DNA from: Halobellus litoreus
Lineage (GTDB): Archaea > Halobacteriota > Halobacteria > Halobacteriales > Haloferacaceae
Direction of reading: 5' to 3'
Assembly (NCBI RefSeq): GCF_024464595.1
Contig: NZ_JANHAW010000001.1
Span: forward strand, 496,001-560,000
DNA: 64,000 nt
Position 1 is the first letter of the stretch; every line of letters begins with the position of its first letter. Positions 1-64,000 of this stretch are shown here, piece by piece. The notes beneath the pieces were generated by a model, which saw only the letters and a list, made by a program, of their open reading frames with translations, did no database searches and was not told the origin of the DNA. The position numbers and the translations under genes were made by a program.

Positions 1-1
1 C

Positions 2-694
2 TCCCGGCTGTCGTCGTTCGAAACGGAGCCCGAGGGTGCGCTGACGGCGATGGTCCACGAGGAGGTCCCCGACGCCGTCGCCGAGGCGCTGGGCGAGCGG
101 TCGGCGCTCGTCCGCCGGGCCGCCCCGTGTCTGGTCTGCGTCGACGACGCCGGTCTCGTCGCCGCCGCGTTAGACCCGCCGACGCCCCCCGCGCCGTTCG
201 ACGAGTGGGGCTCGGGGTTCCGGATCGACCGATCGTGGTTCGCGCCCGTGGACCCGACGTGGGTCGCCCTGGTGCGCTCGGACCTGTTCGCGCTCGGCGT
301 CTACGACGGGGCGTCGGTGTCGCTCGTCGACGAGGTCGAATCCGACGTGATGGGGTCGCACTCGAAGGGCGGGTTCTCGCAGGCGCGCTTCGAGCGCCGG
401 CGGGATCAGCAGGTCGACGAGCACCTCGACCGGGCGCGCGAGGCGATCGAGGCTCACGTCGGGACCGACGGCGCGGAATCAGGTGCGGACAGTGCGGAGA
501 AAGCGGGAAAGGCGGGCGCAACAGCCGAGGAGGGCCTCGCCCGCGATCTGATCGTCCTCGGCGAGGGGACGGTTCTCGGTCGGTTCACGGATCTGGCCGA
601 CCGGACCGCGACTGTCGACGCCACCGGAGAGCCCGCGGCGGCGCTCGAAAGCGCGGTCCGGGAGTTCTGGACGGTTCGGCTGTCGCTCCTCTGA
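2..694 (+). CDS. Vms1/Ankzf1-like (VLRF1) protein, 5' partial
   Basis: The frame is open from the first complete codon of the window, so the start lies upstream; about 230 codons are visible. The stretch encoded around 353-400 reads SHSKGGFSQARFERRR, with a GGFSQ turn at 368-382. This matches the eRF1-like VLRF1 catalytic loop of Vms1/Ankzf1 peptidyl-tRNA hydrolases, where a Gln takes the place of the release-factor GGQ. By family knowledge such proteins free nascent chains from stalled ribosomes; the exact archaeal role is inference. An Ala/Glu/Gly-rich, probably flexible segment follows (about 460-540). The next gene starts 58 nt downstream on the same strand. The family call is fairly firm, the substrate is not. 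Confidence 0.7.
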   Translation, partial: SRLSSFETEPEGALTAMVHEEVPDAVAEALGERSALVRRAAPCLVCVDDAGLVAAALDPPTPPAPFDEWGSGFRIDRSWFAPVDPTWVALVRSDLFALGVYDGASVSLVDEVESDVMGSHSKGGFSQARFERRRDQQVDEHLDRAREAIEAHVGTDGAESGADSAEKAGKAGATAEEGLARDLIVLGEGTVLGRFTDLADRTATVDATGEPAAALESAVREFWTVRLSLL

Positions 695-752
695 TTCGTC
701 GCCGCCCCGCAGGATCAGGACGGTTAAAACCGCTCTTGCCGTTCACTCACGT

Positions 753-1805
753 ATGACTGCCTCATCATCCGAACCCGACGCGGAGCGGGTCGTCGTGCTC
801 GCCCACGAGAAGTTCCCCGAGCGGGCGAAGACGGCCACTGGTGTGCTCAAATACGCGGATTACGACGTCGTCGCCGTCCTCGACCGCGACCGAGCCGGAA
901 CGGTCACGACCGACCACCGCGCGGACCTGCCCGAGGTTCCGATCGTCTCCTCGATGGCGGACGCGCCCGACGCCGACACGCTGCTGATCGGAATCTCCCC
1001 CATCGGCGGCGAGTTCGACGATTCCTGGCGACCCGACGTTCGGACCGCGATCGAGCGCGGGTGCGACGTCGTCGCGGGCCTCCACTACTTCCTCGCCGAT
1101 GACGAGGAGTTCACGGCGCTCGCCGAGGAACACGGCGTGGCGCTCCGCGACGTGCGAAAGCCCAAGGAAGACTTGACGGTCGCCGGCGGCCGGAGCGCCG
1201 ACGTCGACGCCGAGGTGGTGCTGACGGTCGGGACCGACTGCTCGGTCGGGAAGATGACCGTCGCGCTCGAACTCGTCGAGGCCGCCCGCGAGCGCGGCGT
1301 CGACGCGGGATTCATCCCGACCGGGCAGACCGGGATTATGATCGCCGGCTGGGGCAACCCGATCGACCGCGTCGTCTCGGATTTCACCGCCGGCGCGGTC
1401 GAGGAGATGATCCTCGAGGTCGGCGACGACTACGACGTGCTGTTCGTCGAGGGCCAGGGCAGCATCGTCCACCCGGCGTACTCCGCGGTCACCTGCGGCA
1501 TCCTCCACGGCGCGATGCCGGACTCGATGGTCCTCTGTCACACGGCGGGCCGCGAAGCGATCCACGGCTACGAGTCGTTCTCGCTCCCTGAGATCGACGA
1601 GTACGTCGACCTCTACGAGGGGCTGGCTGCGCCTGTTCACGAGGGGGACATCGTCGCGGGCGCGCTGAACACGTCCGGCATCGACGACGACGAAGCGGCG
1701 CGCGAGGCGGTCGAGGCGTACGCCGACGAACTGGGACGCCCGGCGACCGACGTCGTCCGGTTCGACGCCGACGCGGTCCTGGATTCGGTCCTCGGGGGCG
1801 AGTGA
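753..1805 (+). CDS. dgcN: DUF1611 / DgcN family protein (putative D-glutamate N-acetyltransferase)
   Basis: The 350-residue protein has an N-terminal Rossmann-like half and a C-terminal P-loop half with GTDCSVGKMT at residues 160-169 (K167). This layout is typical of DUF1611. The gene lies 3 nt before an enolase-superfamily epimerase, the arrangement of the DgcN-DgcA pair in marine bacteria. There DgcN acetylates D-glutamate and DgcA racemises N-acetyl-D-glutamate to the L form for catabolism. The family is clear from the sequence; the D-glutamate role here is inferred from the pairing. ATG start; the upstream gap holds the AT-containing stretch ggttaaaacc near 721, a possible promoter. Confidence 0.75.
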   Translation: MTASSSEPDAERVVVLAHEKFPERAKTATGVLKYADYDVVAVLDRDRAGTVTTDHRADLPEVPIVSSMADAPDADTLLIGISPIGGEFDDSWRPDVRTAIERGCDVVAGLHYFLADDEEFTALAEEHGVALRDVRKPKEDLTVAGGRSADVDAEVVLTVGTDCSVGKMTVALELVEAARERGVDAGFIPTGQTGIMIAGWGNPIDRVVSDFTAGAVEEMILEVGDDYDVLFVEGQGSIVHPAYSAVTCGILHGAMPDSMVLCHTAGREAIHGYESFSLPEIDEYVDLYEGLAAPVHEGDIVAGALNTSGIDDDEAAREAVEAYADELGRPATDVVRFDADAVLDSVLGGE

Positions 1806-1808
1806 CGG

Positions 1809-2846
1809 ATGCTCTCGACCGAGTTCGAGCGGCTCTCGCTCCCGCTCGCGGACGCGTTCACCATCTCCCGCGGGACCCAGGAGGTCGCCGAGAACGTCGT
1901 CGTCCGGATCACCGACGGCGGCGGGATGACTGGCGTCGGGGCCGCCGCCCCGGTGGGCCACTACGGCGAGACGCCGGAGACGGTCGAAGCCGTGCTGCCG
2001 GACCTGCTTGCCGTCGTCGAGTCAGTCGGCGACGCGCACGCGACCGAACGGATCGAGCGCGAACTGCGCGGCGTCGTCGAAGGCAATCCGGCGGCGCGTG
2101 CCGCGGTCGAGATCGCGCTGCACGACCTCGCCGCGAAGCGACTCGGCGTTCCGCTGTACCGCCAGTGGGGGCTCGACCCCGAGCGGGTGCCGAAAACCTC
2201 GTTCACGATCGGCCTCGACGCGACCGAGCGGATGCGCGAGAAGACGCGTAAGGCGATCGAGGACGGCTACGACGTCCTGAAAGTGAAACTCGGAACCGAT
2301 CGCGACGAGGAAATCGTCGCCGCCGTCCGTGAGGCGGCCCCCGACGCCAGCATCCGCGTCGACGCCAACGAGGCGTGGACGCCGCGGGAGGCGGTCCGGA
2401 TGACCGAACGACTCGACGCGTACGACGTCGAGTTCGTCGAACAGCCCGTTCCCGCGAGCGACCCGGATGGGCTCAAATTCGTCTACGAGCGGTCGGCGCT
2501 CCCCATCGCGGCCGACGAGTCCTGCGTGACGCTTCCGGACGTGCCCGCGATCGCCGACCGAACGGATATCGTGAACCTGAAGCTGATGAAAACCGGCGGC
2601 CTCACGGAGGCGAAGCGGATGGTCCACGCCGCGCGGGCGCACGGACTGGAGGTGATGCTCGGCTGTATGATCGAGACGAACGCGGCCATCGCGGCCGCGT
2701 GTCACCTCGCGCCGCTCGTCGACTACGCGGACCTCGACGGCGCGCTGTTGCTCGACGACGACGAGTACGAGGGCGTGCCGATCGACGGCAGCGAGATCCG
2801 ACTCGCCGGGGTCGACCGCGCGGGAACCGGCGCGCGGCGGACGTAG
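1809..2846 (+). CDS. dgcA: Dipeptide epimerase-like enolase-superfamily enzyme (DgcA, putative N-acetyl-D-glutamate racemase)
   Basis: The 345-residue protein is of the mandelate-racemase/muconate-lactonizing type. An N-terminal capping domain (about 1-110) precedes a TIM barrel. The barrel shows the catalytic KVK at 158-160, Mg ligands D185 (DANEAW), E211 (EQP) and D236 (ADES), and a second catalytic Lys at K261 (LKLMKTGG). This two-lysine set fits 1,1-proton-transfer epimerases such as L-Ala-D/L-Glu epimerase. It begins 3 nt after dgcN, so the two are almost certainly cotranscribed. The likely joint role is D-glutamate breakdown. A dipeptide epimerase of cell-wall peptides is an alternative, but archaea lack murein. 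Confidence 0.75.
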   Translation: MLSTEFERLSLPLADAFTISRGTQEVAENVVVRITDGGGMTGVGAAAPVGHYGETPETVEAVLPDLLAVVESVGDAHATERIERELRGVVEGNPAARAAVEIALHDLAAKRLGVPLYRQWGLDPERVPKTSFTIGLDATERMREKTRKAIEDGYDVLKVKLGTDRDEEIVAAVREAAPDASIRVDANEAWTPREAVRMTERLDAYDVEFVEQPVPASDPDGLKFVYERSALPIAADESCVTLPDVPAIADRTDIVNLKLMKTGGLTEAKRMVHAARAHGLEVMLGCMIETNAAIAAACHLAPLVDYADLDGALLLDDDEYEGVPIDGSEIRLAGVDRAGTGARRT

Positions 2847-2911
2847 CACTCGGGTCGACGAGGCGGTGTCGCCCTCGACGCCCGAACCGATCTGCACTGC
2901 TCCAGCGAGCG

Positions 2912-3084
2912 TTTATATACGAAGGCGCGGCCAGGCTCCCCGTGATCTGACGTCTGCCTCGCGTCGGGCCGCGGTTGCTCGGCACGTCGGCGCGGGGAGC
3001 GACGGCGACGAGGCCGTCGGTAGTGCGAAAGCCGACTGCGTCGCTGGCGAGGACATCGTCGCGAGCGGGTGCCGACTGTTCGCC
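2912..3084 (+). ncRNA. Three-copy intergenic element, copy A (putative structured small RNA)
   Basis: Copy A starts 66 nt after the dgcA stop. In order it has TTTATATAC (2912-2920), a 9-nt spacer, GCCA, CCCCGTGA (2938-2945), then a helix whose arms lie at about 2957-2966 and 2988-2997, around a conserved GGGC...TTGCTCGGCACG loop. A variable 3' arm follows: GCGACGA near 3005 can pair with TCGTCGC near 3057. It ends with GCCGACTGTTCGCC. The TATA-to-GTGA distance (about 26 nt) fits transcription starting at GTGA. GTG is followed by ATC TGA, so no protein starts there. Compared with copies B and C it carries two G-U wobble replacements in the helix. The function is unknown. Confidence 0.6.
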
Positions 3085-3188
3085 AAGACCGACTAGCCAC
3101 GCGTCGGCGACGCGCCCATCACCCGGTTCGACGACTATCTCCGCCTCCGGCGAGCGATTGCTATTCGAAAAACAACCGGGGTGGGACT

Positions 3189-3293
3189 GGAAGGGGCCGC
3201 GCGCTGGACGAAGACGCGCGACGCAAGGACCGCAGCGAACGTAGTGAGCGAGGACCACAGCGAGCGCATCGAGTCCAGCGCGCGGGGGCTTCC
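3189..3293. repeat. Long imperfect inverted repeat (13 bp + 5 bp arms)
   Basis: A perfect 13-bp inverted repeat pairs 3197-3209 with 3273-3285 (CCGCGCGCTGGAC). It is flanked by a GGG/GGG internal loop and a further 5-bp helix (GGAAG 3189-3193 with CTTCC 3289-3293). The 63-nt loop is full of short AGCGA/AGCGC repeats. A GGGGTGGGACTG box precedes it (about 3178-3189). I see no credible reading frame. It lies between copy A and the UPF0179 gene and could be a small RNA, a haloarchaeal interspersed palindrome, or a processing/termination signal for either side. Confidence 0.5.
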
Positions 3294-3393
3294 GAAGTGT
3301 TCGCCGCTACTGTTACAGACGTGTTGCCATCTATTCGATCTACTTCGTATAGACGCACAGGCTTAACAGCGAGCGCCGAGTAGCGACGCGTAG

Positions 3394-3843
3394 ATGACTC
3401 AGGTCACGCTCATCGGCGACCGTCTCGCGTCTCCTGGGACGGAGTTCGTCTACGAGGGCGAGTCGGCGGCGTGCGAGGGCTGTCCCTACCGACAGCAGTG
3501 CCTGAACCTCACCGAGGGCGTCCGCTACGAGGTGACAGACGTCCGCGAGAACGGACAGCTACTCGACTGCGCCGTCCACGACACCGGCGTCCGCGCCGTC
3601 GAGGTCGAACCCGCGTCGATCACCGCAAACGTCGCCTCGAAGGGGGCCTACGCCGGTAGCAAGGTAGAGCTTCCGGGACCGTGCCCGCACACGGAGTGTC
3701 CGAGCCACGAGTACTGCGTCCCGGAGGGCGCGAGCTTCGACGCCGAGTACCGGATCGAGGAGGTCGTCGGCGACCCGCCCCACGAGTTCTGTTACCTGGA
3801 TCGGGACCTGACGCTCGTCGAACTCGAACCGCCCGAGCAGTAA
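3394..3843 (+). CDS. UPF0179 family protein
   Basis: This 149-residue cysteine-rich protein has two Cys clusters: C27-x2-C30-x5-C36 near the N-terminus and C97-x4-C102-x5-C108 in the centre. This pattern is typical of archaeal UPF0179 proteins and suggests a metal or Fe-S site; no function is established. The ATG follows a short TTAA-containing AT patch (about 3362-3367), consistent with a leaderless or short-leader mRNA. The neighbours give no functional hint. Confidence 0.8.
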   Translation: MTQVTLIGDRLASPGTEFVYEGESAACEGCPYRQQCLNLTEGVRYEVTDVRENGQLLDCAVHDTGVRAVEVEPASITANVASKGAYAGSKVELPGPCPHTECPSHEYCVPEGASFDAEYRIEEVVGDPPHEFCYLDRDLTLVELEPPEQ

Positions 3844-3924
3844 CTCGCCGCTCCGTCCCGTGACGCGAGCGTCCCGTCCGTGCCGGACGCCACCGCGCGA
3901 GCCTCCTGTCCGTCTCGGCGTCCG

Positions 3925-4743
3925 CTACGCGAGCGTCCCGAGCCGATCGGCCGCGTAGCCGAACACGTCCTCGTAGCCGTGCGCCGAGAGCAACACCGGG
4001 TAGAACTCGTCGTCGGCGCTGTAGGCGTCTCCGTCCGCGGCGGCGACTGTGTCGCCCGGGGCCACCCGCTGGAAGTTGTCGACGAAGATCCGGTACTCCT
4101 CGGCGGGATTCTTGGGGATCTGATCCAAGAGTCGGAAGACCGTCACCTCGTCTTCGTCGCGGCGGTGGAGCGACAGCGGCGGTTCGACGTCGCCCTCGAC
4201 CGGCGCGGGGAGAACGCCCGTCGCAGACAGGAACGCCCGCAGGATCCAGTAGGCGTTCGTCGCGGCCTCCTCGCTGCCTTGCAGTCCGCACTCGACTTCG
4301 ATCGTGTGCGCGTGGTCGATGAGCCGGCCGGTCGAGAACGGTCCCGTCTCGACGAGGTACTCCATCGGGAGGTGCGGACAGATCGCTCTCGACACCGCGT
4401 CGACCTCGTCGACGAGGGCGAAGGGTTCGGCGTACGACTGCGTCGAGTGCAGCGAGAGCACCGTCTTCCCGCGGAGTTCGCGGACGAGGTCGTGTGCCAG
4501 TCGGCCCTCGTGCGACTCGGCCTTCGGGTCGCCCGGGAACGCCCGATTGAGGTCCTCGTCGAGGTAGCGAAGGCCGGCGTCGAGCGCCTCCTCGTTCGCG
4601 ACGACGAGCTTGACCGGGCGCTCGACCGACGGCTCGCCCGCGACGAAGCGCTCGATCGCGCGCTGTCCGCAGGGTTCGTCTCCGTGAACCGATCCGACGA
4701 CGGCGACCTCGGGTGTCCCCTCCCCGAGTTCGTAGATTCGCAT
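3925..4743 (-). CDS. Succinylglutamate desuccinylase/aspartoacylase family hydrolase
   Basis: The 272-residue zinc-carboxypeptidase-fold enzyme has the metal motif GSVHGDEP (H20, E23), DLNR with R67 for substrate carboxylate, a third zinc ligand H99 in SLHST, and a likely catalytic Glu in IEVECG near 149-151. By family it cleaves an N-acyl group from an amino acid. The substrate cannot be read from sequence. It is divergent from the DUF309 gene, with 60 nt between starts. Confidence 0.8.
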
Positions 4744-4803
4744 TGCTATTCGTCAGGCGGCGGAGGGTCAAATCTCTTTATTTGTGGGGACGAAGGTCCG
4801 GAT

Positions 4804-5298
4804 GTGAACGACCACACCCGCGACGACACCGTCGGGCCGCCGACCTCAGGGGAGCCGACCGGCTGGGACCCGACGCGTGCGACGTCGAACGGGTGGGAAC
4901 ACGGAACGCTTCGCCGCGCCACCGTTCACGGCGTTCGGCTGTACAACGCCCGGGAGTTCCACGCCTCCCACGACTGCTTCGAGGACGAGTGGTACAACTA
5001 CGGCTCCGGGACGACCGAGAGCGCCTTCCTCCACGGGATGGTCCAGGTCGCCGCCGGCGCGTACAAGCACTTCGACTTCGGTGATGACGGCGGGATGCGG
5101 TCGCTGTTCCGGACGGCGCTGCAGTACCTCCGCGGCGTGCCGGACGATTACTACGGCGTCGACGTCGCCGACGTCCGCGCCACGCTCGACGCGGCGCTGG
5201 CGGATCCGACAGTCTTGGAAGAGTGGCAGATCGAACTCGACGGGTCGGAGCCAGAAGCGGACCACCTGGATCGCGAGTACGCCGAGCGGCTGGACTGA
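4804..5298 (+). CDS. DUF309 domain-containing protein
   Basis: The 164-residue protein begins at GTG 4804, chosen because CTTTATTT lies about 27 nt upstream, the normal spacing for a leaderless haloarchaeal gene; upstream codons in this frame overlap the divergent hydrolase and are not likely coding. The core (residues about 40-105) has the DUF309 pattern [17 protein letters not shown], followed by a hydrophobic helix with [18 protein letters not shown]309 is a helical fold of unknown function. The first 35 residues look disordered. Confidence 0.8.
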
Positions 5299-5312
5299 CG
5301 CGCGGGGCGGTC

Positions 5313-6332
5313 TTATTCCTCGCCGGCCGCCCGCGCGAGTTCCGCGTAGGCCGCCCACGAGGGGTCGACGTCCGGGTGTGAGATTGCCTCGCCGTCGACC
5401 ACGACGCCCGATCCCGACTCGACTGTTCCCGCGACGCCGACGGGCGTGCCCTCGGATTCGAGCGCGGCGACGACGTCGCCGGTGTGATCGGGATCGACGG
5501 AAAGCACGAGCGTGCCGCCGGTCGTCGTCGTCCAGGGGTCGATCCCGAGCGCCTCGCAGGTCTCGCGGACACCGGGCCGAATGGGAATCCCGTCCGTCGA
5601 GAGGTCGAATCTGACCGCCGACCCGTCGGCCATTTCGACGAACGCCCCGAAGAGCCCGCACTCGGTCGCGTCGTGCATCGCGTGGACGCCGCCCGCCGCG
5701 GCAGCGGTCATCGCGTCGCGGACGCAGGTCGCCTCGTCGAGCCGTTCCTGTGCCGTTTCGAGCGTCGATTCGTCGAGTTCGATCACCGCTGGAAACAGCG
5801 TGGTGAGGAGTCCGGTCGCCTCGACCGCTGGGCCCTTCGTCACGAGGACGTCGTCGCCGACACGGGCGCCGTCTGGGCGGATTACGTCCCCGAAGTCGCC
5901 GACGCCGAGCGCGGTCGCGCCGCCGACCCACGGGAACGAACAGTCCGCGTAGCGGGCGGTGTGGCCGGTGACGATCGAGACGCCCAGGTCGGCCGCTTCC
6001 GCGTGCATCGAGCCCCAGAGCGTCGCGAACGACGCTTCGGAGAGAGACGGCGGCAGCGTGAACGAGACGGCCAGATGCGACGGGGCGAGTCCCGAAACCG
6101 CGACGTCCGCGAGGACGAAGTCCAGCGCGAACCGGCCGGCGCGCTTGAACCCGAGCCCCGGCAACACGGATACGGGATCCGTCGCGATCGCGATCGCCGT
6201 CCCATCGACGTCGAGGAGGCCGAAATCGACCCCGTGTGTCGGACCGAGCCGCACGTCGTCGCGGTCGGCACCGAGTCTGGGGAAGATGTGTTCGTCGAAG
6301 AACGACCGGTCGACCTTTCCGAAATCCGCCAT
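5313..6332 (-). CDS. AIR synthase-related protein (PurM/HypE-like fold)
   Basis: At 339 residues it has an N-terminal ATP-grasping AIRS domain (GPTHGVDFG near 30, then TDPVS near 52) and a C-terminal AIRS_C domain from about residue 160 (VLVTKGPAVEATG). The family includes PurM, PurL, HypE, SelD and ThiL. No hydrogenase genes lie nearby, so HypE is unlikely; many haloarchaea carry such a stand-alone paralogue of unknown substrate. It is 14 nt from the convergent DUF309 stop. Confidence 0.75.
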   Translation of the reverse strand: MADFGKVDRSFFDEHIFPRLGADRDDVRLGPTHGVDFGLLDVDGTAIAIATDPVSVLPGLGFKRAGRFALDFVLADVAVSGLAPSHLAVSFTLPPSLSEASFATLWGSMHAEAADLGVSIVTGHTARYADCSFPWVGGATALGVGDFGDVIRPDGARVGDDVLVTKGPAVEATGLLTTLFPAVIELDESTLETAQERLDEATCVRDAMTAAAAGGVHAMHDATECGLFGAFVEMADGSAVRFDLSTDGIPIRPGVRETCEALGIDPWTTTTGGTLVLSVDPDHTGDVVAALESEGTPVGVAGTVESGSGVVVDGEAISHPDVDPSWAAYAELARAAGEE

Positions 6333-6395
6333 ACAGGATCCTCTCGGCGGTCCGATTTGAACGTGACGCTGTCCCCGAGCGAGACGGGCGAGCAG

Positions 6396-7088
6396 TCAGT
6401 CGTCGGGATCGACGACGAGCTGGTCGGCGAGCGCTTCCTCGGTCACCGTTCGTTCCCAGTCGCGGCCGGCCGTGCCGCCGACCTCGGCGTGGATCTTCTC
6501 TGCGAGCAGATTCACCGCGACGCTGTTGGCGCCCTCGGGGACGACGAGGTCGGCGTGTTTCTTCGTAGGTTCGACGAACTGTTCGTGCATCGGCTTGACC
6601 GTCGAGAGGTACTGCTCGATGACGCCCTCGAGATCGCGACCGCGTTCGATGACGTCCCGCTGAATGCGCCGGATGATGCGGACGTCGGCGTCGGTCTCGA
6701 CGTAGAGCCGCAGGTCCAGCATCTCGTTGATCTCCTCGTCGTAGAGCGCGAAGATCCCCTCGAGGATGACGACATCAGTCGGTTCGACGCGGGTCGTCTC
6801 GTCGGTCCGGTTGTGGATCTCGAAGTCGTACGTCGGCATCTCGATCGGCTGGCCCTCCAGAAGCGTCGAGAGCTGCGTCCTGAGGAGTTCCCACTCGAAC
6901 GCGGAGGGGTGATCGTAGTTCACGTCCTCGCGCTCGTCGAGCTCGAGATGGCTCTGATCTTCGTAGTAGTTGTCTATCGGAATCCGCGTGACGGAGTCGC
7001 CGACGTTCTGCGTGATGAGGCGCGCGATCGTCGTCTTCCCCGCACCGGTGCCGCCCGCGATCCCGATGACGAACGAGGGGATGCTCAT
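6396..7088 (-). CDS. udk: Uridine kinase
   Basis: The 230-residue P-loop kinase has the Walker A motif GGTGAGKTT at residues 12-20, an IPIDNYYED substrate segment near 36-44 and DVVILEGIFAL near 105-115, all characteristic of uridine/cytidine kinase. It phosphorylates uridine or cytidine with NTP in the pyrimidine salvage route. It is likely monocistronic, 63 nt downstream of the AIR-synthase-like gene on the same strand. Confidence 0.9.
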   Translation of the reverse strand: MSIPSFVIGIAGGTGAGKTTIARLITQNVGDSVTRIPIDNYYEDQSHLELDEREDVNYDHPSAFEWELLRTQLSTLLEGQPIEMPTYDFEIHNRTDETTRVEPTDVVILEGIFALYDEEINEMLDLRLYVETDADVRIIRRIQRDVIERGRDLEGVIEQYLSTVKPMHEQFVEPTKKHADLVVPEGANSVAVNLLAEKIHAEVGGTAGRDWERTVTEEALADQLVVDPDD

Positions 7089-7389
7089 TTCCTGAGAGAG
7101 TCGTCGCCGAGCGCTTGAGCGTGACGATTCGTCGAACGGGCGGCCGAACTCACGGTCCGGTCACGCCCGCCTGCCTATCGCGCTGGCGACGCTCGCGTCC
7201 GCACCCGCGACCACAACGTAACAGAACGCCGAGAAGATGTGGACGTACAGGCGGCCCCTCACGGCAGAACAACGAAGCTTCTCACGCGAGTAAGCCTTCA
7301 CGCAACGTCTATTATTGATTATCGGATATCCACGTTCGAGCAGTGTCGTAACGGATACATTTATATTGGGGAGCCACATTCCCGTGATT
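7089..7389. other. Divergent intergenic region
   Basis: This 301-nt gap lies between udk and the binding-protein gene. It becomes AT-rich near 7300-7330 (tctattattgattatc), and the promoter of the next gene lies at its right end. I see no gene, RNA or clear operator in it. Confidence 0.5.
7360..7366 (+). promoter_or_regulatory. TATA box of the binding-protein gene
   Basis: TTTATAT is centred about 27 nt before the ATG at 7390, so the transcript is probably leaderless. The initiator region contains GCCA...CCCGTGA, loosely like the box in the three-copy element but with different spacing. Confidence 0.6.
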
Positions 7390-8811
7390 ATGGCACGTGA
7401 TATCGTACGTCGTAGATTTTTGAAACGGGTCGGTGCAGCGGGAGCGATCGGTGCGACCGGACTCGCCGGGTGTATCGGGAGCCCCGACGACGGCGGCGAC
7501 GGTGGCGGTGACAGCGGCGACGGTGGTGGCGACGGCGGCGGAGACGGAGACAGCGGCGGCGACGGCGGTGGCGACAGTGGCGGCGACGGCGGCGGCTCCG
7601 GAGGCGGCCCGGGCGGCCTGGTCGTCATCGGCTACCCCGAAAGCGGCATCCAACTGTTCCGCGACTACTACAGCCAGTCGGACGGGAGCGAAGAGATTCT
7701 CGTCCCCGACGGTCTCAGAGACGGATCGATGCCGGGGCAGGTCGGCAACGATATGGAGAACGTGACCGGGACAGCGCCGGCGGCGGGCGGCCCGAACCAG
7801 GAGGCGTTCAACTCCCTCTTCCAGGACGAGTACGGCTCCTCGCCGGGCGTGTTCACCTCCCAGTCGTACGACTCTGTCGCGCTACAACTGCTCGCGAACG
7901 CGGCCGCGGGTGAGAACTCCGGGACCGCGATCCGCGATCAGATGCGCCGGATCGCCAACCCCGGCGGGATGGAGGTCACGCCGGATAACCTCGTCGAGGG
8001 CATCGAGGCGGCCGCGAACGGCGACGACGTGAACTATCAGGGCGCCTCGTCGTCGACGAACTTCAACGAGGCCGGCGACCCGGCATCGGCCGCGTACGCC
8101 ATCTGGGAGTTCAACGCAGACGAGGGCGCCGCAGAGAACATCGAAGTGCAGAACTTCGAGGGGGAGAACCCCGACGGAGCGGGTCCCGCGGCCGACAGCG
8201 GCCCCGGCGGGAGCGACCGCGAGATGTCCGTGGGGATCCTGCTGCCGGAGACGGGCGACCTCGCTTCCGTCGGCGCGCCGATGATCCAGGCCGCACAGCT
8301 CCCGGCCCAGCAGGTCAACGAGGCCAACCCGGCCGGACTCTCGGTCAACGCGCAGGTCGAAGACACCCAGACCTCGCCGAGCGCGGGGACCGCCGCGGCC
8401 GAATCGCTCGTGAGCGCGGGCGTCCCAAGCGTCTGTGGGTCCGCCTCCTCGGGCGTGAACGTGCCCGTCTCACAGGAAGTGTTCATCCCGAACGAGGTCG
8501 TCGGCTGCTCGCCGTCGTCCACGGCGCTGTCGGTGACGAACCTCGAGGACAACGACTACATCTTCCGGACCGCGCCCTCGGACATACTCCAGGGACGCGT
8601 GATGGCGCAGGTGATGTCCGAACGGCTCGGCGTCGACACCGTCTCGACGCTGTACGTCAACAACGACTACGGCCAGCAGCTCTCCGAGCGCTTCAGCAGC
8701 GTGTTCGAAGACACGTTCGACGGAGAGGTGTACCGACAGGTCGCGTTCAACATCGGCGAGTCCTCGTACTCCTCGGTGATCAGCAACGCGCTGTCGGCCC
8801 CGGACAGCTAA
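7390..8811 (+). CDS. Branched-chain amino-acid-type ABC binding lipoprotein with circularly permuted halves
   Basis: The 473-residue protein has a Tat signal with RRRFLKR at 7-13 and a lipobox LAGC at 25-28, so it should be anchored outside the membrane. A Gly/Asp/Ser linker (about 33-76) follows. Family members (Peripla_BP_6, LivK-like) begin with a segment like MSVGILLPETGDL and later reach LVVIGYPESG. Here the order is reversed: residues 77 to about 258 are the usual C-terminal half, about 259-276 are a Gly/Pro/Asp linker, and 277-473 are the usual N-terminal half, ending SNALSAPDS exactly where LVVIGYP would normally follow. The two halves together appear complete. The leaderless start is set by TTTATAT at 7360. 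The partner transporter is probably the convergent livHMGF set. Confidence 0.9.
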   Translation: MARDIVRRRFLKRVGAAGAIGATGLAGCIGSPDDGGDGGGDSGDGGGDGGGDGDSGGDGGGDSGGDGGGSGGGPGGLVVIGYPESGIQLFRDYYSQSDGSEEILVPDGLRDGSMPGQVGNDMENVTGTAPAAGGPNQEAFNSLFQDEYGSSPGVFTSQSYDSVALQLLANAAAGENSGTAIRDQMRRIANPGGMEVTPDNLVEGIEAAANGDDVNYQGASSSTNFNEAGDPASAAYAIWEFNADEGAAENIEVQNFEGENPDGAGPAADSGPGGSDREMSVGILLPETGDLASVGAPMIQAAQLPAQQVNEANPAGLSVNAQVEDTQTSPSAGTAAAESLVSAGVPSVCGSASSGVNVPVSQEVFIPNEVVGCSPSSTALSVTNLEDNDYIFRTAPSDILQGRVMAQVMSERLGVDTVSTLYVNNDYGQQLSERFSSVFEDTFDGEVYRQVAFNIGESSYSSVISNALSAPDS

Positions 8812-8841
8812 GCCACGCTCGACGGCCGTCTCAGTACCCTG

Positions 8842-8847
8842 TTTTTT
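8842..8847 (+). terminator. T-run terminator
   Basis: A run of six T residues lies 31 nt after the binding-protein stop, in an otherwise GC-rich convergent gap. Archaeal RNA polymerase commonly stops at such runs. Confidence 0.45.
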
Positions 8848-9006
8848 GCGAGCGAAGACGACCGTAGCGACGCATATTCGCACTCGGGACGCGGAGGGTG
8901 AAGTCGCGCAGAAAGAGGAAATCGGGTCGGGGTCGACGTCGAACGCCCCCGAACCCTCCGTCCGGCCGTGTAGTCCTCCGAGAACCGTCCGGACGCGCGG
9001 CCGGAA

Positions 9007-9795
9007 CTACCCGCCCAGGAAGTCCCGCCGGACCTGCTCGTCGTTCAGGAGGACGTCGCCGTCGTCCATATACCGGTTCTGTCCGTTCGCGAGGACGTAG
9101 CCGCGGTCGCACCGCCGCAACGCCTCCTTGGCGTTCTGTTCGACCATCAGGACGGCCGTCCCGTCGTCGTTGATCGCGTCGATCCGGTCGAACATATCGT
9201 CGACGAGGTCCGGAGCGAGTCCAGCGGAGGGCTCATCGAGCAGGAGCAGCGACGGGTCGAGCATCAGCGCACGACCCATCGCGAGCATCTGCTGTTGGCC
9301 GCCGGACATCGTCCCGGCCTTCTGCGTCTCTCGCTCTTCGAGGATCGGAAACCGCTCGAACACGGCGTCGAGGGCGTCCTGCGGGACCGAATCGAGGATG
9401 TACGCGCCCATCTCCAGGTTCTCACGGACCGTCAGCGAGGAAAAGATGTTGTCGTTCTGCGGAACGTAGCCGACGCCCTCGTGGATGATCTCCTCGGGAC
9501 GGAGCCCCGTGATGTCCTCGCCGTCGAAGATCACGGTGCCGCCCATATGGTTCGTGAGGCCGAAGACTGACTTCATCACCGTGGACTTGCCCGCGCCGTT
9601 GGGCCCCACGATGGTGACGTACTCGCCGTCGGCGACGTCCAGATCGACGTCCGTCAGGATCTGGAGGTCGCCGTAGCCGGCGTCGAGGTCGCGGACTTCG
9701 AGAAGTGCCTGATCCTCCCGGTCCGGGATTGTCTCCTGAGACACGGCCGCAGCCGACTCGGAGGGCGTCGAATCCGGTTCGGTGTCGGCGCTCAT
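9007..9795 (-). CDS. livF: Branched-chain amino-acid ABC transporter ATP-binding protein LivF
   Basis: The 262-residue ATPase has Walker A GPNGAGKST at 64-72, an ABC signature MSGGQQQML and Walker B LLLLDEPSAGL, with LivF-type length and a short C-terminus. The first 30 residues are an acidic haloarchaeal extension. Its ATG overlaps the livG stop (ATGA), so it is the last gene of the livH-livM-livG-livF operon. It energises amino-acid uptake with LivG. The true substrate (Leu/Ile/Val, amide or urea) cannot be told from sequence. Confidence 0.9.
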   Translation of the reverse strand: MSADTEPDSTPSESAAAVSQETIPDREDQALLEVRDLDAGYGDLQILTDVDLDVADGEYVTIVGPNGAGKSTVMKSVFGLTNHMGGTVIFDGEDITGLRPEEIIHEGVGYVPQNDNIFSSLTVRENLEMGAYILDSVPQDALDAVFERFPILEERETQKAGTMSGGQQQMLAMGRALMLDPSLLLLDEPSAGLAPDLVDDMFDRIDAINDDGTAVLMVEQNAKEALRRCDRGYVLANGQNRYMDDGDVLLNDEQVRRDFLGG

Positions 9796-10694
9796 ACGTT
9801 CCCTCCGAGGTAGGCCTCGATGACTTCCTCGTTCGCCTGTATCTCGTCCGGTGAGCCCTCCGTCAGGACCCGGCCCTGGTGGAGGACGATGACGCGTTCG
9901 CAGTTTTCCATAATCAGGTCCATATCGTGTTCGACGAGCAGGAAGGTGTACCCCTCCTCGCGGAGTTCGTGGATGTGCTGCAGAAGCCGCTTCTCCAACG
10001 AGGGATTGACGCCCGCGAACGGCTCGTCCAACAGCAGCATATCGGGATCGGTCAGCAGCGCCCGGGCCATCTCCAGCAGTTTCCGCTGTCCGCCCGAGAG
10101 GTTCCCGGCGTACTCCTCGGCGATGTGATCGATGTCGAAGAACTCCAGCACGTTCCAGACCCGTTCGAGGAGTTCCGTCTCCTGTTCGACGACTGTGTCG
10201 CGGAAGCCGGGCGTGACCGACCGCCAGAGCGCTTCCCCGCGCTGGCCCTTCGGAGCCAGCATCAGGTTCTCCAGGACGGTCATCTCCTGCAGTTCGCGTG
10301 CGATCTGGAACGTCCGGACGAGCCCCTTGTTCGCGATGGCGTGTGGCCGCTGTCCGGTGATGTCCTCGCCGTCGAAGGTCACAGTCCCGGAGTCGGGTTG
10401 CAACATCCCGGTGATGAGGTTGAACGTCGTCGACTTCCCCGCGCCGTTGGGGCCGATGAGGCCGGTGAGGCTTCCCTGTTTGACCCGGAACGAGGCGTCG
10501 TCGACGGCGGTGATCCCGCCGAATGACTTGCGTAACGCCTCGACCTGAAGCGGATACTCTTCACTGACGTTCGGACCGCCGGAGCCGAGGTCCAGGCTGG
10601 TCGATCCGGTCGTCGGCGCGCCGGCAGCGTCCGCGTTGGGACCGTCGTCACCTGCAGCGCCGCCGTCGACGTTCGTGACGTCGGAATCACTCAT
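9792..10694 (-). CDS. livG: Branched-chain amino-acid ABC transporter ATP-binding protein LivG
   Basis: The 300-residue ATPase has Walker A GPNGAGKST at 81-89, signature LSGGQRKLLEMARAL and Walker B LLLDEPFAGVNP. The region between 100 and 170 is longer than in LivF, as is normal for LivG. The ATG at 10694 is preferred over an in-frame GTG 9 nt upstream. It overlaps the end of livM by 8 nt. An acidic, disordered stretch of about 45 residues precedes the ATPase domain. Confidence 0.9.
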   Translation of the reverse strand: MSDSDVTNVDGGAAGDDGPNADAAGAPTTGSTSLDLGSGGPNVSEEYPLQVEALRKSFGGITAVDDASFRVKQGSLTGLIGPNGAGKSTTFNLITGMLQPDSGTVTFDGEDITGQRPHAIANKGLVRTFQIARELQEMTVLENLMLAPKGQRGEALWRSVTPGFRDTVVEQETELLERVWNVLEFFDIDHIAEEYAGNLSGGQRKLLEMARALLTDPDMLLLDEPFAGVNPSLEKRLLQHIHELREEGYTFLLVEHDMDLIMENCERVIVLHQGRVLTEGSPDEIQANEEVIEAYLGGNV

Positions 10695-12021
10695 CGCCAC
10701 CACCTCCGGCGTCGCCGCCGTCGGTCCGGGCGCTCCCGCTCGCCCGCGACGCGGTGAGTGGAATCCCCGCGGCCGTCTCCTTGCGGTGGCCGAGCATCCC
10801 CTCCGGGCGGTTGTGCATCAGCCAGATCAGGACGAGCCCCATAAAGACGAGCTGGAGCTGACGGATGCTGTCGATAGTGTAGAAGAACAGCGGCGCGGGG
10901 TCGAAATTCGAGATGAGCGGCGCGATCGCCGGCCCGAACCCAGCGGGCGCGTCGGCGTTCGGGATCACGGTGTCGATGAGGTTCTTCAGGTACCGCGGTC
11001 CCTGGTAGAGCAGCGCGGCGAAGACCGCGCCGCCGAGGACGCTCCCTGTGTTCGAGCCCGCACCGCCGATGATGAGCGCGATCCACACGAAGAAGGTGAT
11101 CCGCGGCCGGAAGAAGTTCGGCGTGACCGCTCCGCTCGTCATCAGCCAGAGGATGCCTGCCAGCCCCATCAGCGCACAGCCGAGCATGAACGCCTTGATC
11201 TTGAACCGGTTCGTGTTCTTCCCCAGCGAATTGGCGACGTCCTCGTCCTCTCGGATCGCTTTCAGCACGCGTCCGAACGGCGATTCGCCGGTGCGCTTGA
11301 GCAGCCAGAAGTAGACGGCGACGAACCCGAGGAGCACCGCGCCGTAGACGAGGCCGTCGACGACCGGCTTCGGGTTGTTGGGGATGATCACCTCGAAGGT
11401 CGCGACGAAGCCGAGATACACGTCCCACAGCCCGAAGAACTGGAAGAACGCCTCCAGCGGGTTGGTGAAGTCGAGGATGAGCCCCGAGCCCCCGCCGAAG
11501 CCGACTCGCTCGCCGAACAGCTGGAACTGCTGCAGTTCGCCCGAGAGGAACGAGAAGCGCACGATCTCGGACATCGCGATCGTGACGATCGCGAGATAGT
11601 CGGCCCGCAACCGCAGCGCCGGCAACGCGATCAGCGCCCCCAGGAGCGCGGCGGCGATCATCCCGGCGACGATCCCGACGAGCAGCGGCAGGCCGAGACC
11701 CCCGACCTGCGCCGCCCCGCCGGATTCGTACAGCGGCTTCGAGACCAGGGCCATCACGTAGATTCCGACGGCCATGAACCCGACGATACCGATGTTGAAC
11801 AGCCCGGTGTACCCCCAGTGGAGGTTGAGCGCGAGTGCGAGCATCGCGAAGACCCCGATGTAGAAGGTCAGCACGCCGATCGTGTTCAGTTGGCCGCGGA
11901 CGGAGTAGCCGAGACCGACGCCGATCAGCACGTAGGCGGCGTAAATGGCGAGGAGCGCGGCCACGATCAGCCCCGCGTCGCCGCCCGGAATCCGTTCGGC
12001 GACGTCGTCGCGAACGCTCAT
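10687..12021 (-). CDS. livM: Branched-chain amino-acid ABC transporter permease LivM
   Basis: A 444-residue multi-spanning permease. The start at 12021 (MSVRDDVAER) overlaps the livH stop as ATGA; upstream codons in this frame lie inside livH. The first membrane segment is near residues 17-37. The permease motif GESPFGRVLKAIREDE lies in the loop near 255-270, and GGAGSNTGSVLGGAVF in a late helix matches LivM. The C-terminal tail is hydrophilic. It forms the channel with LivH. Confidence 0.9.
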   Translation of the reverse strand: MSVRDDVAERIPGGDAGLIVAALLAIYAAYVLIGVGLGYSVRGQLNTIGVLTFYIGVFAMLALALNLHWGYTGLFNIGIVGFMAVGIYVMALVSKPLYESGGAAQVGGLGLPLLVGIVAGMIAAALLGALIALPALRLRADYLAIVTIAMSEIVRFSFLSGELQQFQLFGERVGFGGGSGLILDFTNPLEAFFQFFGLWDVYLGFVATFEVIIPNNPKPVVDGLVYGAVLLGFVAVYFWLLKRTGESPFGRVLKAIREDEDVANSLGKNTNRFKIKAFMLGCALMGLAGILWLMTSGAVTPNFFRPRITFFVWIALIIGGAGSNTGSVLGGAVFAALLYQGPRYLKNLIDTVIPNADAPAGFGPAIAPLISNFDPAPLFFYTIDSIRQLQLVFMGLVLIWLMHNRPEGMLGHRKETAAGIPLTASRASGSARTDGGDAGGGGDE

Positions 12022-13124
12022 GCTGTCGACCTCCCGGAGAACAGTCCCTCGGGCTTCACCAGGAGGAGGACGATCATCACGAAGAACGCGGCCGCGCGGG
12101 CGAACGCCGAGGGGATCCAGATGATCGAGACCGACGCCGTGAGCCCGATCGCGAGACCGCCGACGATCGCGCCGTAGATCGAGCCGATCCCGCCGAGGAT
12201 GACCGCCGCGAAGATCAAGAGCAACAGCAGCCACCCGTCGTTGAACCCGAGCGTGCCCTTCCAGAGGATGAACATATAGCCCGCCATCCCGGTGAGGCCG
12301 CCGCCGATCACCCACACCGCGCGGATGACCCGTTCGGTCGGGATCCCCGTGATCTGGGCGAGGTCCTCGTTGTCGGCCATCGCCCGCATCGCCTTCCCGA
12401 GTTTGGTCATCTGCAGGAGAAGGTGTACGCCGAGCATCAGGCTGCCGGCGACGACGACGAGCGCGATGTCGTGGGCGTTGACCCGGACCGCGCCGTCGAC
12501 GAGATACAGCGCGATCGCCGGCGGTTGCGACGTCGTGCCGCGGACGTCAGACCCGAAGACGAACTGCATCAGATACCGGAGCGCGAACGCGACGCCGACG
12601 CTCGTGATGAGCAGCGTGATCCCGTCGGCGTCACGGATCGGGCGGAACGTCGTGCGGTCGACGAACAACGCCAGCGCGACCGTAGCCACCCCGGCGACGA
12701 GAATGCCGGCGACGACCGCGAGCGGCGTCGTCGTGACCCCGATCCCGAGCGTGCCCCCGAACACCGATCCGCCCGCACCGACGAGCAACAGCGCGCCCAC
12801 GTCGGCGCGGCCGAACCCCGCGACGAGGTACGTCGTCGCCCACCCGGAGAACGCGCCCGCAGTGATGTAGTCCCCGTGCGCGAAGTTCGCGAAGTTCAGA
12901 ATGCTGTACGTCATGGAAAGCCCGATGCCCGCGAGACCGACCACCAGCCCGCGCATCAGCCCGTCCCACACGAGCGAGCCGATCCCGCTGAACGAGTGCT
13001 CTCCGGTTGCGAGACCGGCAACGAGGTCGAACAGCAGAACGACTCCGACGAGGGCCAGCAGAACGGAGCCTGGCCGCGTGATCGCGAACTGACGTCCGCG
13101 TGTGTATGTCTCGGCGATACCCAT
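12018..13124 (-). CDS. livH: Branched-chain amino-acid ABC transporter permease LivH
   Basis: A 368-residue inner-membrane permease, first gene of the operon. It has SMTYSILNFANFAHGDY near 65-85 and GIGSIYGAIVGGLAIG near 320, both typical of LivH. Upstream (13125-13273), on the minus strand, AT-rich sequence near 13130-13140 and 13165-13175 could hold the promoter. Spacing with the next three genes is by overlap, implying one transcript and coupled translation. Confidence 0.9.
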   Translation of the reverse strand: MGIAETYTRGRQFAITRPGSVLLALVGVVLLFDLVAGLATGEHSFSGIGSLVWDGLMRGLVVGLAGIGLSMTYSILNFANFAHGDYITAGAFSGWATTYLVAGFGRADVGALLLVGAGGSVFGGTLGIGVTTTPLAVVAGILVAGVATVALALFVDRTTFRPIRDADGITLLITSVGVAFALRYLMQFVFGSDVRGTTSQPPAIALYLVDGAVRVNAHDIALVVVAGSLMLGVHLLLQMTKLGKAMRAMADNEDLAQITGIPTERVIRAVWVIGGGLTGMAGYMFILWKGTLGFNDGWLLLLLIFAAVILGGIGSIYGAIVGGLAIGLTASVSIIWIPSAFARAAAFFVMIVLLLVKPEGLFSGRSTA

Positions 13125-13273
13125 TGATAACTATCCTCACGATGTGTGCGGTCGGGAAACGATGATAAGTCTTTCTTCCCGCGACCGCGAGGGCGGGAAA
13201 TACCGGTAATCGATCGTTCGAGACTCGACACCGCGCCGTCAGTATCAAGCCGCTCCCCGGTCTCGGGGCGGAC

Positions 13274-13699
13274 GTGCCCACACGGACCCGATCACTGCTC
13301 GCTCTGGGGACGCTCGTCGCGGCGGTCGGAACGGCCGGGAGCCTCTACTTCAGCCTGGGGTTGGGGCTCGTCCCCTGCGAACTCTGCTGGTACCAGCGGA
13401 TCCTGCTGTACCCCCTGACCGTCGTTCTCGGGGTTGCGACGCTCGACGACCGCCCGCGGGTGGCGCGCACCGTCCTGCCACTTTCGGGACTCGGCGTCGT
13501 CGTCGCGGCGTACCACGTGCTGTTGCAACTCCGCCCGACGCTGGAAGCGACCTGCTCGGTCGGCGGCGGCTGTTCGTCGATCCTCTACCCGATGGCGGGC
13601 GGGCTCCTCACGATACCGCGGCTGTCGCTGACGGCGTTCGTCCTCGTGACGGCGCTCACGCTCGGAGCGTGGGCCGCGCGGCAAGGAGACAGATCGTAA
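13274..13699 (+). CDS. dsbB: Disulfide bond formation protein B
   Basis: The 141-residue, four-helix membrane protein has the two redox cysteine pairs of DsbB: C35-E-L-C38 in the first loop and C94...C100 in the second. DsbB re-oxidises a DsbA-like thiol oxidase and passes electrons to quinone. No dsbA-like gene is adjacent. The start is GTG 13274. Confidence 0.85.
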   Translation: MPTRTRSLLALGTLVAAVGTAGSLYFSLGLGLVPCELCWYQRILLYPLTVVLGVATLDDRPRVARTVLPLSGLGVVVAAYHVLLQLRPTLEATCSVGGGCSSILYPMAGGLLTIPRLSLTAFVLVTALTLGAWAARQGDRS

Positions 13700-13729
13700 C
13701 GCAGACCCGTTCGAGCGCGACAGTCGCGG

Positions 13730-15238
13730 TCACACCGGATCGTCCCCGGACGACTCGGGATCGATCATCGGACGCGGGTAGTCGACGCCCAGTTCGACCC
13801 CGTAGTCCGCTTGTTTTTCCGTCGAAAGGGTCCAGGGCGCGTGCGCCCGGTCGGCCGGGAGGCCGTCGAGTTCCGGGAGCCAGGTGGTGACGTACGCCGC
13901 GTCCGGATCGTACTGCCGGGCCTGCGCGAGCACGTCGAAGGCCCGCCGTCTGGAGTCGTTGCCGACGCCGGCGACGTACGCCCAGTTCCCGTAGTTCGAG
14001 GCCGGATCGTAATCGACGAGGCGTGTCTCGAAGTAGGCCGCGCCGCGTCGCCAGTCGATCCGGAGGTCGTTGGCCAGAAACGAGGCGACGTTCTGCCGCC
14101 CGCGGTTCGAGAGGTAGCCGGTCGCGTTCAGTTCGCGCATATTCGCGTCGACGAACGGGACGCCGGTCTCGCCGGCGGCCCACCGCCCGAACTCGTCCGC
14201 GTCCCACTTCCACTCGACGTCGTCCCGGCGTCTGAGCCCGCCCGGGGCGAAGAACTGCGCGCCGTGTTTCAGGACCTGAAACTGGAAGAAGTCGCGCCAC
14301 CGGAGTTCGAACCGGAGCCAGTACGTCGAGTCGTTCTCGACGCGCTCGCGCTCGTAGGCGGTCACCTCCTCGTGAACGCGGCGCGGCGAGAGACAGCCCT
14401 CGTTGAGCCACGGCGAGAACTTCGAGGAGTAGTTCGCGCCGAGCAGGCCGTTCCGCGTCTCGCGGTACTCGCGGAGGTGGTCGCCGTCCCAGAGATACGC
14501 CGAGATCCGGTCGAGCGCGGCGTCCTCGCCGCCCGGAAACGGATGGACGGCACGTTCGTCCGGGTCGGGCGACGCGCCGTCGGCCCCGGCCGCGAGCGAG
14601 TCCCCCGTCGCCGCGAGGTCCTCGACCGACGGGAGGTCCCCGGGGCGGACAGTCGCCGCCTCGACGGTCGGATCGTCGGTTCCCGGAACCGGCGGCAGCG
14701 ACGGGACGGGATGCGTCGCCCGGATCGTCGAATCCGCCTCGACGGCCTTCCGGAAGCGGGTGTACGTGTCGTCGATTTCGGTCGGCGGCGTGGGCAGGTC
14801 GTCGGGGTGGTGCAGCGTCCGGCCCCAGAACCGACGCGGCTCGGTTCCGCGCTCCCGCAGGGCGGCCGCGGTCGCTCGATCGACCGCCCGCTCCTCGGGC
14901 GCGGGCATCCCGTGGAACGTCACCGCGTCGGCCCCGACCGCCGCGGCGAGTTCCGGAACCACCGCTTCCGGCCGGCCGAACCGTATCAGGAGGTCCGACC
15001 CCGACTCGCGCAGTCGGCCGCGGAGGGCTTCGAGCGACTCGCGTCGGAACCGCGCGCGGTGACCGCCCGTCTTCGGATAGCGGAAGGAGTCGGAACCGCC
15101 GTACGGCCGCGTGTCGCGGGATCGGGGATCGACGCAGTACACCGGGAGCAAGCGATCCGCCTCGGCGGCAGCGACGAGCGCTTCGTTGTCGTGGACCCGG
15201 AGATCGCGGCGGAACCACGCGATTGCGGTGTCGACCAT
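13730..15238 (-). CDS. Cryptochrome/photolyase family protein, DASH-like
   Basis: A 502-residue flavoprotein of the photolyase superfamily. The start at 15238 (MVDTAIAWFRRDLRVHDN) is favoured because the photolyase N-terminal strand begins there; an in-frame ATG 42 nt upstream would add 14 residues. The N-terminal alpha/beta domain spans about 1-130. The C-terminal FAD-binding helical domain includes NYSSKFSPWLNEGCLSPR, RWRDFFQF, VDANMRELNATGYLSNRGRQN and NYGNWAYVAGVGND, the pattern of DASH cryptochromes. Predicted roles are blue-light sensing or repair of UV-induced dimers. Confidence 0.88.
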   Translation of the reverse strand: MVDTAIAWFRRDLRVHDNEALVAAAEADRLLPVYCVDPRSRDTRPYGGSDSFRYPKTGGHRARFRRESLEALRGRLRESGSDLLIRFGRPEAVVPELAAAVGADAVTFHGMPAPEERAVDRATAAALRERGTEPRRFWGRTLHHPDDLPTPPTEIDDTYTRFRKAVEADSTIRATHPVPSLPPVPGTDDPTVEAATVRPGDLPSVEDLAATGDSLAAGADGASPDPDERAVHPFPGGEDAALDRISAYLWDGDHLREYRETRNGLLGANYSSKFSPWLNEGCLSPRRVHEEVTAYERERVENDSTYWLRFELRWRDFFQFQVLKHGAQFFAPGGLRRRDDVEWKWDADEFGRWAAGETGVPFVDANMRELNATGYLSNRGRQNVASFLANDLRIDWRRGAAYFETRLVDYDPASNYGNWAYVAGVGNDSRRRAFDVLAQARQYDPDAAYVTTWLPELDGLPADRAHAPWTLSTEKQADYGVELGVDYPRPMIDPESSGDDPV

Positions 15239-15336
15239 CACTGGGATGGCGGACGCCACGTACCTGAGCGTGTCGGCCATTCGGAATTCGCCGCCTCGCC
15301 AGACGTAGGTGGCGGGCTACCTTCCGGTAGGTCTAC

Positions 15337-15888
15337 TCAGTCGCCTCGCAGCCGGTGCAGGAGCGAACTCTCCTGTTCGAGGAGCTGGTACAGGGCGGAA
15401 ACGATCAGCACCAGCGAGAGCGCGGCCCCGATCACGCCCGGGGAGAGCGACCGCAGGACGGGCACGCCGAGCGACGCCGCGAGCGACGAGAGCCCCCCGA
15501 GGACGCCGAGTCCGAGGTAGTACTCCGCCCAGGAGATACCGTACTGGGGAACGACCTCCATATACACGGCGACGTCGTCCGCGTTCTCCGCGAGCGTGAC
15601 TGTCTTCGCGTCGGGGTCGTACTCGATGATTTCGAGTTCGTCGAGTTTCGGCAGGTGCGTCTGGTGCAGGGAGACGTAGACGCTCTGGCGGACGTTCCGA
15701 GGCGGCGGCGTTTCGCCGGATTCGATCGCACCGATCCGCTCTGCGAGGTCCGCAACCGTCTCGGTTCCCCCGTCCGCGCGCAACCGCTCGAGAACGAGTC
15801 GCCGGCGGTCGTTCCGAAGCACGTCGTGTATCTCCGAGGCCGCCAGGCTCTCATCGTCGGGCCCCGGTGCGACCTCGGGCTCAGTCAT
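15337..15888 (-). CDS. Winged-helix membrane-anchored protein (DUF7344-like)
   Basis: The 183-residue protein has an N-terminal winged-helix domain (about 20-105: VLRNDRRRLVLERL and VRQSVYVSLHQTHLPKLDEL) and two C-terminal membrane helices (about 118-138 and 145-167). This layout is common in haloarchaea, and the wHTH resembles DUF7344. Binding of DNA from a membrane position is inferred. It lies 182 nt downstream of the Rieske gene on the same strand. Confidence 0.75.
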   Translation of the reverse strand: MTEPEVAPGPDDESLAASEIHDVLRNDRRRLVLERLRADGGTETVADLAERIGAIESGETPPPRNVRQSVYVSLHQTHLPKLDELEIIEYDPDAKTVTLAENADDVAVYMEVVPQYGISWAEYYLGLGVLGGLSSLAASLGVPVLRSLSPGVIGAALSLVLIVSALYQLLEQESSLLHRLRGD

Positions 15889-16070
15889 TCTACGTTATCC
15901 TCGTGGTGGCCCCTACATGAATGTATCCGAATCGAGATGTCAGGACGGCATAGCAACCGGGACATCTCACGCTCGAAACGCCCGAACAGATGGTTCACAG
16001 GGTTCACAAACGGGGTGAGTCGGCTCGTCGCACACAACGCGGCATACGCCACCGCGGCGCGGGCGCGGGC

Positions 16071-16916
16071 CTACTCGGTCGGCCGCGGCCGCGCGACGAA
16101 GAGCGTCTGGACGATGCTGAACGGGTCGTAGATGGACTGGTGACACTGACAGTAGACGTCGTCCTCGGCACCGAACTTTGCCGAGCCCTCGGCTTTGAAC
16201 TGCGGGACGCAGCAGAAGTGCGTACACTTGTTGAGCCACGCGATGTACCCCTCCTCGGTCGAGGCTTCCAGCCAGGGGTCGTCTTGCGCCATCTCCCGGA
16301 CCCGATCGGACTTGATGACCTGGATCGGGATGATGTCCTCGGCGTCCTCCGAGCGCCAGCGGCCGGTCGCGGGCTTGCCGAGGCCGGCGGTCCCGACCCC
16401 GTTGGACCACTCCTTGTAATCGGAGAAGTCGTCGACGTGGAGGCGGTCGCCCTCGGAGTACGCCTCGCTCTGCCACTCGTAGCCCGGCGAACTCCCCGAG
16501 CGGAAGAAGTTGTCCGAGTCGTAGTCGGGGTTGATCCCGGCGTAGGACTCGACGCCGCAGAACTGGAACCAGTCCGTGCTGTACGTCACGCCCGAGCCCT
16601 TGAAGTCCTCCGTCTCGGCGATGGTGACCTGAACCCCGCCCTGATCTTCTGTCTTTACTTCCGGCCAGACGCCCTTGAGATACCCCTCGTCGTCGATTTC
16701 GACGGGAATCTGTGGCATCCCGCGCGGTGCGGGACCGTCGGTGTTTTCGATGGCGTACGCCTGGGTGGACCCACCGCCGGCCCCGGACGATTGCGTCGCG
16801 GAGTTGATTGCGGCCGCACCTGTCGCGCCGACGCCCGCGAGTGCCGCGCCACCCACGACACCCTTGACGAACCGGCGGCGACCCGATTCCGCCGGGTACT
16901 TGTCGCGCTCGCTCAT
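16071..16916 (-). CDS. Rieske [2Fe-2S] iron-sulfur protein
   Basis: At 281 residues it has a Tat-type N-terminus with RRRFVKG from residue 13 and one membrane helix. The two cluster boxes are CTHFCC (C231, H233, C236) and CQCHQS (C256, C258, H259). This full ligand set supports a cytochrome bc-type Rieske subunit passing electrons from quinol to a copper or haem carrier outside the membrane. There is an unusual extra region of about 100 residues between the anchor and the cluster domain. No cytochrome b gene is adjacent. Confidence 0.88.
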   Translation of the reverse strand: MSERDKYPAESGRRRFVKGVVGGAALAGVGATGAAAINSATQSSGAGGGSTQAYAIENTDGPAPRGMPQIPVEIDDEGYLKGVWPEVKTEDQGGVQVTIAETEDFKGSGVTYSTDWFQFCGVESYAGINPDYDSDNFFRSGSSPGYEWQSEAYSEGDRLHVDDFSDYKEWSNGVGTAGLGKPATGRWRSEDAEDIIPIQVIKSDRVREMAQDDPWLEASTEEGYIAWLNKCTHFCCVPQFKAEGSAKFGAEDDVYCQCHQSIYDPFSIVQTLFVARPRPTE

Positions 16917-17081
16917 ACCTGATCCTTCGTCCCGCCGGTAAAAAGGATGACGAAACCCGTGGTCGAGTGCGTTCGCCGACCGACCGACGCGACCGGCTTA
17001 CAGACGACAGAAGCCGTCGAGCGCGCCCATCGAACCGAGATTCCGGTGATGGGTCTGTCGGTTGCAAATATCTCGATAACA

Positions 17082-17098
17082 CCGAGGTTTTTACTCGG
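17082..17098. promoter_or_regulatory. Palindrome over the ppc promoter
   Basis: CCGAG (17082-17086) and CTCGG (17094-17098) flank an AT-rich core (gttttta) that sits at the TATA position relative to the ppc ATG at 17119. A regulator bound here could block promoter recognition; this is inference from position. Confidence 0.3.
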
Positions 17099-17118
17099 AT
17101 GACAGTATATCGCTCGGT

Positions 17119-19812
17119 ATGGACTTGCACAGCAGGGACGTCAAGCAGGACGTCCGCGAACTCGGTGCCCTCCTCGGCGACGTGTTGGCCGAACAGACTT
17201 CCCGGGACGCCTTCGAGACCGTCGAAGACATCCGAACCGCCGCCATCGACTACAGGAAAGGCGACCGCGACTCGCGCACGGAACTGGACGGCCGACTCGA
17301 CGGGCTCTCGCCCGGCGACGAGAGCGTCGTCGCACGCGCCTTCACCACCTACTTCGAGCTCATCAATCTCGCCGAAGAGCGCGAGCGCGCCCGCGTCGTC
17401 CGCGAATCCTCCCAGAGGGGCGAACTCGAAGACGGCCTCGTCGCCACCGTCGAGACCTTGCTGGAGGCCGACGCAGACGCCGAGACCGTCCAGCAGGTCC
17501 TCGATGACGTTCTCATCGAGCCCACGTTCACCGCCCACCCGACGGAAGCGCGGCGGAAGACGGTGAAGGCGAAGCTCCGCTCCATCGCGAGCCGACTCGA
17601 AGAACTCGACGAGCGGCGGCTCACCGACCGCGAGCACGATCAGCTCTGGCGGAAGGTCGACGCCGAGGTCACGAGCCTCTGGCAGACCTCCCAGGTCCGC
17701 GAGCGACGCCCCGAACCCCAGGACGAGGCCCGCAACGTCCAGTGGTACCTCGAATCCATCCTCTTCGACGTCGTCGGCGAAGTGTACGCCGAACTGGAGG
17801 GCCTCCTCGCCGAGGAGTACCCCGAGGTCGACGTCCCGAAGCTCTTCGAGTTCCGCTCGTGGGCCGGCTCCGACCGCGACGGCAACCCCTTCGTCACGCC
17901 CGAGGTGACGACCGACACCCTGGAACGACAGCGCGGGGTCGTCCTCGAAAAGTACAGCCAGGCGCTCAAGCGACTCTCGGGCGTCCTGAGTCAGGACGGT
18001 CGCCGCGTCGAGGTCGGCGCGGGTCTCGAACGGTCGCTGAAGGCCGATCGGGCGCGGCTCCCAGGCGTCGCCGACGAGGCCGAAGAGCGCTATCCCGGAG
18101 AACCCTACCGCCAGAAGCTGAAGCTGATGCGCGAGCGACTCCGCCGGATCGAGGACGTCCGCCCCGACGGGTACGCCGACGAGAGCGAACTCCTCGAAGA
18201 CCTGGGCGTCATCGACGAGAGCCTCCGCTCGATCGGCGCCGACGTCGTCGCCGACGAGTACGTCGAACCGCTGATGCGGCAGGTCGACACGTTCGGCTTC
18301 ACGCTCGCGAGCCTGGACCTGCGCGACCACCAGGAGAACCACACTGAAGCGGTCGACGAGGCGCTCGCCAACGAGGGCATCGACTACGCCGCTCTCGACG
18401 AGGACGAGCGAATCGAGGTCCTGACCGAGTCGATCCTGCAGGAAGAGCGGGTCGTCGACCTCGACAACCCCGGCGAGATTTCCGAGACCGCCGAGCGCGT
18501 GCTCGAACGGTTCGGGATGCTCGGCGAGTGGCAGCGGGAGTTCGGCGTGGGCGCCATCGACACCTATTGCATCTCGATGACCGAGGAGCCCAGCCACGTA
18601 CTCGAAGTACTCTTTCTGGCCGATCAGGCGGGCGTCGTCTCGCTGCCCGATCACTGCGGCCTCGACGTGGTTCCCCTGCTCGAGACGGAGTCGGCGCTCA
18701 ACGGCGCGCGGCGCATTATGGGCACGCTCTTCGAGAACGAGGCGTACGCGCAGGCGCTCGACGCCCGCGAGAACGTCCAGGAGATTATGCTCGGCTATTC
18801 CGACTCCAACAAGGAGAACGGCTTCCTGGCCGCCAACTGGGACCTCTACAAGAACCAGCGACGCCTCGCGACCATCTGCGACGACTTCGGCGTGAAGATG
18901 CGGCTGTTCCACGGTCGCGGCGGGTCGATCTCCCGGGGTGGCGGCCCGATGAACGAGGCGATGCTCGCGCTGCCGAACGAGACAGTGACCGGGCAGATCA
19001 AGTTCACCGAGCAGGGCGAAGCGATCGCCGAGAAGTACGCGAACCCTCAGATCGCCGAGCGCAACGTCGAGCAGATGCTCAACGCACAGGTCCGATCGCG
19101 GTTCCGGGCGATCCGCGAGCCCGAGGAAGACGTCCGCGAGGAGTGGATCGACGCGATGGACGAGATGGCGACGACGGCCAGAGCGCAGTACCGCGACCTG
19201 CTGGAGTCCGACGGGTTCGTGACGTACTTCGGACAGGCGACGCCGATCGGAGTCATCGAGAACCTGAACCTCGGGTCCCGACCGGCGTCGCGGTCGGGCG
19301 AACGTACCGTCGAGGACCTGCGAGCGATCCCGTGGGTGTTCTCCTGGACGCAGTCGCGCTGCATCATCACCGGGTGGTACGCCCTGGGCACCGGGATCGA
19401 GGCCTACCTCGACGACGGCGGCGACCTCGAAACTCTCCAGGAGATGTACGAGACGTGGCCGTTCTTCAGAACGACGCTCGACAACGCGTCGCTGGCGCTC
19501 GCGCGGACCGATCTCGAAATCGCCTCCTACTACGCCGATCTCGCCGACGAGGACCTCCGCGAGGAGTTCTTCCCGCACCTCTCGGCTGAGTACGAGCGCG
19601 CCCGGGAGGTCGTCCTCGACGTGACCGACCGCGACTCGCTGCTGAAACGCGACTGGCTCGACGAGAGCCTCCGCCGCCGCAACCCCTACGTCGACCCGCT
19701 GAACCTGCTGCAGACGCACCTGCTCGATCTGGAGCACCGGACCGACGACGAGGAACAGACGCTGCGGCTGACGGTGAAGGGGATCGCCGCCGGGATGAAG
19801 AACACCGGATAG
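17119..19812 (+). CDS. ppc: Phosphoenolpyruvate carboxylase
   Basis: The 897-residue protein is a full-length bacterial-type PEP carboxylase. Catalytic motifs are TAHPTEARRKT with H140, GYSDSNKENG at 559-568 (K565) and FHGRGGS at 597-603 (R600). It makes oxaloacetate from PEP and bicarbonate, refilling the citric-acid cycle. It is divergent from the Rieske gene and stands alone. TTTTTA near 17088 is the likely TATA box, about 28 nt before the ATG. Confidence 0.95.
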   Translation: MDLHSRDVKQDVRELGALLGDVLAEQTSRDAFETVEDIRTAAIDYRKGDRDSRTELDGRLDGLSPGDESVVARAFTTYFELINLAEERERARVVRESSQRGELEDGLVATVETLLEADADAETVQQVLDDVLIEPTFTAHPTEARRKTVKAKLRSIASRLEELDERRLTDREHDQLWRKVDAEVTSLWQTSQVRERRPEPQDEARNVQWYLESILFDVVGEVYAELEGLLAEEYPEVDVPKLFEFRSWAGSDRDGNPFVTPEVTTDTLERQRGVVLEKYSQALKRLSGVLSQDGRRVEVGAGLERSLKADRARLPGVADEAEERYPGEPYRQKLKLMRERLRRIEDVRPDGYADESELLEDLGVIDESLRSIGADVVADEYVEPLMRQVDTFGFTLASLDLRDHQENHTEAVDEALANEGIDYAALDEDERIEVLTESILQEERVVDLDNPGEISETAERVLERFGMLGEWQREFGVGAIDTYCISMTEEPSHVLEVLFLADQAGVVSLPDHCGLDVVPLLETESALNGARRIMGTLFENEAYAQALDARENVQEIMLGYSDSNKENGFLAANWDLYKNQRRLATICDDFGVKMRLFHGRGGSISRGGGPMNEAMLALPNETVTGQIKFTEQGEAIAEKYANPQIAERNVEQMLNAQVRSRFRAIREPEEDVREEWIDAMDEMATTARAQYRDLLESDGFVTYFGQATPIGVIENLNLGSRPASRSGERTVEDLRAIPWVFSWTQSRCIITGWYALGTGIEAYLDDGGDLETLQEMYETWPFFRTTLDNASLALARTDLEIASYYADLADEDLREEFFPHLSAEYERAREVVLDVTDRDSLLKRDWLDESLRRRNPYVDPLNLLQTHLLDLEHRTDDEEQTLRLTVKGIAAGMKNTG

Positions 19813-19835
19813 CCGCGTCGCTGCGGCCGAAATTT

Positions 19836-19962
19836 GGCGAACAGTCGACACGCGCGGGTTGCTGCCCGCCGAATCGCTCCCGCGTCGACGTGCCGAACGA
19901 TCGCTGCCCGACGCGGGACGCCTGCTACGTCACGGGGGGTGTGGCCCCCTCTTGGTATATAA
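19836..19962 (-). ncRNA. Three-copy intergenic element, copy B (putative structured small RNA)
   Basis: Read on the minus strand, it begins with TTATATAC (19962 down to 19955), 9 nt after the aldo/keto-reductase stop codon. It continues with a 9-nt spacer, GCCA, CCCCCCGTGACG, then TCCCGCGTCG pairing with CGACGCGGGA around the conserved loop. It ends with TCGACTGTTCGCC at 19836. The outermost helix pair is T-A where copies A and C have C-G, a compensatory change. This is the shortest copy: its 3' arm is the small hairpin GCGGG/CCCGC. GTG is followed by ACG TAG, so it is not a protein start. Confidence 0.6.
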
Positions 19963-19970
19963 CCCTCCGC

Positions 19971-20771
19971 TCAGTCCTGACGCCAGGGCGTGCCCTCGAA
20001 GTCGACGACGCGGTGCCGGCGCTCCACCGCGTCGATCGCGGCGACGTCCTCGTCGTCCAGGTCCAGATCCAGTGCGGCGTAGTTCTCGCGGATGTGCGCC
20101 GGCGTCCCGGACTTCGGGATCGGCGTGACGTTCTCCTTCGCCAGCAGCCACGCGAGCGACACCTGCGCCGCCGTGGCGTCGTGCTTCTCCGCGACGTCGA
20201 CGATCTGGGGGACCTCGGCGACTTTCCCGCGGGCGATCGGCGAGTACGCGACCAGGCGGTGCCCCGCTTCGACGGCCAGTTCGTGTAATTCTGTCTGCGG
20301 AAGCAACGGGTGCATCTCGATCTGGTGCGCCAAGAGCGGCGCGTCGAGACGGTCGAGGGCCGTTTCGAGTTGATCGGGACGGAAGTTGCTCAGGCCGACG
20401 TGGTCGACGACGCCCTCGTCGACGAGTTCGTCGAGCGCGGGCAGCGTCTCGTCGGGATCGTACGCGTCGAGCGGCCAGTGGACGTACAGCAGGTCGATCG
20501 AGTCGACGTCGAGCCGCGCCGCGCTCTCTCGCGCGGTCGCGAGCACGTCGTCGTACGCCAGATTTTTCGTGTCGAGTTTCGTCGCGACGAAGACCTCCTC
20601 GGCGTCGCGGTCGGCGCGCGCGAGTCCCTCGGCGACGAGCGCCTCGTTCCCGTAGCTCTGTGCGGTGTCGACGTGGTCGTATCCGAGGTCGACAGCGGTC
20701 GAGACGGCGGTCGGTCCCTGCTCGGGGTCGGTGAGGTCGTACGTCCCGAGACCGAGCGGTGGAAAGTCCAT
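19971..20771 (-). CDS. Aldo/keto reductase
   Basis: The 266-residue TIM-barrel oxidoreductase has the AKR tetrad D35, Y40 (DTAQSYGNE), K65 (ATKLD) and H98 (YVHWP). The NADP-binding tail (PIPKSGTPAHIREN) lies near 215-230. The start at 20771 (MDFPPLGLGTYDL) matches the usual N-terminal strand; longer in-frame extensions run into unrelated sequence. It reduces aldehydes or ketones with NADPH; the substrate is unknown. Confidence 0.88.
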   Translation of the reverse strand: MDFPPLGLGTYDLTDPEQGPTAVSTAVDLGYDHVDTAQSYGNEALVAEGLARADRDAEEVFVATKLDTKNLAYDDVLATARESAARLDVDSIDLLYVHWPLDAYDPDETLPALDELVDEGVVDHVGLSNFRPDQLETALDRLDAPLLAHQIEMHPLLPQTELHELAVEAGHRLVAYSPIARGKVAEVPQIVDVAEKHDATAAQVSLAWLLAKENVTPIPKSGTPAHIRENYAALDLDLDDEDVAAIDAVERRHRVVDFEGTPWRQD

Positions 20772-20874
20772 ACAACACCGACGCGTGCCAGGCTTTCGAT
20801 AGTTTCGGTGTCGCCCGACGGGAGCCGGGTCGGGCGTCGGTGTCCCTTTGTCGTTCCCGGCCGAACGCGGAGGT

Positions 20875-22143
20875 ATGACAGACGCTGATTCTTCCACAGC
20901 GGGTGATTCCGGCGCCGCCGCTCCGGACGGTTCCGGTGCCGAAACGTCGGCCGATTCCGAGGCGTCGACGCCGAACGGAGCCGGATCCGACGACGGTTTC
21001 GATGCAGAGTCCGATTCCGCCGCCGGATCCGACTCCGACGCCGAATCCGAATCCCGACTCCTCGTCTACGGCGCGTACGGCTACACCGGCCGCCTGATCG
21101 TCGAGGCCGCGGTCGAACGCGGTCTCGACCCCGTCGTCGCCGGGCGGGACGTCACCAAGACGCGGGGCGTGGCGACCGCGAACGGGCTCAAGGCGCGGAC
21201 GTTCCCCGTCGAAACCGCCGCCGAGCACCTCGGCGACGTCGACGCGGTGCTCAACTGCGCCGGCCCGTTCGCCGGGACGGCCGACGCGATGGCCGACGCC
21301 TGCATCGAGACCGAGACGCACTACCTCGACATCACCGGCGAACTGGCGGTCTTCGAGCGGATCAGCCGTCGCGACGCCGATGCCGCGGCGGCCGGCGTGA
21401 CGCTCCTCCCGGGTGTGGGCTTCGACGTCGTTCCGACCGACTGTCTCGCGGCGCACCTCCACCGCCGACTCCCGGAGGCGACGCACCTCTCGCTGGCGCT
21501 CGAAGCCGACGGCGGGGTCTCGCCGGGGACGCTGAAGACGGTCCTGTCGGATCTGAGCGCGGGGGGTGCGGTGCGGCGCGACGGCGACCTCCGGTACGAA
21601 CGCGTCGGCGCGCGGACCCGCGTCGTCGACTTCGGTGACGGGCTCCGGCGCGCGGTCTCGATTCCCTGGGGCGACGTCTCGACGGCGTATCACACCACCG
21701 GGATTCCGAACGTGGACGTGTACCTCTCCCTGCCGGCGAACGCGCGGCGCGCGGTCGCGCTCTCGGCCTACGCGGGCGGCGCGCTCGACAGCGACGCCCT
21801 CCAGCGGGGGCTCTCGTGGCTCGTCGACCGCTACGTCGACGGCCCCGACGAGGAGACGCGCGCGACGGGCGAGTCGCGGGTCTGGGGCGAGGCCAGGTCC
21901 AGCGACGACCGGGTCGTCTCGCGACTCCGGACGCCGGAGACGTACCGCCTCACCGTTCGGACGGCGCTCTTGATAGCGACGAAGGTGCTCGGCGGGGAGG
22001 CCCCCGTCGGCTATCAGACGCCCGCCGGCGCGTTCGGACCGGATCTGATCCTCGACGTTCCCGGCGTCGAACGCGTCGACGTCGAGGACGGCGAAGTCGT
22101 CGAGCACGCGTCGGAACCGAGCACTTCGCGGGCTGCGGAGTAG
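20875..22143 (+). CDS. Saccharopine dehydrogenase family protein
   Basis: The 422-residue protein starts with about 55 residues of Ser/Asp/Glu-rich sequence, probably disordered. A Rossmann domain ([12 protein letters not shown] near 58-69) and a C-terminal alpha/beta domain follow. This is the trans-acting enoyl reductase/saccharopine dehydrogenase-like family, whose members often act on lipids or are uncharacterised. [14 protein letters not shown] near 175 is typical of the family. ATG 20875 is chosen as the first ATG. Confidence 0.78.
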
Positions 22144-22315
22144 CGGCCCGCGGGACTCTCACCGCTCCAGAGAATTTCACGTATGTCGAATATATTCTTT
22201 GATAGTACCCGTTCTGTCGGTCACTCGCCGGAGAGACGATGCGTATCCGTGCGGGTCGGTCGCATACCGTCCGTCGCTCCGAAACGGTTTTGATGCGGCC
22301 TCGCGCACACTCGGT

Positions 22316-23974
22316 ATGCCGAAGGAACCCGACACCGGGTACGACCCCACGCTGGGTCGGAAGTTCATTTTCGTGACCGGCGGGGTGATGTCCGGGCTGG
22401 GCAAGGGGATCACCGCCGCGAGCACCGGCCGTCTGCTGTCGAACGCGGGCTTCGACGTGACGGCGGTCAAGATCGATCCGTACCTCAACGTCGACGCGGG
22501 GACGATGAACCCGTACCAGCACGGCGAGGTATACGTGTTAAAGGACGGCGGCGAGGTCGACCTTGACCTCGGAAACTACGAGCGCTTCCTCGGCGTCGAC
22601 ATGACCTCCGATCACAACGTCACCACGGGGAAGACCTACCAGCACGTCATCGAGAAGGAGCGCGCGGGCGACTATCTGGGCAAGACCGTCCAGATCATTC
22701 CGCACATCACCAACGACATCAAGCGCCGGATCAGGGAGGCCGCCGAGGGGACCGACGTCTGTATCGTCGAGGTCGGCGGCACCGTCGGCGACATCGAGGG
22801 GATGCCCTACCTGGAGGCGCTCCGGCAGTTCGCCCACGAGGAGGACGACGGCGACATCCTCTTTACGCACGTCACGCTCGTCCCGTACTCGAAGAACGGC
22901 GAGCAGAAGACGAAGCCGACGCAGCACTCCGTAAAGGAACTTCGGTCGATCGGCCTCCAGCCCGACATCCTCGTCGGGCGGTGTGAGAACGAACTCGACC
23001 CGAAGACGAAGGAGAAGATCGCGCTCTTCTGCGACGTCCCGACGGAGGCGGTCTTCTCCAACGCCGACGTCGAGGACGTCTACCACGTCCCGCTGATGGT
23101 CGAGGAGGAGGGCCTCGACCAGTACGTGATGGAGCGGCTGAACCTCGATGCGGAGGCGCTGCCGCCGGCGGAACGCGAGAACCGCTGGCGGGAACTGGTC
23201 ACGCGCGAGCGGACCGACGAGGTCGACATCGCGCTGGTCGGGAAGTACGACCTCGAGGACGCCTATATGTCCGTCCGCGAGGCGCTGAAGCACGCGGGCA
23301 TCGAGCGCCGGACTGAGGTAAACGTCCTGTGGGTCGACTCCGACGAGATGCTCGATCGGCACGAAAACAGACTGAAAGAGGCCGACGGCGTCGTCGTCCC
23401 CGGCGGCTTCGGCTCCCGCGGCATCGAGGGGAAACTGAAGGCCGTCGAGTACTGCCGAGAGAACGACGTTCCGTTCCTGGGCCTCTGTCTCGGCTTCCAG
23501 ATGGCTGTCGTCGAGCACGCGCGAAACGTCCTCGGACTCGAGGGCGCTCACTCCGCGGAGTTAGACCCCGACACCGAACACCCCGTGATCGACATCCTCC
23601 CCGAGCAGTACGAGGTCAACGACATGGGCGGGACGATGCGCCTCGGCGCACACGACACGGCGATCGACGCCGGCTCCCTCGCCGAACGGGTCTACGACGA
23701 CACGGTCTGTACCGAACGCCACCGCCACCGCTACGAGGTCAACCCCGAGTACATCGGAGAGTTGGAGGCGGGCGCGCTCGACTTCTCCGGACGCGCCGAC
23801 AACCGGATGGAGATTCTCGAACGCACCGATCACCCGTTCTTCCTCGGGACGCAGTTCCATCCGGAGTTCCGCTCGCGGCCGGACCGAGCGAGTCCGCCGT
23901 TCGTCGGGTTCCTCGACGCGGTGTCCGGGGAGTTGGACGCGCGTGACCTCGCGGACAGGGAGGTGCAGGCCTGA
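22316..23974 (+). CDS. pyrG: CTP synthase
   Basis: The 552-residue enzyme has an N-terminal synthetase domain ([16 protein letters not shown], residues about 16-31; [13 protein letters not shown]) and a C-terminal class I glutaminase domain with C391 in GLCLGFQ. It converts UTP to CTP with glutamine and ATP. Its TGA overlaps the guaAB ATG (TGATG), so the two nucleotide-synthesis genes are translationally coupled. Confidence 0.96.
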
Positions 23975-24891
23975 TGGTCGACGCACCGTCGTTCATCGAC
24001 GACGCGGTCGAAGAGATCGACGAGCAGATCGGCGACGCCAACGCCGTCATCGCGCTCTCGGGCGGCGTCGACTCCTCGGTCGCCGCCGCGCTGGCGTACC
24101 GCGCGATCGGGGACCGCCTCACCCCGGTCTACGTCGACACCGGACTGATGCGGAAGGGCGAGACCGAGCAGATCAGAGAGACCTTCTCGTATATGGACTC
24201 GCTGCGGATCGTCGAGGCGCAGGACCGCTTCCTCGACGCGCTCGCGGGGATCACCGACCCCGAGGAGAAGCGTCACGCGATCGGCGAGCGGTTCATCCGC
24301 GAGTTCGAGCGGGAGGCCATCTCCGCCGACGCCGACTACCTCGTCCAGGGGACGATCTACCCCGACCGGATCGAGTCCGAGGGGAACATCAAGTCCCACC
24401 ACAACGTCGGCGGGCTTCCGGAGGTCGTCGACTTCGAGGGACTCGTCGAACCCGTCCGCGAACTGTACAAGGACGAGGTCCGCGACGTGGCCCGCGAACT
24501 CGGCCTCGAAGAGATCATCTCAGAGCGGATGCCGTTCCCCGGCCCGGGGCTGGCGATCCGCGTCGTCGGCGAGGTGACGAGAGAGAAGGTCGACATCGCC
24601 CGCGAGGCCTGTCACATCGTCGAGGAGGAGACGGCCGAACACGACCCCTGGCAGGCGTTCGCCGCCGTCGTCGGCAAGGGGACCGGCGTGAAGGGCGACA
24701 ACCGCGTCCACGGCTGGATCGTCTCGGTCCGCTCCGTCGAGTCCCGCGACGGGATGACCGCGCGCGCACAGGAACTCCCCTGGGAGACGCTGCAGCGCAT
24801 CCAGTCGCGGATCACCGGCGAGAACGAGAACGTCGCCCGCGTGGTCTACGACGTGACGCACAAACCACCCGCGACCATCGAGTACGAATGA
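23974..24891 (+). CDS. guaAB: GMP synthase subunit B (ATP pyrophosphatase)
   Basis: At 305 residues this is the stand-alone ATP-pyrophosphatase subunit of archaeal GMP synthase. The PP-loop SGGVDSS is at 29-35; PGPGLAIRV and the C-terminal dimer segment ([20 protein letters not shown]) are intact. It aminates XMP to GMP with ammonia from a separate glutaminase subunit, which is not in this window. It overlaps pyrG and the next small gene. Confidence 0.95.
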
Positions 24892-25220
24892 TCCTGGTCG
24901 CAGGCGCAGATGCGAACGGCCTGGGCGACGCGCTCGAAGCGCTCGGCGTCGAGGTCGTCCGCGTCACCGGCGTCGCCACCCGGGAATCGCTCGACGCGGC
25001 CGGACTCGCGGAGGCCCACACGCTCGTCCTGACGGATATGGACGACGCCTCCGCGATCCCGGTGGCGAAGGAGGCGAACACCGAGGTGCGAATCGTCGCC
25101 TACAGCCGCGACTCGCTCCCGGAGTTCGCCCGCGGGCAGGCCGACCTCGCTATCGACCCCGACCTCCTGACGCCGGACGTCGTCGCCGAGGAACTGGTCG
25201 ACGGGCGGGTCGAGGGGTAG
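24888..25220 (+). CDS. Small conserved haloarchaeal protein coupled to guaAB (DUF7126-like)
   Basis: The 110-residue protein has a Rossmann-like pattern ([36 protein letters not shown]) and resembles a TrkA-N or coenzyme-binding half-domain. Its ATG overlaps the guaAB TGA as ATGA. The tight coupling suggests a role tied to GMP or CTP synthesis, for example a regulatory or assembly factor, but no function is known to me. The family label is tentative. Confidence 0.7.
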
Positions 25221-25245
25221 CGGACCGCGTCGTTCCCCGGCCACC

Positions 25246-26172
25246 TCACTCCTCGTGTCGCAACTGTCGCGCGCACAGCGACGGCCCCGGGACGAGCGAG
25301 TCGTCGTCCGTGTCGGGAAGACCGATGTGCGGCCGGCCGTCGTCGTCGACGAAGACCGATAGCCCGGTCCAGGAGACGGCGTCGGGGTCCGAGAGCGTCC
25401 ACGTCGTCACCGCGTCGGGGTCCGCCGCCGACGCCCCGGCGACCTCGACGGTCACTCGGTACGTTCCCGTCCGTACCGCGAGGTTTCCGATGACGTACTC
25501 GTAGGCCGGATCCGGCGCGTCCGCGCTCGCCTCGACGGTCGTCGAGAACACCGCGCGGGGCGCGCCGTCGTCGAGGTAATCGACGAACACCGAGATCGGG
25601 TGTTCGGCGCCGTCGAAGCGGAAGAGGTGGATCTCGGCGCCGTAGCGTTCACCGGGGTCGACGGCGTTCGCGTCGGTATCGGCCGCGGCGTAGGGTTCGT
25701 CGGCGGATTCACAGACCACCGCGCTCCACGGCGCGACCTCGTGGCGGCCGTCGCGGCCGACGAAGTGGGGGACCTCGTGACGGTTCCGTCCGTATCCCCC
25801 GCGCTCGCCGTACTGCGCGGCGGCGCGGCACGCACCGAACAGGTAGAATCCTCCGCCTGTCTCGACGACGAGCGTCGCGGCGGGGTCGCCGATCTCCGGG
25901 CGTCTCGCGGGCGCGTCGCCGGCGTACTCGACGATCTCGTTCCGCACGGCCGTGCGTTCGTACTCCCGAACGAACGCGAGGGCGTCCGCCGCCGACGGCG
26001 ACTCGGGGGGGTCCGGGAGGGGTTCAGTCTCGGTCAGCGGCGTCGCCGTCGGCCCCGGAACCGTCGTATCGGTCTCGGTGGATCGGTCCGTGGTCGGTCC
26101 GGTGCGACCGCCGCAACCGGCGAGCGATGCGGGGAGGACGGAGAGGGCGGCGAGCAGTCGTCTGCGTCGCAT
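25246..26172 (-). CDS. Haloarchaeal lipoprotein of unknown function
   Basis: The 308-residue protein starts MRRRRLLAAL, with a twin-Arg-rich N-terminus and lipobox SLAGC at about 16-20. A Thr/Pro-rich linker and a secreted beta-rich domain follow (about 60-290), with repeated VFVDYLDD/VFVDDDG strands. I do not recognise the family. It is convergent with the guaAB operon. Confidence 0.65.
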   Translation of the reverse strand: MRRRRLLAALSVLPASLAGCGGRTGPTTDRSTETDTTVPGPTATPLTETEPLPDPPESPSAADALAFVREYERTAVRNEIVEYAGDAPARRPEIGDPAATLVVETGGGFYLFGACRAAAQYGERGGYGRNRHEVPHFVGRDGRHEVAPWSAVVCESADEPYAAADTDANAVDPGERYGAEIHLFRFDGAEHPISVFVDYLDDGAPRAVFSTTVEASADAPDPAYEYVIGNLAVRTGTYRVTVEVAGASAADPDAVTTWTLSDPDAVSWTGLSVFVDDDGRPHIGLPDTDDDSLVPGPSLCARQLRHEE

Positions 26173-26312
26173 CGCCGGCAGTCGTCCGCCCAGCCGTAAA
26201 GCCGTTCTGCGTGGCGCGATCCGGAGGTCGCCGAAAACCGAGGCCGTAGGAACCGCGGCGTCGGATCACGCGCGCCGGAGAATCGCGCCGACGATGGACG
26301 AGGCCGCGGGCG

Positions 26313-27326
26313 CTACAGGATGACGTCCTTCACGTCGCTCGCGCCCGCGCGGCGGACGATCGCGCGGACGATGTCCTGCGCGCCGCCGAGGTTGTCCGAG
26401 TCGCCGTCGAGGACGAGGAGTTTCGCGTCCCGTCCGGGTTCGACGACGCCGCAGTTCAGGTCCGCGATCTCCGCGCCGTTGACCGTCGCCATCCTGAGTA
26501 CCTCCCGCGCGGGAACGTCGGCGAGTTTCGCGGCGAACTCCATCTCGCGGAACATCGACGGGGAGTTCAACATCACGTTGTCGGTGCCGAGCGCGACGGT
26601 CGTGCGTTCGACGAGTTCGCGGATCGGTGGGACGCCGACGCCGGTCACGAGGTTCGAGCGCGGGCAGACGACGACCGGCACGTCGTTGTCTTCGAGCCGC
26701 TCGTAGTGGATCGACTCGGGGTGGACCATGTGGACCACGAAGTCGGGGTCGAGGTCCAGCGCGGGGTTGATGTCGTGCGGGTCGCGCTCGCCCGCGTGGA
26801 TGCCGAACAGTTTGCCGGCCTCGCGCGTAGCGTTTCGGAGCCGGTCGAAGTCGGCGTCGCGGGCGCCGGACGCCCCGAACCCGTCGGACTCGTGCATCGC
26901 CGCTTCCGACTCGCGGCCGAGCGTCACCGGCTCGATCGGGAGGCCCTCCGCGGCGGCGCGAATGTACTCGACGCCCTCGACGTCGCCCTCGCGGAACTCG
27001 ATGCACGCGGCCGTTCCCGTCTCGCTCATCAGTCGCAGCGAGCGGCGCATCGCCCCGACCGTCTCCTCGCGGCTCGCCGCCCGGAGCAGTCGGTGCTTCA
27101 GCCCGTCCGGCGGCGCGACGAGTTCGTCCAGGGAGAGCCCCGCGCCGGCCTCCTTGGCAATCGAGTCACCGATGTGGGTGTGGGCGTTGACGAACGCCGG
27201 CAGGACGATGTCCTCGGAGTAGACGTCCGCCTCCTCGACGGCGACGATCTCGTCGTCCTCGACGACGACGCGTCCCCGGACGGGTTCGAGTTCCGGACCG
27301 CGCAGTACCGTTCCCTCGACGATCAT
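26313..27326 (-). CDS. Amidohydrolase family protein
   Basis: The 337-residue metal-dependent hydrolase has the N-terminal beta-sandwich half, then NAHTHIGD near residue 48 (two His metal ligands), GIHAGE near 175, HMVHPE near 196, and a late metal-binding ALGTDN Asp. This set places it in the cytosine-deaminase/ATZ-TRZ group. The substrate is unknown; deamination of a purine- or triazine-like ring is plausible. Confidence 0.8.
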   Translation of the reverse strand: MIVEGTVLRGPELEPVRGRVVVEDDEIVAVEEADVYSEDIVLPAFVNAHTHIGDSIAKEAGAGLSLDELVAPPDGLKHRLLRAASREETVGAMRRSLRLMSETGTAACIEFREGDVEGVEYIRAAAEGLPIEPVTLGRESEAAMHESDGFGASGARDADFDRLRNATREAGKLFGIHAGERDPHDINPALDLDPDFVVHMVHPESIHYERLEDNDVPVVVCPRSNLVTGVGVPPIRELVERTTVALGTDNVMLNSPSMFREMEFAAKLADVPAREVLRMATVNGAEIADLNCGVVEPGRDAKLLVLDGDSDNLGGAQDIVRAIVRRAGASDVKDVIL

Positions 27327-27405
27327 TGCGGAACACTCGCCGGCACAGCGGCTTGAAACTCCCGGAGTGCGGTGGTGGTCGCCCCGAGAGCAACGAGAGC
27401 GACCG

Positions 27406-28635
27406 TCACGATTCCGTGAACTCGTCGAGCGTCGCCGTCACGCCCGGGCGGACGTCGGAGACGAGCGCGCCGTCGAGGTCGAGGCCGAGGGTTTCGACGG
27501 CCGCGCGGCCGGCGCGGTCGGTCTCCGCCTCGGGAACGTAGACCCCGAGCCGCCACTGCTGTTTCTGAGCCGTCCGCAGCGCAGACACCAGCGGCGACTG
27601 CTTGCCGAGCCGACGCATCTCGCCGCTCACCATCACCCGCGACGTGGATTCAGTCATCGACGGTCGCGGCGGAACGTCGACGACGACCCGCTCGGCGGGC
27701 AGGTCAGCCCGCTCGGCGACCTCGGCTTCGAGGTCTCTGAGCGTTTCGTAGTCGGCGTCGACGACGGGTTCGGGGACGGCCTCCAGTTCGGCCCAGACGG
27801 CGCGCTTGTACAGGTCGCGGGTGCGAAGCCGGTCCGCCAGGTCGCTCGTCGACGGCGTCGACCGGAGCGCGACCAGCAGGTCGTGGTCGTCCATCCGGCG
27901 GAGTTCCCGCGGCGAGGTGTCCGTCCGGTCGAGCAGCCGTTCGGCCCCCCGCCGGAGCATCGCCTTCGAGATGCGGGCGACGTGGTGCTGGTAGACGGTT
28001 GGATTCATCAGTGCGCGCGCGAGCAGCAGCGACTCGGCCGTCTGGACGTTGCCCTCCGCCAGGACGAGTTCGCCCTCGACGAAGGTGAGTTCGCGGATCA
28101 GGCGCTCGTGGTCGATCGTGCCGTAGGGGACGCCGGTGTGGTGGGCGTCGCGGACGAGGTAGTCCATCCGGTCGACGTCGAGTTCCCCGGAGACGAGCTG
28201 GCCGTACTGGCCCTCGCCGGCGACGAGGTCCGCGATGCGGTCGGGTTCGAGGTCGTGCTCGCGGAGGACCTCCCCGACCGCGCCGGCCGCGAGCAGTTCG
28301 TGGACGTCGTCGTGGTACTTGCCGGTGTGTCGGTGGGTCACGGTCTCGACGTTGTGGCTGTACGGCCCGTGACCGACGTCGTGAAGCAGCGCGGCAGCGC
28401 GGATCCGCTCGGCCTGTCGCCCCCCGATCCCGAGGTGATCGAGCGCCCGGTCCGCGAGGTGGTAGACGCCGAGGGAGTGTTCGAACCGCGTGTGGTTCGC
28501 GGAGGGATAGACCAACTGGACCGTCCCCAGTTGCTTGATGTGCCGGAGCCGCTGGACCGGCTCGGTGTCGAGGAGAGCGGCGGCGACGCCCTCGACCTCG
28601 ATGTGGTCGTGGACGCTGTCCTTGATCGTCGCCAT
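27406..28635 (-). CDS. HD domain phosphohydrolase (dGTPase/SAMHD1-like)
   Basis: The 409-residue protein has the HD metal site H53 (TRFEHSLG), H85-D86 (LLHDVGHGPYSHNVE) and a later Asp in ELDVDRMDYLVRDAHHTG. The order and spacing match SAMHD1-like dNTP triphosphohydrolases and related archaeal HD proteins. The start at 28635 (MATIKDSVHDHIEV) is chosen from this alignment and a T-rich TATA-like stretch (tgtttttgta on the minus strand) about 25 nt upstream. Likely role: nucleotide pool control. Confidence 0.85.
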   Translation of the reverse strand: MATIKDSVHDHIEVEGVAAALLDTEPVQRLRHIKQLGTVQLVYPSANHTRFEHSLGVYHLADRALDHLGIGGRQAERIRAAALLHDVGHGPYSHNVETVTHRHTGKYHDDVHELLAAGAVGEVLREHDLEPDRIADLVAGEGQYGQLVSGELDVDRMDYLVRDAHHTGVPYGTIDHERLIRELTFVEGELVLAEGNVQTAESLLLARALMNPTVYQHHVARISKAMLRRGAERLLDRTDTSPRELRRMDDHDLLVALRSTPSTSDLADRLRTRDLYKRAVWAELEAVPEPVVDADYETLRDLEAEVAERADLPAERVVVDVPPRPSMTESTSRVMVSGEMRRLGKQSPLVSALRTAQKQQWRLGVYVPEAETDRAGRAAVETLGLDLDGALVSDVRPGVTATLDEFTES

Positions 28636-29313
28636 ACGTCGGGTAGGCGCGGCTTCGTACAAAAACAGTCGGTCGACGCCGGGCGATCCCTGTCGGTCGG
28701 CGTCGGGGGGTCCCGGTCGATTGACGCCGAGGTTCCGGCAGCTTTTGCGTCGCGTTTTAGCCGGATTAACCGGGTTTTCGTCGCGGGCGGACCGTGAATT
28801 CGGATTGATGATCGGCCCGGTTGAAGTGGTCCAGTCGACAAGGTTGGGTTGCGCCGTCGTGCCGCAGTGCGCGGCGTCGCACCGCGGTCGCCCCGATGGA
28901 TGGTCGGGGAGACTGACCGCCCGCGGCCGGTACCGGAACGCCGCCCACCGGCGTCCCGCGTCGCCGGCCGCGGATTCGACGCGCCGACCCCCGTCGGTTC
29001 TCCCGTCCCGGCGGGGGTCGTCGCGGATGCGAGCGGGCCTGACCACCCGCTCGCGACCGACACTCCGGCCGGTCGCCGCCCCACCCGGCGACCGGCGACA
29101 GAGGCACCCGCAGGCGCGGACGAGCGGCCGTCCGCACGATCGACACCCCTTCTCGAAGACACTGCTACTGATCACGCTGGTCACATACTGCCGAGCGCCG
29201 TCAGCGAGGGGACGTTCGGCGGGAAACAGTGAGCGTAATCAGTCTGAGAACCTGTGCGGTAATTCGGTGGCTTGATTGCCTTGCTCCCTAACGTAGGAGC
29301 AGAACCGACACGG
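28636..29313. other. Long, mostly non-coding intergenic region
   Basis: About 680 nt separate the HD gene from the divergent histidine kinase gene. A small near-palindrome CCGGATTAACCGG lies near 28759-28771, and AT-containing promoter-like stretches occur at both ends. Apart from one weak ORF at 28900 I see no gene or RNA. Confidence 0.4.
28900..29232 (+). CDS. Weak hypothetical protein
   Basis: A 110-codon frame encodes a Pro/Arg/Asp-rich, probably disordered protein (MVGETDRPRPVPERRPPASR...). Third positions are G/C-rich through most of it, but there is no TATA box at the expected distance, no domain, and the composition is less acidic than neighbouring proteins. It may be a chance frame in a GC-rich gap. 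Confidence 0.2.
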   Translation: MVGETDRPRPVPERRPPASRVAGRGFDAPTPVGSPVPAGVVADASGPDHPLATDTPAGRRPTRRPATEAPAGADERPSARSTPLLEDTATDHAGHILPSAVSEGTFGGKQ

Positions 29314-30966
29314 ATGCTGTCGCTATCCTCTTCGAGCGCGCTCTACGGTGCGTACGTGTTCGCCTTCGCCGCCGCCGCACTCGCCTGTTTCGCGATGCTG
29401 CCCCGGACGAAACACATCGAACACGACGACACCCGGCGGGGCCTCTTCTGGCTCCTTGTGACGAGCGGCGGATGGGCGGCCGCACACGTCGGCTACCTCA
29501 CGATGCCGACTGTCGGACTCCGCTACACGTTCTACGTGATCGGACTCGTCGTCGGGATCGCCTCGGTCGGCCCCTGGCTGTACTTCTGTGCGGCGTACAC
29601 CGGCCGCTCCGTCCACCGCGACCCGGCCGTTCGAAACGCGTTTCTCGTCGTCTTCCTCGCCATCGTCGCGGTGAAAGTGACGAACCCGGTTCACAACTGG
29701 TACTTCGTGGCCGAGTCGGCCGTCGCTCCCTTCGCCTACCTCGAGATCAACCACCGCGCGTTCCACTGGATCGCGATGGGACTGGCATACTCGCTGGCGT
29801 TCGTCGGCTTCTTTATGCTCTTCGAGCTGTTCGTCCGAGTCAACTCGGACACCCGCCCGCTCTTCGCCCTCATCGGACTGACCGGGATTCCGGTCGTCCT
29901 CGACGTCGCGGGCGCGCTGTCGCCGGCCGTCCTCGACATCACCTACTCCTCGATCGGCGTGGCCGCCTTCGCCGTCGGCGTCTTGTCGCTGTACTTCGAT
30001 CGCTTCCAGTTCGTCCGCGTCGCGGGCGAGACCGACGATCCGATCGTCGTCATCGACGGGAGCGGCAAGGTCCGGGACTACAACACGCGCGCCGCGGACC
30101 TGTTCCCGGGGCTCTCGGACGCGATCGACAAGCCGCTCGCAGAGTTCGTCCCGAGACTCTCGGAACGGCTCGACGGACAGGAAGCGATCCTCGAGATCGA
30201 CGGCGACGAGACGACCCGGTACTACAACGTCTCCTCGAACCCGTTCACCACGGGTGGCGCGGAGACGGGGCAGTCGATCGTCCTCTCGGACGTGACACAC
30301 CGCGAACAGTACCGGAAGGAACTGGAGAGCAAAAACGAGAAGCTCGAACAGTTCGCGAGCATCGTCTCTCACGACCTCCGAAACCCGCTGCAGGTCGCGA
30401 AGGGGCGGACCGAACTCGCGATCGAGAAGGAGGACACAGGACACCTCGAACCGGTCGTCCGAGCCCACGAGCGGATGGAACAGCTCATCGAGGAGATGCT
30501 GACGCTCGCGAGGGAGGGCGTCTCGATCGACGAGACCGAGCGCGTCGACGTCGTCGACCTCGCGCGGCGGGCGTGGGGGATGATCGCCGGCGGGCAGGCG
30601 TCGCTCTCGATCGACGACGCGGTCGACCTGACCGTCTCCGCGGATCCCGAGCGCCTCCAGCAGCTGTTCGAGAACCTGTTCCGGAACGCGATCGAGCACG
30701 GCGGCGACGACGTCGTCCTGCGCGTGGGACCGCTGGAGAACGACGCCGGCTTCTACATCGAGGACGACGGCTCCGGAATCCCCGACGCGGATCGCGACGA
30801 GATCTTCGAGGCGGGCTATACGACCGCCGACGACGGCACGGGGTTCGGCCTCGCCATCGTCTCGGAGATCGTCGACGCCCACGAGTGGAAGATCCGGGCG
30901 ACGGAAGCCGAATCGGGCGGCGCGCGCTTCGAGATCCGAACCGCGTCGGAGTACTCCCAAGGCTGA
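29314..30966 (+). CDS. Sensor histidine kinase with 7TM and PAS domains
   Basis: The 550-residue protein has about seven membrane helices in residues 1-235 (HisKA_7TM type), a PAS domain (about 240-330, DDPIVVIDGSGKVRDYN), a HisKA dimerisation domain with phospho-acceptor H353 (SHDLRNPL), and a HATPase domain with NAIEHG, DDGSGIP and GTGFGLAIV. The ATG at 29314 is preferred over an upstream in-frame TTG. No response regulator is adjacent. The signal is unknown. Confidence 0.85.
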   Translation: MLSLSSSSALYGAYVFAFAAAALACFAMLPRTKHIEHDDTRRGLFWLLVTSGGWAAAHVGYLTMPTVGLRYTFYVIGLVVGIASVGPWLYFCAAYTGRSVHRDPAVRNAFLVVFLAIVAVKVTNPVHNWYFVAESAVAPFAYLEINHRAFHWIAMGLAYSLAFVGFFMLFELFVRVNSDTRPLFALIGLTGIPVVLDVAGALSPAVLDITYSSIGVAAFAVGVLSLYFDRFQFVRVAGETDDPIVVIDGSGKVRDYNTRAADLFPGLSDAIDKPLAEFVPRLSERLDGQEAILEIDGDETTRYYNVSSNPFTTGGAETGQSIVLSDVTHREQYRKELESKNEKLEQFASIVSHDLRNPLQVAKGRTELAIEKEDTGHLEPVVRAHERMEQLIEEMLTLAREGVSIDETERVDVVDLARRAWGMIAGGQASLSIDDAVDLTVSADPERLQQLFENLFRNAIEHGGDDVVLRVGPLENDAGFYIEDDGSGIPDADRDEIFEAGYTTADDGTGFGLAIVSEIVDAHEWKIRATEAESGGARFEIRTASEYSQG

Positions 30967-31020
30967 GAGCGAGCCCCCGCGACCGACAGCCTATAGACGG
31001 TTCCCCCACACGACTCCGGT

Positions 31021-31347
31021 ATGGCACTCGACCTGTACGAGGAGGTTCGCGCGACGCTCGATCCCGACGACGGCGAGATTCAGACCGCGGAACTCGTCGT
31101 GACCGACGACGTACTGGTCAAGGCGTTCGCCCTCGGCCCCGGAGCCGAGCTGGAGCCGCACGAGCACGCCGAGAGCACGAACGTCTTCCACGTGCTTGAG
31201 GGGTCCGTGGTCGTCGTCCGCGACGGCGAGAGCGAGGCCGTCGACGCGCCGAGCGTCGTCCGTCACGACCGCGGCGCGGTCCACGGCGCGCGCAACGAGT
31301 CCGACGAGGTCGCGGTCTTCACGGCGAGCCTCTGCCCGCTTCCCTGA
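31021..31347 (+). CDS. Cupin domain protein
   Basis: The 108-residue single-domain cupin has metal-ligand His residues in EPHEHAE (near 47-51) and VHGARN (near 88). The substrate is unknown. It stands 54 nt after the kinase gene on the same strand and could be cotranscribed with it. Confidence 0.8.
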   Translation: MALDLYEEVRATLDPDDGEIQTAELVVTDDVLVKAFALGPGAELEPHEHAESTNVFHVLEGSVVVVRDGESEAVDAPSVVRHDRGAVHGARNESDEVAVFTASLCPLP

Positions 31348-31403
31348 ACCGGCGGCCGGACACCGCCCGAAACGATTAACGGCGGCGGCCGTGAGGTGCG
31401 CCT

Positions 31404-32240
31404 ATGGAGCGGATCCCGTTCGGCGTCTCGCATCTCGATAGCGTCATCGGCGGCGGCGCGCCGTCGGGAACGGTCGTGCTCCTGGTCGGCGAACCGGGTG
31501 CCGGCGCCCGGGAATTCATGTACACGAGCGCGACGATGAACGCCGTCGCCCGGGCCGACAGAGAGCTGTTCGAGCTGCACTACGGCGACCTCCACGATGA
31601 CGCCGCACTGCCCCCGGAAGTGCACTATCTCTCCTTCACGGACGACGAGGCGAACCTCCGCCGCGAGATGGCCTACGTCCTCGACGACGACCTCGTGAGC
31701 GCGGCCGCAGACCGGATCGCCGTCCGGGACTTCTCGCCGGAGTACTTCCAACTGAGTCCGGTGCCGCGGGAGTGGTATCTCGGCGAGACGACGAGACTCC
31801 AGGACCTCGGCGGCCGCGAGGAGCGCTCGGAAGTCCTCACGGCGCTCGGCCAGTATCTCAACGCGAACGCCGCGGAGAACCTCGTCGTCATCGACTCGAT
31901 CACGGACCTGGTCGCCGGCATCTCCGACGAGATGACGTGGAACGACATCGCGATGCTGCTCCGGGGCCTCGGAAAGGCCGCCCACCGCTGGGACGGCCTC
32001 GTGTTGGCGTACGCCAGCCGCGAGACGCTCGATCGGACCGAACTCGGACACCTGATGGACGCCGCCGACGGGACGCTGCAGTTCGAGTGGGAGTCCGGGG
32101 GCTCGAAGCGCGCGCGGACGATGGTCGTCCAGGAGTTCCGCGGCGTCCTCTCGCAGATCGAGCGCGAGAACATCGTCCGATTCGAGACCGAGATTCACGA
32201 GGGCGGGTTCGACATCAGCGACGTTCGGAAGATCCGGTGA
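31404..32240 (+). CDS. KaiC/RecA-like protein with degenerate Walker A (HTR-like)
   Basis: The 278-residue protein begins like KaiC-family ATPases (MERIPFGVSHLDSVIGGGAPSG). In the P-loop position it reads GEPGAGAREF at 29-38, so the Lys and Ser/Thr of GxxGxGKT are replaced by A35-R36. The Walker B-like strand ENLVVIDSITDL is intact. Such haloarchaeal HTR-like proteins may be signalling adaptors with little or no ATP hydrolysis; this is inference. It sits between a cupin gene and a convergent sensor kinase. Confidence 0.8.
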   Translation: MERIPFGVSHLDSVIGGGAPSGTVVLLVGEPGAGAREFMYTSATMNAVARADRELFELHYGDLHDDAALPPEVHYLSFTDDEANLRREMAYVLDDDLVSAAADRIAVRDFSPEYFQLSPVPREWYLGETTRLQDLGGREERSEVLTALGQYLNANAAENLVVIDSITDLVAGISDEMTWNDIAMLLRGLGKAAHRWDGLVLAYASRETLDRTELGHLMDAADGTLQFEWESGGSKRARTMVVQEFRGVLSQIERENIVRFETEIHEGGFDISDVRKIR

Positions 32241-32264
32241 AGCGGGTCGACGAGATTCGCTGAA

Positions 32265-34559
32265 TCACTCCTCGCCGACGTCGACGCCGGTGATCTCGAA
32301 GCGAGCGCCGCCGTCGGCGCCGTCGGTCACGCCGATCTCCCAGCCGTGCGCCTCCGCACACTGCTTGACGATCGAGAGCCCGAACCCGGTGCCGCCATGG
32401 GTCGTCGAGTAGCCGTACTCGAAGACCTCGTCGCGCTTGTCAGGAGGGATACCCGGGCCGTCGTCTTCGACGTAGAAGCCGTCGTCGAGCGCGCCGACGG
32501 TCACCGTCTCGCCGCCGTGCTCGACGGCGTTGCGCAGGAGGTTCTCGAAGAGCTGTCGGAGTTGCGTCTCGTCGGCCTCAACCGTCCCCTCGACGCCGAC
32601 GGTCACCGCCGCGTCGCCCGTGTCGACGTTCTGCCAACAGGACCGCACGAACGATGACAGCGCGACCGGCGTCAGCTCGATTTCGGTGTCGCGCTCGCGG
32701 GCGAGCGTGAGCAGGTCGTCGATGAGTTCCGCCATTCGGTCGTGAGCGTCGGCGACGTATTCGAGCTGTTCGCTGTCGCACTCGTCCAGGGCGAGGTCGA
32801 GCCGTCCCTCGGCGACGTTCAGCGGGTTCCGGAGGTCGTGAGAGACCACGCTGGCGAACTCTTCGAGCCGGGCGTTCTGTCGCGTGAGTTCGCGCTCGCG
32901 CTCTCGGATCCGCTGGTTCCGCTGGACCTGTTCGAGCGCCGTGACGATGTTGATCCCCAGGATCTCGCTGAGCACGACGTCCTCGTCGTCGAAGGCGTCC
33001 GGCGTCGGCGACCCGGCGATGAGGATGCCGTACTCGTCGAGCGGGACGAACATCTCGCTGCGGATCGGCGTCTCCGGGTTGTACACGTCGGGATCGGACT
33101 GGACGTCGTCGATCGACTTCGCCTCGCCCCGCTCGAAGACGCGCCACGCGATCCCTTCTCTCTCGGCGAACGTCGGCAACGGGCCGACGAGTTCCCTCGC
33201 CGTGTCGGTGGCGGCGACGGGGACGAGTCCCTCTCCCTCCCTGTAGAGGTTGACCACGTTGGCGTCGAGACCGATGATCGTCTTCGCCGCGTCGACGCCG
33301 ACCTCGGCCACCTCCTCGCAGGACTCGGCCGCCATCAACTCTCTCGCGGTCTCGTTCAGGGCTTCGAGGCGACGCTCGCGCTCCTTTCGCTCCGTGATCT
33401 CGTAGTACACCCAGAGGTGGCCCTGCCCGTCGGGCAGTTCGATCGGCCGGTAGTTCCGCTCGAAGGCCCGCCCGTCGTCGAGCACGAGTTCGTCGTTCCA
33501 GGTCGGTTCGCGCTCCTCGATCAGTCCGTTGATCCGCGTGACGAACCCGTCGGGGTCGGCGAACATATCGCTCACCTCCCTGGCGAACGCCTCGCAGTCG
33601 GTCCCGATCACGTCCGCCGGAACCCCGGGCAGATCGAAGAGTTCGAGCAGGCGTTCGTTCACCCGCAGCACGTTTCGATCGGCGTCCTCCGCGAGCACGC
33701 CGACGGGGAGCGTCTCGAAGAGCGTCGATCGGAGGATGTTCGTCCGTTCGAGTCGCTCCCGCTGTTCGTGTTCTTCGGTGACGTCCTCGAACTGCGAGAA
33801 TATCGAGATGATGTCCCCGTCCTCGCCGGTGACGACCTGGTTGTGCCACGAGCAGAGCCGTCGCTCGCCGTCCTGGCGGACGATGTCGTTGAGGCTCTGG
33901 TAGCCGCCGCGGTCGGCGAGCAGTTTGCGTTCGATCTCGGCGACGTGTCGTCGACCGTCTTCGGGGACGATGGGGAGCCAGGTCCCCCCGACGAGGTCCG
34001 CCGCGTCGTAGCCGGTGATCTCGGTGGCGGCCTCGTTCACTCTGACGATCGTGAACGTCTCGTCGTACTCGATCGTCCCCAGCGGCGACTGGTCGATGAA
34101 CCTGGAGAGCCGACGTTGGCTCTCGGCCAGCGCCCGCTGTGAGTGAGTCTGTTCGACGGCGTTCTGGATGCGGTTCGCCAGCACCGTGTACTGCTCGGTC
34201 CCGGTCTCCTTCTGGAGGTAGTCCGTCACGCCCGCGGAGATCGCCTTGCTCGCGATCTCTTCGGACCCGCGCCCCGTGAAGAGGATGAACGGCACGTCCC
34301 CGTCGAACTCCGTGACCCGTTCGAGGAGTTCGAGGCCGTCCATCCCGGGCATCTCGTAGTCGCTGACGACGCAATCGATCCGTTCGTTCCGGATGCGTTC
34401 GAGGGCGGCCTCGGGGTCCGTCGAGGTGTACACCGAGAACGCGTCGTCGAATCGCGTCAGAAACGACGCGGTCAGATCGACGATGCCGGGATCGTCGTCG
34501 ACGTGCAGGACCCGTATCTCCGCCGGCGGGTCCTGCGGGGGCCCCGTCGTTTCAGACAT
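32265..34559 (-). CDS. Hybrid receiver-PAS-GAF sensor histidine kinase
   Basis: The 764-residue soluble kinase has an N-terminal receiver domain (about 15-130; phospho-acceptor D67 in SDYEMPGMDG), PAS domains (about 150-270 and 285-395), a GAF domain (about 400-545), HisKA with H574 (SHDLRNPL), and HATPase with NAVEHG, DDGPGIP and GTGFGLSIV. No membrane segments are seen, so it senses an internal or redox/light-like signal. It is leaderless from the TATA box at 34583-34591. Confidence 0.88.
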   Translation of the reverse strand: MSETTGPPQDPPAEIRVLHVDDDPGIVDLTASFLTRFDDAFSVYTSTDPEAALERIRNERIDCVVSDYEMPGMDGLELLERVTEFDGDVPFILFTGRGSEEIASKAISAGVTDYLQKETGTEQYTVLANRIQNAVEQTHSQRALAESQRRLSRFIDQSPLGTIEYDETFTIVRVNEAATEITGYDAADLVGGTWLPIVPEDGRRHVAEIERKLLADRGGYQSLNDIVRQDGERRLCSWHNQVVTGEDGDIISIFSQFEDVTEEHEQRERLERTNILRSTLFETLPVGVLAEDADRNVLRVNERLLELFDLPGVPADVIGTDCEAFAREVSDMFADPDGFVTRINGLIEEREPTWNDELVLDDGRAFERNYRPIELPDGQGHLWVYYEITERKERERRLEALNETARELMAAESCEEVAEVGVDAAKTIIGLDANVVNLYREGEGLVPVAATDTARELVGPLPTFAEREGIAWRVFERGEAKSIDDVQSDPDVYNPETPIRSEMFVPLDEYGILIAGSPTPDAFDDEDVVLSEILGINIVTALEQVQRNQRIRERERELTRQNARLEEFASVVSHDLRNPLNVAEGRLDLALDECDSEQLEYVADAHDRMAELIDDLLTLARERDTEIELTPVALSSFVRSCWQNVDTGDAAVTVGVEGTVEADETQLRQLFENLLRNAVEHGGETVTVGALDDGFYVEDDGPGIPPDKRDEVFEYGYSTTHGGTGFGLSIVKQCAEAHGWEIGVTDGADGGARFEITGVDVGEE

Positions 34560-34582
34560 ACGAGACTATACTGAGACTCGGG

Positions 34583-34591
34583 GTATATAAA
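34583..34591 (-). promoter_or_regulatory. TATA box of the hybrid kinase gene
   Basis: On the minus strand TTTATATAC is centred about 28 nt before the ATG at 34559. The 18 bases at 34583-34600 are identical to those at 55123-55140 in front of the three-copy element, copy C. Confidence 0.7.
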
Positions 34592-34688
34592 TTCACGTCG
34601 GCTATCGAAGGTGATACTACGAGCGAGCCGCGGCCAATGCGTCGATATCGGGCAGCACACCCTTGACGCTCGACTCCTAAGGCCGGGT

Positions 34689-35447
34689 ATGCTCACTGCG
34701 CTCCACCGTCTCGGCCTCGAAGTCAAATCGCTCGCCCGGGCGCGGGAATTCTACGAAGGACGCCTCGGGTTCGACGGAGCGGAGGGGGGACCGGAGACGG
34801 CCGTCGCCTACCACGTCGGCGTCGACGGCGACGCAGACCCGACGAGGCTCCTCCTCCGCCGGCCGACGGACACGCCGCGCGGCGGCGTCCACACCCACTA
34901 CGCGTTTTCGACGACGCCGGCGGCCTATCGAGCGTGGCGACGGCGACTCGCCGACCTCGACCCGGTGGAGTTCTCGTTCGGCGCGAGCGACTCCCTCTAC
35001 GTCGACGACCCGGACGGTCACTGCGTCGAGATCGGTAGCGTCGACCGGGAGGGCGCCGTCGAGGCTGCCGACCTCGCGACCGACACCGAGGGGGAACGGG
35101 CGCCGCCGCTCACGGGGATCTTCGAGGTCGTGCTGGAGGTCACAGACCTCCCGCGTGCGGAGGAGCGGTACCGACGGCTCGGCTTCGAGGTCGTCGACCG
35201 CGGGGACGAGCGGCGTCGCGTCCGCCTCGACGGGCCGGTGGCGCTGGAGCTCTGGGAACCGCAGTTGGGAATCGCGGACGCCCGCGGGGGGTTGCACGTC
35301 GACCTCGCGTTCGCCGCGCCGAACCCCGACGCCGCGGTCGAGGCCGGCGCGCCCTGGGCCGCCGGTCCGCATCCCGTCGACGGCGGCGTCCGGGTCGTCG
35401 ACGACGACGGCCACGTCCTGACGTTTCTGCGCCCCGGACGCGGGTGA
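34689..35447 (+). CDS. Glyoxalase/bleomycin-resistance (VOC) family protein
   Basis: The 252-residue protein has two tandem VOC repeats: the first from LHRLGLEVKSLARAREFYEG (about 5-24) to DGHCVEIGS (about 110), the second from FEVVLEVTDLPRAEERYRRLGF (about 145) to DDDGHVLTF (about 240). Metal-type residues (H6, H109, E112) are visible in the first repeat. The start at 34689 excludes an unlikely upstream extension. Dioxygenase or glyoxalase-like activity is possible; the substrate is unknown. Confidence 0.78.
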   Translation: MLTALHRLGLEVKSLARAREFYEGRLGFDGAEGGPETAVAYHVGVDGDADPTRLLLRRPTDTPRGGVHTHYAFSTTPAAYRAWRRRLADLDPVEFSFGASDSLYVDDPDGHCVEIGSVDREGAVEAADLATDTEGERAPPLTGIFEVVLEVTDLPRAEERYRRLGFEVVDRGDERRRVRLDGPVALELWEPQLGIADARGGLHVDLAFAAPNPDAAVEAGAPWAAGPHPVDGGVRVVDDDGHVLTFLRPGRG

Positions 35448-35487
35448 CCGTGCGTCGCGAGCCCGCGGCGCGAACGCCGCTCCCCGA

Positions 35488-35772
35488 TCAGAGTCGGTCG
35501 GTGTCGATGTCGACCTCGGGCGGGGCGACGATCAGGAAGTTCCGGAAGTGCGTGAGGCTGCCGCCCATATCTCTGACCGGGCGGGCGAAGCCCTTCGCCA
35601 GTTCGTTGAGGTCGCCCTCGACGGCGAGGACCAGGACGTTGTCGGCCTCGACGGTCCGGACCCACACCTCGGGGTCCGTGGACCCGTCGAGGATTCCGAG
35701 GACGACGTCGCCTTCGACGTCTTCGTCGAGGTGCTCTTCGGCCTCCGAGAGGTTCAGGTTGAAATCGCTCAT
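35488..35772 (-). CDS. Small conserved haloarchaeal protein (DUF5779-like)
   Basis: The 94-residue acidic protein (MSDFNLNLSEAEEHLDED...) has a beta-alpha pattern and the motif LAVEGDLNELAKGFARPVRD. It resembles a DUF5779-type family of unknown function. The promoter is not clear. Confidence 0.7.
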   Translation of the reverse strand: MSDFNLNLSEAEEHLDEDVEGDVVLGILDGSTDPEVWVRTVEADNVLVLAVEGDLNELAKGFARPVRDMGGSLTHFRNFLIVAPPEVDIDTDRL

Positions 35773-36157
35773 ACCGACGTAGACGCGTAGCGGGACGAAA
35801 AGGATTCGGACGGAACGCGTCGAGACGGGGGGTGTCGCAGTCGCGACGACGGGTCCCCGCTGAGAACCGGAAATCGCCGTGCCCGTTCGTCCAGTTCAAG
35901 GCGCGCGCGAGCGGCGACGGTGGGCAACTGACCGAATTCGCGGCGGAAATTGCACCGATCCGAGACCGTTCACACGGACCGGCGCGATGCCGAGACCGAG
36001 GCCCCGTCATCCCTGTACCGCCGTTTTGCCCGCCCGTTCGGATGCTCCGGGCGTTCTGAGTCGTATTCGGGGTCAGGAGCCCGACGGCCGGTCCGAGGAG
36101 TCTGAGCCGGTCACAGCGAAAGCTTTTAATATCTTTCCGGGGCAGTGAACAGACACA
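35773..36157. other. Upstream region of the leu/ilv operon
   Basis: This 385-nt gap holds the leuA promoter at its right end. I see no convincing gene or structured element in the remainder; the codons present do not show a sustained coding pattern. Confidence 0.45.
36124..36132 (+). promoter_or_regulatory. TATA-like box of the leu/ilv operon
   Basis: TTTTAATAT is centred about 30 nt before the ATG at 36158, which supports that ATG as the intended leuA start. Confidence 0.55.
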
Positions 36158-37406
<1,249 letters not shown>

Positions 37407-37483
37407 TGGCGCGCGCCCCGGTTGCTCGATCCGACGAGCCACGGGTGCGCCGCCGGCCGACCGCCCGAACCGGACGCGCGGCG

Positions 37484-37497
37484 CGAAACGTTAATTA
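37484..37497 (+). promoter_or_regulatory. Promoter for the ilv leader (BRE + TATA)
   Basis: CGAAACG followed by TTAATTA (37491-37497) is centred about 30 nt before the leader-ORF ATG at 37524, so the leader ORF is likely translated from a leaderless start. This internal promoter would allow ilvB expression apart from leuA. Confidence 0.45.
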
Positions 37498-37523
37498 CGG
37501 CCGAGACGCATCTTCGAGGTACG

Positions 37524-37649
37524 ATGCGACGACGGCACACCGACGCGACGGCCGCCGCGCCGACAGCGGCGTCGCTCGCTCGCGTGCGCCTGCCAGCCGA
37601 CGCCGAGACGCTCGGCGTCGACGCGCAGATCATTGTAGGGGCACTCTAG
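37524..37649 (+). CDS. Putative ilv leader peptide (41 codons)
   Basis: The ORF lies in the long leuA-ilvB gap behind a good promoter. It ends with Q-I-I-V-G-A-L and TAG. The closing codons include ATT and GTA, which are rare in this GC-rich genome. A run of Ile/Val/Leu codons just before the stop, upstream of the acetolactate synthase gene, resembles an amino-acid-sensing leader. No family match is known to me, and archaeal attenuation of this kind is not established. Coding status is uncertain. Confidence 0.4.
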   Translation: MRRRHTDATAAAPTAASLARVRLPADAETLGVDAQIIVGAL

Positions 37650-37730
37650 CCCCGTCACTCCCAATTCTCGCCGTTTCGATCCCGTTCGCGCCCGCCGTTC
37701 GACCGACCAGTGACCGTCACACACCGACTA

Positions 37731-37879
37731 TGCAGCATCACGCCCGACCCACACGACCGACACCGACGTATCGCACGCAGACAACAGCGGCCCGCACGGA
37801 AGCGAGCGCCCGCACGGGGCCGAACGCCCGTCCCGAACCGAGCGCCCGCTCGACCGCCGCCGGAGGTGAGAGACGATGA
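37731..37879 (+). CDS. Putative 49-codon ORF overlapping the ilvB start
   Basis: The ORF (MQHHARPTRPTPTYRTQT...) stops in TGA overlapping the ilvB ATG as ATGA, which would couple translation. However, the product is Arg/Thr/Ala-rich and basic, unlike haloarchaeal proteins, and the same frame is open back to the leuA stop, so it may be chance. Kept as a possible coupling ORF. Confidence 0.25.
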
Positions 37880-39642
37880 GTAAACAGGCACCCTCGTCGC
37901 CGAACGCGACGACCGACGCCGAAGTCGATCCGGACGAGGAGACGGAACAGACGCCCGTGACGACCGGCTCGGAGGCCGTCATCCGCGCGCTCGAAAACGA
38001 GGGCGTCGAGGCGGCTTTCGGCGTCCAGGGCGGGGCGATTATGCCCGTCTACGACGCGCTGTACCACTCGGACATCCGGCACGTCACGATGGCACACGAG
38101 CAGGGCGCGGCCCACGCGGCCGACGCCTTCAGCGTCGTCCGGAACGAACCGGGCGTCTGTCTGGCCACGTCGGGACCGGGGGCGACGAACCTCGTCACCG
38201 GCATCGCCGACGCGAACATGGACTCCGACGGCCTGCTCGCGCTGACCGGGCAGGTCCCCTCGGACATGGTCGGCTCCGACGCGTTCCAGGAGACCGACAC
38301 CACCGGCGTGACCGCGCCGATCACGAAGCACAACTACTTCGCCAGCGACGCCGACACCGTCGGCGACACGGTCGGCGAAGCGCTCGCGCTCGCCGGCGAG
38401 GGACGCCCCGGCCCGACGCTCGTCGACCTCCCGAAGAACGTCACGCTCGACGAGACCGACGCCGAACCCGGGCCGGCGGAGCCGCCGGCGACGACGCGAC
38501 CGCAGTACGTCGCCGACGAGGAGAACGTCGCCGAGGCCGCCGACGCGATCCAGGCGGCCGAGCGGCCGCTGTTGCTCTTCGGCGGCGGCGTCATCAAGGG
38601 CGACGCGACCGAACAGGCCCGCGAGTTCGCACGCGAACACGAGATCCCGGTCGTCACGACGATGCCGGGCATCGGCTCGTTCCCCGAGGACGACGACCTG
38701 TGTCTGTCGTGGGCGGGGATGCACGGCACCGGCTACGCGAATATGGCGATCACGCACACAGATCTGCTGATCGCCGTCGGGACGCGCTTCGACGACCGCC
38801 TGACCGGCGGTATCGACACCTTCGCGCCCGAGGCGGAGGTCATCCACATCGACATCGACCCCGCGGAGATCTCGAAGAACGTCCACGCGGACTACCCGCT
38901 GATCGGCGACGCGGGCATCGTCCTCGATCAGGTCGACGACGCGCTCGAGGCCTCGCCCGACGCCGACGAGTGGCGCGAGCAGTGTCAGACCTGGAAGGCG
39001 GAGTACCCGATGGACTACGCGACGCCCGACGACGAGCCGCTGAAGCCGCAGTTCGTCGTCGAGATCCTCGACGAGGCGACCGGCGACGACGCCATCGTCA
39101 CCTCGGGCGTCGGCCAGCACCAGATGTGGGCCGCCCAATACTGGACGTTCACCGAGCCGCGGACGTGGGTGTCGAGCCACGGCCTCGGGACGATGGGCTA
39201 CGGACTGCCGGCGGCGATCGGCGCGCGCATCGCGGCCGACGACGACCAGGAGGTCGTCTGCGTCGACGGCGACGGCTCGTTCCTGATGACGATTCAGGAG
39301 CTCTCGGTCGCCGTCCGCGAGGAACTGGACATCACCGTCGCGGTGTTGAACAACGAGTACATCGGGATGGTTCGCCAGTGGCAGGACGCCTTCTTCGAGG
39401 GCCGACGGATGGCCGCCGAGTACAACTGGTGTCCCGAGTTCGACATGCTGGCGGAGGCGTTCGGCGCGCGCGGCTTCCGCGTCGACGACTACGACGAGGT
39501 CGCAGAGACCGTCGAGGAGGCCGTCGCCTACGACGGGCCGTCGGTCATCGACTTCCACATCGACCCGGCGGAGAACGTCTATCCGATGGTCCCCTCCGGC
39601 GGCGCAAACGGACAGTTCGCACTGACGGAGGATCAGCTATGA
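37876..39642 (+). CDS. ilvB: Acetolactate synthase, large subunit
   Basis: The 588-residue ThDP-dependent enzyme follows an acidic N-terminal tail of about 28 residues. It has the catalytic Glu region AHEQGAAHAADAF (near 75), the FAD-type middle domain, and the ThDP motif GDGSFLMTIQELSVAVR to LNNEYIG (about 465-500). It makes acetolactate or acetohydroxybutyrate, the first step of Val/Ile synthesis. Its TGA overlaps the ilvN ATG. Confidence 0.95.
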   Translation: MSKQAPSSPNATTDAEVDPDEETEQTPVTTGSEAVIRALENEGVEAAFGVQGGAIMPVYDALYHSDIRHVTMAHEQGAAHAADAFSVVRNEPGVCLATSGPGATNLVTGIADANMDSDGLLALTGQVPSDMVGSDAFQETDTTGVTAPITKHNYFASDADTVGDTVGEALALAGEGRPGPTLVDLPKNVTLDETDAEPGPAEPPATTRPQYVADEENVAEAADAIQAAERPLLLFGGGVIKGDATEQAREFAREHEIPVVTTMPGIGSFPEDDDLCLSWAGMHGTGYANMAITHTDLLIAVGTRFDDRLTGGIDTFAPEAEVIHIDIDPAEISKNVHADYPLIGDAGIVLDQVDDALEASPDADEWREQCQTWKAEYPMDYATPDDEPLKPQFVVEILDEATGDDAIVTSGVGQHQMWAAQYWTFTEPRTWVSSHGLGTMGYGLPAAIGARIAADDDQEVVCVDGDGSFLMTIQELSVAVREELDITVAVLNNEYIGMVRQWQDAFFEGRRMAAEYNWCPEFDMLAEAFGARGFRVDDYDEVAETVEEAVAYDGPSVIDFHIDPAENVYPMVPSGGANGQFALTEDQL

Positions 39643-40322
39643 GCTCGCAGGAATCCGACGAGGCCGAGGAGTTGCCGAAGCACGGACTGAAAGGACCGTC
39701 GCCGGACGAGCGGCCGCACCCCGAGGGACGCCGCAACTCCCAGGGGATCCGCATCGATCCGGCGGCCGAAGCCGAACCCGAACAGCGACGCGCGGTGCTG
39801 TCGGCGCTGGTCGAGGACGACCCCGGCGTGCTCTCGCGCATCGCGGGGCTGTTCTCCCGCCGGCAGTTCAACATCGAGAGCCTCACCGTCGGGCCGACGA
39901 CCGTCGAGAACCACTCGCGGATCACGATGGTCATCGAGGAGTCCGACCCCGGAATCGACCAGGCGGAGAAGCAACTCGCCAAACTCAAGCCGGTGATCGC
40001 CGTCGGTGAACTCGACGACGACGCCGTGCGGACCGAACTCGTCCTCCTGAAAGTCGAGGGCGACGACCCCGACAAAGTGCACGCGGTCACGGAGATGTAC
40101 GACGGTCAGACGCTCGACGCCGGTCCGAAGACCATCACGGTCCAGCTCACCGGCGACGAGCAGAAGATCGACGACGCGATCGACGCGTTCCGCCAGTTCG
40201 GCATCATCGAGATCGCCCGCACGGGCTACACGGCGTTGGCGCGCGGCGACCAGGCGACCGTCCCGGGCGAGAAACCGGGCACCGCAGACGAACCGACACG
40301 ACCGAAGAACGCACAACAATAG
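39639..40322 (+). CDS. ilvN: Acetolactate synthase, small (regulatory) subunit
   Basis: The 227-residue protein has an ACT domain (about 48-120: AVLSALVEDDPGVLSRIAGLFSR, RQFNIESLTVG) and an ALS_ss C-terminal domain. It confers valine feedback control on IlvB. It overlaps ilvB by ATGA. Acidic and low-complexity ends are typical of halophile proteins. Confidence 0.95.
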   Translation: MSSQESDEAEELPKHGLKGPSPDERPHPEGRRNSQGIRIDPAAEAEPEQRRAVLSALVEDDPGVLSRIAGLFSRRQFNIESLTVGPTTVENHSRITMVIEESDPGIDQAEKQLAKLKPVIAVGELDDDAVRTELVLLKVEGDDPDKVHAVTEMYDGQTLDAGPKTITVQLTGDEQKIDDAIDAFRQFGIIEIARTGYTALARGDQATVPGEKPGTADEPTRPKNAQQ

Positions 40323-40328
40323 CTCAAA

Positions 40329-41369
40329 ATGACAGACGAAGACCTGAATACGACGGTATACTACGACGACGACGCGGATCGCTCCTACATCGACGACAAG
40401 ACCGTGGCCGTCCTCGGCTACGGCAGCCAGGGCCACGCCCAGTCGCAGAACCTCGCCGACAGCGGGGTCGACGTGATCGTGGGTCTGCGCGAGGACTCCT
40501 CCTCGCGCGCGGCCGCCGAGGCCGACGGCCTGCGGGTCGAGACGCCCGCCGACGCGGCCGCCGAGGCCGACATCGTCTCGATGCTCGTTCCCGACACGGT
40601 TCAGCCCGCGGTGTTCGAGCAGATCAAGGACGGACTTGAGGCCGGCGACACGCTGCAGTTCTCCCACGGGTTCAACATCCACTACAACCAGATCCGACCG
40701 CCCGAGGACGTCGACGTGACGATGGTCGCGCCGAAGTCTCCCGGTCACTTGGTGCGGCGCAACTACGAGGCCGGGCAGGGAACGCCGGGGCTCGTCGCCG
40801 TCTACCAGAACGAGACGGGCGATGCGCGCGAGGAGGCGCTCGCGTGGGCGCACGCGATCGGCTGCACCCGCGCCGGCGTCATCGAGACGACGTTCCGCGA
40901 GGAGACTGAGACCGACCTCTTCGGCGAGCAGGCCGTCCTCTGCGGCGGGATGACCGCGCTCGTCCGTGAGGGCTTCGAGACGCTCGTCGACGCGGGCTAC
41001 TCCCCGGAGATGGCGTACTTCGAGTGTCTGAACGAACTGAAGCTCATCGTCGATCTGATGTACGAGGGCGGCCTCTCCAACATGTGGGACTCCGTCTCCG
41101 ACACCGCCGAATACGGCGGGCTCACCCGCGGCGACGACATCATCGACGAACACGCCAGAGAGAAGATGGAGACCGTCCTCGAGGAGGTTCAGGACGGGAC
41201 GTTCGCCCGCGAGTGGATCGCGGAGAACCAGGCCGGCCGACCCTCGTACACGCAGCTGAAACACGCCGAGGAGACCCACGAGGTCGAACAGGTGGGCGAA
41301 CCCCTCCGCGACCTGTTCGCGTGGGGCGAGCAAGAAGAGGAGGCCGCCGAGGCGGCCGCGGACGACTGA
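40329..41369 (+). CDS. ilvC: Ketol-acid reductoisomerase
   Basis: A 346-residue enzyme of class I length. The NADP-binding site is GYGSQGHAQ near residue 31. The acid metal site lies in the C-terminal knotted domain ([12 protein letters not shown], then [13 protein letters not shown]). It converts acetolactate to dihydroxy-isovalerate in Val/Leu synthesis. It lies 6 nt after ilvN. Confidence 0.96.
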
Positions 41370-41372
41370 GAG

Positions 41373-41423
41373 ATGACCGAGATATTGATCAGCCTGAAAG
41401 CCCACGGTGATGTAGATGAGTGA
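41373..41423 (+). CDS. Mini-ORF bridging ilvC and leuC (16 codons)
   Basis: ATG lies 3 nt after the ilvC stop. The peptide [16 protein letters not shown] is rich in Ile/Leu and includes ATA and TTG, rare codons here. It stops 8 nt inside leuC, so ribosomes could reinitiate on leuC. No family is recognised. It could be a coupling or sensing device, or a remnant of a larger gene that sits here in relatives. Confidence 0.35.
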
Positions 41424-42837
41424 GGGAACGCTGTACGACAAGGTATGGGAGGAGCACACGGTCTCGGAGCTGCCGACCGGACAGACGCAGCTGTTCGTCG
41501 GCCTGCACCTCATCCACGAGGTGACGAGCCCGCAGGCGTTCGGGATGCTGCAGGAGCGCGACCTGGAAGTCGCCTACCCCGAGCTCACCCACGCGACGGT
41601 CGACCACATCGTCCCCACGGCCGACCAGTCGCGGCCCTACCGCGACGACGCCGCCGAGGAGATGATGTCGGAGCTCGAACAGAACGTTCGGGACGCCGGC
41701 ATCCAGTTTTCGGACCCCACCACGGGCGAACAGGGCATCGTCCACGTCATCGGGCCCGAGCAGGGACTCACCCAGCCCGGGAAGACGATCGTCTGCGGCG
41801 ACTCCCACACCTCGACGCACGGCGCGTTCGGCGCGCTGGCGTTCGGGATCGGGACGAGCCAGATCCGCGACGTGCTCGCGACCCAAACCGTCGCGATGGA
41901 GAAGAAGGACGTCCGAAAGATCGAGGTCACGGGCGAACTCGGCCCCGGCGTCGAGGCGAAGGACATCATCCTCGAAGTGATCCGTCGCCTCGGAACCGAG
42001 GGCGGCGTCGGCTACGTCTACGAGTACGCCGGCGAGGCCATCGAGAACCTCGATATGGAGGGGCGGATGAGCATCTGCAACATGTCCATCGAGGGCGGTG
42101 CTCGCGCGGGCTACGTCAACCCCGACGAGACCACCTACGAGTGGATGAAAGAGACCGACTACTTCCGGGAGAACCCCGAGAAGTTCGACGAACTCAAGCC
42201 CTACTGGGAGTCGATCCGCTCCGAGGACGACGCCGAGTACGACGACGTCGTCACCATCGACGGCTCCGAGCTGGAGCCCGTCGTCACGTGGGGGACAACC
42301 CCCGGGCAAGGAATCGGTATCAGCGAACCCATCCCGGAACCCGAGTCGCTGCCGGAAGACAAACAGGACACCGCGCGGCGCGCCCAGGAGCACATGCGCG
42401 TCACGCCCGGCGACACGATGGATGGCTACGAGATCGACGTCGCCTTCCTCGGATCGTGCACGAACGCGCGCCTTCCGGACCTCCGTCGGGCGGCCGACGT
42501 CGTGAAGGGACAGCAGGTCCACGAGGACGTCCGCGCGATGGTCGTCCCGGGCAGCCAGCGCGTGAAGGCCGCCGCCGAGGCCGAGGGCCTCGACGAGATC
42601 TTCGAGGAAGCCGGCTTCGAGTGGCGCAACGCGGGCTGTTCGATGTGCCTCGGGATGAACGAGGACCAACTGGAGGGCGACGAGGCGTGTGCGTCCTCCT
42701 CGAACCGCAACTTCATCGGTCGGCAGGGCTCGAAGGACGGCCGCACCGTGCTGATGAACCCCCGGATGGTCGCCGCGGCGGCGATCACCGGAGAAGTGAC
42801 TGACGTGCGCGAACTGAAGGAGGTGACAGTCGCATGA
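41416..42837 (+). CDS. leuC: 3-isopropylmalate dehydratase, large subunit
   Basis: The 473-residue aconitase-family enzyme has [19 protein letters not shown] near 131-149 and Fe-S Cys residues in [12 protein letters not shown] (near 346) and CSMCLGMN (near 406-413). With LeuD it isomerises 2- to 3-isopropylmalate. Its stop overlaps the 20-codon mini-ORF that leads to leuD. Confidence 0.95.
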
Positions 42838-42896
42838 GCTGTCTGCGACAGCGAATGCGAGTACGCCAGAGCTTCGCTCTGGAGGTGATCGTATGA
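42834..42896 (+). CDS. Mini-ORF bridging leuC and leuD (20 codons)
   Basis: ATG overlaps the leuC stop (ATGA) and its TGA overlaps the leuD ATG. The RNA has two small hairpins, GCTGTC/GACAGC (42838-42852) and CCAGAGC/GCTCTGG (42866-42882). The peptide ([20 protein letters not shown]) is basic, so the role is more likely translation coupling or RNA structure than a stable protein. Confidence 0.35.
42881..42890 (+). promoter_or_regulatory. Strong Shine-Dalgarno of leuD
   Basis: GGAGGTGATC matches the 16S rRNA 3' tail over about nine to ten bases and ends 2 nt before the leuD ATG at 42893. Such a long SD is unusual in haloarchaea. Its first two G residues are in the 3' arm of the upstream hairpin. 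Confidence 0.6.
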
Positions 42897-43501
42897 CCGA
42901 CGAGATTCCCGAGATCGACTCGGTAACGGGCACGGGCGTTCCCGTCCGCGGGAACGATATCGACACCGACCAGATCATCCCGGCGCGCTTCATGAAGGTC
43001 GTCACGTTCGACGGCCTCGGCGAGTTCGCGTTCTTCGACCTCCGGTTCGACGAGGACGACAATCAGAAGGACCACCCCTTCAACGAACCGCAGTTCCAGG
43101 ACGCCTCGGTGCTCGCCGTCAACGCCAACTTCGGCTGCGGGTCCTCGCGCGAACACGCCCCGCAGGCGCTGATGCGCTGGGGCATCGACGCCATCGTCGG
43201 CGAGTCCTTCGCCGAGATCTTCGCCGGCAACTGCCTCGCGCTTGGCATCCCGACGGTCACGGCCGATCACGAGACCATCGTCGAACTCCAGGAGTGGATC
43301 GACGAGAATCCCGACGGTGAGATCCACGTCGACGTCGAGGAAGAGACGGTCACCTACGGCGACACGACCGTCGAGGCGACCGTCGACGACGCACAGCGGC
43401 GGGCGCTCACCGAGGGCGTCTGGGACACGACGGCGCTAATGAAGTCCAACGCCGACGCGGTCGCCGAGAAAGCCGCCGAACTCCCCTACGTCGATGTCTG
43501 A
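42893..43501 (+). CDS. leuD: 3-isopropylmalate dehydratase, small subunit
   Basis: The 202-residue swivel-domain protein has [14 protein letters not shown] near 21-34 and [17 protein letters not shown] near 77-93. It partners LeuC. The leuB ATG lies 8 nt inside its 3' end. Confidence 0.95.
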
Positions 43502-44474
43502 GGAGATCGTCGTCATCGAGGGCGACGGCATCGGTCGGGAGGTCGTCCCCGCCGCCGTCTCCGTCCTGGAGGCCGTCGGCGACTTCGAGTTCGTCGCGGC
43601 CGAGGCCGGTGACGCCGTGAAGGAGGCGACGGGCGAGGCGCTCCCGCAGGAGACCTACGACACCGTCGCCGACGCCGACGCGACGCTGTTCGGCGCGGCC
43701 GGCGAGACGGCTGCGGACGTCATCCTCCCGCTGCGGACCGCCGTGGGATCCTTCGTCAACGTCCGGCCGGCGCGGGCGTATCCCGGCGTCGAGGCGGTGC
43801 GACCGGAGACGGACCTCGTCTTCCTGCGCGAGAACACTGAGGGAGTCTACGCGGGCCACGAGGACCGCCTCTCCGACGACCTCTCGACGCTGACGCGGGT
43901 CGTCACCACCTCGGCCTCGGAGCGGTTGGCCGAGTACGCCTGCGAGTACGTCGACGAGCAGGGGAAAAAGGGCTTCCAGGTCGTCCACAAGGCGAACGTG
44001 ATGCGCGAGACGGACGGTCGCTTCCGCGACGCGGTCGTCGACGTCGCCGACGAGGCGGGCGTCGAGACCGAGGAGGTCCTGATGGACGCCTTCGCGACGC
44101 GGGTCTGTCTGGACCCCACGCAGTTCGACGTCGTCGTCTGTCCGAACCTCGCGGGCGACGTGCTGTCGGATCTGGCCGCGGGACTGGTCGGCGGCCTGGG
44201 ACTGCTTCCGTCCGCCAACGTCGGCCCCGATAACGCGCTCTTCGAACCGGTCCACGGCACCGCGCCCGACATCGCGGGCGAGGGCGTCGCCAACCCCTCG
44301 GCGGCGATCCTCTCGGCGGCGATGCTGCTCGATCACCTCGGCTACGGCGACGAGGCCGAAAACGTCCGCACGGCGGTCGAATCCGTCCTCGAAGACGGAC
44401 CGCGGACGGCCGATCTCGGCGGCGACGCCGGGACCGAGGAAGTCACGACCGCGGTCCTCGACCGACTGGACTGA
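43494..44474 (+). CDS. leuB: 3-isopropylmalate dehydrogenase
   Basis: The 326-residue decarboxylating dehydrogenase has [11 protein letters not shown] near 8-18, [11 protein letters not shown] near 87, [15 protein letters not shown] near 219 and [12 protein letters not shown] near 246. It catalyses the third leucine step, giving 2-ketoisocaproate. It is the last gene of the operon, overlapping leuD by 8 nt. Confidence 0.95.
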
Positions 44475-44555
44475 CGCCGCGGTTTTCGGGGTCCTTCCGC
44501 ACGCGAATCGTCTGGATCTTTCCCGGACAGACACCTCCCCGTCGATCGTCGGGCA

Positions 44556-44574
44556 ACAAATATCTGTTATTTGT
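44556..44574. promoter_or_regulatory. Perfect 7-bp inverted repeat upstream of glpR
   Basis: ACAAATA-tctgt-TATTTGT lies about 155 nt before glpR and about 80 nt after leuB. Its AT-richness stands out in GC-rich DNA. It could be an operator for glpR-pfkB or the leuB terminator. Confidence 0.35.
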
Positions 44575-44727
44575 CAAGTGAAGGTGGCCGAGCGCGTTCG
44601 GCCACGGCCGTATCCGCCTACTGGTGTCCGTTCGTGATCGATCGAAGGGAAATCATTCGCCGTACCGTTCCGATACGAACACAAACCATTAACAATACAC
44701 AGAGCGAAGACCGCACAGACGAATCCT

Positions 44728-45507
44728 ATGTTACCCGCTGAGCGAAAACGGCGCATCGTGGAACTCGTCACCGCCGCCGACGGCCGATCGGTCGAGGCCC
44801 TCGCCGAGGAGCTGGGCTACTCGAAGGCGACGATCCGTCGCGATCTTCAGGAACTGGAGGGCCAGGGCCTCATCGAGCGGTCACACGGCGGTGCGGTCCC
44901 GGTGACGAGCGTCGGGCACGAACAGGCGTACGGACAGAAGGAGGTCCAGAACCTCGAGGCGAAACGCGCCATCGCCGAGCGCGCCGTCGAGGAGATCACG
45001 GATGGACAGGTCGTCTTCTTCGACGCGGGAACGACGACGATGCAGGTCGCACAGAACGCGCCGAAGGACGGCTCGATGCTCGCGGTGACGAACTCCCCCC
45101 GGTTGGCGGTCGAACTCGGTAAGGAGGACAACGACGTCAAACTGACCGGCGGCACGCTCCGGCGGCGGACGCGCTCGCTCGTCGGGCCGACCGCGGAGTC
45201 GTTCCTCGAACGGACGAACTTCGATCTGCTGTTTCTGGGTGCGAACGCCGTCGACGTCGAAAGCGGGCTCACGACGCCGAACGAGGAGGAGGCGCGCGTC
45301 AAGGAACTGATGGTGCAGCGGGCCTCGCGCGTCGTCCTCGTCGCTGACGCGTCGAAGATCGGCGAGCGGTCATTCGTCACCTTCGCCGACCTCTCGGACG
45401 TCGACCTGTTCGTCACCGCCGGCGAGATCGACGACGAGGTCAGAGAGCGGTTCGAGGCCGAGGACGTCACCCTCGTCGTTGCCGACGAAGAGGTGGTGAC
45501 GCCGTGA
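44728..45507 (+). CDS. glpR: DeoR/GlpR-family transcriptional regulator
   Basis: At 259 residues it has a DeoR-type helix-turn-helix (about 6-58: RSVEALAEELGYSKATIRRD) and a sugar-phosphate isomerase-like sensor domain (FFDAGTTTMQVA near 98-109; GGTLRRRTRSLVGP near 144). The position before pfkB matches Haloferax volcanii GlpR, a repressor of pfkB and glycerol kinase-related metabolism. It overlaps pfkB (GTGA). Confidence 0.92.
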   Translation: MLPAERKRRIVELVTAADGRSVEALAEELGYSKATIRRDLQELEGQGLIERSHGGAVPVTSVGHEQAYGQKEVQNLEAKRAIAERAVEEITDGQVVFFDAGTTTMQVAQNAPKDGSMLAVTNSPRLAVELGKEDNDVKLTGGTLRRRTRSLVGPTAESFLERTNFDLLFLGANAVDVESGLTTPNEEEARVKELMVQRASRVVLVADASKIGERSFVTFADLSDVDLFVTAGEIDDEVRERFEAEDVTLVVADEEVVTP

Positions 45508-46472
45508 GTAGTAGCCGGGGAGCCGTGAGCAGCGACCGGGACAGCGACGCACCGACCGGCGCAGCCGTGCTGACGGTGACGATGAACCCGGCGCTCGACC
45601 ACACGCTCACGGTCGCGGAACCGCTCCGGAAAGGCGAAGTCGTGCGGACCGACGACGCGAAGTTCGACGCCGGCGGGAAGGGGATCAACGTCTCGCAGTA
45701 CCTCACCGCACTGGGGGTCGACGCCCCCGCGACGGGATTCCTCGGCGGGCCGTTCGGGCAGATGATCGGCGGAACCCTGGACGAGGAAGGTGTCGCCCGC
45801 GACTTCGTCGAAATCGGCGGGCGAACCCGCTTGAACACCACGGTGTTGAGCCCCGACGGTGAGTACAAGATCAATCACGACGGCCCGGTGGTCGAAGAGG
45901 GAGACGTCGACGCGCTGGTCGAACGGGTGCGCGACCGTGAGCCCGAACGGCTCGTCGTCGCCGGGAGCCTCCCGCGCGGGATCGGCGCCGACGCCGTCGA
46001 CCGGCTGGCCGGCGCCGGACCCTGGGACACCGCCGTGGATATGGGCGGGTCGTTTCTCGGCCGGTTCGACGGGTCTTACCTCGTATGCAAACCCAACCGG
46101 GCGGAACTCGCCGAGGCCACGGGCCGAGCCGTCGAGACGATCGAGGACGCCGCATCGGCCGCCGCCGAGCTCCGCGAGCGCGGATACCGGTACGTCTTGG
46201 CGTCGCTCGGCCCCGACGGCGCACTCTTAGTCTCCGAGTCCGGGGCCGTCCGCGCACCGGCGCTGCCGGTCGACGTCGTCGACACCGTCGGCGCGGGCGA
46301 CGCGCTCCTTTCGGGGTTCTTAGCCGGGCTCGCTCGGGGGGACTCGACCGCGGACGCCCTCCGAACCGCCGTCGTCGTCGCGGCGCGCGTCGTGTCCGTG
46401 TCGGGGACGAGCGTCCCCTCCTTCGAGGACGTCTTCGAGCGCCGCGAGCGGGTCGAGATTCGCTCTGTCTGA
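45504..46472 (+). CDS. pfkB: 1-phosphofructokinase (PfkB family)
   Basis: The 322-residue ribokinase-fold enzyme has N-terminal FDAGGKGINVSQYL (near 53-66) and catalytic DTVGAGDALLSGFLAG near 260-275. It phosphorylates the fructose-1-phosphate produced by the PTS to fructose-1,6-bisphosphate. The start GTG overlaps the glpR stop. Confidence 0.93.
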   Translation: MSSSRGAVSSDRDSDAPTGAAVLTVTMNPALDHTLTVAEPLRKGEVVRTDDAKFDAGGKGINVSQYLTALGVDAPATGFLGGPFGQMIGGTLDEEGVARDFVEIGGRTRLNTTVLSPDGEYKINHDGPVVEEGDVDALVERVRDREPERLVVAGSLPRGIGADAVDRLAGAGPWDTAVDMGGSFLGRFDGSYLVCKPNRAELAEATGRAVETIEDAASAAAELRERGYRYVLASLGPDGALLVSESGAVRAPALPVDVVDTVGAGDALLSGFLAGLARGDSTADALRTAVVVAARVVSVSGTSVPSFEDVFERRERVEIRSV

Positions 46473-46486
46473 TCCGTACTGATCAC

Positions 46487-46508
46487 TTTATCTTAATTTT
46501 ATATCTTT
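46487..46508. terminator. AT-rich terminator/promoter patch
   Basis: A T-rich stretch (TTTATCTTAATTTTATATCTTT) right after pfkB is a likely terminator of glpR-pfkB and a possible promoter element for the ptf operon at 46575. Confidence 0.4.
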
Positions 46509-46574
46509 AACTCAGAAACAAACGCGAGCGAAAGTATTTTTGAGGATCTTCAGCAATATCCGTGAGGGAGACAT

Positions 46575-47726
46575 ATGTCATCCAAAGCTGAGAGCAAGAT
46601 GCGGTCCCACTTGACGAAGGTCAAGGAGGACCTCATGACCGGCGTATCGTACATGATCCCGTTCGTGACTATCGGCGGGATCTTCCTGGCGCTTGGGTTC
46701 GCCGTCGCGCCGACGGGGCCGAACGGCGCTCCGGATACCTCACAGGTGGGAACGATGGCGTACTTCCTCGGCCAGATCGGCGGACTGGGACTGACGATTA
46801 TGGTCCCGATCCTCGGCGCGTACGTCGCGTACGCGATCGCCGATCGACCGGGACTCGCACCCGGCTTCCTGGCGTCGTATCTGATCCAGCAGGGTGACGT
46901 CCTGGTCGCGGCGGGAGAGGTTATCGGCCTCCAAGGCGGATCGGCCGGGGCCGGGTACCTGGGTGCGCTCGTCACCGGTCTCCTGGTCGGGTACGTCGCC
47001 CGGTGGATCAAGAACTGGAGCGTTCCGGACTTCATCCGGCCGATGATGCCCGTCCTCATCGTTCCGGTGCTGACGATGGCGATCGTCTCGCCGGTCGTCC
47101 TGTTCGTCCTCGGCGTTCCAGTCGCCATCGCCAACGCGGGTCTGACCGCGTACCTGCAGGGGCTACAGGGCAGCCAGGCCCTTCTCGTCGGCGGCATTCT
47201 GGGGGCGATGATGGCGTTCGACATGGGCGGTCCGGTCAACAAGGTCGCCTACGTGTTCGCCGCGGGCCTGATCACCGAAGGGATCACCCAGCCGATGGCG
47301 GCGGTGATGATCGCCGGGATGATCCCGCCGATCGGCCTGGCGATCTCGAACTTCATCGCGCCGCATAAGTACGCCGAAGAGATGTACGAGAACGCCAAGT
47401 CCGGGATCATCCTCGGGTTCTCGTTCATCACCGAGGGGGCGATCCCCTACGCGTCGGCGGACCCGATCCGCGTCATCCCGTCGATTATGGTGGGCAGCGC
47501 CGTCGGCGCGGCGATGTCGATGTCGCTCGGCGTCTCGATGCCCGCCCCGCACGGCGGCATCTTCGTCGTCCCGCTGTCGAACAGCCCGTTGATGTTCCTC
47601 GCGGCCATCGTCATCGGCTCGCTCGTGACGGCGGCGCTCGCGACGGTCCTCAAACCGGACTATGAGGAGGGCGTCGGCGCGGCCGGCGAGGCGGAAGCCG
47701 GCGCGGCGGCGAGTGCCGACGACTGA
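46575..47726 (+). CDS. ptfC: Fructose-specific PTS component EIIC
   Basis: A 383-residue membrane permease of the PTS EIIC-Fru type, with about nine helices. It has the loop motifs GPVNKVAYVF near 217-226 and EGAIPYASADP near 285-295. It takes up fructose and couples transport to phosphorylation. It is first in a five-gene PTS unit in the same order as in Haloferax volcanii. Confidence 0.92.
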   Translation: MSSKAESKMRSHLTKVKEDLMTGVSYMIPFVTIGGIFLALGFAVAPTGPNGAPDTSQVGTMAYFLGQIGGLGLTIMVPILGAYVAYAIADRPGLAPGFLASYLIQQGDVLVAAGEVIGLQGGSAGAGYLGALVTGLLVGYVARWIKNWSVPDFIRPMMPVLIVPVLTMAIVSPVVLFVLGVPVAIANAGLTAYLQGLQGSQALLVGGILGAMMAFDMGGPVNKVAYVFAAGLITEGITQPMAAVMIAGMIPPIGLAISNFIAPHKYAEEMYENAKSGIILGFSFITEGAIPYASADPIRVIPSIMVGSAVGAAMSMSLGVSMPAPHGGIFVVPLSNSPLMFLAAIVIGSLVTAALATVLKPDYEEGVGAAGEAEAGAAASADD

Positions 47727-47825
47727 TCGGCGGACCGATCGATTTCGATTTTTCCCGACCCGACGCGCTGACCGCGAATCGAAGAGAAAATTCCTTAACA
47801 ATCCCGTGCACATATTCGATTGGTT

Positions 47826-48290
47826 ATGCTCGAAGATGACATCGACCGGCTGCTGCCGCTCGCGCACATCTCGCTCGCGGAGCCGCCGGCGAACAAGGCG
47901 GCCGCGATCGAGTTCCTCTTGGATCTCATCGCGGACAACGGCCGCGTGACGGACCGCGAGGCCGCCCTCGCCGCGCTGCGGGAGCGCGAGAAGGAGGCGA
48001 CGACGGGCGTCGGGATGGGGATCGGGATCCCGCACGCGAAGACGAGCGCCGTCGAGGAGCCGTCGATCGCGTTCGCTCGCTCGGGCGAGGGGATCGATTT
48101 CGACGCGATGGACGACGAACCCGCTCGCCTGCTCTTTATGATTCTCGTTCCCGCGGAGGGCGGCGAGGAACACTTACAGATCTTGAGCGCCCTATCGAGA
48201 GCACTGATGCACGAAGACGTCCGCGAGACGCTGCTGGAGGCCGAAGACGAAGCGACCGTCCAAGCGGCCGTCAGGGAGGCGGTGAACTGA
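47826..48290 (+). CDS. ptfA: Fructose-specific PTS component EIIA
   Basis: The 154-residue protein has the mannitol/fructose EIIA phospho-site H70 in GIGIPHAKT. The ATG 47826 is chosen over an in-frame TTG two codons upstream. Its TGA overlaps the HPr ATG (TGATG). Confidence 0.92.
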   Translation: MLEDDIDRLLPLAHISLAEPPANKAAAIEFLLDLIADNGRVTDREAALAALREREKEATTGVGMGIGIPHAKTSAVEEPSIAFARSGEGIDFDAMDDEPARLLFMILVPAEGGEEHLQILSALSRALMHEDVRETLLEAEDEATVQAAVREAVN

Positions 48291-48559
48291 TGCCCGAGCG
48301 CGTCGTCACCATCGTCCCCGAGGACGGACTGCACGCGCGCCCGGCGTCGAAGTTCGTCGAGGCGGCGAACGAGTTCGACGCGGAGGTGAAAGTCGGGCAC
48401 GTCGACGGCGACATGGTCAACGCGGCGAGCATGCTCGCGGTCACCGGACTGGGCGCCGCCACCGGCGACGACGTTCGACTGAGCGCGGAGGGCGACGACG
48501 CCGAGGCCGCGCTCGACGAACTGGAACGCATCCTGTCGACGCCCGAAGAAGAGCTCTGA
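48290..48559 (+). CDS. ptsH: Phosphocarrier protein HPr
   Basis: The 89-residue HPr has H15 in GLHARPAS as the phospho-acceptor for EI. It carries phosphate from EI to EIIA in the fructose PTS, a system rare in archaea outside haloarchaea. Confidence 0.95.
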   Translation: MPERVVTIVPEDGLHARPASKFVEAANEFDAEVKVGHVDGDMVNAASMLAVTGLGAATGDDVRLSAEGDDAEAALDELERILSTPEEEL

Positions 48560-48563
48560 ACCG

Positions 48564-50261
48564 ATGACTGAGCGACGATTCTCCGGCATCGGCGTCACGC
48601 CGCTGTCCGGCGTCGGCACCGTCGTCTGGTACGCGCCGGACGCGGATCTCGGTGAGCCGCCGGCCCCCGAGACGGTCGACGCCGACGCGGAGATCGATCG
48701 GTTCGAGAGCGCCCGCGACGAGGCCCGCGAGGAGATCCGCGCGGAACGCGAGCAGACGGCCGAGCGGGTCGGCGAGGCCGAGGCCGAGGTCTTCGACGCC
48801 CACGTGCAGTTCCTCGACGACCCCCAGATCACGGAGGGCGTCGAGGGAGAGATCGAAGGCGGACTGCCCGCCGAACACGCCGTCTCCCGAACGTTCGACC
48901 GGTTCGTCGAGCGGTTCGAGGAGATGGAGGGACGGATGGCCGAGCGCGCGGACGACCTCCGGGACGTTCGCGACCGCCTCGTGCGCGTTCTCGTCGGCGG
49001 CGACCGCGTCGACCTCGCGAACCTCCCGGACGGGAGCGTCGTCCTCGCGGAGCGGCTGACGCCGAGCGACACCGCCCAGCTCGACCCCGAGCGCGTCGCC
49101 GGGTTCGTGACCGCCACCGGCGGGCGGACGTCGCACGCGGCGATCTTCGCGCGCTCGCTGGCGCTGCCGGCGGTCGTCGGCATCGGCGAGGGCCTCCACG
49201 ACGTCGCGGACGGCTCGACGGTCGTCGTCGACGGCACCGAGGGTACGCTCGTCGTCGATCCCGACGCGGAGACGCGCGAGGCCGCGGCGGGCAGTGAGGA
49301 CGTCGAGATCCGCGCGGAGCCGGTCGAGACGGCGGACGGAACGCCGATCGAGGTCGCCGCGAACGTGGGAACGGAAGCGGACCTCGCTCCCGCGGCCGAC
49401 CGGGGCGCGGACGGGATCGGGCTCTTCCGCACCGAGTTCCTCTTCCTGGACCGACAGTCGCCGCCGGACGAGGACGAGCAGTACGAGGCCTACCGCGACG
49501 CGCTGGGGACGTTCCCCGAGGGGCGCGTCGTCGTCCGGACGCTCGACGTGGGCGGCGACAAACCGATCGACTACCTCGACCTCCCCGAGGAGGAGAACCC
49601 GTTCCTCGGCGAACGCGGCATCCGGCGCTCGCTGGGTCCCGACGCCGACCTCTTCGAGACGCAACTCCGTGCGCTCCTGCGTGCGGCCGGCGACGGCGAG
49701 GGGAAACTCTCGGTGATGCTGCCGCTGGTCTCGACGGTCGAGGAGGTCCGCGAGGCGCGCGAGGTGTTGGAGTCGGTCGCGACCGACCTAGAAGCGGCGG
49801 GCGTCGACTACGCCGTTCCGGAGTTCGGCGTGATGATCGAGACGCCCGCGGCGGCGTTTCTGGCTCCCGACCTCGTCGAGCACGTCGACTTCTTCAGCAT
49901 CGGGACGAACGATCTCGCGCAGTACGTGATGGCCGCAGAGCGCGGCAACAGCCGAGTGTCCGACCTGGGCGACTACCGCCAGCCCGCGGTGCTGCGAGCG
50001 ATTCGCGCGACGGTCGAGGCCACGGAGGGGACGGACGTCTGGGTCGGAATGTGCGGGGAGATGGCCGGTGACCCCGAACTGACGGGACTGCTCGTCGGCC
50101 TCGGACTCGACGAACTGAGTATGAGCGCGGTCACGGTGCCGCAGGTGAAACGGGCGGTGACCGAAACGACCGTCTCGGACGCGCGCGACCTCGCGGAGCG
50201 GGCGCTCGCGGCCAGTACGAAAGCTGAAGTCGAAGCCGTGTTAACGGAGACCACACGATGA
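48564..50261 (+). CDS. ptsI: PTS enzyme I
   Basis: The 565-residue PEP-dependent kinase has the swivelling domain active H191 in GGRTSHAAIFARS and the PEP-binding barrel (LFRTEFLFLDR near 290; DVGGDKPIDYL; FSIGTNDLAQY near 435; Cys in MCGEMAGDP). It phosphorylates HPr with PEP. It overlaps ptfB by ATGA. Confidence 0.95.
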   Translation: MTERRFSGIGVTPLSGVGTVVWYAPDADLGEPPAPETVDADAEIDRFESARDEAREEIRAEREQTAERVGEAEAEVFDAHVQFLDDPQITEGVEGEIEGGLPAEHAVSRTFDRFVERFEEMEGRMAERADDLRDVRDRLVRVLVGGDRVDLANLPDGSVVLAERLTPSDTAQLDPERVAGFVTATGGRTSHAAIFARSLALPAVVGIGEGLHDVADGSTVVVDGTEGTLVVDPDAETREAAAGSEDVEIRAEPVETADGTPIEVAANVGTEADLAPAADRGADGIGLFRTEFLFLDRQSPPDEDEQYEAYRDALGTFPEGRVVVRTLDVGGDKPIDYLDLPEEENPFLGERGIRRSLGPDADLFETQLRALLRAAGDGEGKLSVMLPLVSTVEEVREAREVLESVATDLEAAGVDYAVPEFGVMIETPAAAFLAPDLVEHVDFFSIGTNDLAQYVMAAERGNSRVSDLGDYRQPAVLRAIRATVEATEGTDVWVGMCGEMAGDPELTGLLVGLGLDELSMSAVTVPQVKRAVTETTVSDARDLAERALAASTKAEVEAVLTETTR

Positions 50262-50737
50262 ACCTCGTCGCAGTCACATCCTGTCCGACCGGAATCGCAC
50301 ACAGCCAGATGGCCGCGGAGAACCTCGAACAGACGGCCGAGCGACTCGGCCACGAGATCAAGGTCGAGGTCCAGGGCGCGATGGGCGCGCAGAACGAACT
50401 CACCGCCGCGGAGATCTCCGACGCCGACGCCGTCATCATCGCCTCCGACACCGCGGTCAGCCGCGACCGCTTCGAGGGCAAGCCCGTGGTGAAGGGAACC
50501 GTGAAAGACGGCGTCAACGACCCCGAGAGCCTCTTCGAGCGGGCGGCCGAACTCGTCGAAGAGGGCACGACCGGCGCCGTCGAGGTCGACGGCGACGCGT
50601 CCGATGCCAGTGCCGAGGCGACCGACAGCGGTGCCGCCGAGACCGACGCCGGCGAATCGAGCGCGTCGGAGCCGAGCCGACGCGGCGGCGACCGCGAGAA
50701 GGGGCTGTTCGCGCGCCTCAAGAAGCTCTTCTCCTGA
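50258..50737 (+). CDS. ptfB: Fructose-specific PTS component EIIB
   Basis: At 159 residues, the EIIB-Fru domain (about 1-105) has phospho-acceptor C9 in TSCPTGIAHS. A Ser/Ala/Asp-rich tail follows (about 105-145) and a basic end. It passes phosphate from EIIA to fructose on EIIC. The C-terminal tail is longer than in bacterial homologues. Confidence 0.92.
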   Translation: MNLVAVTSCPTGIAHSQMAAENLEQTAERLGHEIKVEVQGAMGAQNELTAAEISDADAVIIASDTAVSRDRFEGKPVVKGTVKDGVNDPESLFERAAELVEEGTTGAVEVDGDASDASAEATDSGAAETDAGESSASEPSRRGGDREKGLFARLKKLFS

Positions 50738-50866
50738 TCTCTCGGCGTCGAATTCGATCGCGCCGTGATCGATGCGGCGCCGGAACGCGCAATATCGTGC
50801 AGAGACGGACAGGCTCCGTATCCCTTATCACGCAGGCGCGGGATGTCCGAACCGAGGTGACACAAA

Positions 50867-51859
50867 GTGCCGTTCTACGGCGGGAGTGAACTCGCCAACG
50901 TCTACGACGACGCCTTAGAGAAGGGATTCGGCCTCGTCGCGTCGAACATCGCCGAACCGAACATACTGATGGGGCTAATGGAGGGTGCCGCGCGAGCGGA
51001 TTCGGACCTCCTCCTGCAACTCAGCGGCGGCGCAGCCACGTTCGCGGGCAACGAGGATCCGGTGGACGGGCTGAAAGCGATGGGGACGTACATCGAGACC
51101 ATCGCCGACCAGTACGACATCGGCGTCTTCCTCAATATGGACCACCAGTCGGACATGGAGTTCATCGAGGCGCAGATGGACCTCGGCATCCCCTCCTCGA
51201 TCATGATCGACGCCTCACACGAGCCGTTCGAGGAGAACGTCGCGACGAGCCGAGCGGTCGTCGAAATGAAAGAGGAGAAAGACGCGGACGTCCTCGTCGA
51301 GGCCGAACTCGGCCAGATCAAGGGCGTCGAGGACGAGGTCGAAGCCGAAGAGGCGTTCTACACCGACCCGGAGCAGGCCGTCGAGTTCGTCGACCGGACG
51401 GGCTGTGACCTGCTCGCCATCTCGGTCGGGACGCAACACGGCGTCGCGAAGGGCAAGGACCTGGAACTGCGCCCGGATCTGGCTGGTGACATCCGGCAGG
51501 CGCTCCGCGACCACGGCCTCGACACGCCGCTGGTGCTTCACGGCTCCTCTGGCGTCCAACCGGAGCAGTTGCAGCGAATGCTCCAGCACGGCATCTGTAA
51601 GGTGAACAAGGACACGCGGTACCAGTACGAGTACACGCGGACGGCCTACGACCTCTACCGGGAGGACCCGACCAACATCGTCCCGCCGGAGGGGGTCGAC
51701 GCCGACCGCGACACGTTCTTCAACGACACCGACTGGTCGCCGAACAAGGACGTCTTCGACCCGCGAGTCGCCGGGCGAAAGATCCGCGAGCGCATCGCCG
51801 ACGTCCACGCCGACCTGACCGAAGTCTCCGGAAGCGCCGGACAGAGTCGGTACACGTAG
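50867..51859 (+). CDS. fba: Fructose-bisphosphate aldolase, class II
   Basis: The 330-residue zinc aldolase has [10 protein letters not shown] near 87-96 (metal His), ASHEPFEEN near 115, and [11 protein letters not shown] near 225-235. It splits fructose-1,6-bisphosphate, completing the route from the PTS and PfkB. It starts at GTG, 129 nt after ptfB; an AT patch (cttatca) near 50825 suggests a separate promoter. Confidence 0.92.
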
Positions 51860-51903
51860 TCCGCGCCCCGGTGTTTAAGTCGCTACGCGGCGTTTTCTCG
51901 GAT

Positions 51904-52053
51904 ATGCCGCAGATACATCTCGACGAGGACACCGTGGCGCGACTGGATTCGCTCCGGCAGGAGGGCGAAGACTACGACGAAATCGTCACAGAACTCATCA
52001 ACATCTACGAGGCCGAGGAACTGACGCTGTTCCACGGCGGCGACGAAGTGTAA
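51904..52053 (+). CDS. Small ribbon-helix-helix-like protein (DUF7557-like)
   Basis: The 49-residue acidic protein (MPQIHLDEDTVARLDSLRQE...) has a beta strand and two helices of the RHH/antitoxin type. TTTAAG lies about 29 nt before the ATG, indicating a leaderless gene. No toxin is adjacent. The function is unknown. Confidence 0.65.
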   Translation: MPQIHLDEDTVARLDSLRQEGEDYDEIVTELINIYEAEELTLFHGGDEV

Positions 52054-52151
52054 CCGAACCGCTCACAGCGCCCGCCGCGGTAGACCTCGACGAGCGCAGC
52101 CGCGGAGAATCACCGCTCGCGGAGAGACACAGTCGATGCCGGACGGCGGCC

Positions 52152-52403
52152 TCAGCAGAGGCGGTAGCGCTCGGCGTCCTGATCGATCAGGCCGCGTTCA
52201 CACAACGTCGAGAGAATGCTGTACAACGAGATTTTCTTCATATCCAGGCACGATTCGAGTTCCGAGAGGGTCGCTTCCCCGTGTGTCGAAAGGAACAGAT
52301 AGACGAGTTTCGCACGCGGCGATTCGAGGTCGGACGGAATGGACGGTGTCTCGATCCCGGCCGTCGGTCGTGAGTGCATCGTTCCCTGCATTGTTGTTGT
52401 CAT
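52152..52403 (-). CDS. Small winged helix-turn-helix protein
   Basis: The 83-residue protein has one wHTH domain (about 28-80: RAKLVYLFLSTHGEATLSELESC, KKISLYSILSTLCERGLI), TrmB/MarR-like. ATG 52403 is chosen since TTTTATTAT lies about 24 nt upstream on the minus strand. It may be a local repressor; the target is unknown. Confidence 0.65.
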   Translation of the reverse strand: MTTTMQGTMHSRPTAGIETPSIPSDLESPRAKLVYLFLSTHGEATLSELESCLDMKKISLYSILSTLCERGLIDQDAERYRLC

Positions 52404-52595
52404 CCCCTTAGCTTCGACGATAATAAAACCCATCCACGACGATTGTCGAAGTGCTTCGATCAGAGATCGGTCGGGAGAATGCTCCTACTCCGCATCTTCG
52501 CAAAAGTGGACGAACGTTCATCGGTGTTCCGGCGCGCTCCGACGGCGATTTTTTCGACTGCTGACGATACTGTCCGTTCGGCATTCGCAGGGGAA

Positions 52596-52689
52596 TGGAA
52601 GGGGCGGGAATCGAACCACGCGAAGCCGTACGCCGGAGCGACCGAGTGACGGTCGCTGCCGGAACGCTCTACCACTGAGCCACCCTTCC
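52596..52689 (-). tRNA. Atypical tRNA-like gene or tRNA remnant
   Basis: Read on the minus strand it has a 7-bp acceptor (GGAAGGG with CCCTTCC, then A), a D-arm GCTC-AGTGGTA-GAGC, and a T-loop TTCGATT with 3' stem CCCGC. Between them are about 22 nt too many: a long hairpin AGCGACC-GTCACTC-GGTCGCT, extended by CCGG pairing. The only 7-base loop would give anticodon CAC, but 37 is T. The T-stem 5' strand (GCGTGG) needs a bulged T to pair. It is therefore not a standard tRNA: possibly a pseudogene, an oddly split intron, or a tRNA mimic. Confidence 0.4.
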
Positions 52690-52748
52690 AGTTCGGAGGT
52701 ACGTGACGCGGTCGTATATGCGTAGCGGCGGGGTCGGACCGACGCTCG

Positions 52749-54263
52749 TTATTCGAGGAGCGACGCTCCGGTCATCGTCGTCGGTTGCGACACGTCCATC
52801 AGTTCCAGGATCGTCGGCGCGATGTCGCAGAGCGATCCGCCCGAGCGGACCCGCCGGCCGCCGTCGTCGCCGTCGGGCGTCAGGTAGACGAACGGGACCG
52901 GGTTCGTCGTGTGGGCGGTGTGCGGTTCCGTTTCGGTCCCCATATCGTCGGCGTTGCCGTGGTCGGCCGTGACGAGGACGTGACCGCCCGCGTCCTGGAC
53001 TGCCGCGACGAGTCGGCCGAGCTGTTCGTCGACCGCCTCGACGGCTCGGACCGCCGCCTCGAAGTCGCCGGTGTGTCCCACCATATCCGGGTTCGCGTAG
53101 TTGAGCACGAGCGCGTCGGGATCCTCGGCGTCGATGAGTTCGATCGCCGTGTCGGTCACCTCGGCGGCGCTCATCTCCGGTTCGAGGTCGTACGTGGGCA
53201 CGTCCGGGCTCTCGACGATCCGACGGATCTCGCCCTCGAACTCGACCTCGCGGCCGCCGTTGAGGAAGTAGGTGACGTGGGCGTACTTCTCGGACTCGGC
53301 GATTCTGAGCTGCGTCTTCCCGGCCGCCGAGAGCGTCGCGCCGAGCGTGTCTGTCGGCTCCTCGGGCGGGAAGGCCACCGGGAGATCGAACGTCTCGTCG
53401 TACTCGGTCATCGTGACGATCCGCGTGTCCGGCGGGTCGGTCTCGAAGGGCCACTCGGGGTCGATGTCCGCGAGGAGCCGGACGAGTTGCCGCGCCCGAT
53501 CGGGCCGGAAGTTGAAGAACAGTACCGCGTCGCCGTCTTCCAGCGCCGGCCCGTCCGCTACGAGCGTCGGCTCCACGAACTCGTCGGTGTCGCCGCGCTC
53601 GTAGGAATCGCGGACGGCCTCGACGGCCGAGGGCGCCTCGTGGTCGGCCTCGCGGTGGACGATGGCGTCGTATGCGCGCTTCGTCCGCTCCCAGTTCTGG
53701 TCGCGGTCCATCGCGTAGTACCGTCCCGAGACGGTCGCGACGTCGCCGGTCCCGTGCTCGTCGACGACGCCTTCGAGCGTCTCGAGGTACTCCTCGCCGC
53801 CGTGCGGGTCGGTATCGCGGCCGTCGGTGAAGGCGTGGGTGACGGCCTCGACGCCGCGGTCGGCCGCGACCTCGATCAGCGCGTGGAGGTGTCCCTGCTC
53901 GGAGTGGACGCCGCCGTCGCTCAGGAGCCCCATACAGTGGACGCGACCGCCCGTCTCCGCGACGTGGTCGAACGCCGAGACGATGGCGTCGTTGGTTCGG
54001 AACGTGCCCTCTTCGATGGCGTCCTCGATGCGCGTGTAGGCCTGCTTGACGACGCGGCCCGCGCCGATGTTGAGGTGGCCGACCTCGCTGTTGCCCATCT
54101 GTCCCTCCGGGAGGCCCACGTTCCGGCCGGAGACGTCGAGCGTTCCGTACGCGCCGGCCTCGGCGAGTCGATCGAAGTTCGGCGTCGACGCCGCCGTCAC
54201 CGCGTCGCGTCGGTCGTGGTCCCCGAGGCCCCAGCCGTCGAGGATGACGAGCGCTGCCTGCAT
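52749..54263 (-). CDS. gpmI: 2,3-bisphosphoglycerate-independent phosphoglycerate mutase
   Basis: The 504-residue di-metal enzyme has D9 in LILDGWG-like LVILDGWG, the catalytic Ser S59 in MGNSEVGH, HAFTDGRDTDP near 147, and the late metal-binding ADHGNADDM. It converts 3- to 2-phosphoglycerate. The start 54263 (MQAALVILDGWG) matches the conserved beginning. Confidence 0.95.
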   Translation of the reverse strand: MQAALVILDGWGLGDHDRRDAVTAASTPNFDRLAEAGAYGTLDVSGRNVGLPEGQMGNSEVGHLNIGAGRVVKQAYTRIEDAIEEGTFRTNDAIVSAFDHVAETGGRVHCMGLLSDGGVHSEQGHLHALIEVAADRGVEAVTHAFTDGRDTDPHGGEEYLETLEGVVDEHGTGDVATVSGRYYAMDRDQNWERTKRAYDAIVHREADHEAPSAVEAVRDSYERGDTDEFVEPTLVADGPALEDGDAVLFFNFRPDRARQLVRLLADIDPEWPFETDPPDTRIVTMTEYDETFDLPVAFPPEEPTDTLGATLSAAGKTQLRIAESEKYAHVTYFLNGGREVEFEGEIRRIVESPDVPTYDLEPEMSAAEVTDTAIELIDAEDPDALVLNYANPDMVGHTGDFEAAVRAVEAVDEQLGRLVAAVQDAGGHVLVTADHGNADDMGTETEPHTAHTTNPVPFVYLTPDGDDGGRRVRSGGSLCDIAPTILELMDVSQPTTMTGASLLE

Positions 54264-54387
54264 ACCTGGGGTGACGCGAGGTCGTCGGGAATAGGCTTCG
54301 CTTCGGCTGTCGGACTCCCCGTGAGCCGTTCCCCCCAACAGCGCCGACGCGATACCTTCTTTCGGGTCCCCGCCGTCGTCGGGACTG

Positions 54388-55086
54388 ATGACCGACTCGT
54401 CGGGCGGATCGAACGCAGGTCGCGGGTGGCGGTCGCGCCTCCGACGCCCGTTCCCCGAGCGCTGGGTGCAGTACTACCTCGGCAACGGCGCGAGCCTCGG
54501 ATGGCTGCTCGTCGTCGACGGCGCGGCCTTCCTCCTCGGCGTCAGCTTTTACGTCCACTCCGACCCCTCGCTGAACGACCTCAGTTCGCTCGCGTACCCG
54601 CTGTTCGGCGACTCGCCGACCGCGCTCGCGCTCGCGACGCTCTCGGTGGCGACGCTGCTCCCGAACCTCGGGCGGCGCGTCACCGAGGCCCCCTCGAATC
54701 GGGTGCTCGCGCTCCTGCACACGCTCGCGTTCGTCTGGCTCGTGAAATACGGCCTCTGGACGGCCGTCGCGCTCAATCTCCGGCCGGACCTCTACGTCGG
54801 CTTCACGCCGGCGCTGCTGTGGGAGTACTGGGGGATCCTGATCACGCACCTGTTCTTCCTGCTGCAGGCGGCGGTGATCCCCTACTACGGGCGGACGACG
54901 CGCGAGGCGCTCGTCGCGGCGATCGTTCTGCTCTTCGTCAACGACGCCTTCGACTACGGACTCGGACTGTATCCGCCGCTTCGATACGAGGCCGGACCGC
55001 TCTTGGCGGGAATCACCGTCGTCCTCTCCGTCGTCGCCGTCGCTACCGCTGCCTGGGTCTTCGACCGCCACGGCACGGATGACTGA
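54388..55086 (+). CDS. DUF1405 membrane protein
   Basis: The 232-residue protein has about six membrane helices (from about residue 38). It has an N-terminal polar/basic tail (RWRSRLRRPFPERW). The family is a haloarchaeal/archaeal membrane protein of unknown function. It ends 46 nt before copy C of the small element. Confidence 0.75.
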   Translation: MTDSSGGSNAGRGWRSRLRRPFPERWVQYYLGNGASLGWLLVVDGAAFLLGVSFYVHSDPSLNDLSSLAYPLFGDSPTALALATLSVATLLPNLGRRVTEAPSNRVLALLHTLAFVWLVKYGLWTAVALNLRPDLYVGFTPALLWEYWGILITHLFFLLQAAVIPYYGRTTREALVAAIVLLFVNDAFDYGLGLYPPLRYEAGPLLAGITVVLSVVAVATAAWVFDRHGTDD

Positions 55087-55131
55087 GTAGAGCGACCGAG
55101 GCGGTTGCCTCCCGGCGCGCCGCGACGTGAA

Positions 55132-55295
55132 TTTATATACGAGAACGGTGCCACCGTCTCCGTGACGTGAATGTCACCCCGCGTCGGGCCGCGGTTGTTC
55201 GGCACGTCGACGCGGGGAACGGCGACGCCGACCCGGACGCACCGCACCGGCGCGGCCCGACGGCGTCGTCGCGAGCGGTGTGCCGGCTGTTCGCC
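55132..55295 (+). ncRNA. Three-copy intergenic element, copy C (putative structured small RNA)
   Basis: It has TTTATATAC (55132-55140), a 9-nt spacer, GCCA, CTCCGTGACG, then a perfect helix CCCCGCGTCG/CGACGCGGGG (55177-55186 with 55208-55217) around the shared loop. A variable arm includes GACGCCG near 55224 pairing with CGGCGTC near 55260. It ends GCCGGCTGTTCGCC. The start region cannot be a protein start: GTG is followed by ACG TGA. It lies 46 nt after DUF1405 and 186 nt before the wHTH gene. Confidence 0.6.
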
Positions 55296-55481
55296 CCTTC
55301 CAGCGCGCACCGACTATGCGCCAGCCGCCGATATCCCGCCAAGCGGCGAATAGTCCGCTATCCGCCGACTCCCCCATCCATCCGCGGCAGATCACCGTGC
55401 AGCCGACGTTCCCGTGTCGTCCCGCAGTTTGCCGTCTGGTGATGCGTCAGCGTCTTACGTCTCGGCGATTTACCTCCGGTT

Positions 55482-56357
55482 ATGGACTCCGCGGTACTGC
55501 TGGATCTCCTCGGGAACGAGAACCGGCGGCGCATCCTCCGGCTCCTCTCACACAAACCGTGTTACGTCACCGAGATCAGCGAGTACCTCGGGGTGAGTCC
55601 GAAAGCCGTCATCGACCACCTGCGGCGACTCGAAGAGGCCGGCCTCGTCGAGAGCCGCACCGACGACCAGCGTCGGAAGTACTTCCACATCGCGCGGAAC
55701 CTCAGACTCGAGGTGAGCGTCTCGCCGTACCGCTTCGGCGCGAAGAGCGCCTATCCGGCCAGCCGGAGTCTCGATATGCGCGGTCGCTGCCAGCACATCT
55801 CGCTCGACGTTCCCGCGCCCGAGGGCCGTCGGGGCGGCGAGAGCGACGGCGGCGAGAACGACGGCGGCGAGAACGATATCGACGAGGACGACACCGAAGA
55901 GGTCGCCGACGGACGAACGCGACGGCTCTGCGACGACGAGGCAGCGGCGAACGGCGGAACCGAAGCCCCGAGCGTCGAGAGCCCGGATGCCGGGAATCCG
56001 GATATCGGGGACCCAGATTTCGATCGGGGAACCGACGATGCGTCCGAGGACGACGTGGCAGAACTCGCGCGGCAGTACGCCTATCTCGAAGACGTCGAGA
56101 GCGAACTCTCGCTCGCACAGCGCTGGGTTCACGGCCGGGTGACAGACGTCCTCGACAGCCTTTCGGCGCAGATCGGCGCCGAGGCGGACAGCCGGTTTTA
56201 CGCCGAACTCCTCGCAACCATCGCTCACGACCCGAAGAGCGCACGCGAGGTCGCCCGAGAGCTCAACGCGAGCACCGAGCGAGTCGAGACGGCGCTGGAC
56301 CGCCTCTCCGAGCAGGAGCTCGTCGAGTACGACGGCACCGGCTGGCGGATCGTCTGA
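55482..56357 (+). CDS. ArsR-like double wHTH protein
   Basis: At 291 residues, the N-terminal ArsR-type wHTH (about 1-75: NENRRRILRLLSHKPCYVTEISEYLGVSPKAVIDHLRRL region) is followed by an acidic linker with tandem GGEND repeats near 120-140, and a second wHTH at the C-terminus (about 245-290: SAREVARELNASTERVETALDRLSEQ). It is likely a transcription factor. Copy C lies upstream. Confidence 0.8.
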   Translation: MDSAVLLDLLGNENRRRILRLLSHKPCYVTEISEYLGVSPKAVIDHLRRLEEAGLVESRTDDQRRKYFHIARNLRLEVSVSPYRFGAKSAYPASRSLDMRGRCQHISLDVPAPEGRRGGESDGGENDGGENDIDEDDTEEVADGRTRRLCDDEAAANGGTEAPSVESPDAGNPDIGDPDFDRGTDDASEDDVAELARQYAYLEDVESELSLAQRWVHGRVTDVLDSLSAQIGAEADSRFYAELLATIAHDPKSAREVARELNASTERVETALDRLSEQELVEYDGTGWRIV

Positions 56358-56384
56358 CCCCAGCGGCGGCCCCTCTCAGATTAC

Positions 56385-56942
56385 TCACACCTCCCGAGTG
56401 AGTCCGTCCCGGAGGTCCCGGCCGAAGTAGTGCCCGGCGAGCGACGCGAGCAGCCCCGCTCCGGTGCCGACTCCGACGATCGCGACCCCGTAGTCCGCGA
56501 GGACTTGCACCGCTACGGGCGCGAAGACGCTCGTGAGCGTCCCGAGGACGAAGGCGAGCCCCGCCGCGACCGCCCCCGCGAGGCCGACTTCGAGGTACCG
56601 CCGTCGCGATCCGACGGCCCCGACGACGAACGCGACGAGAAACAGGCCGAGGAACTGACCGATCGATCCCACGAGGGGAATCGACCCGCCGGCGACGACG
56701 CCCGCAATCGAGAGCGCGAGGACGACGAGGAAGGATCGGATCGAAAACGAACCGCGCAACGGCCGCGGCCGCGAGGGCAGCAGCCGACGCAGACGACTGC
56801 CGCCGGTCGTTACGTCCCGCTCGGCGCGGTCGGATCCGCTCGTTTCCCCCGCGGTCCCGAACGTGTCGCGGCCGCTGTCGTCGTCGAGGAGCGAATCGGG
56901 GTCGATCCGCTCTCGTTCGTCCCCTTCGCTGGAGCGCTGCAT
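56385..56942 (-). CDS. Small membrane protein of unknown function
   Basis: The 185-residue protein has an acidic/Arg-rich N-terminal part (about 1-70) and about four hydrophobic segments (about 74-92, 95-115, 124-142, 150-172), including GxxG repeats. No known family is certain. ATG 56942 is the preferred start. Confidence 0.6.
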   Translation of the reverse strand: MQRSSEGDERERIDPDSLLDDDSGRDTFGTAGETSGSDRAERDVTTGGSRLRRLLPSRPRPLRGSFSIRSFLVVLALSIAGVVAGGSIPLVGSIGQFLGLFLVAFVVGAVGSRRRYLEVGLAGAVAAGLAFVLGTLTSVFAPVAVQVLADYGVAIVGVGTGAGLLASLAGHYFGRDLRDGLTREV

Positions 56943-57166
56943 ACGGAGACAACGTTCTCGCGGATCCTGACTCTTGTGCTGCTCGCGCTCGGGTGTCACC
57001 GCGGAAGTGACCCGTCGCGGTCGAAGCAGCCGCCGGCTCGTCGCCTCGCGGCCAGCGCAGTCGCAGATTCGTCGCGTAGCTGCCGGACCGCCGGATCGAC
57101 GACGACGCTGACCGACCCGCGCCGCGAACGAATGGATTCAAGTCCGCGCCACCGGTATCGCCGTGT

Positions 57167-58420
57167 ATGAACCCCGGAGACCGCGTCCGCGTCGAGCGCG
57201 CGGGCGTCACGAACGAGGGCGTCTTGATGCCCTCCTCGACGCCGGACCACCTCGTCGTCAAACTCGACGGCGGGTACAACGTCGGGATCGCACGCGAGGA
57301 CGCCGACGTGGACGTGCTCGAATCGGACGCCTACGACGTCGAGGCCGCACAGTCCGAGTCCGCGGAGAGCGAGATCGCCTTCGACGACGACCTCCCGACG
57401 ATCTCGCTCATCTCGACCGGCGGGACCATCGCGTCGACGGTCGATTACCGCACGGGCGCGGTCACCGCGCAGTTCGACGCCGAGGACGTGCTCCGCGCCG
57501 TCCCCGACCTCGCCGGCCGCGCCAACTACCGCGGTCGGGTCGTCACGAACATCCTCTCGGAAAATATGACGCCGACGGTGTGGCGCGACCTCGCCGACAC
57601 CGTCGCCGAGGAGGTCCGCGCCGGCGCGGACGGCGTCGTCGTGATGCACGGAACGGACACGATGCAGTTCTCCGCCTCGGCGCTGTCGTATATGCTCGAT
57701 ACGCCGGTCCCGATCGTCTTCACGGGGAGTCAGCGCTCGGCGGACCGCCCCTCCTCCGACAACGTGATGAACGCCGTCTGCGCCGTCGAGGCCGCGAAGG
57801 CCGACGCCGCCGAGGTGCTGGTCTGTATGCACGCCTCGACGTCCGACGACGCCTGCGCGCTGCACCGCGGCACGCGCGTCCGAAAGAACCACACCTCCCG
57901 GCGCGACGCCTTCGAGACGGTCGGCGCGGAACCGCTCGGCACGGTCGACTACGACGCCGAGGCTGTCGAGTTCCGTCGCGAGTACGCCGAGCGCGACGCT
58001 GTCGATCTCGACGTGGGTCTCGAACTGAACGAGAGCGTCGACCTGCTGAAGTTCACTCCGGGACTCGACACGGAGCGCTACGCCGAGATGCTGCGCTCGG
58101 CGGACCTCGACGGACTGGTCGTCGAAGGAACCGGCCTCGGACACGTCCACACGGATCTGATTCCGGTTCTCGAAGGCCTCGTCGACGACGGTGTCGTCGT
58201 CGCGATGACGAGCCAGTGCCTGGAGGGCCGCGTCTGCGACCGCGTCTACGACACCGGTCGCGACCTGCTCGACGCCGGCGTCGTCGAGGCCGGCGACACC
58301 CTCCCGGGAACGGCGAAGGTGAAACTGATGTGGGCGCTCGCGAACCACGACGATCCGGCGAGAGCGATGCGCCGATCGATCGCCGGCGAGTTACAGGAGC
58401 GCTCCGTCCCCTGGACGTAA
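57167..58420 (+). CDS. gatD: Glu-tRNA(Gln) amidotransferase subunit D
   Basis: The 417-residue archaeal L-asparaginase-like protein has an N-terminal SH3-like domain (about 1-70), the catalytic Thr in STGGTIAS at 83-90, and HGTDTM at 161-166. GatDE makes Gln-tRNA(Gln) in archaea. No gatE is in this window, so the gene is unlinked here. Confidence 0.95.
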   Translation: MNPGDRVRVERAGVTNEGVLMPSSTPDHLVVKLDGGYNVGIAREDADVDVLESDAYDVEAAQSESAESEIAFDDDLPTISLISTGGTIASTVDYRTGAVTAQFDAEDVLRAVPDLAGRANYRGRVVTNILSENMTPTVWRDLADTVAEEVRAGADGVVVMHGTDTMQFSASALSYMLDTPVPIVFTGSQRSADRPSSDNVMNAVCAVEAAKADAAEVLVCMHASTSDDACALHRGTRVRKNHTSRRDAFETVGAEPLGTVDYDAEAVEFRREYAERDAVDLDVGLELNESVDLLKFTPGLDTERYAEMLRSADLDGLVVEGTGLGHVHTDLIPVLEGLVDDGVVVAMTSQCLEGRVCDRVYDTGRDLLDAGVVEAGDTLPGTAKVKLMWALANHDDPARAMRRSIAGELQERSVPWT

Positions 58421-58480
58421 CTGTCGACTCGAACCGAAGGCGATTCGACTGCTCGCCTCCACACTCCGATCGAGAGCACG

Positions 58481-58807
58481 ATGACCGATCCCAACGCCGC
58501 TGTAACGGCTGACGGCCGCGAGTCGACCCGCGGGTTCGATCCTGGCGACAGGTCCGAATCCGACGTCGCCGACACTCCCGAGTACGTCTGCGAGGACTGC
58601 GGTCGGCGGTTCTACGCCGCCGACCTGCTCGTGTTGCACCGCGGAGTGACGCATCCGGCGGCGCTCGACGACGCCGAGCGCGACGCGTACCGGGAGGCGT
58701 ACGCGGCCGAGGAGCGCGCGATCCGATCGTTCCGCATCCGCGCGCTGGGAATCCTCGTGGCACTGTACTTCGGCTTTCTCTTCCTCTACGTGTTCTATGC
58801 CTCCTGA
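58481..58807 (+). CDS. C2H2-type zinc finger membrane protein
   Basis: The 108-residue protein has a C2H2 motif with C37-x2-C40 and H53...H58 (CEDCGRRFYAADLLVLHR) and one C-terminal membrane helix (about 86-106). It resembles a DUF7410-like haloarchaeal group. It overlaps the next membrane protein by 11 nt, so cotranslation is likely. Confidence 0.75.
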   Translation: MTDPNAAVTADGRESTRGFDPGDRSESDVADTPEYVCEDCGRRFYAADLLVLHRGVTHPAALDDAERDAYREAYAAEERAIRSFRIRALGILVALYFGFLFLYVFYAS

Positions 58808-60308
58808 TCGGAACGGTCGTCGAGCAACGTGGCGGCCGGCGGTTCGAGCCGGTGCGTTCGGCCTCGCCGTCGTCGGCGTGCTGCTCCTCGCGCGCAGCGT
58901 CGCCGCCAGCAACGCGGCCGTCGGTCTCTCGGACGCGTCGGGCGACGCGCTCGCCGTCCCCCGCTGGCTCTACGTCGCGACCGGCGGGGCGGCGATCGGA
59001 GCCTCGGCGCTGCTCGCGGGCTTCGTCACGGATCGGAGGTTCGTCGAGCGCGTCCACGGGTGGCGGCGGGACCTCGGTCACGGCGGACGAGTCCGCGCCG
59101 CAACGGGCGCGCTCGCCGCGCTTCTCGGACTCGCGCTGTTCGCGCTCGTGGTTGTCCGCGGGTTCACCGGCCCACCGCTCGCGACTGTCAATTTCGCAAT
59201 CGTCGTCGTCTTCGCCGGCGGTCGCGCGGGACTGACGATGGCGGCCTACGCGATCGGCAACGTCTGGCCGGCGCTGAACCCCGTCGGAATCCTCGGCGCG
59301 CGGCTCCCCAGCGGGTTCGTCGACTATCCCGAACGGCTCGGTCGGTGGCCCGCGGCCGCCGGCATCCTCCTCCTCGTCTGGATCGAGACGACGACCGGCG
59401 TCACCGACACCCCGGCGACGCTCGCGACCGCCGTAGCCGTCTACGGAGTCGTGGCGGTCGTCGGCACCGTTCTCGTCGGCGGCGACGCGTGGCTCCGACA
59501 CATCGACCCGATCGCGACGTTCTTCCGGTTCTACGGTCGGGTCGCCCCGCTGGCGTGGGAAGACGGTCGGCTCCGCCTCTCCCTGCCCGCGATGCGGCTC
59601 GTCGAGATCGACGAGCGGAGCGGAGCGGTCGCGGGCGGATCGCGGAGCGAAGACGAACCGACGGCCGCGACCGACGGGTCGGGGGGGACCCGTCGGCGAC
59701 TCGTCACCGGCCTCGACGACGTCGCAATCGCCGTGGCGCTGGTTTGGGAACTCACCTTCAGCGGCTTCGTCACGACCGAGCAGGGGGCCGCGGCGATCAG
59801 GAGCGTCGCGGGCGTGGGGCTCCCGCCGCTACTCGTCTACGCGGGCCTCTTCGTCGGCGGCTTCGCGGTCTTCTACGGCGCGTTCCTCTTGGCGGCGCGC
59901 GTCTCAGTGCGACGGATCCTGACGACGCGGACGCCGCGGGAGTTGGCGGTCGCCTTCGCGCCGTCGCTGCTCGTCGTCGCGGCGGGCTACCACCTCGCAC
60001 ACTACTTCGCCTTCTTCCTGTCGCTGTCCCCGTCGCTGGCGGCCGTGCTGGCGACGCCGCTGGCGGCGCCGACGAACCCGATCGTGCTCACCCTGCCGGC
60101 GTGGGTGTCGGCGCTGAATATCGTCTTCGTCCTCGGCGGGCACCTGGTCGCGATCTGGGTGGCCCACTCGATCGCCTATCGGTTGTTCCCGAGTCGACTG
60201 CAGGCGATCCGGAGCCAGTACCCGTTCGTCTTCGTGATGATCGGCTACACCGTCGCGAGCCTGTGGCTGATCTCGCTACCGACGGCGACGCCGGCGTTCC
60301 TGGGGTGA
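58797..60308 (+). CDS. Multi-spanning haloarchaeal membrane protein
   Basis: The 503-residue hydrophobic protein has about 11-12 predicted membrane helices, with a conserved YAIGNVWPALNPVG turn near 150 and a soluble acidic loop (about 270-310). It overlaps the preceding zinc-finger gene. I do not recognise a known transport family; a redox or transport role is possible but unproved. Confidence 0.7.
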   Translation: MPPDRNGRRATWRPAVRAGAFGLAVVGVLLLARSVAASNAAVGLSDASGDALAVPRWLYVATGGAAIGASALLAGFVTDRRFVERVHGWRRDLGHGGRVRAATGALAALLGLALFALVVVRGFTGPPLATVNFAIVVVFAGGRAGLTMAAYAIGNVWPALNPVGILGARLPSGFVDYPERLGRWPAAAGILLLVWIETTTGVTDTPATLATAVAVYGVVAVVGTVLVGGDAWLRHIDPIATFFRFYGRVAPLAWEDGRLRLSLPAMRLVEIDERSGAVAGGSRSEDEPTAATDGSGGTRRRLVTGLDDVAIAVALVWELTFSGFVTTEQGAAAIRSVAGVGLPPLLVYAGLFVGGFAVFYGAFLLAARVSVRRILTTRTPRELAVAFAPSLLVVAAGYHLAHYFAFFLSLSPSLAAVLATPLAAPTNPIVLTLPAWVSALNIVFVLGGHLVAIWVAHSIAYRLFPSRLQAIRSQYPFVFVMIGYTVASLWLISLPTATPAFLG

Positions 60309-60373
60309 ACCGCCCGGAACAGACTACCCTCGAACGCAAGGCACTTGTCGACGCGCACACTCCGAGCGGTGGG

Positions 60374-61678
60374 ATGCTACTGGCAGGAACCGTCGTCGCC
60401 GACCCCGAGACCGTCTACGACGACGGGGCCGTCGTCGTCGACGACGACCGGATCGAAGCCGTCGGACCGCGCGCGGACCTCGAGGACGCCTACACCGGGC
60501 ACGCGGTCCGGGAGTTCGACCTCGTCTCGCCCGGTCTCGTCGGCGGCCACGTCCACTCCGTACAGAGCGTCGGGCGCGGAATCGCTGACGACACCGCGCT
60601 CCTGGAGTGGCTCTTCGAGCACGTCCTCCCGATGGAGGCGTCGCTCGGGCGCGAGGAGATGCGAACGGCGGCCGAACTCGGGTACCTCGAACTCTTAGAG
60701 AGCGGGACGACGACCGCGATCGACCACCTCTCGGTCCGCCACGCCGGGGCCGCGTTCGAGGCGGCGATCGACCTCGGGATCCGCGGTCGACTCGGGAAGG
60801 TGCTGATGGACAAGCGCGCGCCGGACGGGCTCGAAGAGGACACCGACGCGGCGCTGTCGTCGACCGAGCGGCTGCTCCGGAAGTACCACGGCGCGGCGGA
60901 CGGCCGAATCCGGTACGCGGTCACGCCCCGCTTCGCCGTGAGCTGTACCGAGGCGTGCCTCCGCGGGTCGCGGGAGATCGCCGACCGCTACGACGGGGTC
61001 CGGATCCACACCCACGCCAGCGAGAACAGAGAGGAGATCGAGACCGTGGAGTCGGACACCGGGATGCGGAACATCGCGTGGCTCGACGAGGTCGGCCTGA
61101 CCGGCGACGACGTCGTGCTCGCCCACTGCGTGCACACGACGGAGCGCGAGCGCGACATCCTCGAACGGACGGGGACGCACGTGACCTACTGCCCGTCGTC
61201 GAACATGAAACTCGCCTCGGGGATCGCGCCGATCGCGGACTACCTCGATCGCGGGATCAGCGTCGCGCTCGGCAACGACGGCCCGCCGTGCAACAACACC
61301 TTGGATCCCTTCACCGAGATGCGACAGGCGAGTCTCCTCCAGAAGGTCGACCGGCTCGATCCGGAGACGACGCCCGCGCAGGTCGTCTTCGAGATGGCGA
61401 CGCTCGGCGGGGCCCGCGCGGCGGGCTTCGAGGAAGTCGGCGCGCTCCGGGAGGGCTGGCAGGCGGACGTGATCGCGCTCGACACCGATCTGACGCGCGC
61501 GACGCCGCTCTTCGATCCGCTCTCGCATCTCGTCTTCTCGGCGCACGGCGACGACGTGACGTTCACGATGGTCGACGGCGACGTGGTCTACGACGAGGCC
61601 GCCGGCGGCCTCCGGACCGGCGACGCAGACGAGATCCGACGGCGATCGCGGGCGGTCGCGGACGGGCTCAGAGACTGA
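60374..61678 (+). CDS. Amidohydrolase, MTA/SAH deaminase-like
   Basis: The 434-residue TIM-barrel deaminase has metal residues in GGHVHSVQS (near 58-63), HTHASENREE (near 212-221), AHCVHTTE (near 251) and the late GNDGPPCNNT. It is like 5'-deoxyadenosine/MTA/SAH deaminases (DadD/MtaD). The ATG 60374 (MLLAGTVVADPETV) matches the family start; upstream sequence in frame is inside another gene. Confidence 0.85.
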   Translation: MLLAGTVVADPETVYDDGAVVVDDDRIEAVGPRADLEDAYTGHAVREFDLVSPGLVGGHVHSVQSVGRGIADDTALLEWLFEHVLPMEASLGREEMRTAAELGYLELLESGTTTAIDHLSVRHAGAAFEAAIDLGIRGRLGKVLMDKRAPDGLEEDTDAALSSTERLLRKYHGAADGRIRYAVTPRFAVSCTEACLRGSREIADRYDGVRIHTHASENREEIETVESDTGMRNIAWLDEVGLTGDDVVLAHCVHTTERERDILERTGTHVTYCPSSNMKLASGIAPIADYLDRGISVALGNDGPPCNNTLDPFTEMRQASLLQKVDRLDPETTPAQVVFEMATLGGARAAGFEEVGALREGWQADVIALDTDLTRATPLFDPLSHLVFSAHGDDVTFTMVDGDVVYDEAAGGLRTGDADEIRRRSRAVADGLRD

Positions 61679-61699
61679 CGTGCTCGCCGCTGGGGCGGC

Positions 61700-62935
61700 T
61701 CACTCGCCTGCGGGCTCGTACCGCACCCGATAGCCGTCCGGTCGCTCCGTCACGTCCTCGACCACCCGGAACCTGATTTCCCGCTCCTGTCGCGTCCGCA
61801 CGGGGAAATCGTAGTGCGTCGCCTCGTAGTCGAACGTCGTCCCGTCCGCGCGGGCCGACCGAACGAACCGCCGGTGCGCGTCGAGGCGGTCGGAGACGAC
61901 CCGTCGCGACAGTCCGGGCACGCCCTCGACGCGCTCGCCGAGCGTCGAGAGGATCTCCGGGTCGATCTCGTAGCCGACGGAGTCGCGACCGGCGACCATC
62001 GCCGCGAGTGTCGTCGTCCCCGTCCCGAGGAAGGGATCGAGGACGGTGTCGCCGTACACCGAGTGCATACAGACGAGTCGGTACGGAATCTCGAAGGGGT
62101 ACGCCCCGGTTCGGTCGCGCTCTGTCGGCGCGTCGTGACCGTGGCTTGACGCGACGTCGGCGGCGACGACGCCACCCGGTCCGTCGTCACCGCCGGCCGT
62201 CGGCGGGCCATCGTCACCCTCAGCCCCCGGCCCGTCGTCGTTGCCGCCGACTGTCGGCGGGTCGTCGCCGTGCTGCGGACCGTCCGCGGGGGGTGCCCCC
62301 TCGCCGTCGTCGACCCGTCCGTCGTCGCGGCGCTGTCTCGCCCCCTGGACGTCGGTCCAGACGTCCGAGAACCACCGGTTCCGCTCCTCCCAGAAGTACG
62401 CGGACTCGTAGCGTCGGGTCGCGCCCGGCTCGAACTCGCGGCGGGACCCGCCGTTCCGGAACAGGAGCACGTACTCGTGTTCGAGGGTCACGTAGGCGTT
62501 CGGCGGCACCATCCCGCTCCCCAGGAACTTCGACGCGGCGTTGGTCGGCTTCCGCCAGAGGACGTTGGGCAGCGGGTCGAAATCCAGCGCCTCGAACGCG
62601 TCGATCACTCGCGCGTGGTTCGGGTACACGCGATACCGGCCGTCGAGCGTCCGGGTGGCGTCGCCGACGACGACGGCCGCGACGCCGCCGGGGGCGAGCA
62701 CGCGGGCGACCTCGCGCCAGACCGAGTGCAGGCATTCGTGCATCGCCTCGAACGCCCGCTCGCCGTCGCCGTCTTCGAGTGCCGCGGCCACCGATTCCGA
62801 CTGACAGGCGAACTGTTCGTCCCACATCTCGATCATCGGGTACGGCGGTGAGGTGACCACGAGGTCCACGGCGTCCGTTGCGACGTCCGACATACCGCTC
62901 GCGTCGCCGACGCGGATCCGATGCCGGGACTCCAT
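61700..62935 (-). CDS. DNA methyltransferase (N4-cytosine/N6-adenine type), orphan
   Basis: At 411 residues, the catalytic motif TSPPYP is at 28-33, which is typical of N4-cytosine enzymes. The SAM motif DPFLGTGTT lies late, the beta-class order. Between them is a long Asp/Gly/Pro-rich insertion (about 210-260), probably disordered. No restriction endonuclease gene is adjacent, so it may be regulatory or protective. ATG 62935 is favoured by a TATA-like TATAC about 28 nt upstream; ATG 62953 is possible. Confidence 0.85.
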   Translation of the reverse strand: MESRHRIRVGDASGMSDVATDAVDLVVTSPPYPMIEMWDEQFACQSESVAAALEDGDGERAFEAMHECLHSVWREVARVLAPGGVAAVVVGDATRTLDGRYRVYPNHARVIDAFEALDFDPLPNVLWRKPTNAASKFLGSGMVPPNAYVTLEHEYVLLFRNGGSRREFEPGATRRYESAYFWEERNRWFSDVWTDVQGARQRRDDGRVDDGEGAPPADGPQHGDDPPTVGGNDDGPGAEGDDGPPTAGGDDGPGGVVAADVASSHGHDAPTERDRTGAYPFEIPYRLVCMHSVYGDTVLDPFLGTGTTTLAAMVAGRDSVGYEIDPEILSTLGERVEGVPGLSRRVVSDRLDAHRRFVRSARADGTTFDYEATHYDFPVRTRQEREIRFRVVEDVTERPDGYRVRYEPAGE

Positions 62936-63094
62936 TGGTAGATGTATACGCATCGACACGTATAGTTCCCGTCGGTGGTGGCCCCGACGGATGAGGCCAT
63001 CCGTTGCGCGAGCGCGAGGCTGGTGAGACGTCGAGTCGCGCTTCTGTCCTCGCAAGCCGCCTCGCTGTCGCTCGGTGACTGGCGTCGAGAGAAG

Positions 63095-63169
<75 letters not shown>

Positions 63170-63271
63170 CTGCATTCACATGTGGCAGATATACTCGTTT
63201 AAACATTCCGTTACGGGAGCGGTGCGGCACTGTGTCGCGCACGCCCGACGCGCGATCGATCGGCCCGTCGG

Positions 63272-63691
63272 TCACCGAACGACGGTCACCGGGACCGGCG
63301 AGCGGTTGAACACGGTCTTCGCGACGTCGCCGACGATGAGCCGGTCGCGGAGCGTCCCGCCGTGGCTGCCCACGACGACCGCGTCGAACGACTCCGCGCG
63401 GTTGACGATTTCCCGCGCCGGCGCGCCGTAGCCGACGGTCGTGGTGATCTCACGGCCCGCCTCGTCGGCGATCTCGCGGGCGCGATCGAGGATCGGCGCG
63501 GCGATCTCCGCAGCCTTCGCCTGGGGGTCCTCGGCCGTCGCGATGGCCGTCGCCTTGCCCATCAGCTGCGACGGTTCGCCGACGACGGCCAATACGGTTA
63601 TTTCCGCGTCCGCGTGCACGTCGAGCGCATAGCGCAGTGCTTCCACCGCCATCTCCGAGTCGTCCATCGCGACGAGGACTTGCGACACCAT
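63272..63691 (-). CDS. Universal stress protein (UspA family)
   Basis: The 139-residue single-domain protein has the VLVAMDDSEMAVEALRYAL N-terminal strand-helix and the nucleotide-binding signature VVGSHGGTLRDRLIVGDVAKTVFNRSPVPVTVV (G-x2-G-x9-G pattern). It probably binds ATP or AMP and acts in stress response. ATG 63691 is chosen at the start of the conserved strand. Confidence 0.9.
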   Translation of the reverse strand: MVSQVLVAMDDSEMAVEALRYALDVHADAEITVLAVVGEPSQLMGKATAIATAEDPQAKAAEIAAPILDRAREIADEAGREITTTVGYGAPAREIVNRAESFDAVVVGSHGGTLRDRLIVGDVAKTVFNRSPVPVTVVR

Positions 63692-63800
63692 AGGAGTACA
63701 ATCGGGCGGCACTCAGTTAAGCGTGAACTGCCCCGGGTCAAACCCCGAGGCACTCGCCTGAAGACGCGCCGTGACGCCGATTACCCGACGCGAGCGACCC

Positions 63801-64000
63801 TCATTTGCCCTCGAACTCGGGGTCGCCGTCGCCCATAAACGCCGTCATTCCTTCCATCAGGTCGTCGGTGTCGAACAACAGGCCGAACGACTGCGCCTCG
63901 ACGTTGAGGCCGGCGTCGACGTCGTCCCAACTGCGGTGCATCGCGCGCTTGGTGTACCGTTGGGCGATCGGCGGCCCCGCGGCGAGGTCGCGGGCGAACT
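63801..64000 (-). CDS. Enoyl-CoA hydratase/isomerase family, 3' partial at window edge
   Basis: Only the C-terminal 65 residues are visible; the rest lies beyond the window. They read ...GPPIAQRYTKRAMHRSW... and LLFDTDDLMEGMTAFM, typical of the crotonase C-terminal trimer helices. Beta-oxidation or related CoA chemistry is likely. Confidence 0.8.
   Translation of the reverse strand, partial: FARDLAAGPPIAQRYTKRAMHRSWDDVDAGLNVEAQSFGLLFDTDDLMEGMTAFMGDGDPEFEGK

Follow-up and report, generated by a model that had tools for sequence, protein, structure and literature searches.

Circular permutation of a LivK-type binding lipoprotein in place at the liv locus of haloarchaea, with further permutations after it

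Introduction

The locus described here raises the question of whether a substrate-binding lipoprotein of the LivK/LivJ type can naturally carry the two parts of its domain in exchanged order and, if so, by what route and how often that order came about. Known natural circular permutants are, as a rule, isolated and ancient, and the comparison spans distant families. The gene in question lies in a 64,000-nucleotide stretch of the genome of Halobellus litoreus (contig NZ_JANHAW010000001.1, positions 496,001 to 560,000), hereafter called the window, and its homologues were sought in 392 genomes of the class Halobacteria. The order found in the window, termed P1, is an old and widespread permutation situated at the liv locus itself, and further permutations came after it.

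Results

The permuted gene and its product

Translation of the open reading frame at 7390-8811 on the plus strand gave a 473-aa product, with no stops in the reading frame (Table 1). The protein begins with MARDIVRRRFLKRVGA...LAGC and passes through a Gly/Asp linker into LVVIGYPESG...; its second half runs from MSVGILLPETGDL... to a terminal ...ALSAPDS, followed by the stop, and a fusion linker of about 20 residues separates ...IEVQNFE from MSVGILLPETGDL. A twin-arginine motif and a lipobox cysteine, MARDIVRRRFLK...GLAGC, can be read from the sequence and point to an archaeal Tat-exported lipoprotein. The layout of signal and lipobox is alike in P1, in a second permuted order (P2, see below) and in canonical homologues, with median tethers between cysteine and domain of 30, 23.5, and 24.5 aa, respectively. 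G+C content at third positions is similar in the two domain parts (0.89 and 0.92), and the closest match from a named assembly was that of Halobellus rarus (96% over 397 aa).

Table 1. Features of the permuted gene and of the adjacent liv genes, in window positions
Feature	Coordinates	Strand	Basis
LivK/LivJ-type substrate-binding lipoprotein gene, circularly permuted, P1 order, 473 aa	7390..8811	+	
Predicted twin-arginine signal peptide and lipobox LAGC, Cys = residue 28	7390..7473	+	sequence reading
Tether rich in Gly/Asp/Ser, from lipid-anchored Cys to domain	7474..7617	+	
Canonically C-terminal domain part, LVVIGYP... to ...IEVQNFE, first here	7618..8160	+	
Fusion linker from old C-terminus to old N-terminus; low model confidence	8161..8223	+	
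Canonically N-terminal domain part, MSVGILLPETGDL... to ...NALSAPDS, last here	8224..8808	+	
Approximate P2 opening point (helix 1/strand 2 loop; seven other genomes), unbroken here	8331..8332		
LivF-like ABC ATPase, transcribed toward the binding-protein gene	9007..9795	-	
LivG-like ABC ATPase	9792..10703	-	
ORF containing LivM-like permease, which probably starts near 12024	10687..12315	-	
LivH-like permease	12018..13124	-	

Evidence for the exchanged order

In Pfam searches, positions 3-188 of the 343 in Peripla_BP_6 matched the C-terminal half of the protein and positions 233-351 of the 353 in ANF_receptor matched its N-terminal half, i.e., the halves stand in reversed order. When they were rotated in silico, Peripla_BP_6 matched in a single stretch (4-311 of 343) with 113 bits vs. 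98.2 bits for the native order, both scores exceeding the gathering cut-off of 31.7 bits. Likewise, phmmer searches of PDB sequences aligned the rotated query with 3ipc, 3td9, and 4gnr in one piece (approximately residues 2-313), as opposed to residues 200-394 only, the last 195, in the native order. Rotation raised the score against the best canonical haloarchaeal homologue from 221 to 414 bits, and the rotated protein matched canonical homologues continuously over 375-378 residues with 52-58% identity; per half, canonical-order homologues showed 50-63% identity. The protein thus has two complete halves, an exchanged order and a full-length match once rotated, as a circular permutant should, and since it departs from the canonical N-to-C order of Peripla_BP_6/LivK-type proteins it represents a permuted variant of that family. 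Its family membership is one of sequence, and it would be expected to act like other LivK-type proteins.

A sequence-only reading of the window had proposed a whole-domain permutation in which signal and lipobox were kept and nothing was missing at the split. The swapped order was confirmed by the Pfam reversal and by the full-length match after rotation, and the retention of signal and lipobox is supported by the sequence. That no residues were lost is borne out by the single full-length match of the rotated halves to canonical homologues.

Predicted structure

AlphaFold modeling with 42 P1 sequences gave a pLDDT of 84.3 and a pTM of 0.85, with strands and helices alternating as in the fold. 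The model places a strand (7-11) at the new N-terminus and a helix (392-399) before the chain end, while residues ~189-208 join the old termini and form the least certain inner part (pLDDT ~55 for block 191-200). The loop that links helix 223-243 to strand 249-256 in this P1 model is the one at which P2 is opened, and these positions indicate that in canonical, P1, and P2 chains alike the first element would be a strand and the opening would lie in a helix-to-strand loop. The earlier suggestion that the new termini lie in the second lobe is consistent with the model and with homology. Foldseek, which keeps chain order, matched one half to the leucine-binding proteins 4n0q, 4gnr, 3ipc, and 3td9 at ~2-2.6 Å, as expected for a permutant. 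Judging from the model, the P1 protein probably folds into the standard two-lobed type-I structure. In the type-I fold, such helix-to-strand loops would face away from the ligand cleft, on the opposite side of the lobes, a location that would explain why opening is tolerated there.

Distribution of the three orders and their genomic place

The search query carried the core written twice, so that every circular permutant yields one full match whose start marks the opening point of the circle. Match starts fell at ~393 for P1, ~170-203 for the canonical order and ~234-243 for P2. Matches at 1e-10 or better occurred in 332 of the 392 Halobacteria genomes, and approximately 170 of the 392 carry the P1 order as a single full-length match (~48-96% identity), a tally made by hand from genomes at E <= 1e-100 minus three P2 genomes. 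Since different haloarchaeal families keep this order, chance is ruled out as its cause. With a canonical query, a canonical copy elsewhere in the genome was found at 1e-80 or better in 8 of 34 P1 genomes (G126, G350, G382, G263, G053, G006, G223, and G339); in the others the best match was the P1 gene itself, in two halves.

Canonical, P1, and P2 genes share one place, tail-to-tail with an oppositely oriented series of LivF, LivG, LivM, and LivH, and the window gene is likewise linked to genes of a LivHMGF-type importer. LivF/LivG was present in opposite orientation within 1.5 kb downstream in 42 of 49 P1, 4 of 4 P2, and 18 of 35 canonical rows, the canonical rows without this neighbor belonging mostly to a remoter outgroup that was retrieved with little flanking sequence. 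The upstream side of the window locus is occupied by genes for an AIR-synthase-related protein and a uridine-kinase-like protein (5313-6332 and 6396-7088, minus strand), the latter gene being a frequent upstream neighbor of the locus in other haloarchaea. Elsewhere in the window (753-2846), a DUF1611 protein has an enolase-superfamily (MR/MLE) protein as its neighbor, and the two may form an amino-acid or dipeptide epimerase cassette. A decayed second P1-like copy was observed in a Halobellus relative (G316; L186, 13938-15041), with stops in its reading frames, a truncated match and an adjoining run of N.

The second permuted order

Seven genomes (G387, G379, G309, G463, G467, G472, and G473) carry the P2 order, in which the chain is opened at another loop than in P1 and the P1 fusion linker is retained; a search of 171 genomes from the family to which the window belongs yielded none. 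The P2 gene on a MAG contig (L100) illustrates the arrangement: signal and lipobox are followed by SGLEVNATVEDT..., the middle holds the canonical junction ...ALSGDPDGLFVVGYPEDG... and then the P1 fusion linker ...GDNPEGSGPSADEIPGSDPGRTVELGILLP..., and the chain ends in ...ALEVNEADLDI. This copy and that of G467 are identical across the aligned core.

Three P2 lineages, each with distinct end sequences (..QVNGEI; ..NEADLDI(S); ..KMWSNR or KMWNDQM), were nested at three places within P1 in the tree of the gene itself. Joining each pair, or all three, into one clade was rejected (AU p 4e-58, 8.7e-6, and 5e-4 for the pairs and 3e-74 for all three), and uniting the first two was rejected in a broader tree as well (p 3.7e-7). 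The LivFGMH genes recovered the same placement of these two lineages (p 1e-78) and set the third apart; this third lineage has the same tail-to-tail livFGMH neighborhood. The partner-gene tree was built from full rows, since sparsely filled ones (under half of the columns), among them the truncated locus of the window, had been misplaced. The P2 placements within P1 are therefore three separate ones. In the first two lineages, all segments of the P2 genes had identical nearest P1 relatives, indicating that these genes are not chimeras.

Grouping of the P1 genes

In the best trees of the binding-protein gene, P1 fell into four to five groups: a main group with the window gene; L178, L180-182, and L229; L177, L222, L224, and L255; L179 and L252; and L245. 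A single clade of all permuted genes (P1 and P2) was not rejected by the alignment of the gene itself (p 0.075 and 0.097), yet it was rejected by the tree of the partner LivFGMH genes (p 2.5e-5 and 7.7e-6). L245, the P1 gene of G429, shares 71% identity with the canonical L154/L167 and at most 65% with the rest, and grouping it with the main P1 group alone was disfavored in a post hoc test (p 0.0025). In its genus (g86), this species has the P1 order and the congeners L246 and L247 have the canonical one, at the same livFGMH place.

Discussion

In the current study, we characterized a natural series of chain orders at one transporter locus. We consider it highly probable that the window gene encodes a lipid-anchored, LivK/LivJ-like permutant feeding LivHMGF, and that P1 and P2 were made in place by duplication, fusion and trimming. 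In the proposed route, a canonical gene would have been duplicated in tandem, the copies fused and their opposite ends trimmed, all in place; a short flexible linker would connect the old termini, and the new opening would lie between a helix and a strand of the second lobe, which would put the lipid tether on lobe 2 instead of lobe 1. In three P1 lineages, a similar event would then have reopened the circle in a loop of lobe 1, giving rise to P2. A tandem duplication whose copies lost opposite halves is a plausible cause that we infer from the sequences, and slippage through the Gly-rich repeat, which had also been put forward, is not needed. P2 ends overlap their own starts by a few residues (e.g., ...QVNGEI at the stop and SEIGL...), as expected after duplication, and the internal linkers retain old pre-domain residues, such as GRTI or DRT ahead of the first strand. 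Tandem P1-P1 gene pairs exist in Haladaptatus, and neither a fused tandem intermediate nor a remnant of the lost ends beside P2 genes was found.

Two candidates were rejected on closer inspection. An apparent remnant of the first half past the stop in G373 proved, residue by residue, to be a chance arginine-rich extension, and the long open frame of a supposedly fused, double-length gene in G325 actually holds two separate genes with stops between them. The Haladaptatus pairs (L084, 3770-6600; L151, 5021-7627; L152, 5386-7997) show a feature of their own: the second copy has a Tat-like signal and is devoid of the lipobox cysteine and almost all of the Gly-rich tether, so that it may be secreted rather than lipid-anchored. 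Several distant canonical lipoproteins (L204, L214, and L199) carry TDSVPG, AGSIPG, or LSSVPG directly after the lipobox cysteine. These motifs resemble the (A/S)DSxPG of P1 fusion linkers and may be a fossil of the second copy's start.

Several other explanations were weighed against permutation in place of a working gene. A normal gene, or two adjacent copies, mis-joined during assembly or scaffolding could yield such an order in a single assembly, and Gly-rich repeats are present at the locus; the probability of this is nevertheless negligible, since the P1 order is colinear in so many unrelated assemblies, including single-contig chromosomes, and the genome of the window itself yielded no canonical copy of the subfamily. 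The same two observations dispose of the misassembly and the mis-joined full-length neighbor against which the sequence-only reading had cautioned. It is also very unlikely that the permuted protein is a relic devoid of function or has abandoned its transport role. At least one extra P1 copy has decayed (L186), but the main copies are intact, conserved over their full length and kept beside livFGMH, and they retain the positions aligned to leucine-binding proteins. Rather, the P1 protein is most likely a working type-I binding protein that, as judged from its sequence relationships, would feed a substrate, probably an amino acid, to the adjacent LivHMGF importer. The notion that P2 genes are chimeras, produced by gene conversion or recombination between differently ordered copies rather than by successive permutations, draws on the canonical copies also present in some P2 genomes. 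We rate it a shade lower still, given the agreement of the P2 segments on their nearest P1 relatives and the matching LivFGMH placement in the first two lineages, together with the P1 linker retained in P2 genes.

How often P1 itself arose is a more evenly balanced matter. Under a single origin, the canonical genes that fall between P1 lineages would reflect tree error or gene exchange. This account has a substantial chance of being correct, albeit the smaller one: the gene's own tree tolerates one clade of permuted genes, the break lies within a few residues of the same position across all P1 lineages, and several fusion linkers are alike, e.g., (A/S)DSxPG. Against it stand the separation of P1 into at least four or five groups in the best trees, the rejection of one clade by the partner genes, and the G429 gene, with its nearer canonical relatives and its poor fit to the main group alone. 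Taken together, the own-gene and partner-gene results favor several origins without settling the matter, and P1 may have arisen several times. Exchange of binding-protein genes between loci could also cause the trees to disagree. Reversion from P1 to the canonical order is not needed, because in most canonical genes the coding sequence stops at the ancestral C-terminus and shows no linker remnant. It is conceivable, though on balance rather unlikely, that one transporter locus was permuted repeatedly, with several changes from canonical to P1 and three from P1 to P2, always at the same two helix-to-strand loops, and with a shift of the tether between lobes that alters docking on the importer and is under selection.

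Canonical, once-permuted and twice-permuted orthologues thus occur at one locus within one class of culturable archaea, some of them ~70% identical across the permutation, and provide a rare natural series for studying how chain order changes without loss of fold. Direct tests are possible of the route of permutation, of the loops that accept new ends and of the importance of the attachment point of the lipid tether. A practical caution is that profile searches show such permuted proteins as half matches.

Compared with known LivK/LivJ-type proteins (PF13458, Peripla_BP_6; 3ipc, 3td9, 4gnr, 4n0q, 2lbp), the haloarchaeal proteins are homologous over approximately the whole domain once rotated, have the same order of motifs on the circle and are likewise encoded as lipoproteins beside LivHMGF-type genes. 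Unlike them, P1 has a swapped linear order, old termini fused by a new linker and a tether on the other lobe, and P2 starts one strand-helix unit past the canonical start. No report of a natural permuted LivK-type protein was found in the open-access literature, subscription papers being outside the search. One known change of topology within periplasmic binding proteins was reportedly an ancient exchange of strands between the lobes and not a circular permutation among orthologues. Like P1 and P2, this dislocation of domains between the type-I and type-II groups (Fukami-Kobayashi 1999, cited in PMC10601554) altered topology within periplasmic binding proteins. Engineered permuted halves of the Thermotoga ribose-binding protein, whose structures have been solved, indicate that type-I lobes tolerate permutation (PMC9815098); those are man-made single lobes, in contrast to the natural full-length permutants described here. 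Natural permutants also occur among the C5-DNA methyltransferases, where several origins through duplication and truncation are proposed and one opening site is favored (PMC5944983). However, these are DNA-modifying enzymes with essentially one permuted topology, whereas the haloarchaeal locus, whose place in the chromosome is conserved, displays three orders, of which one derives from another.
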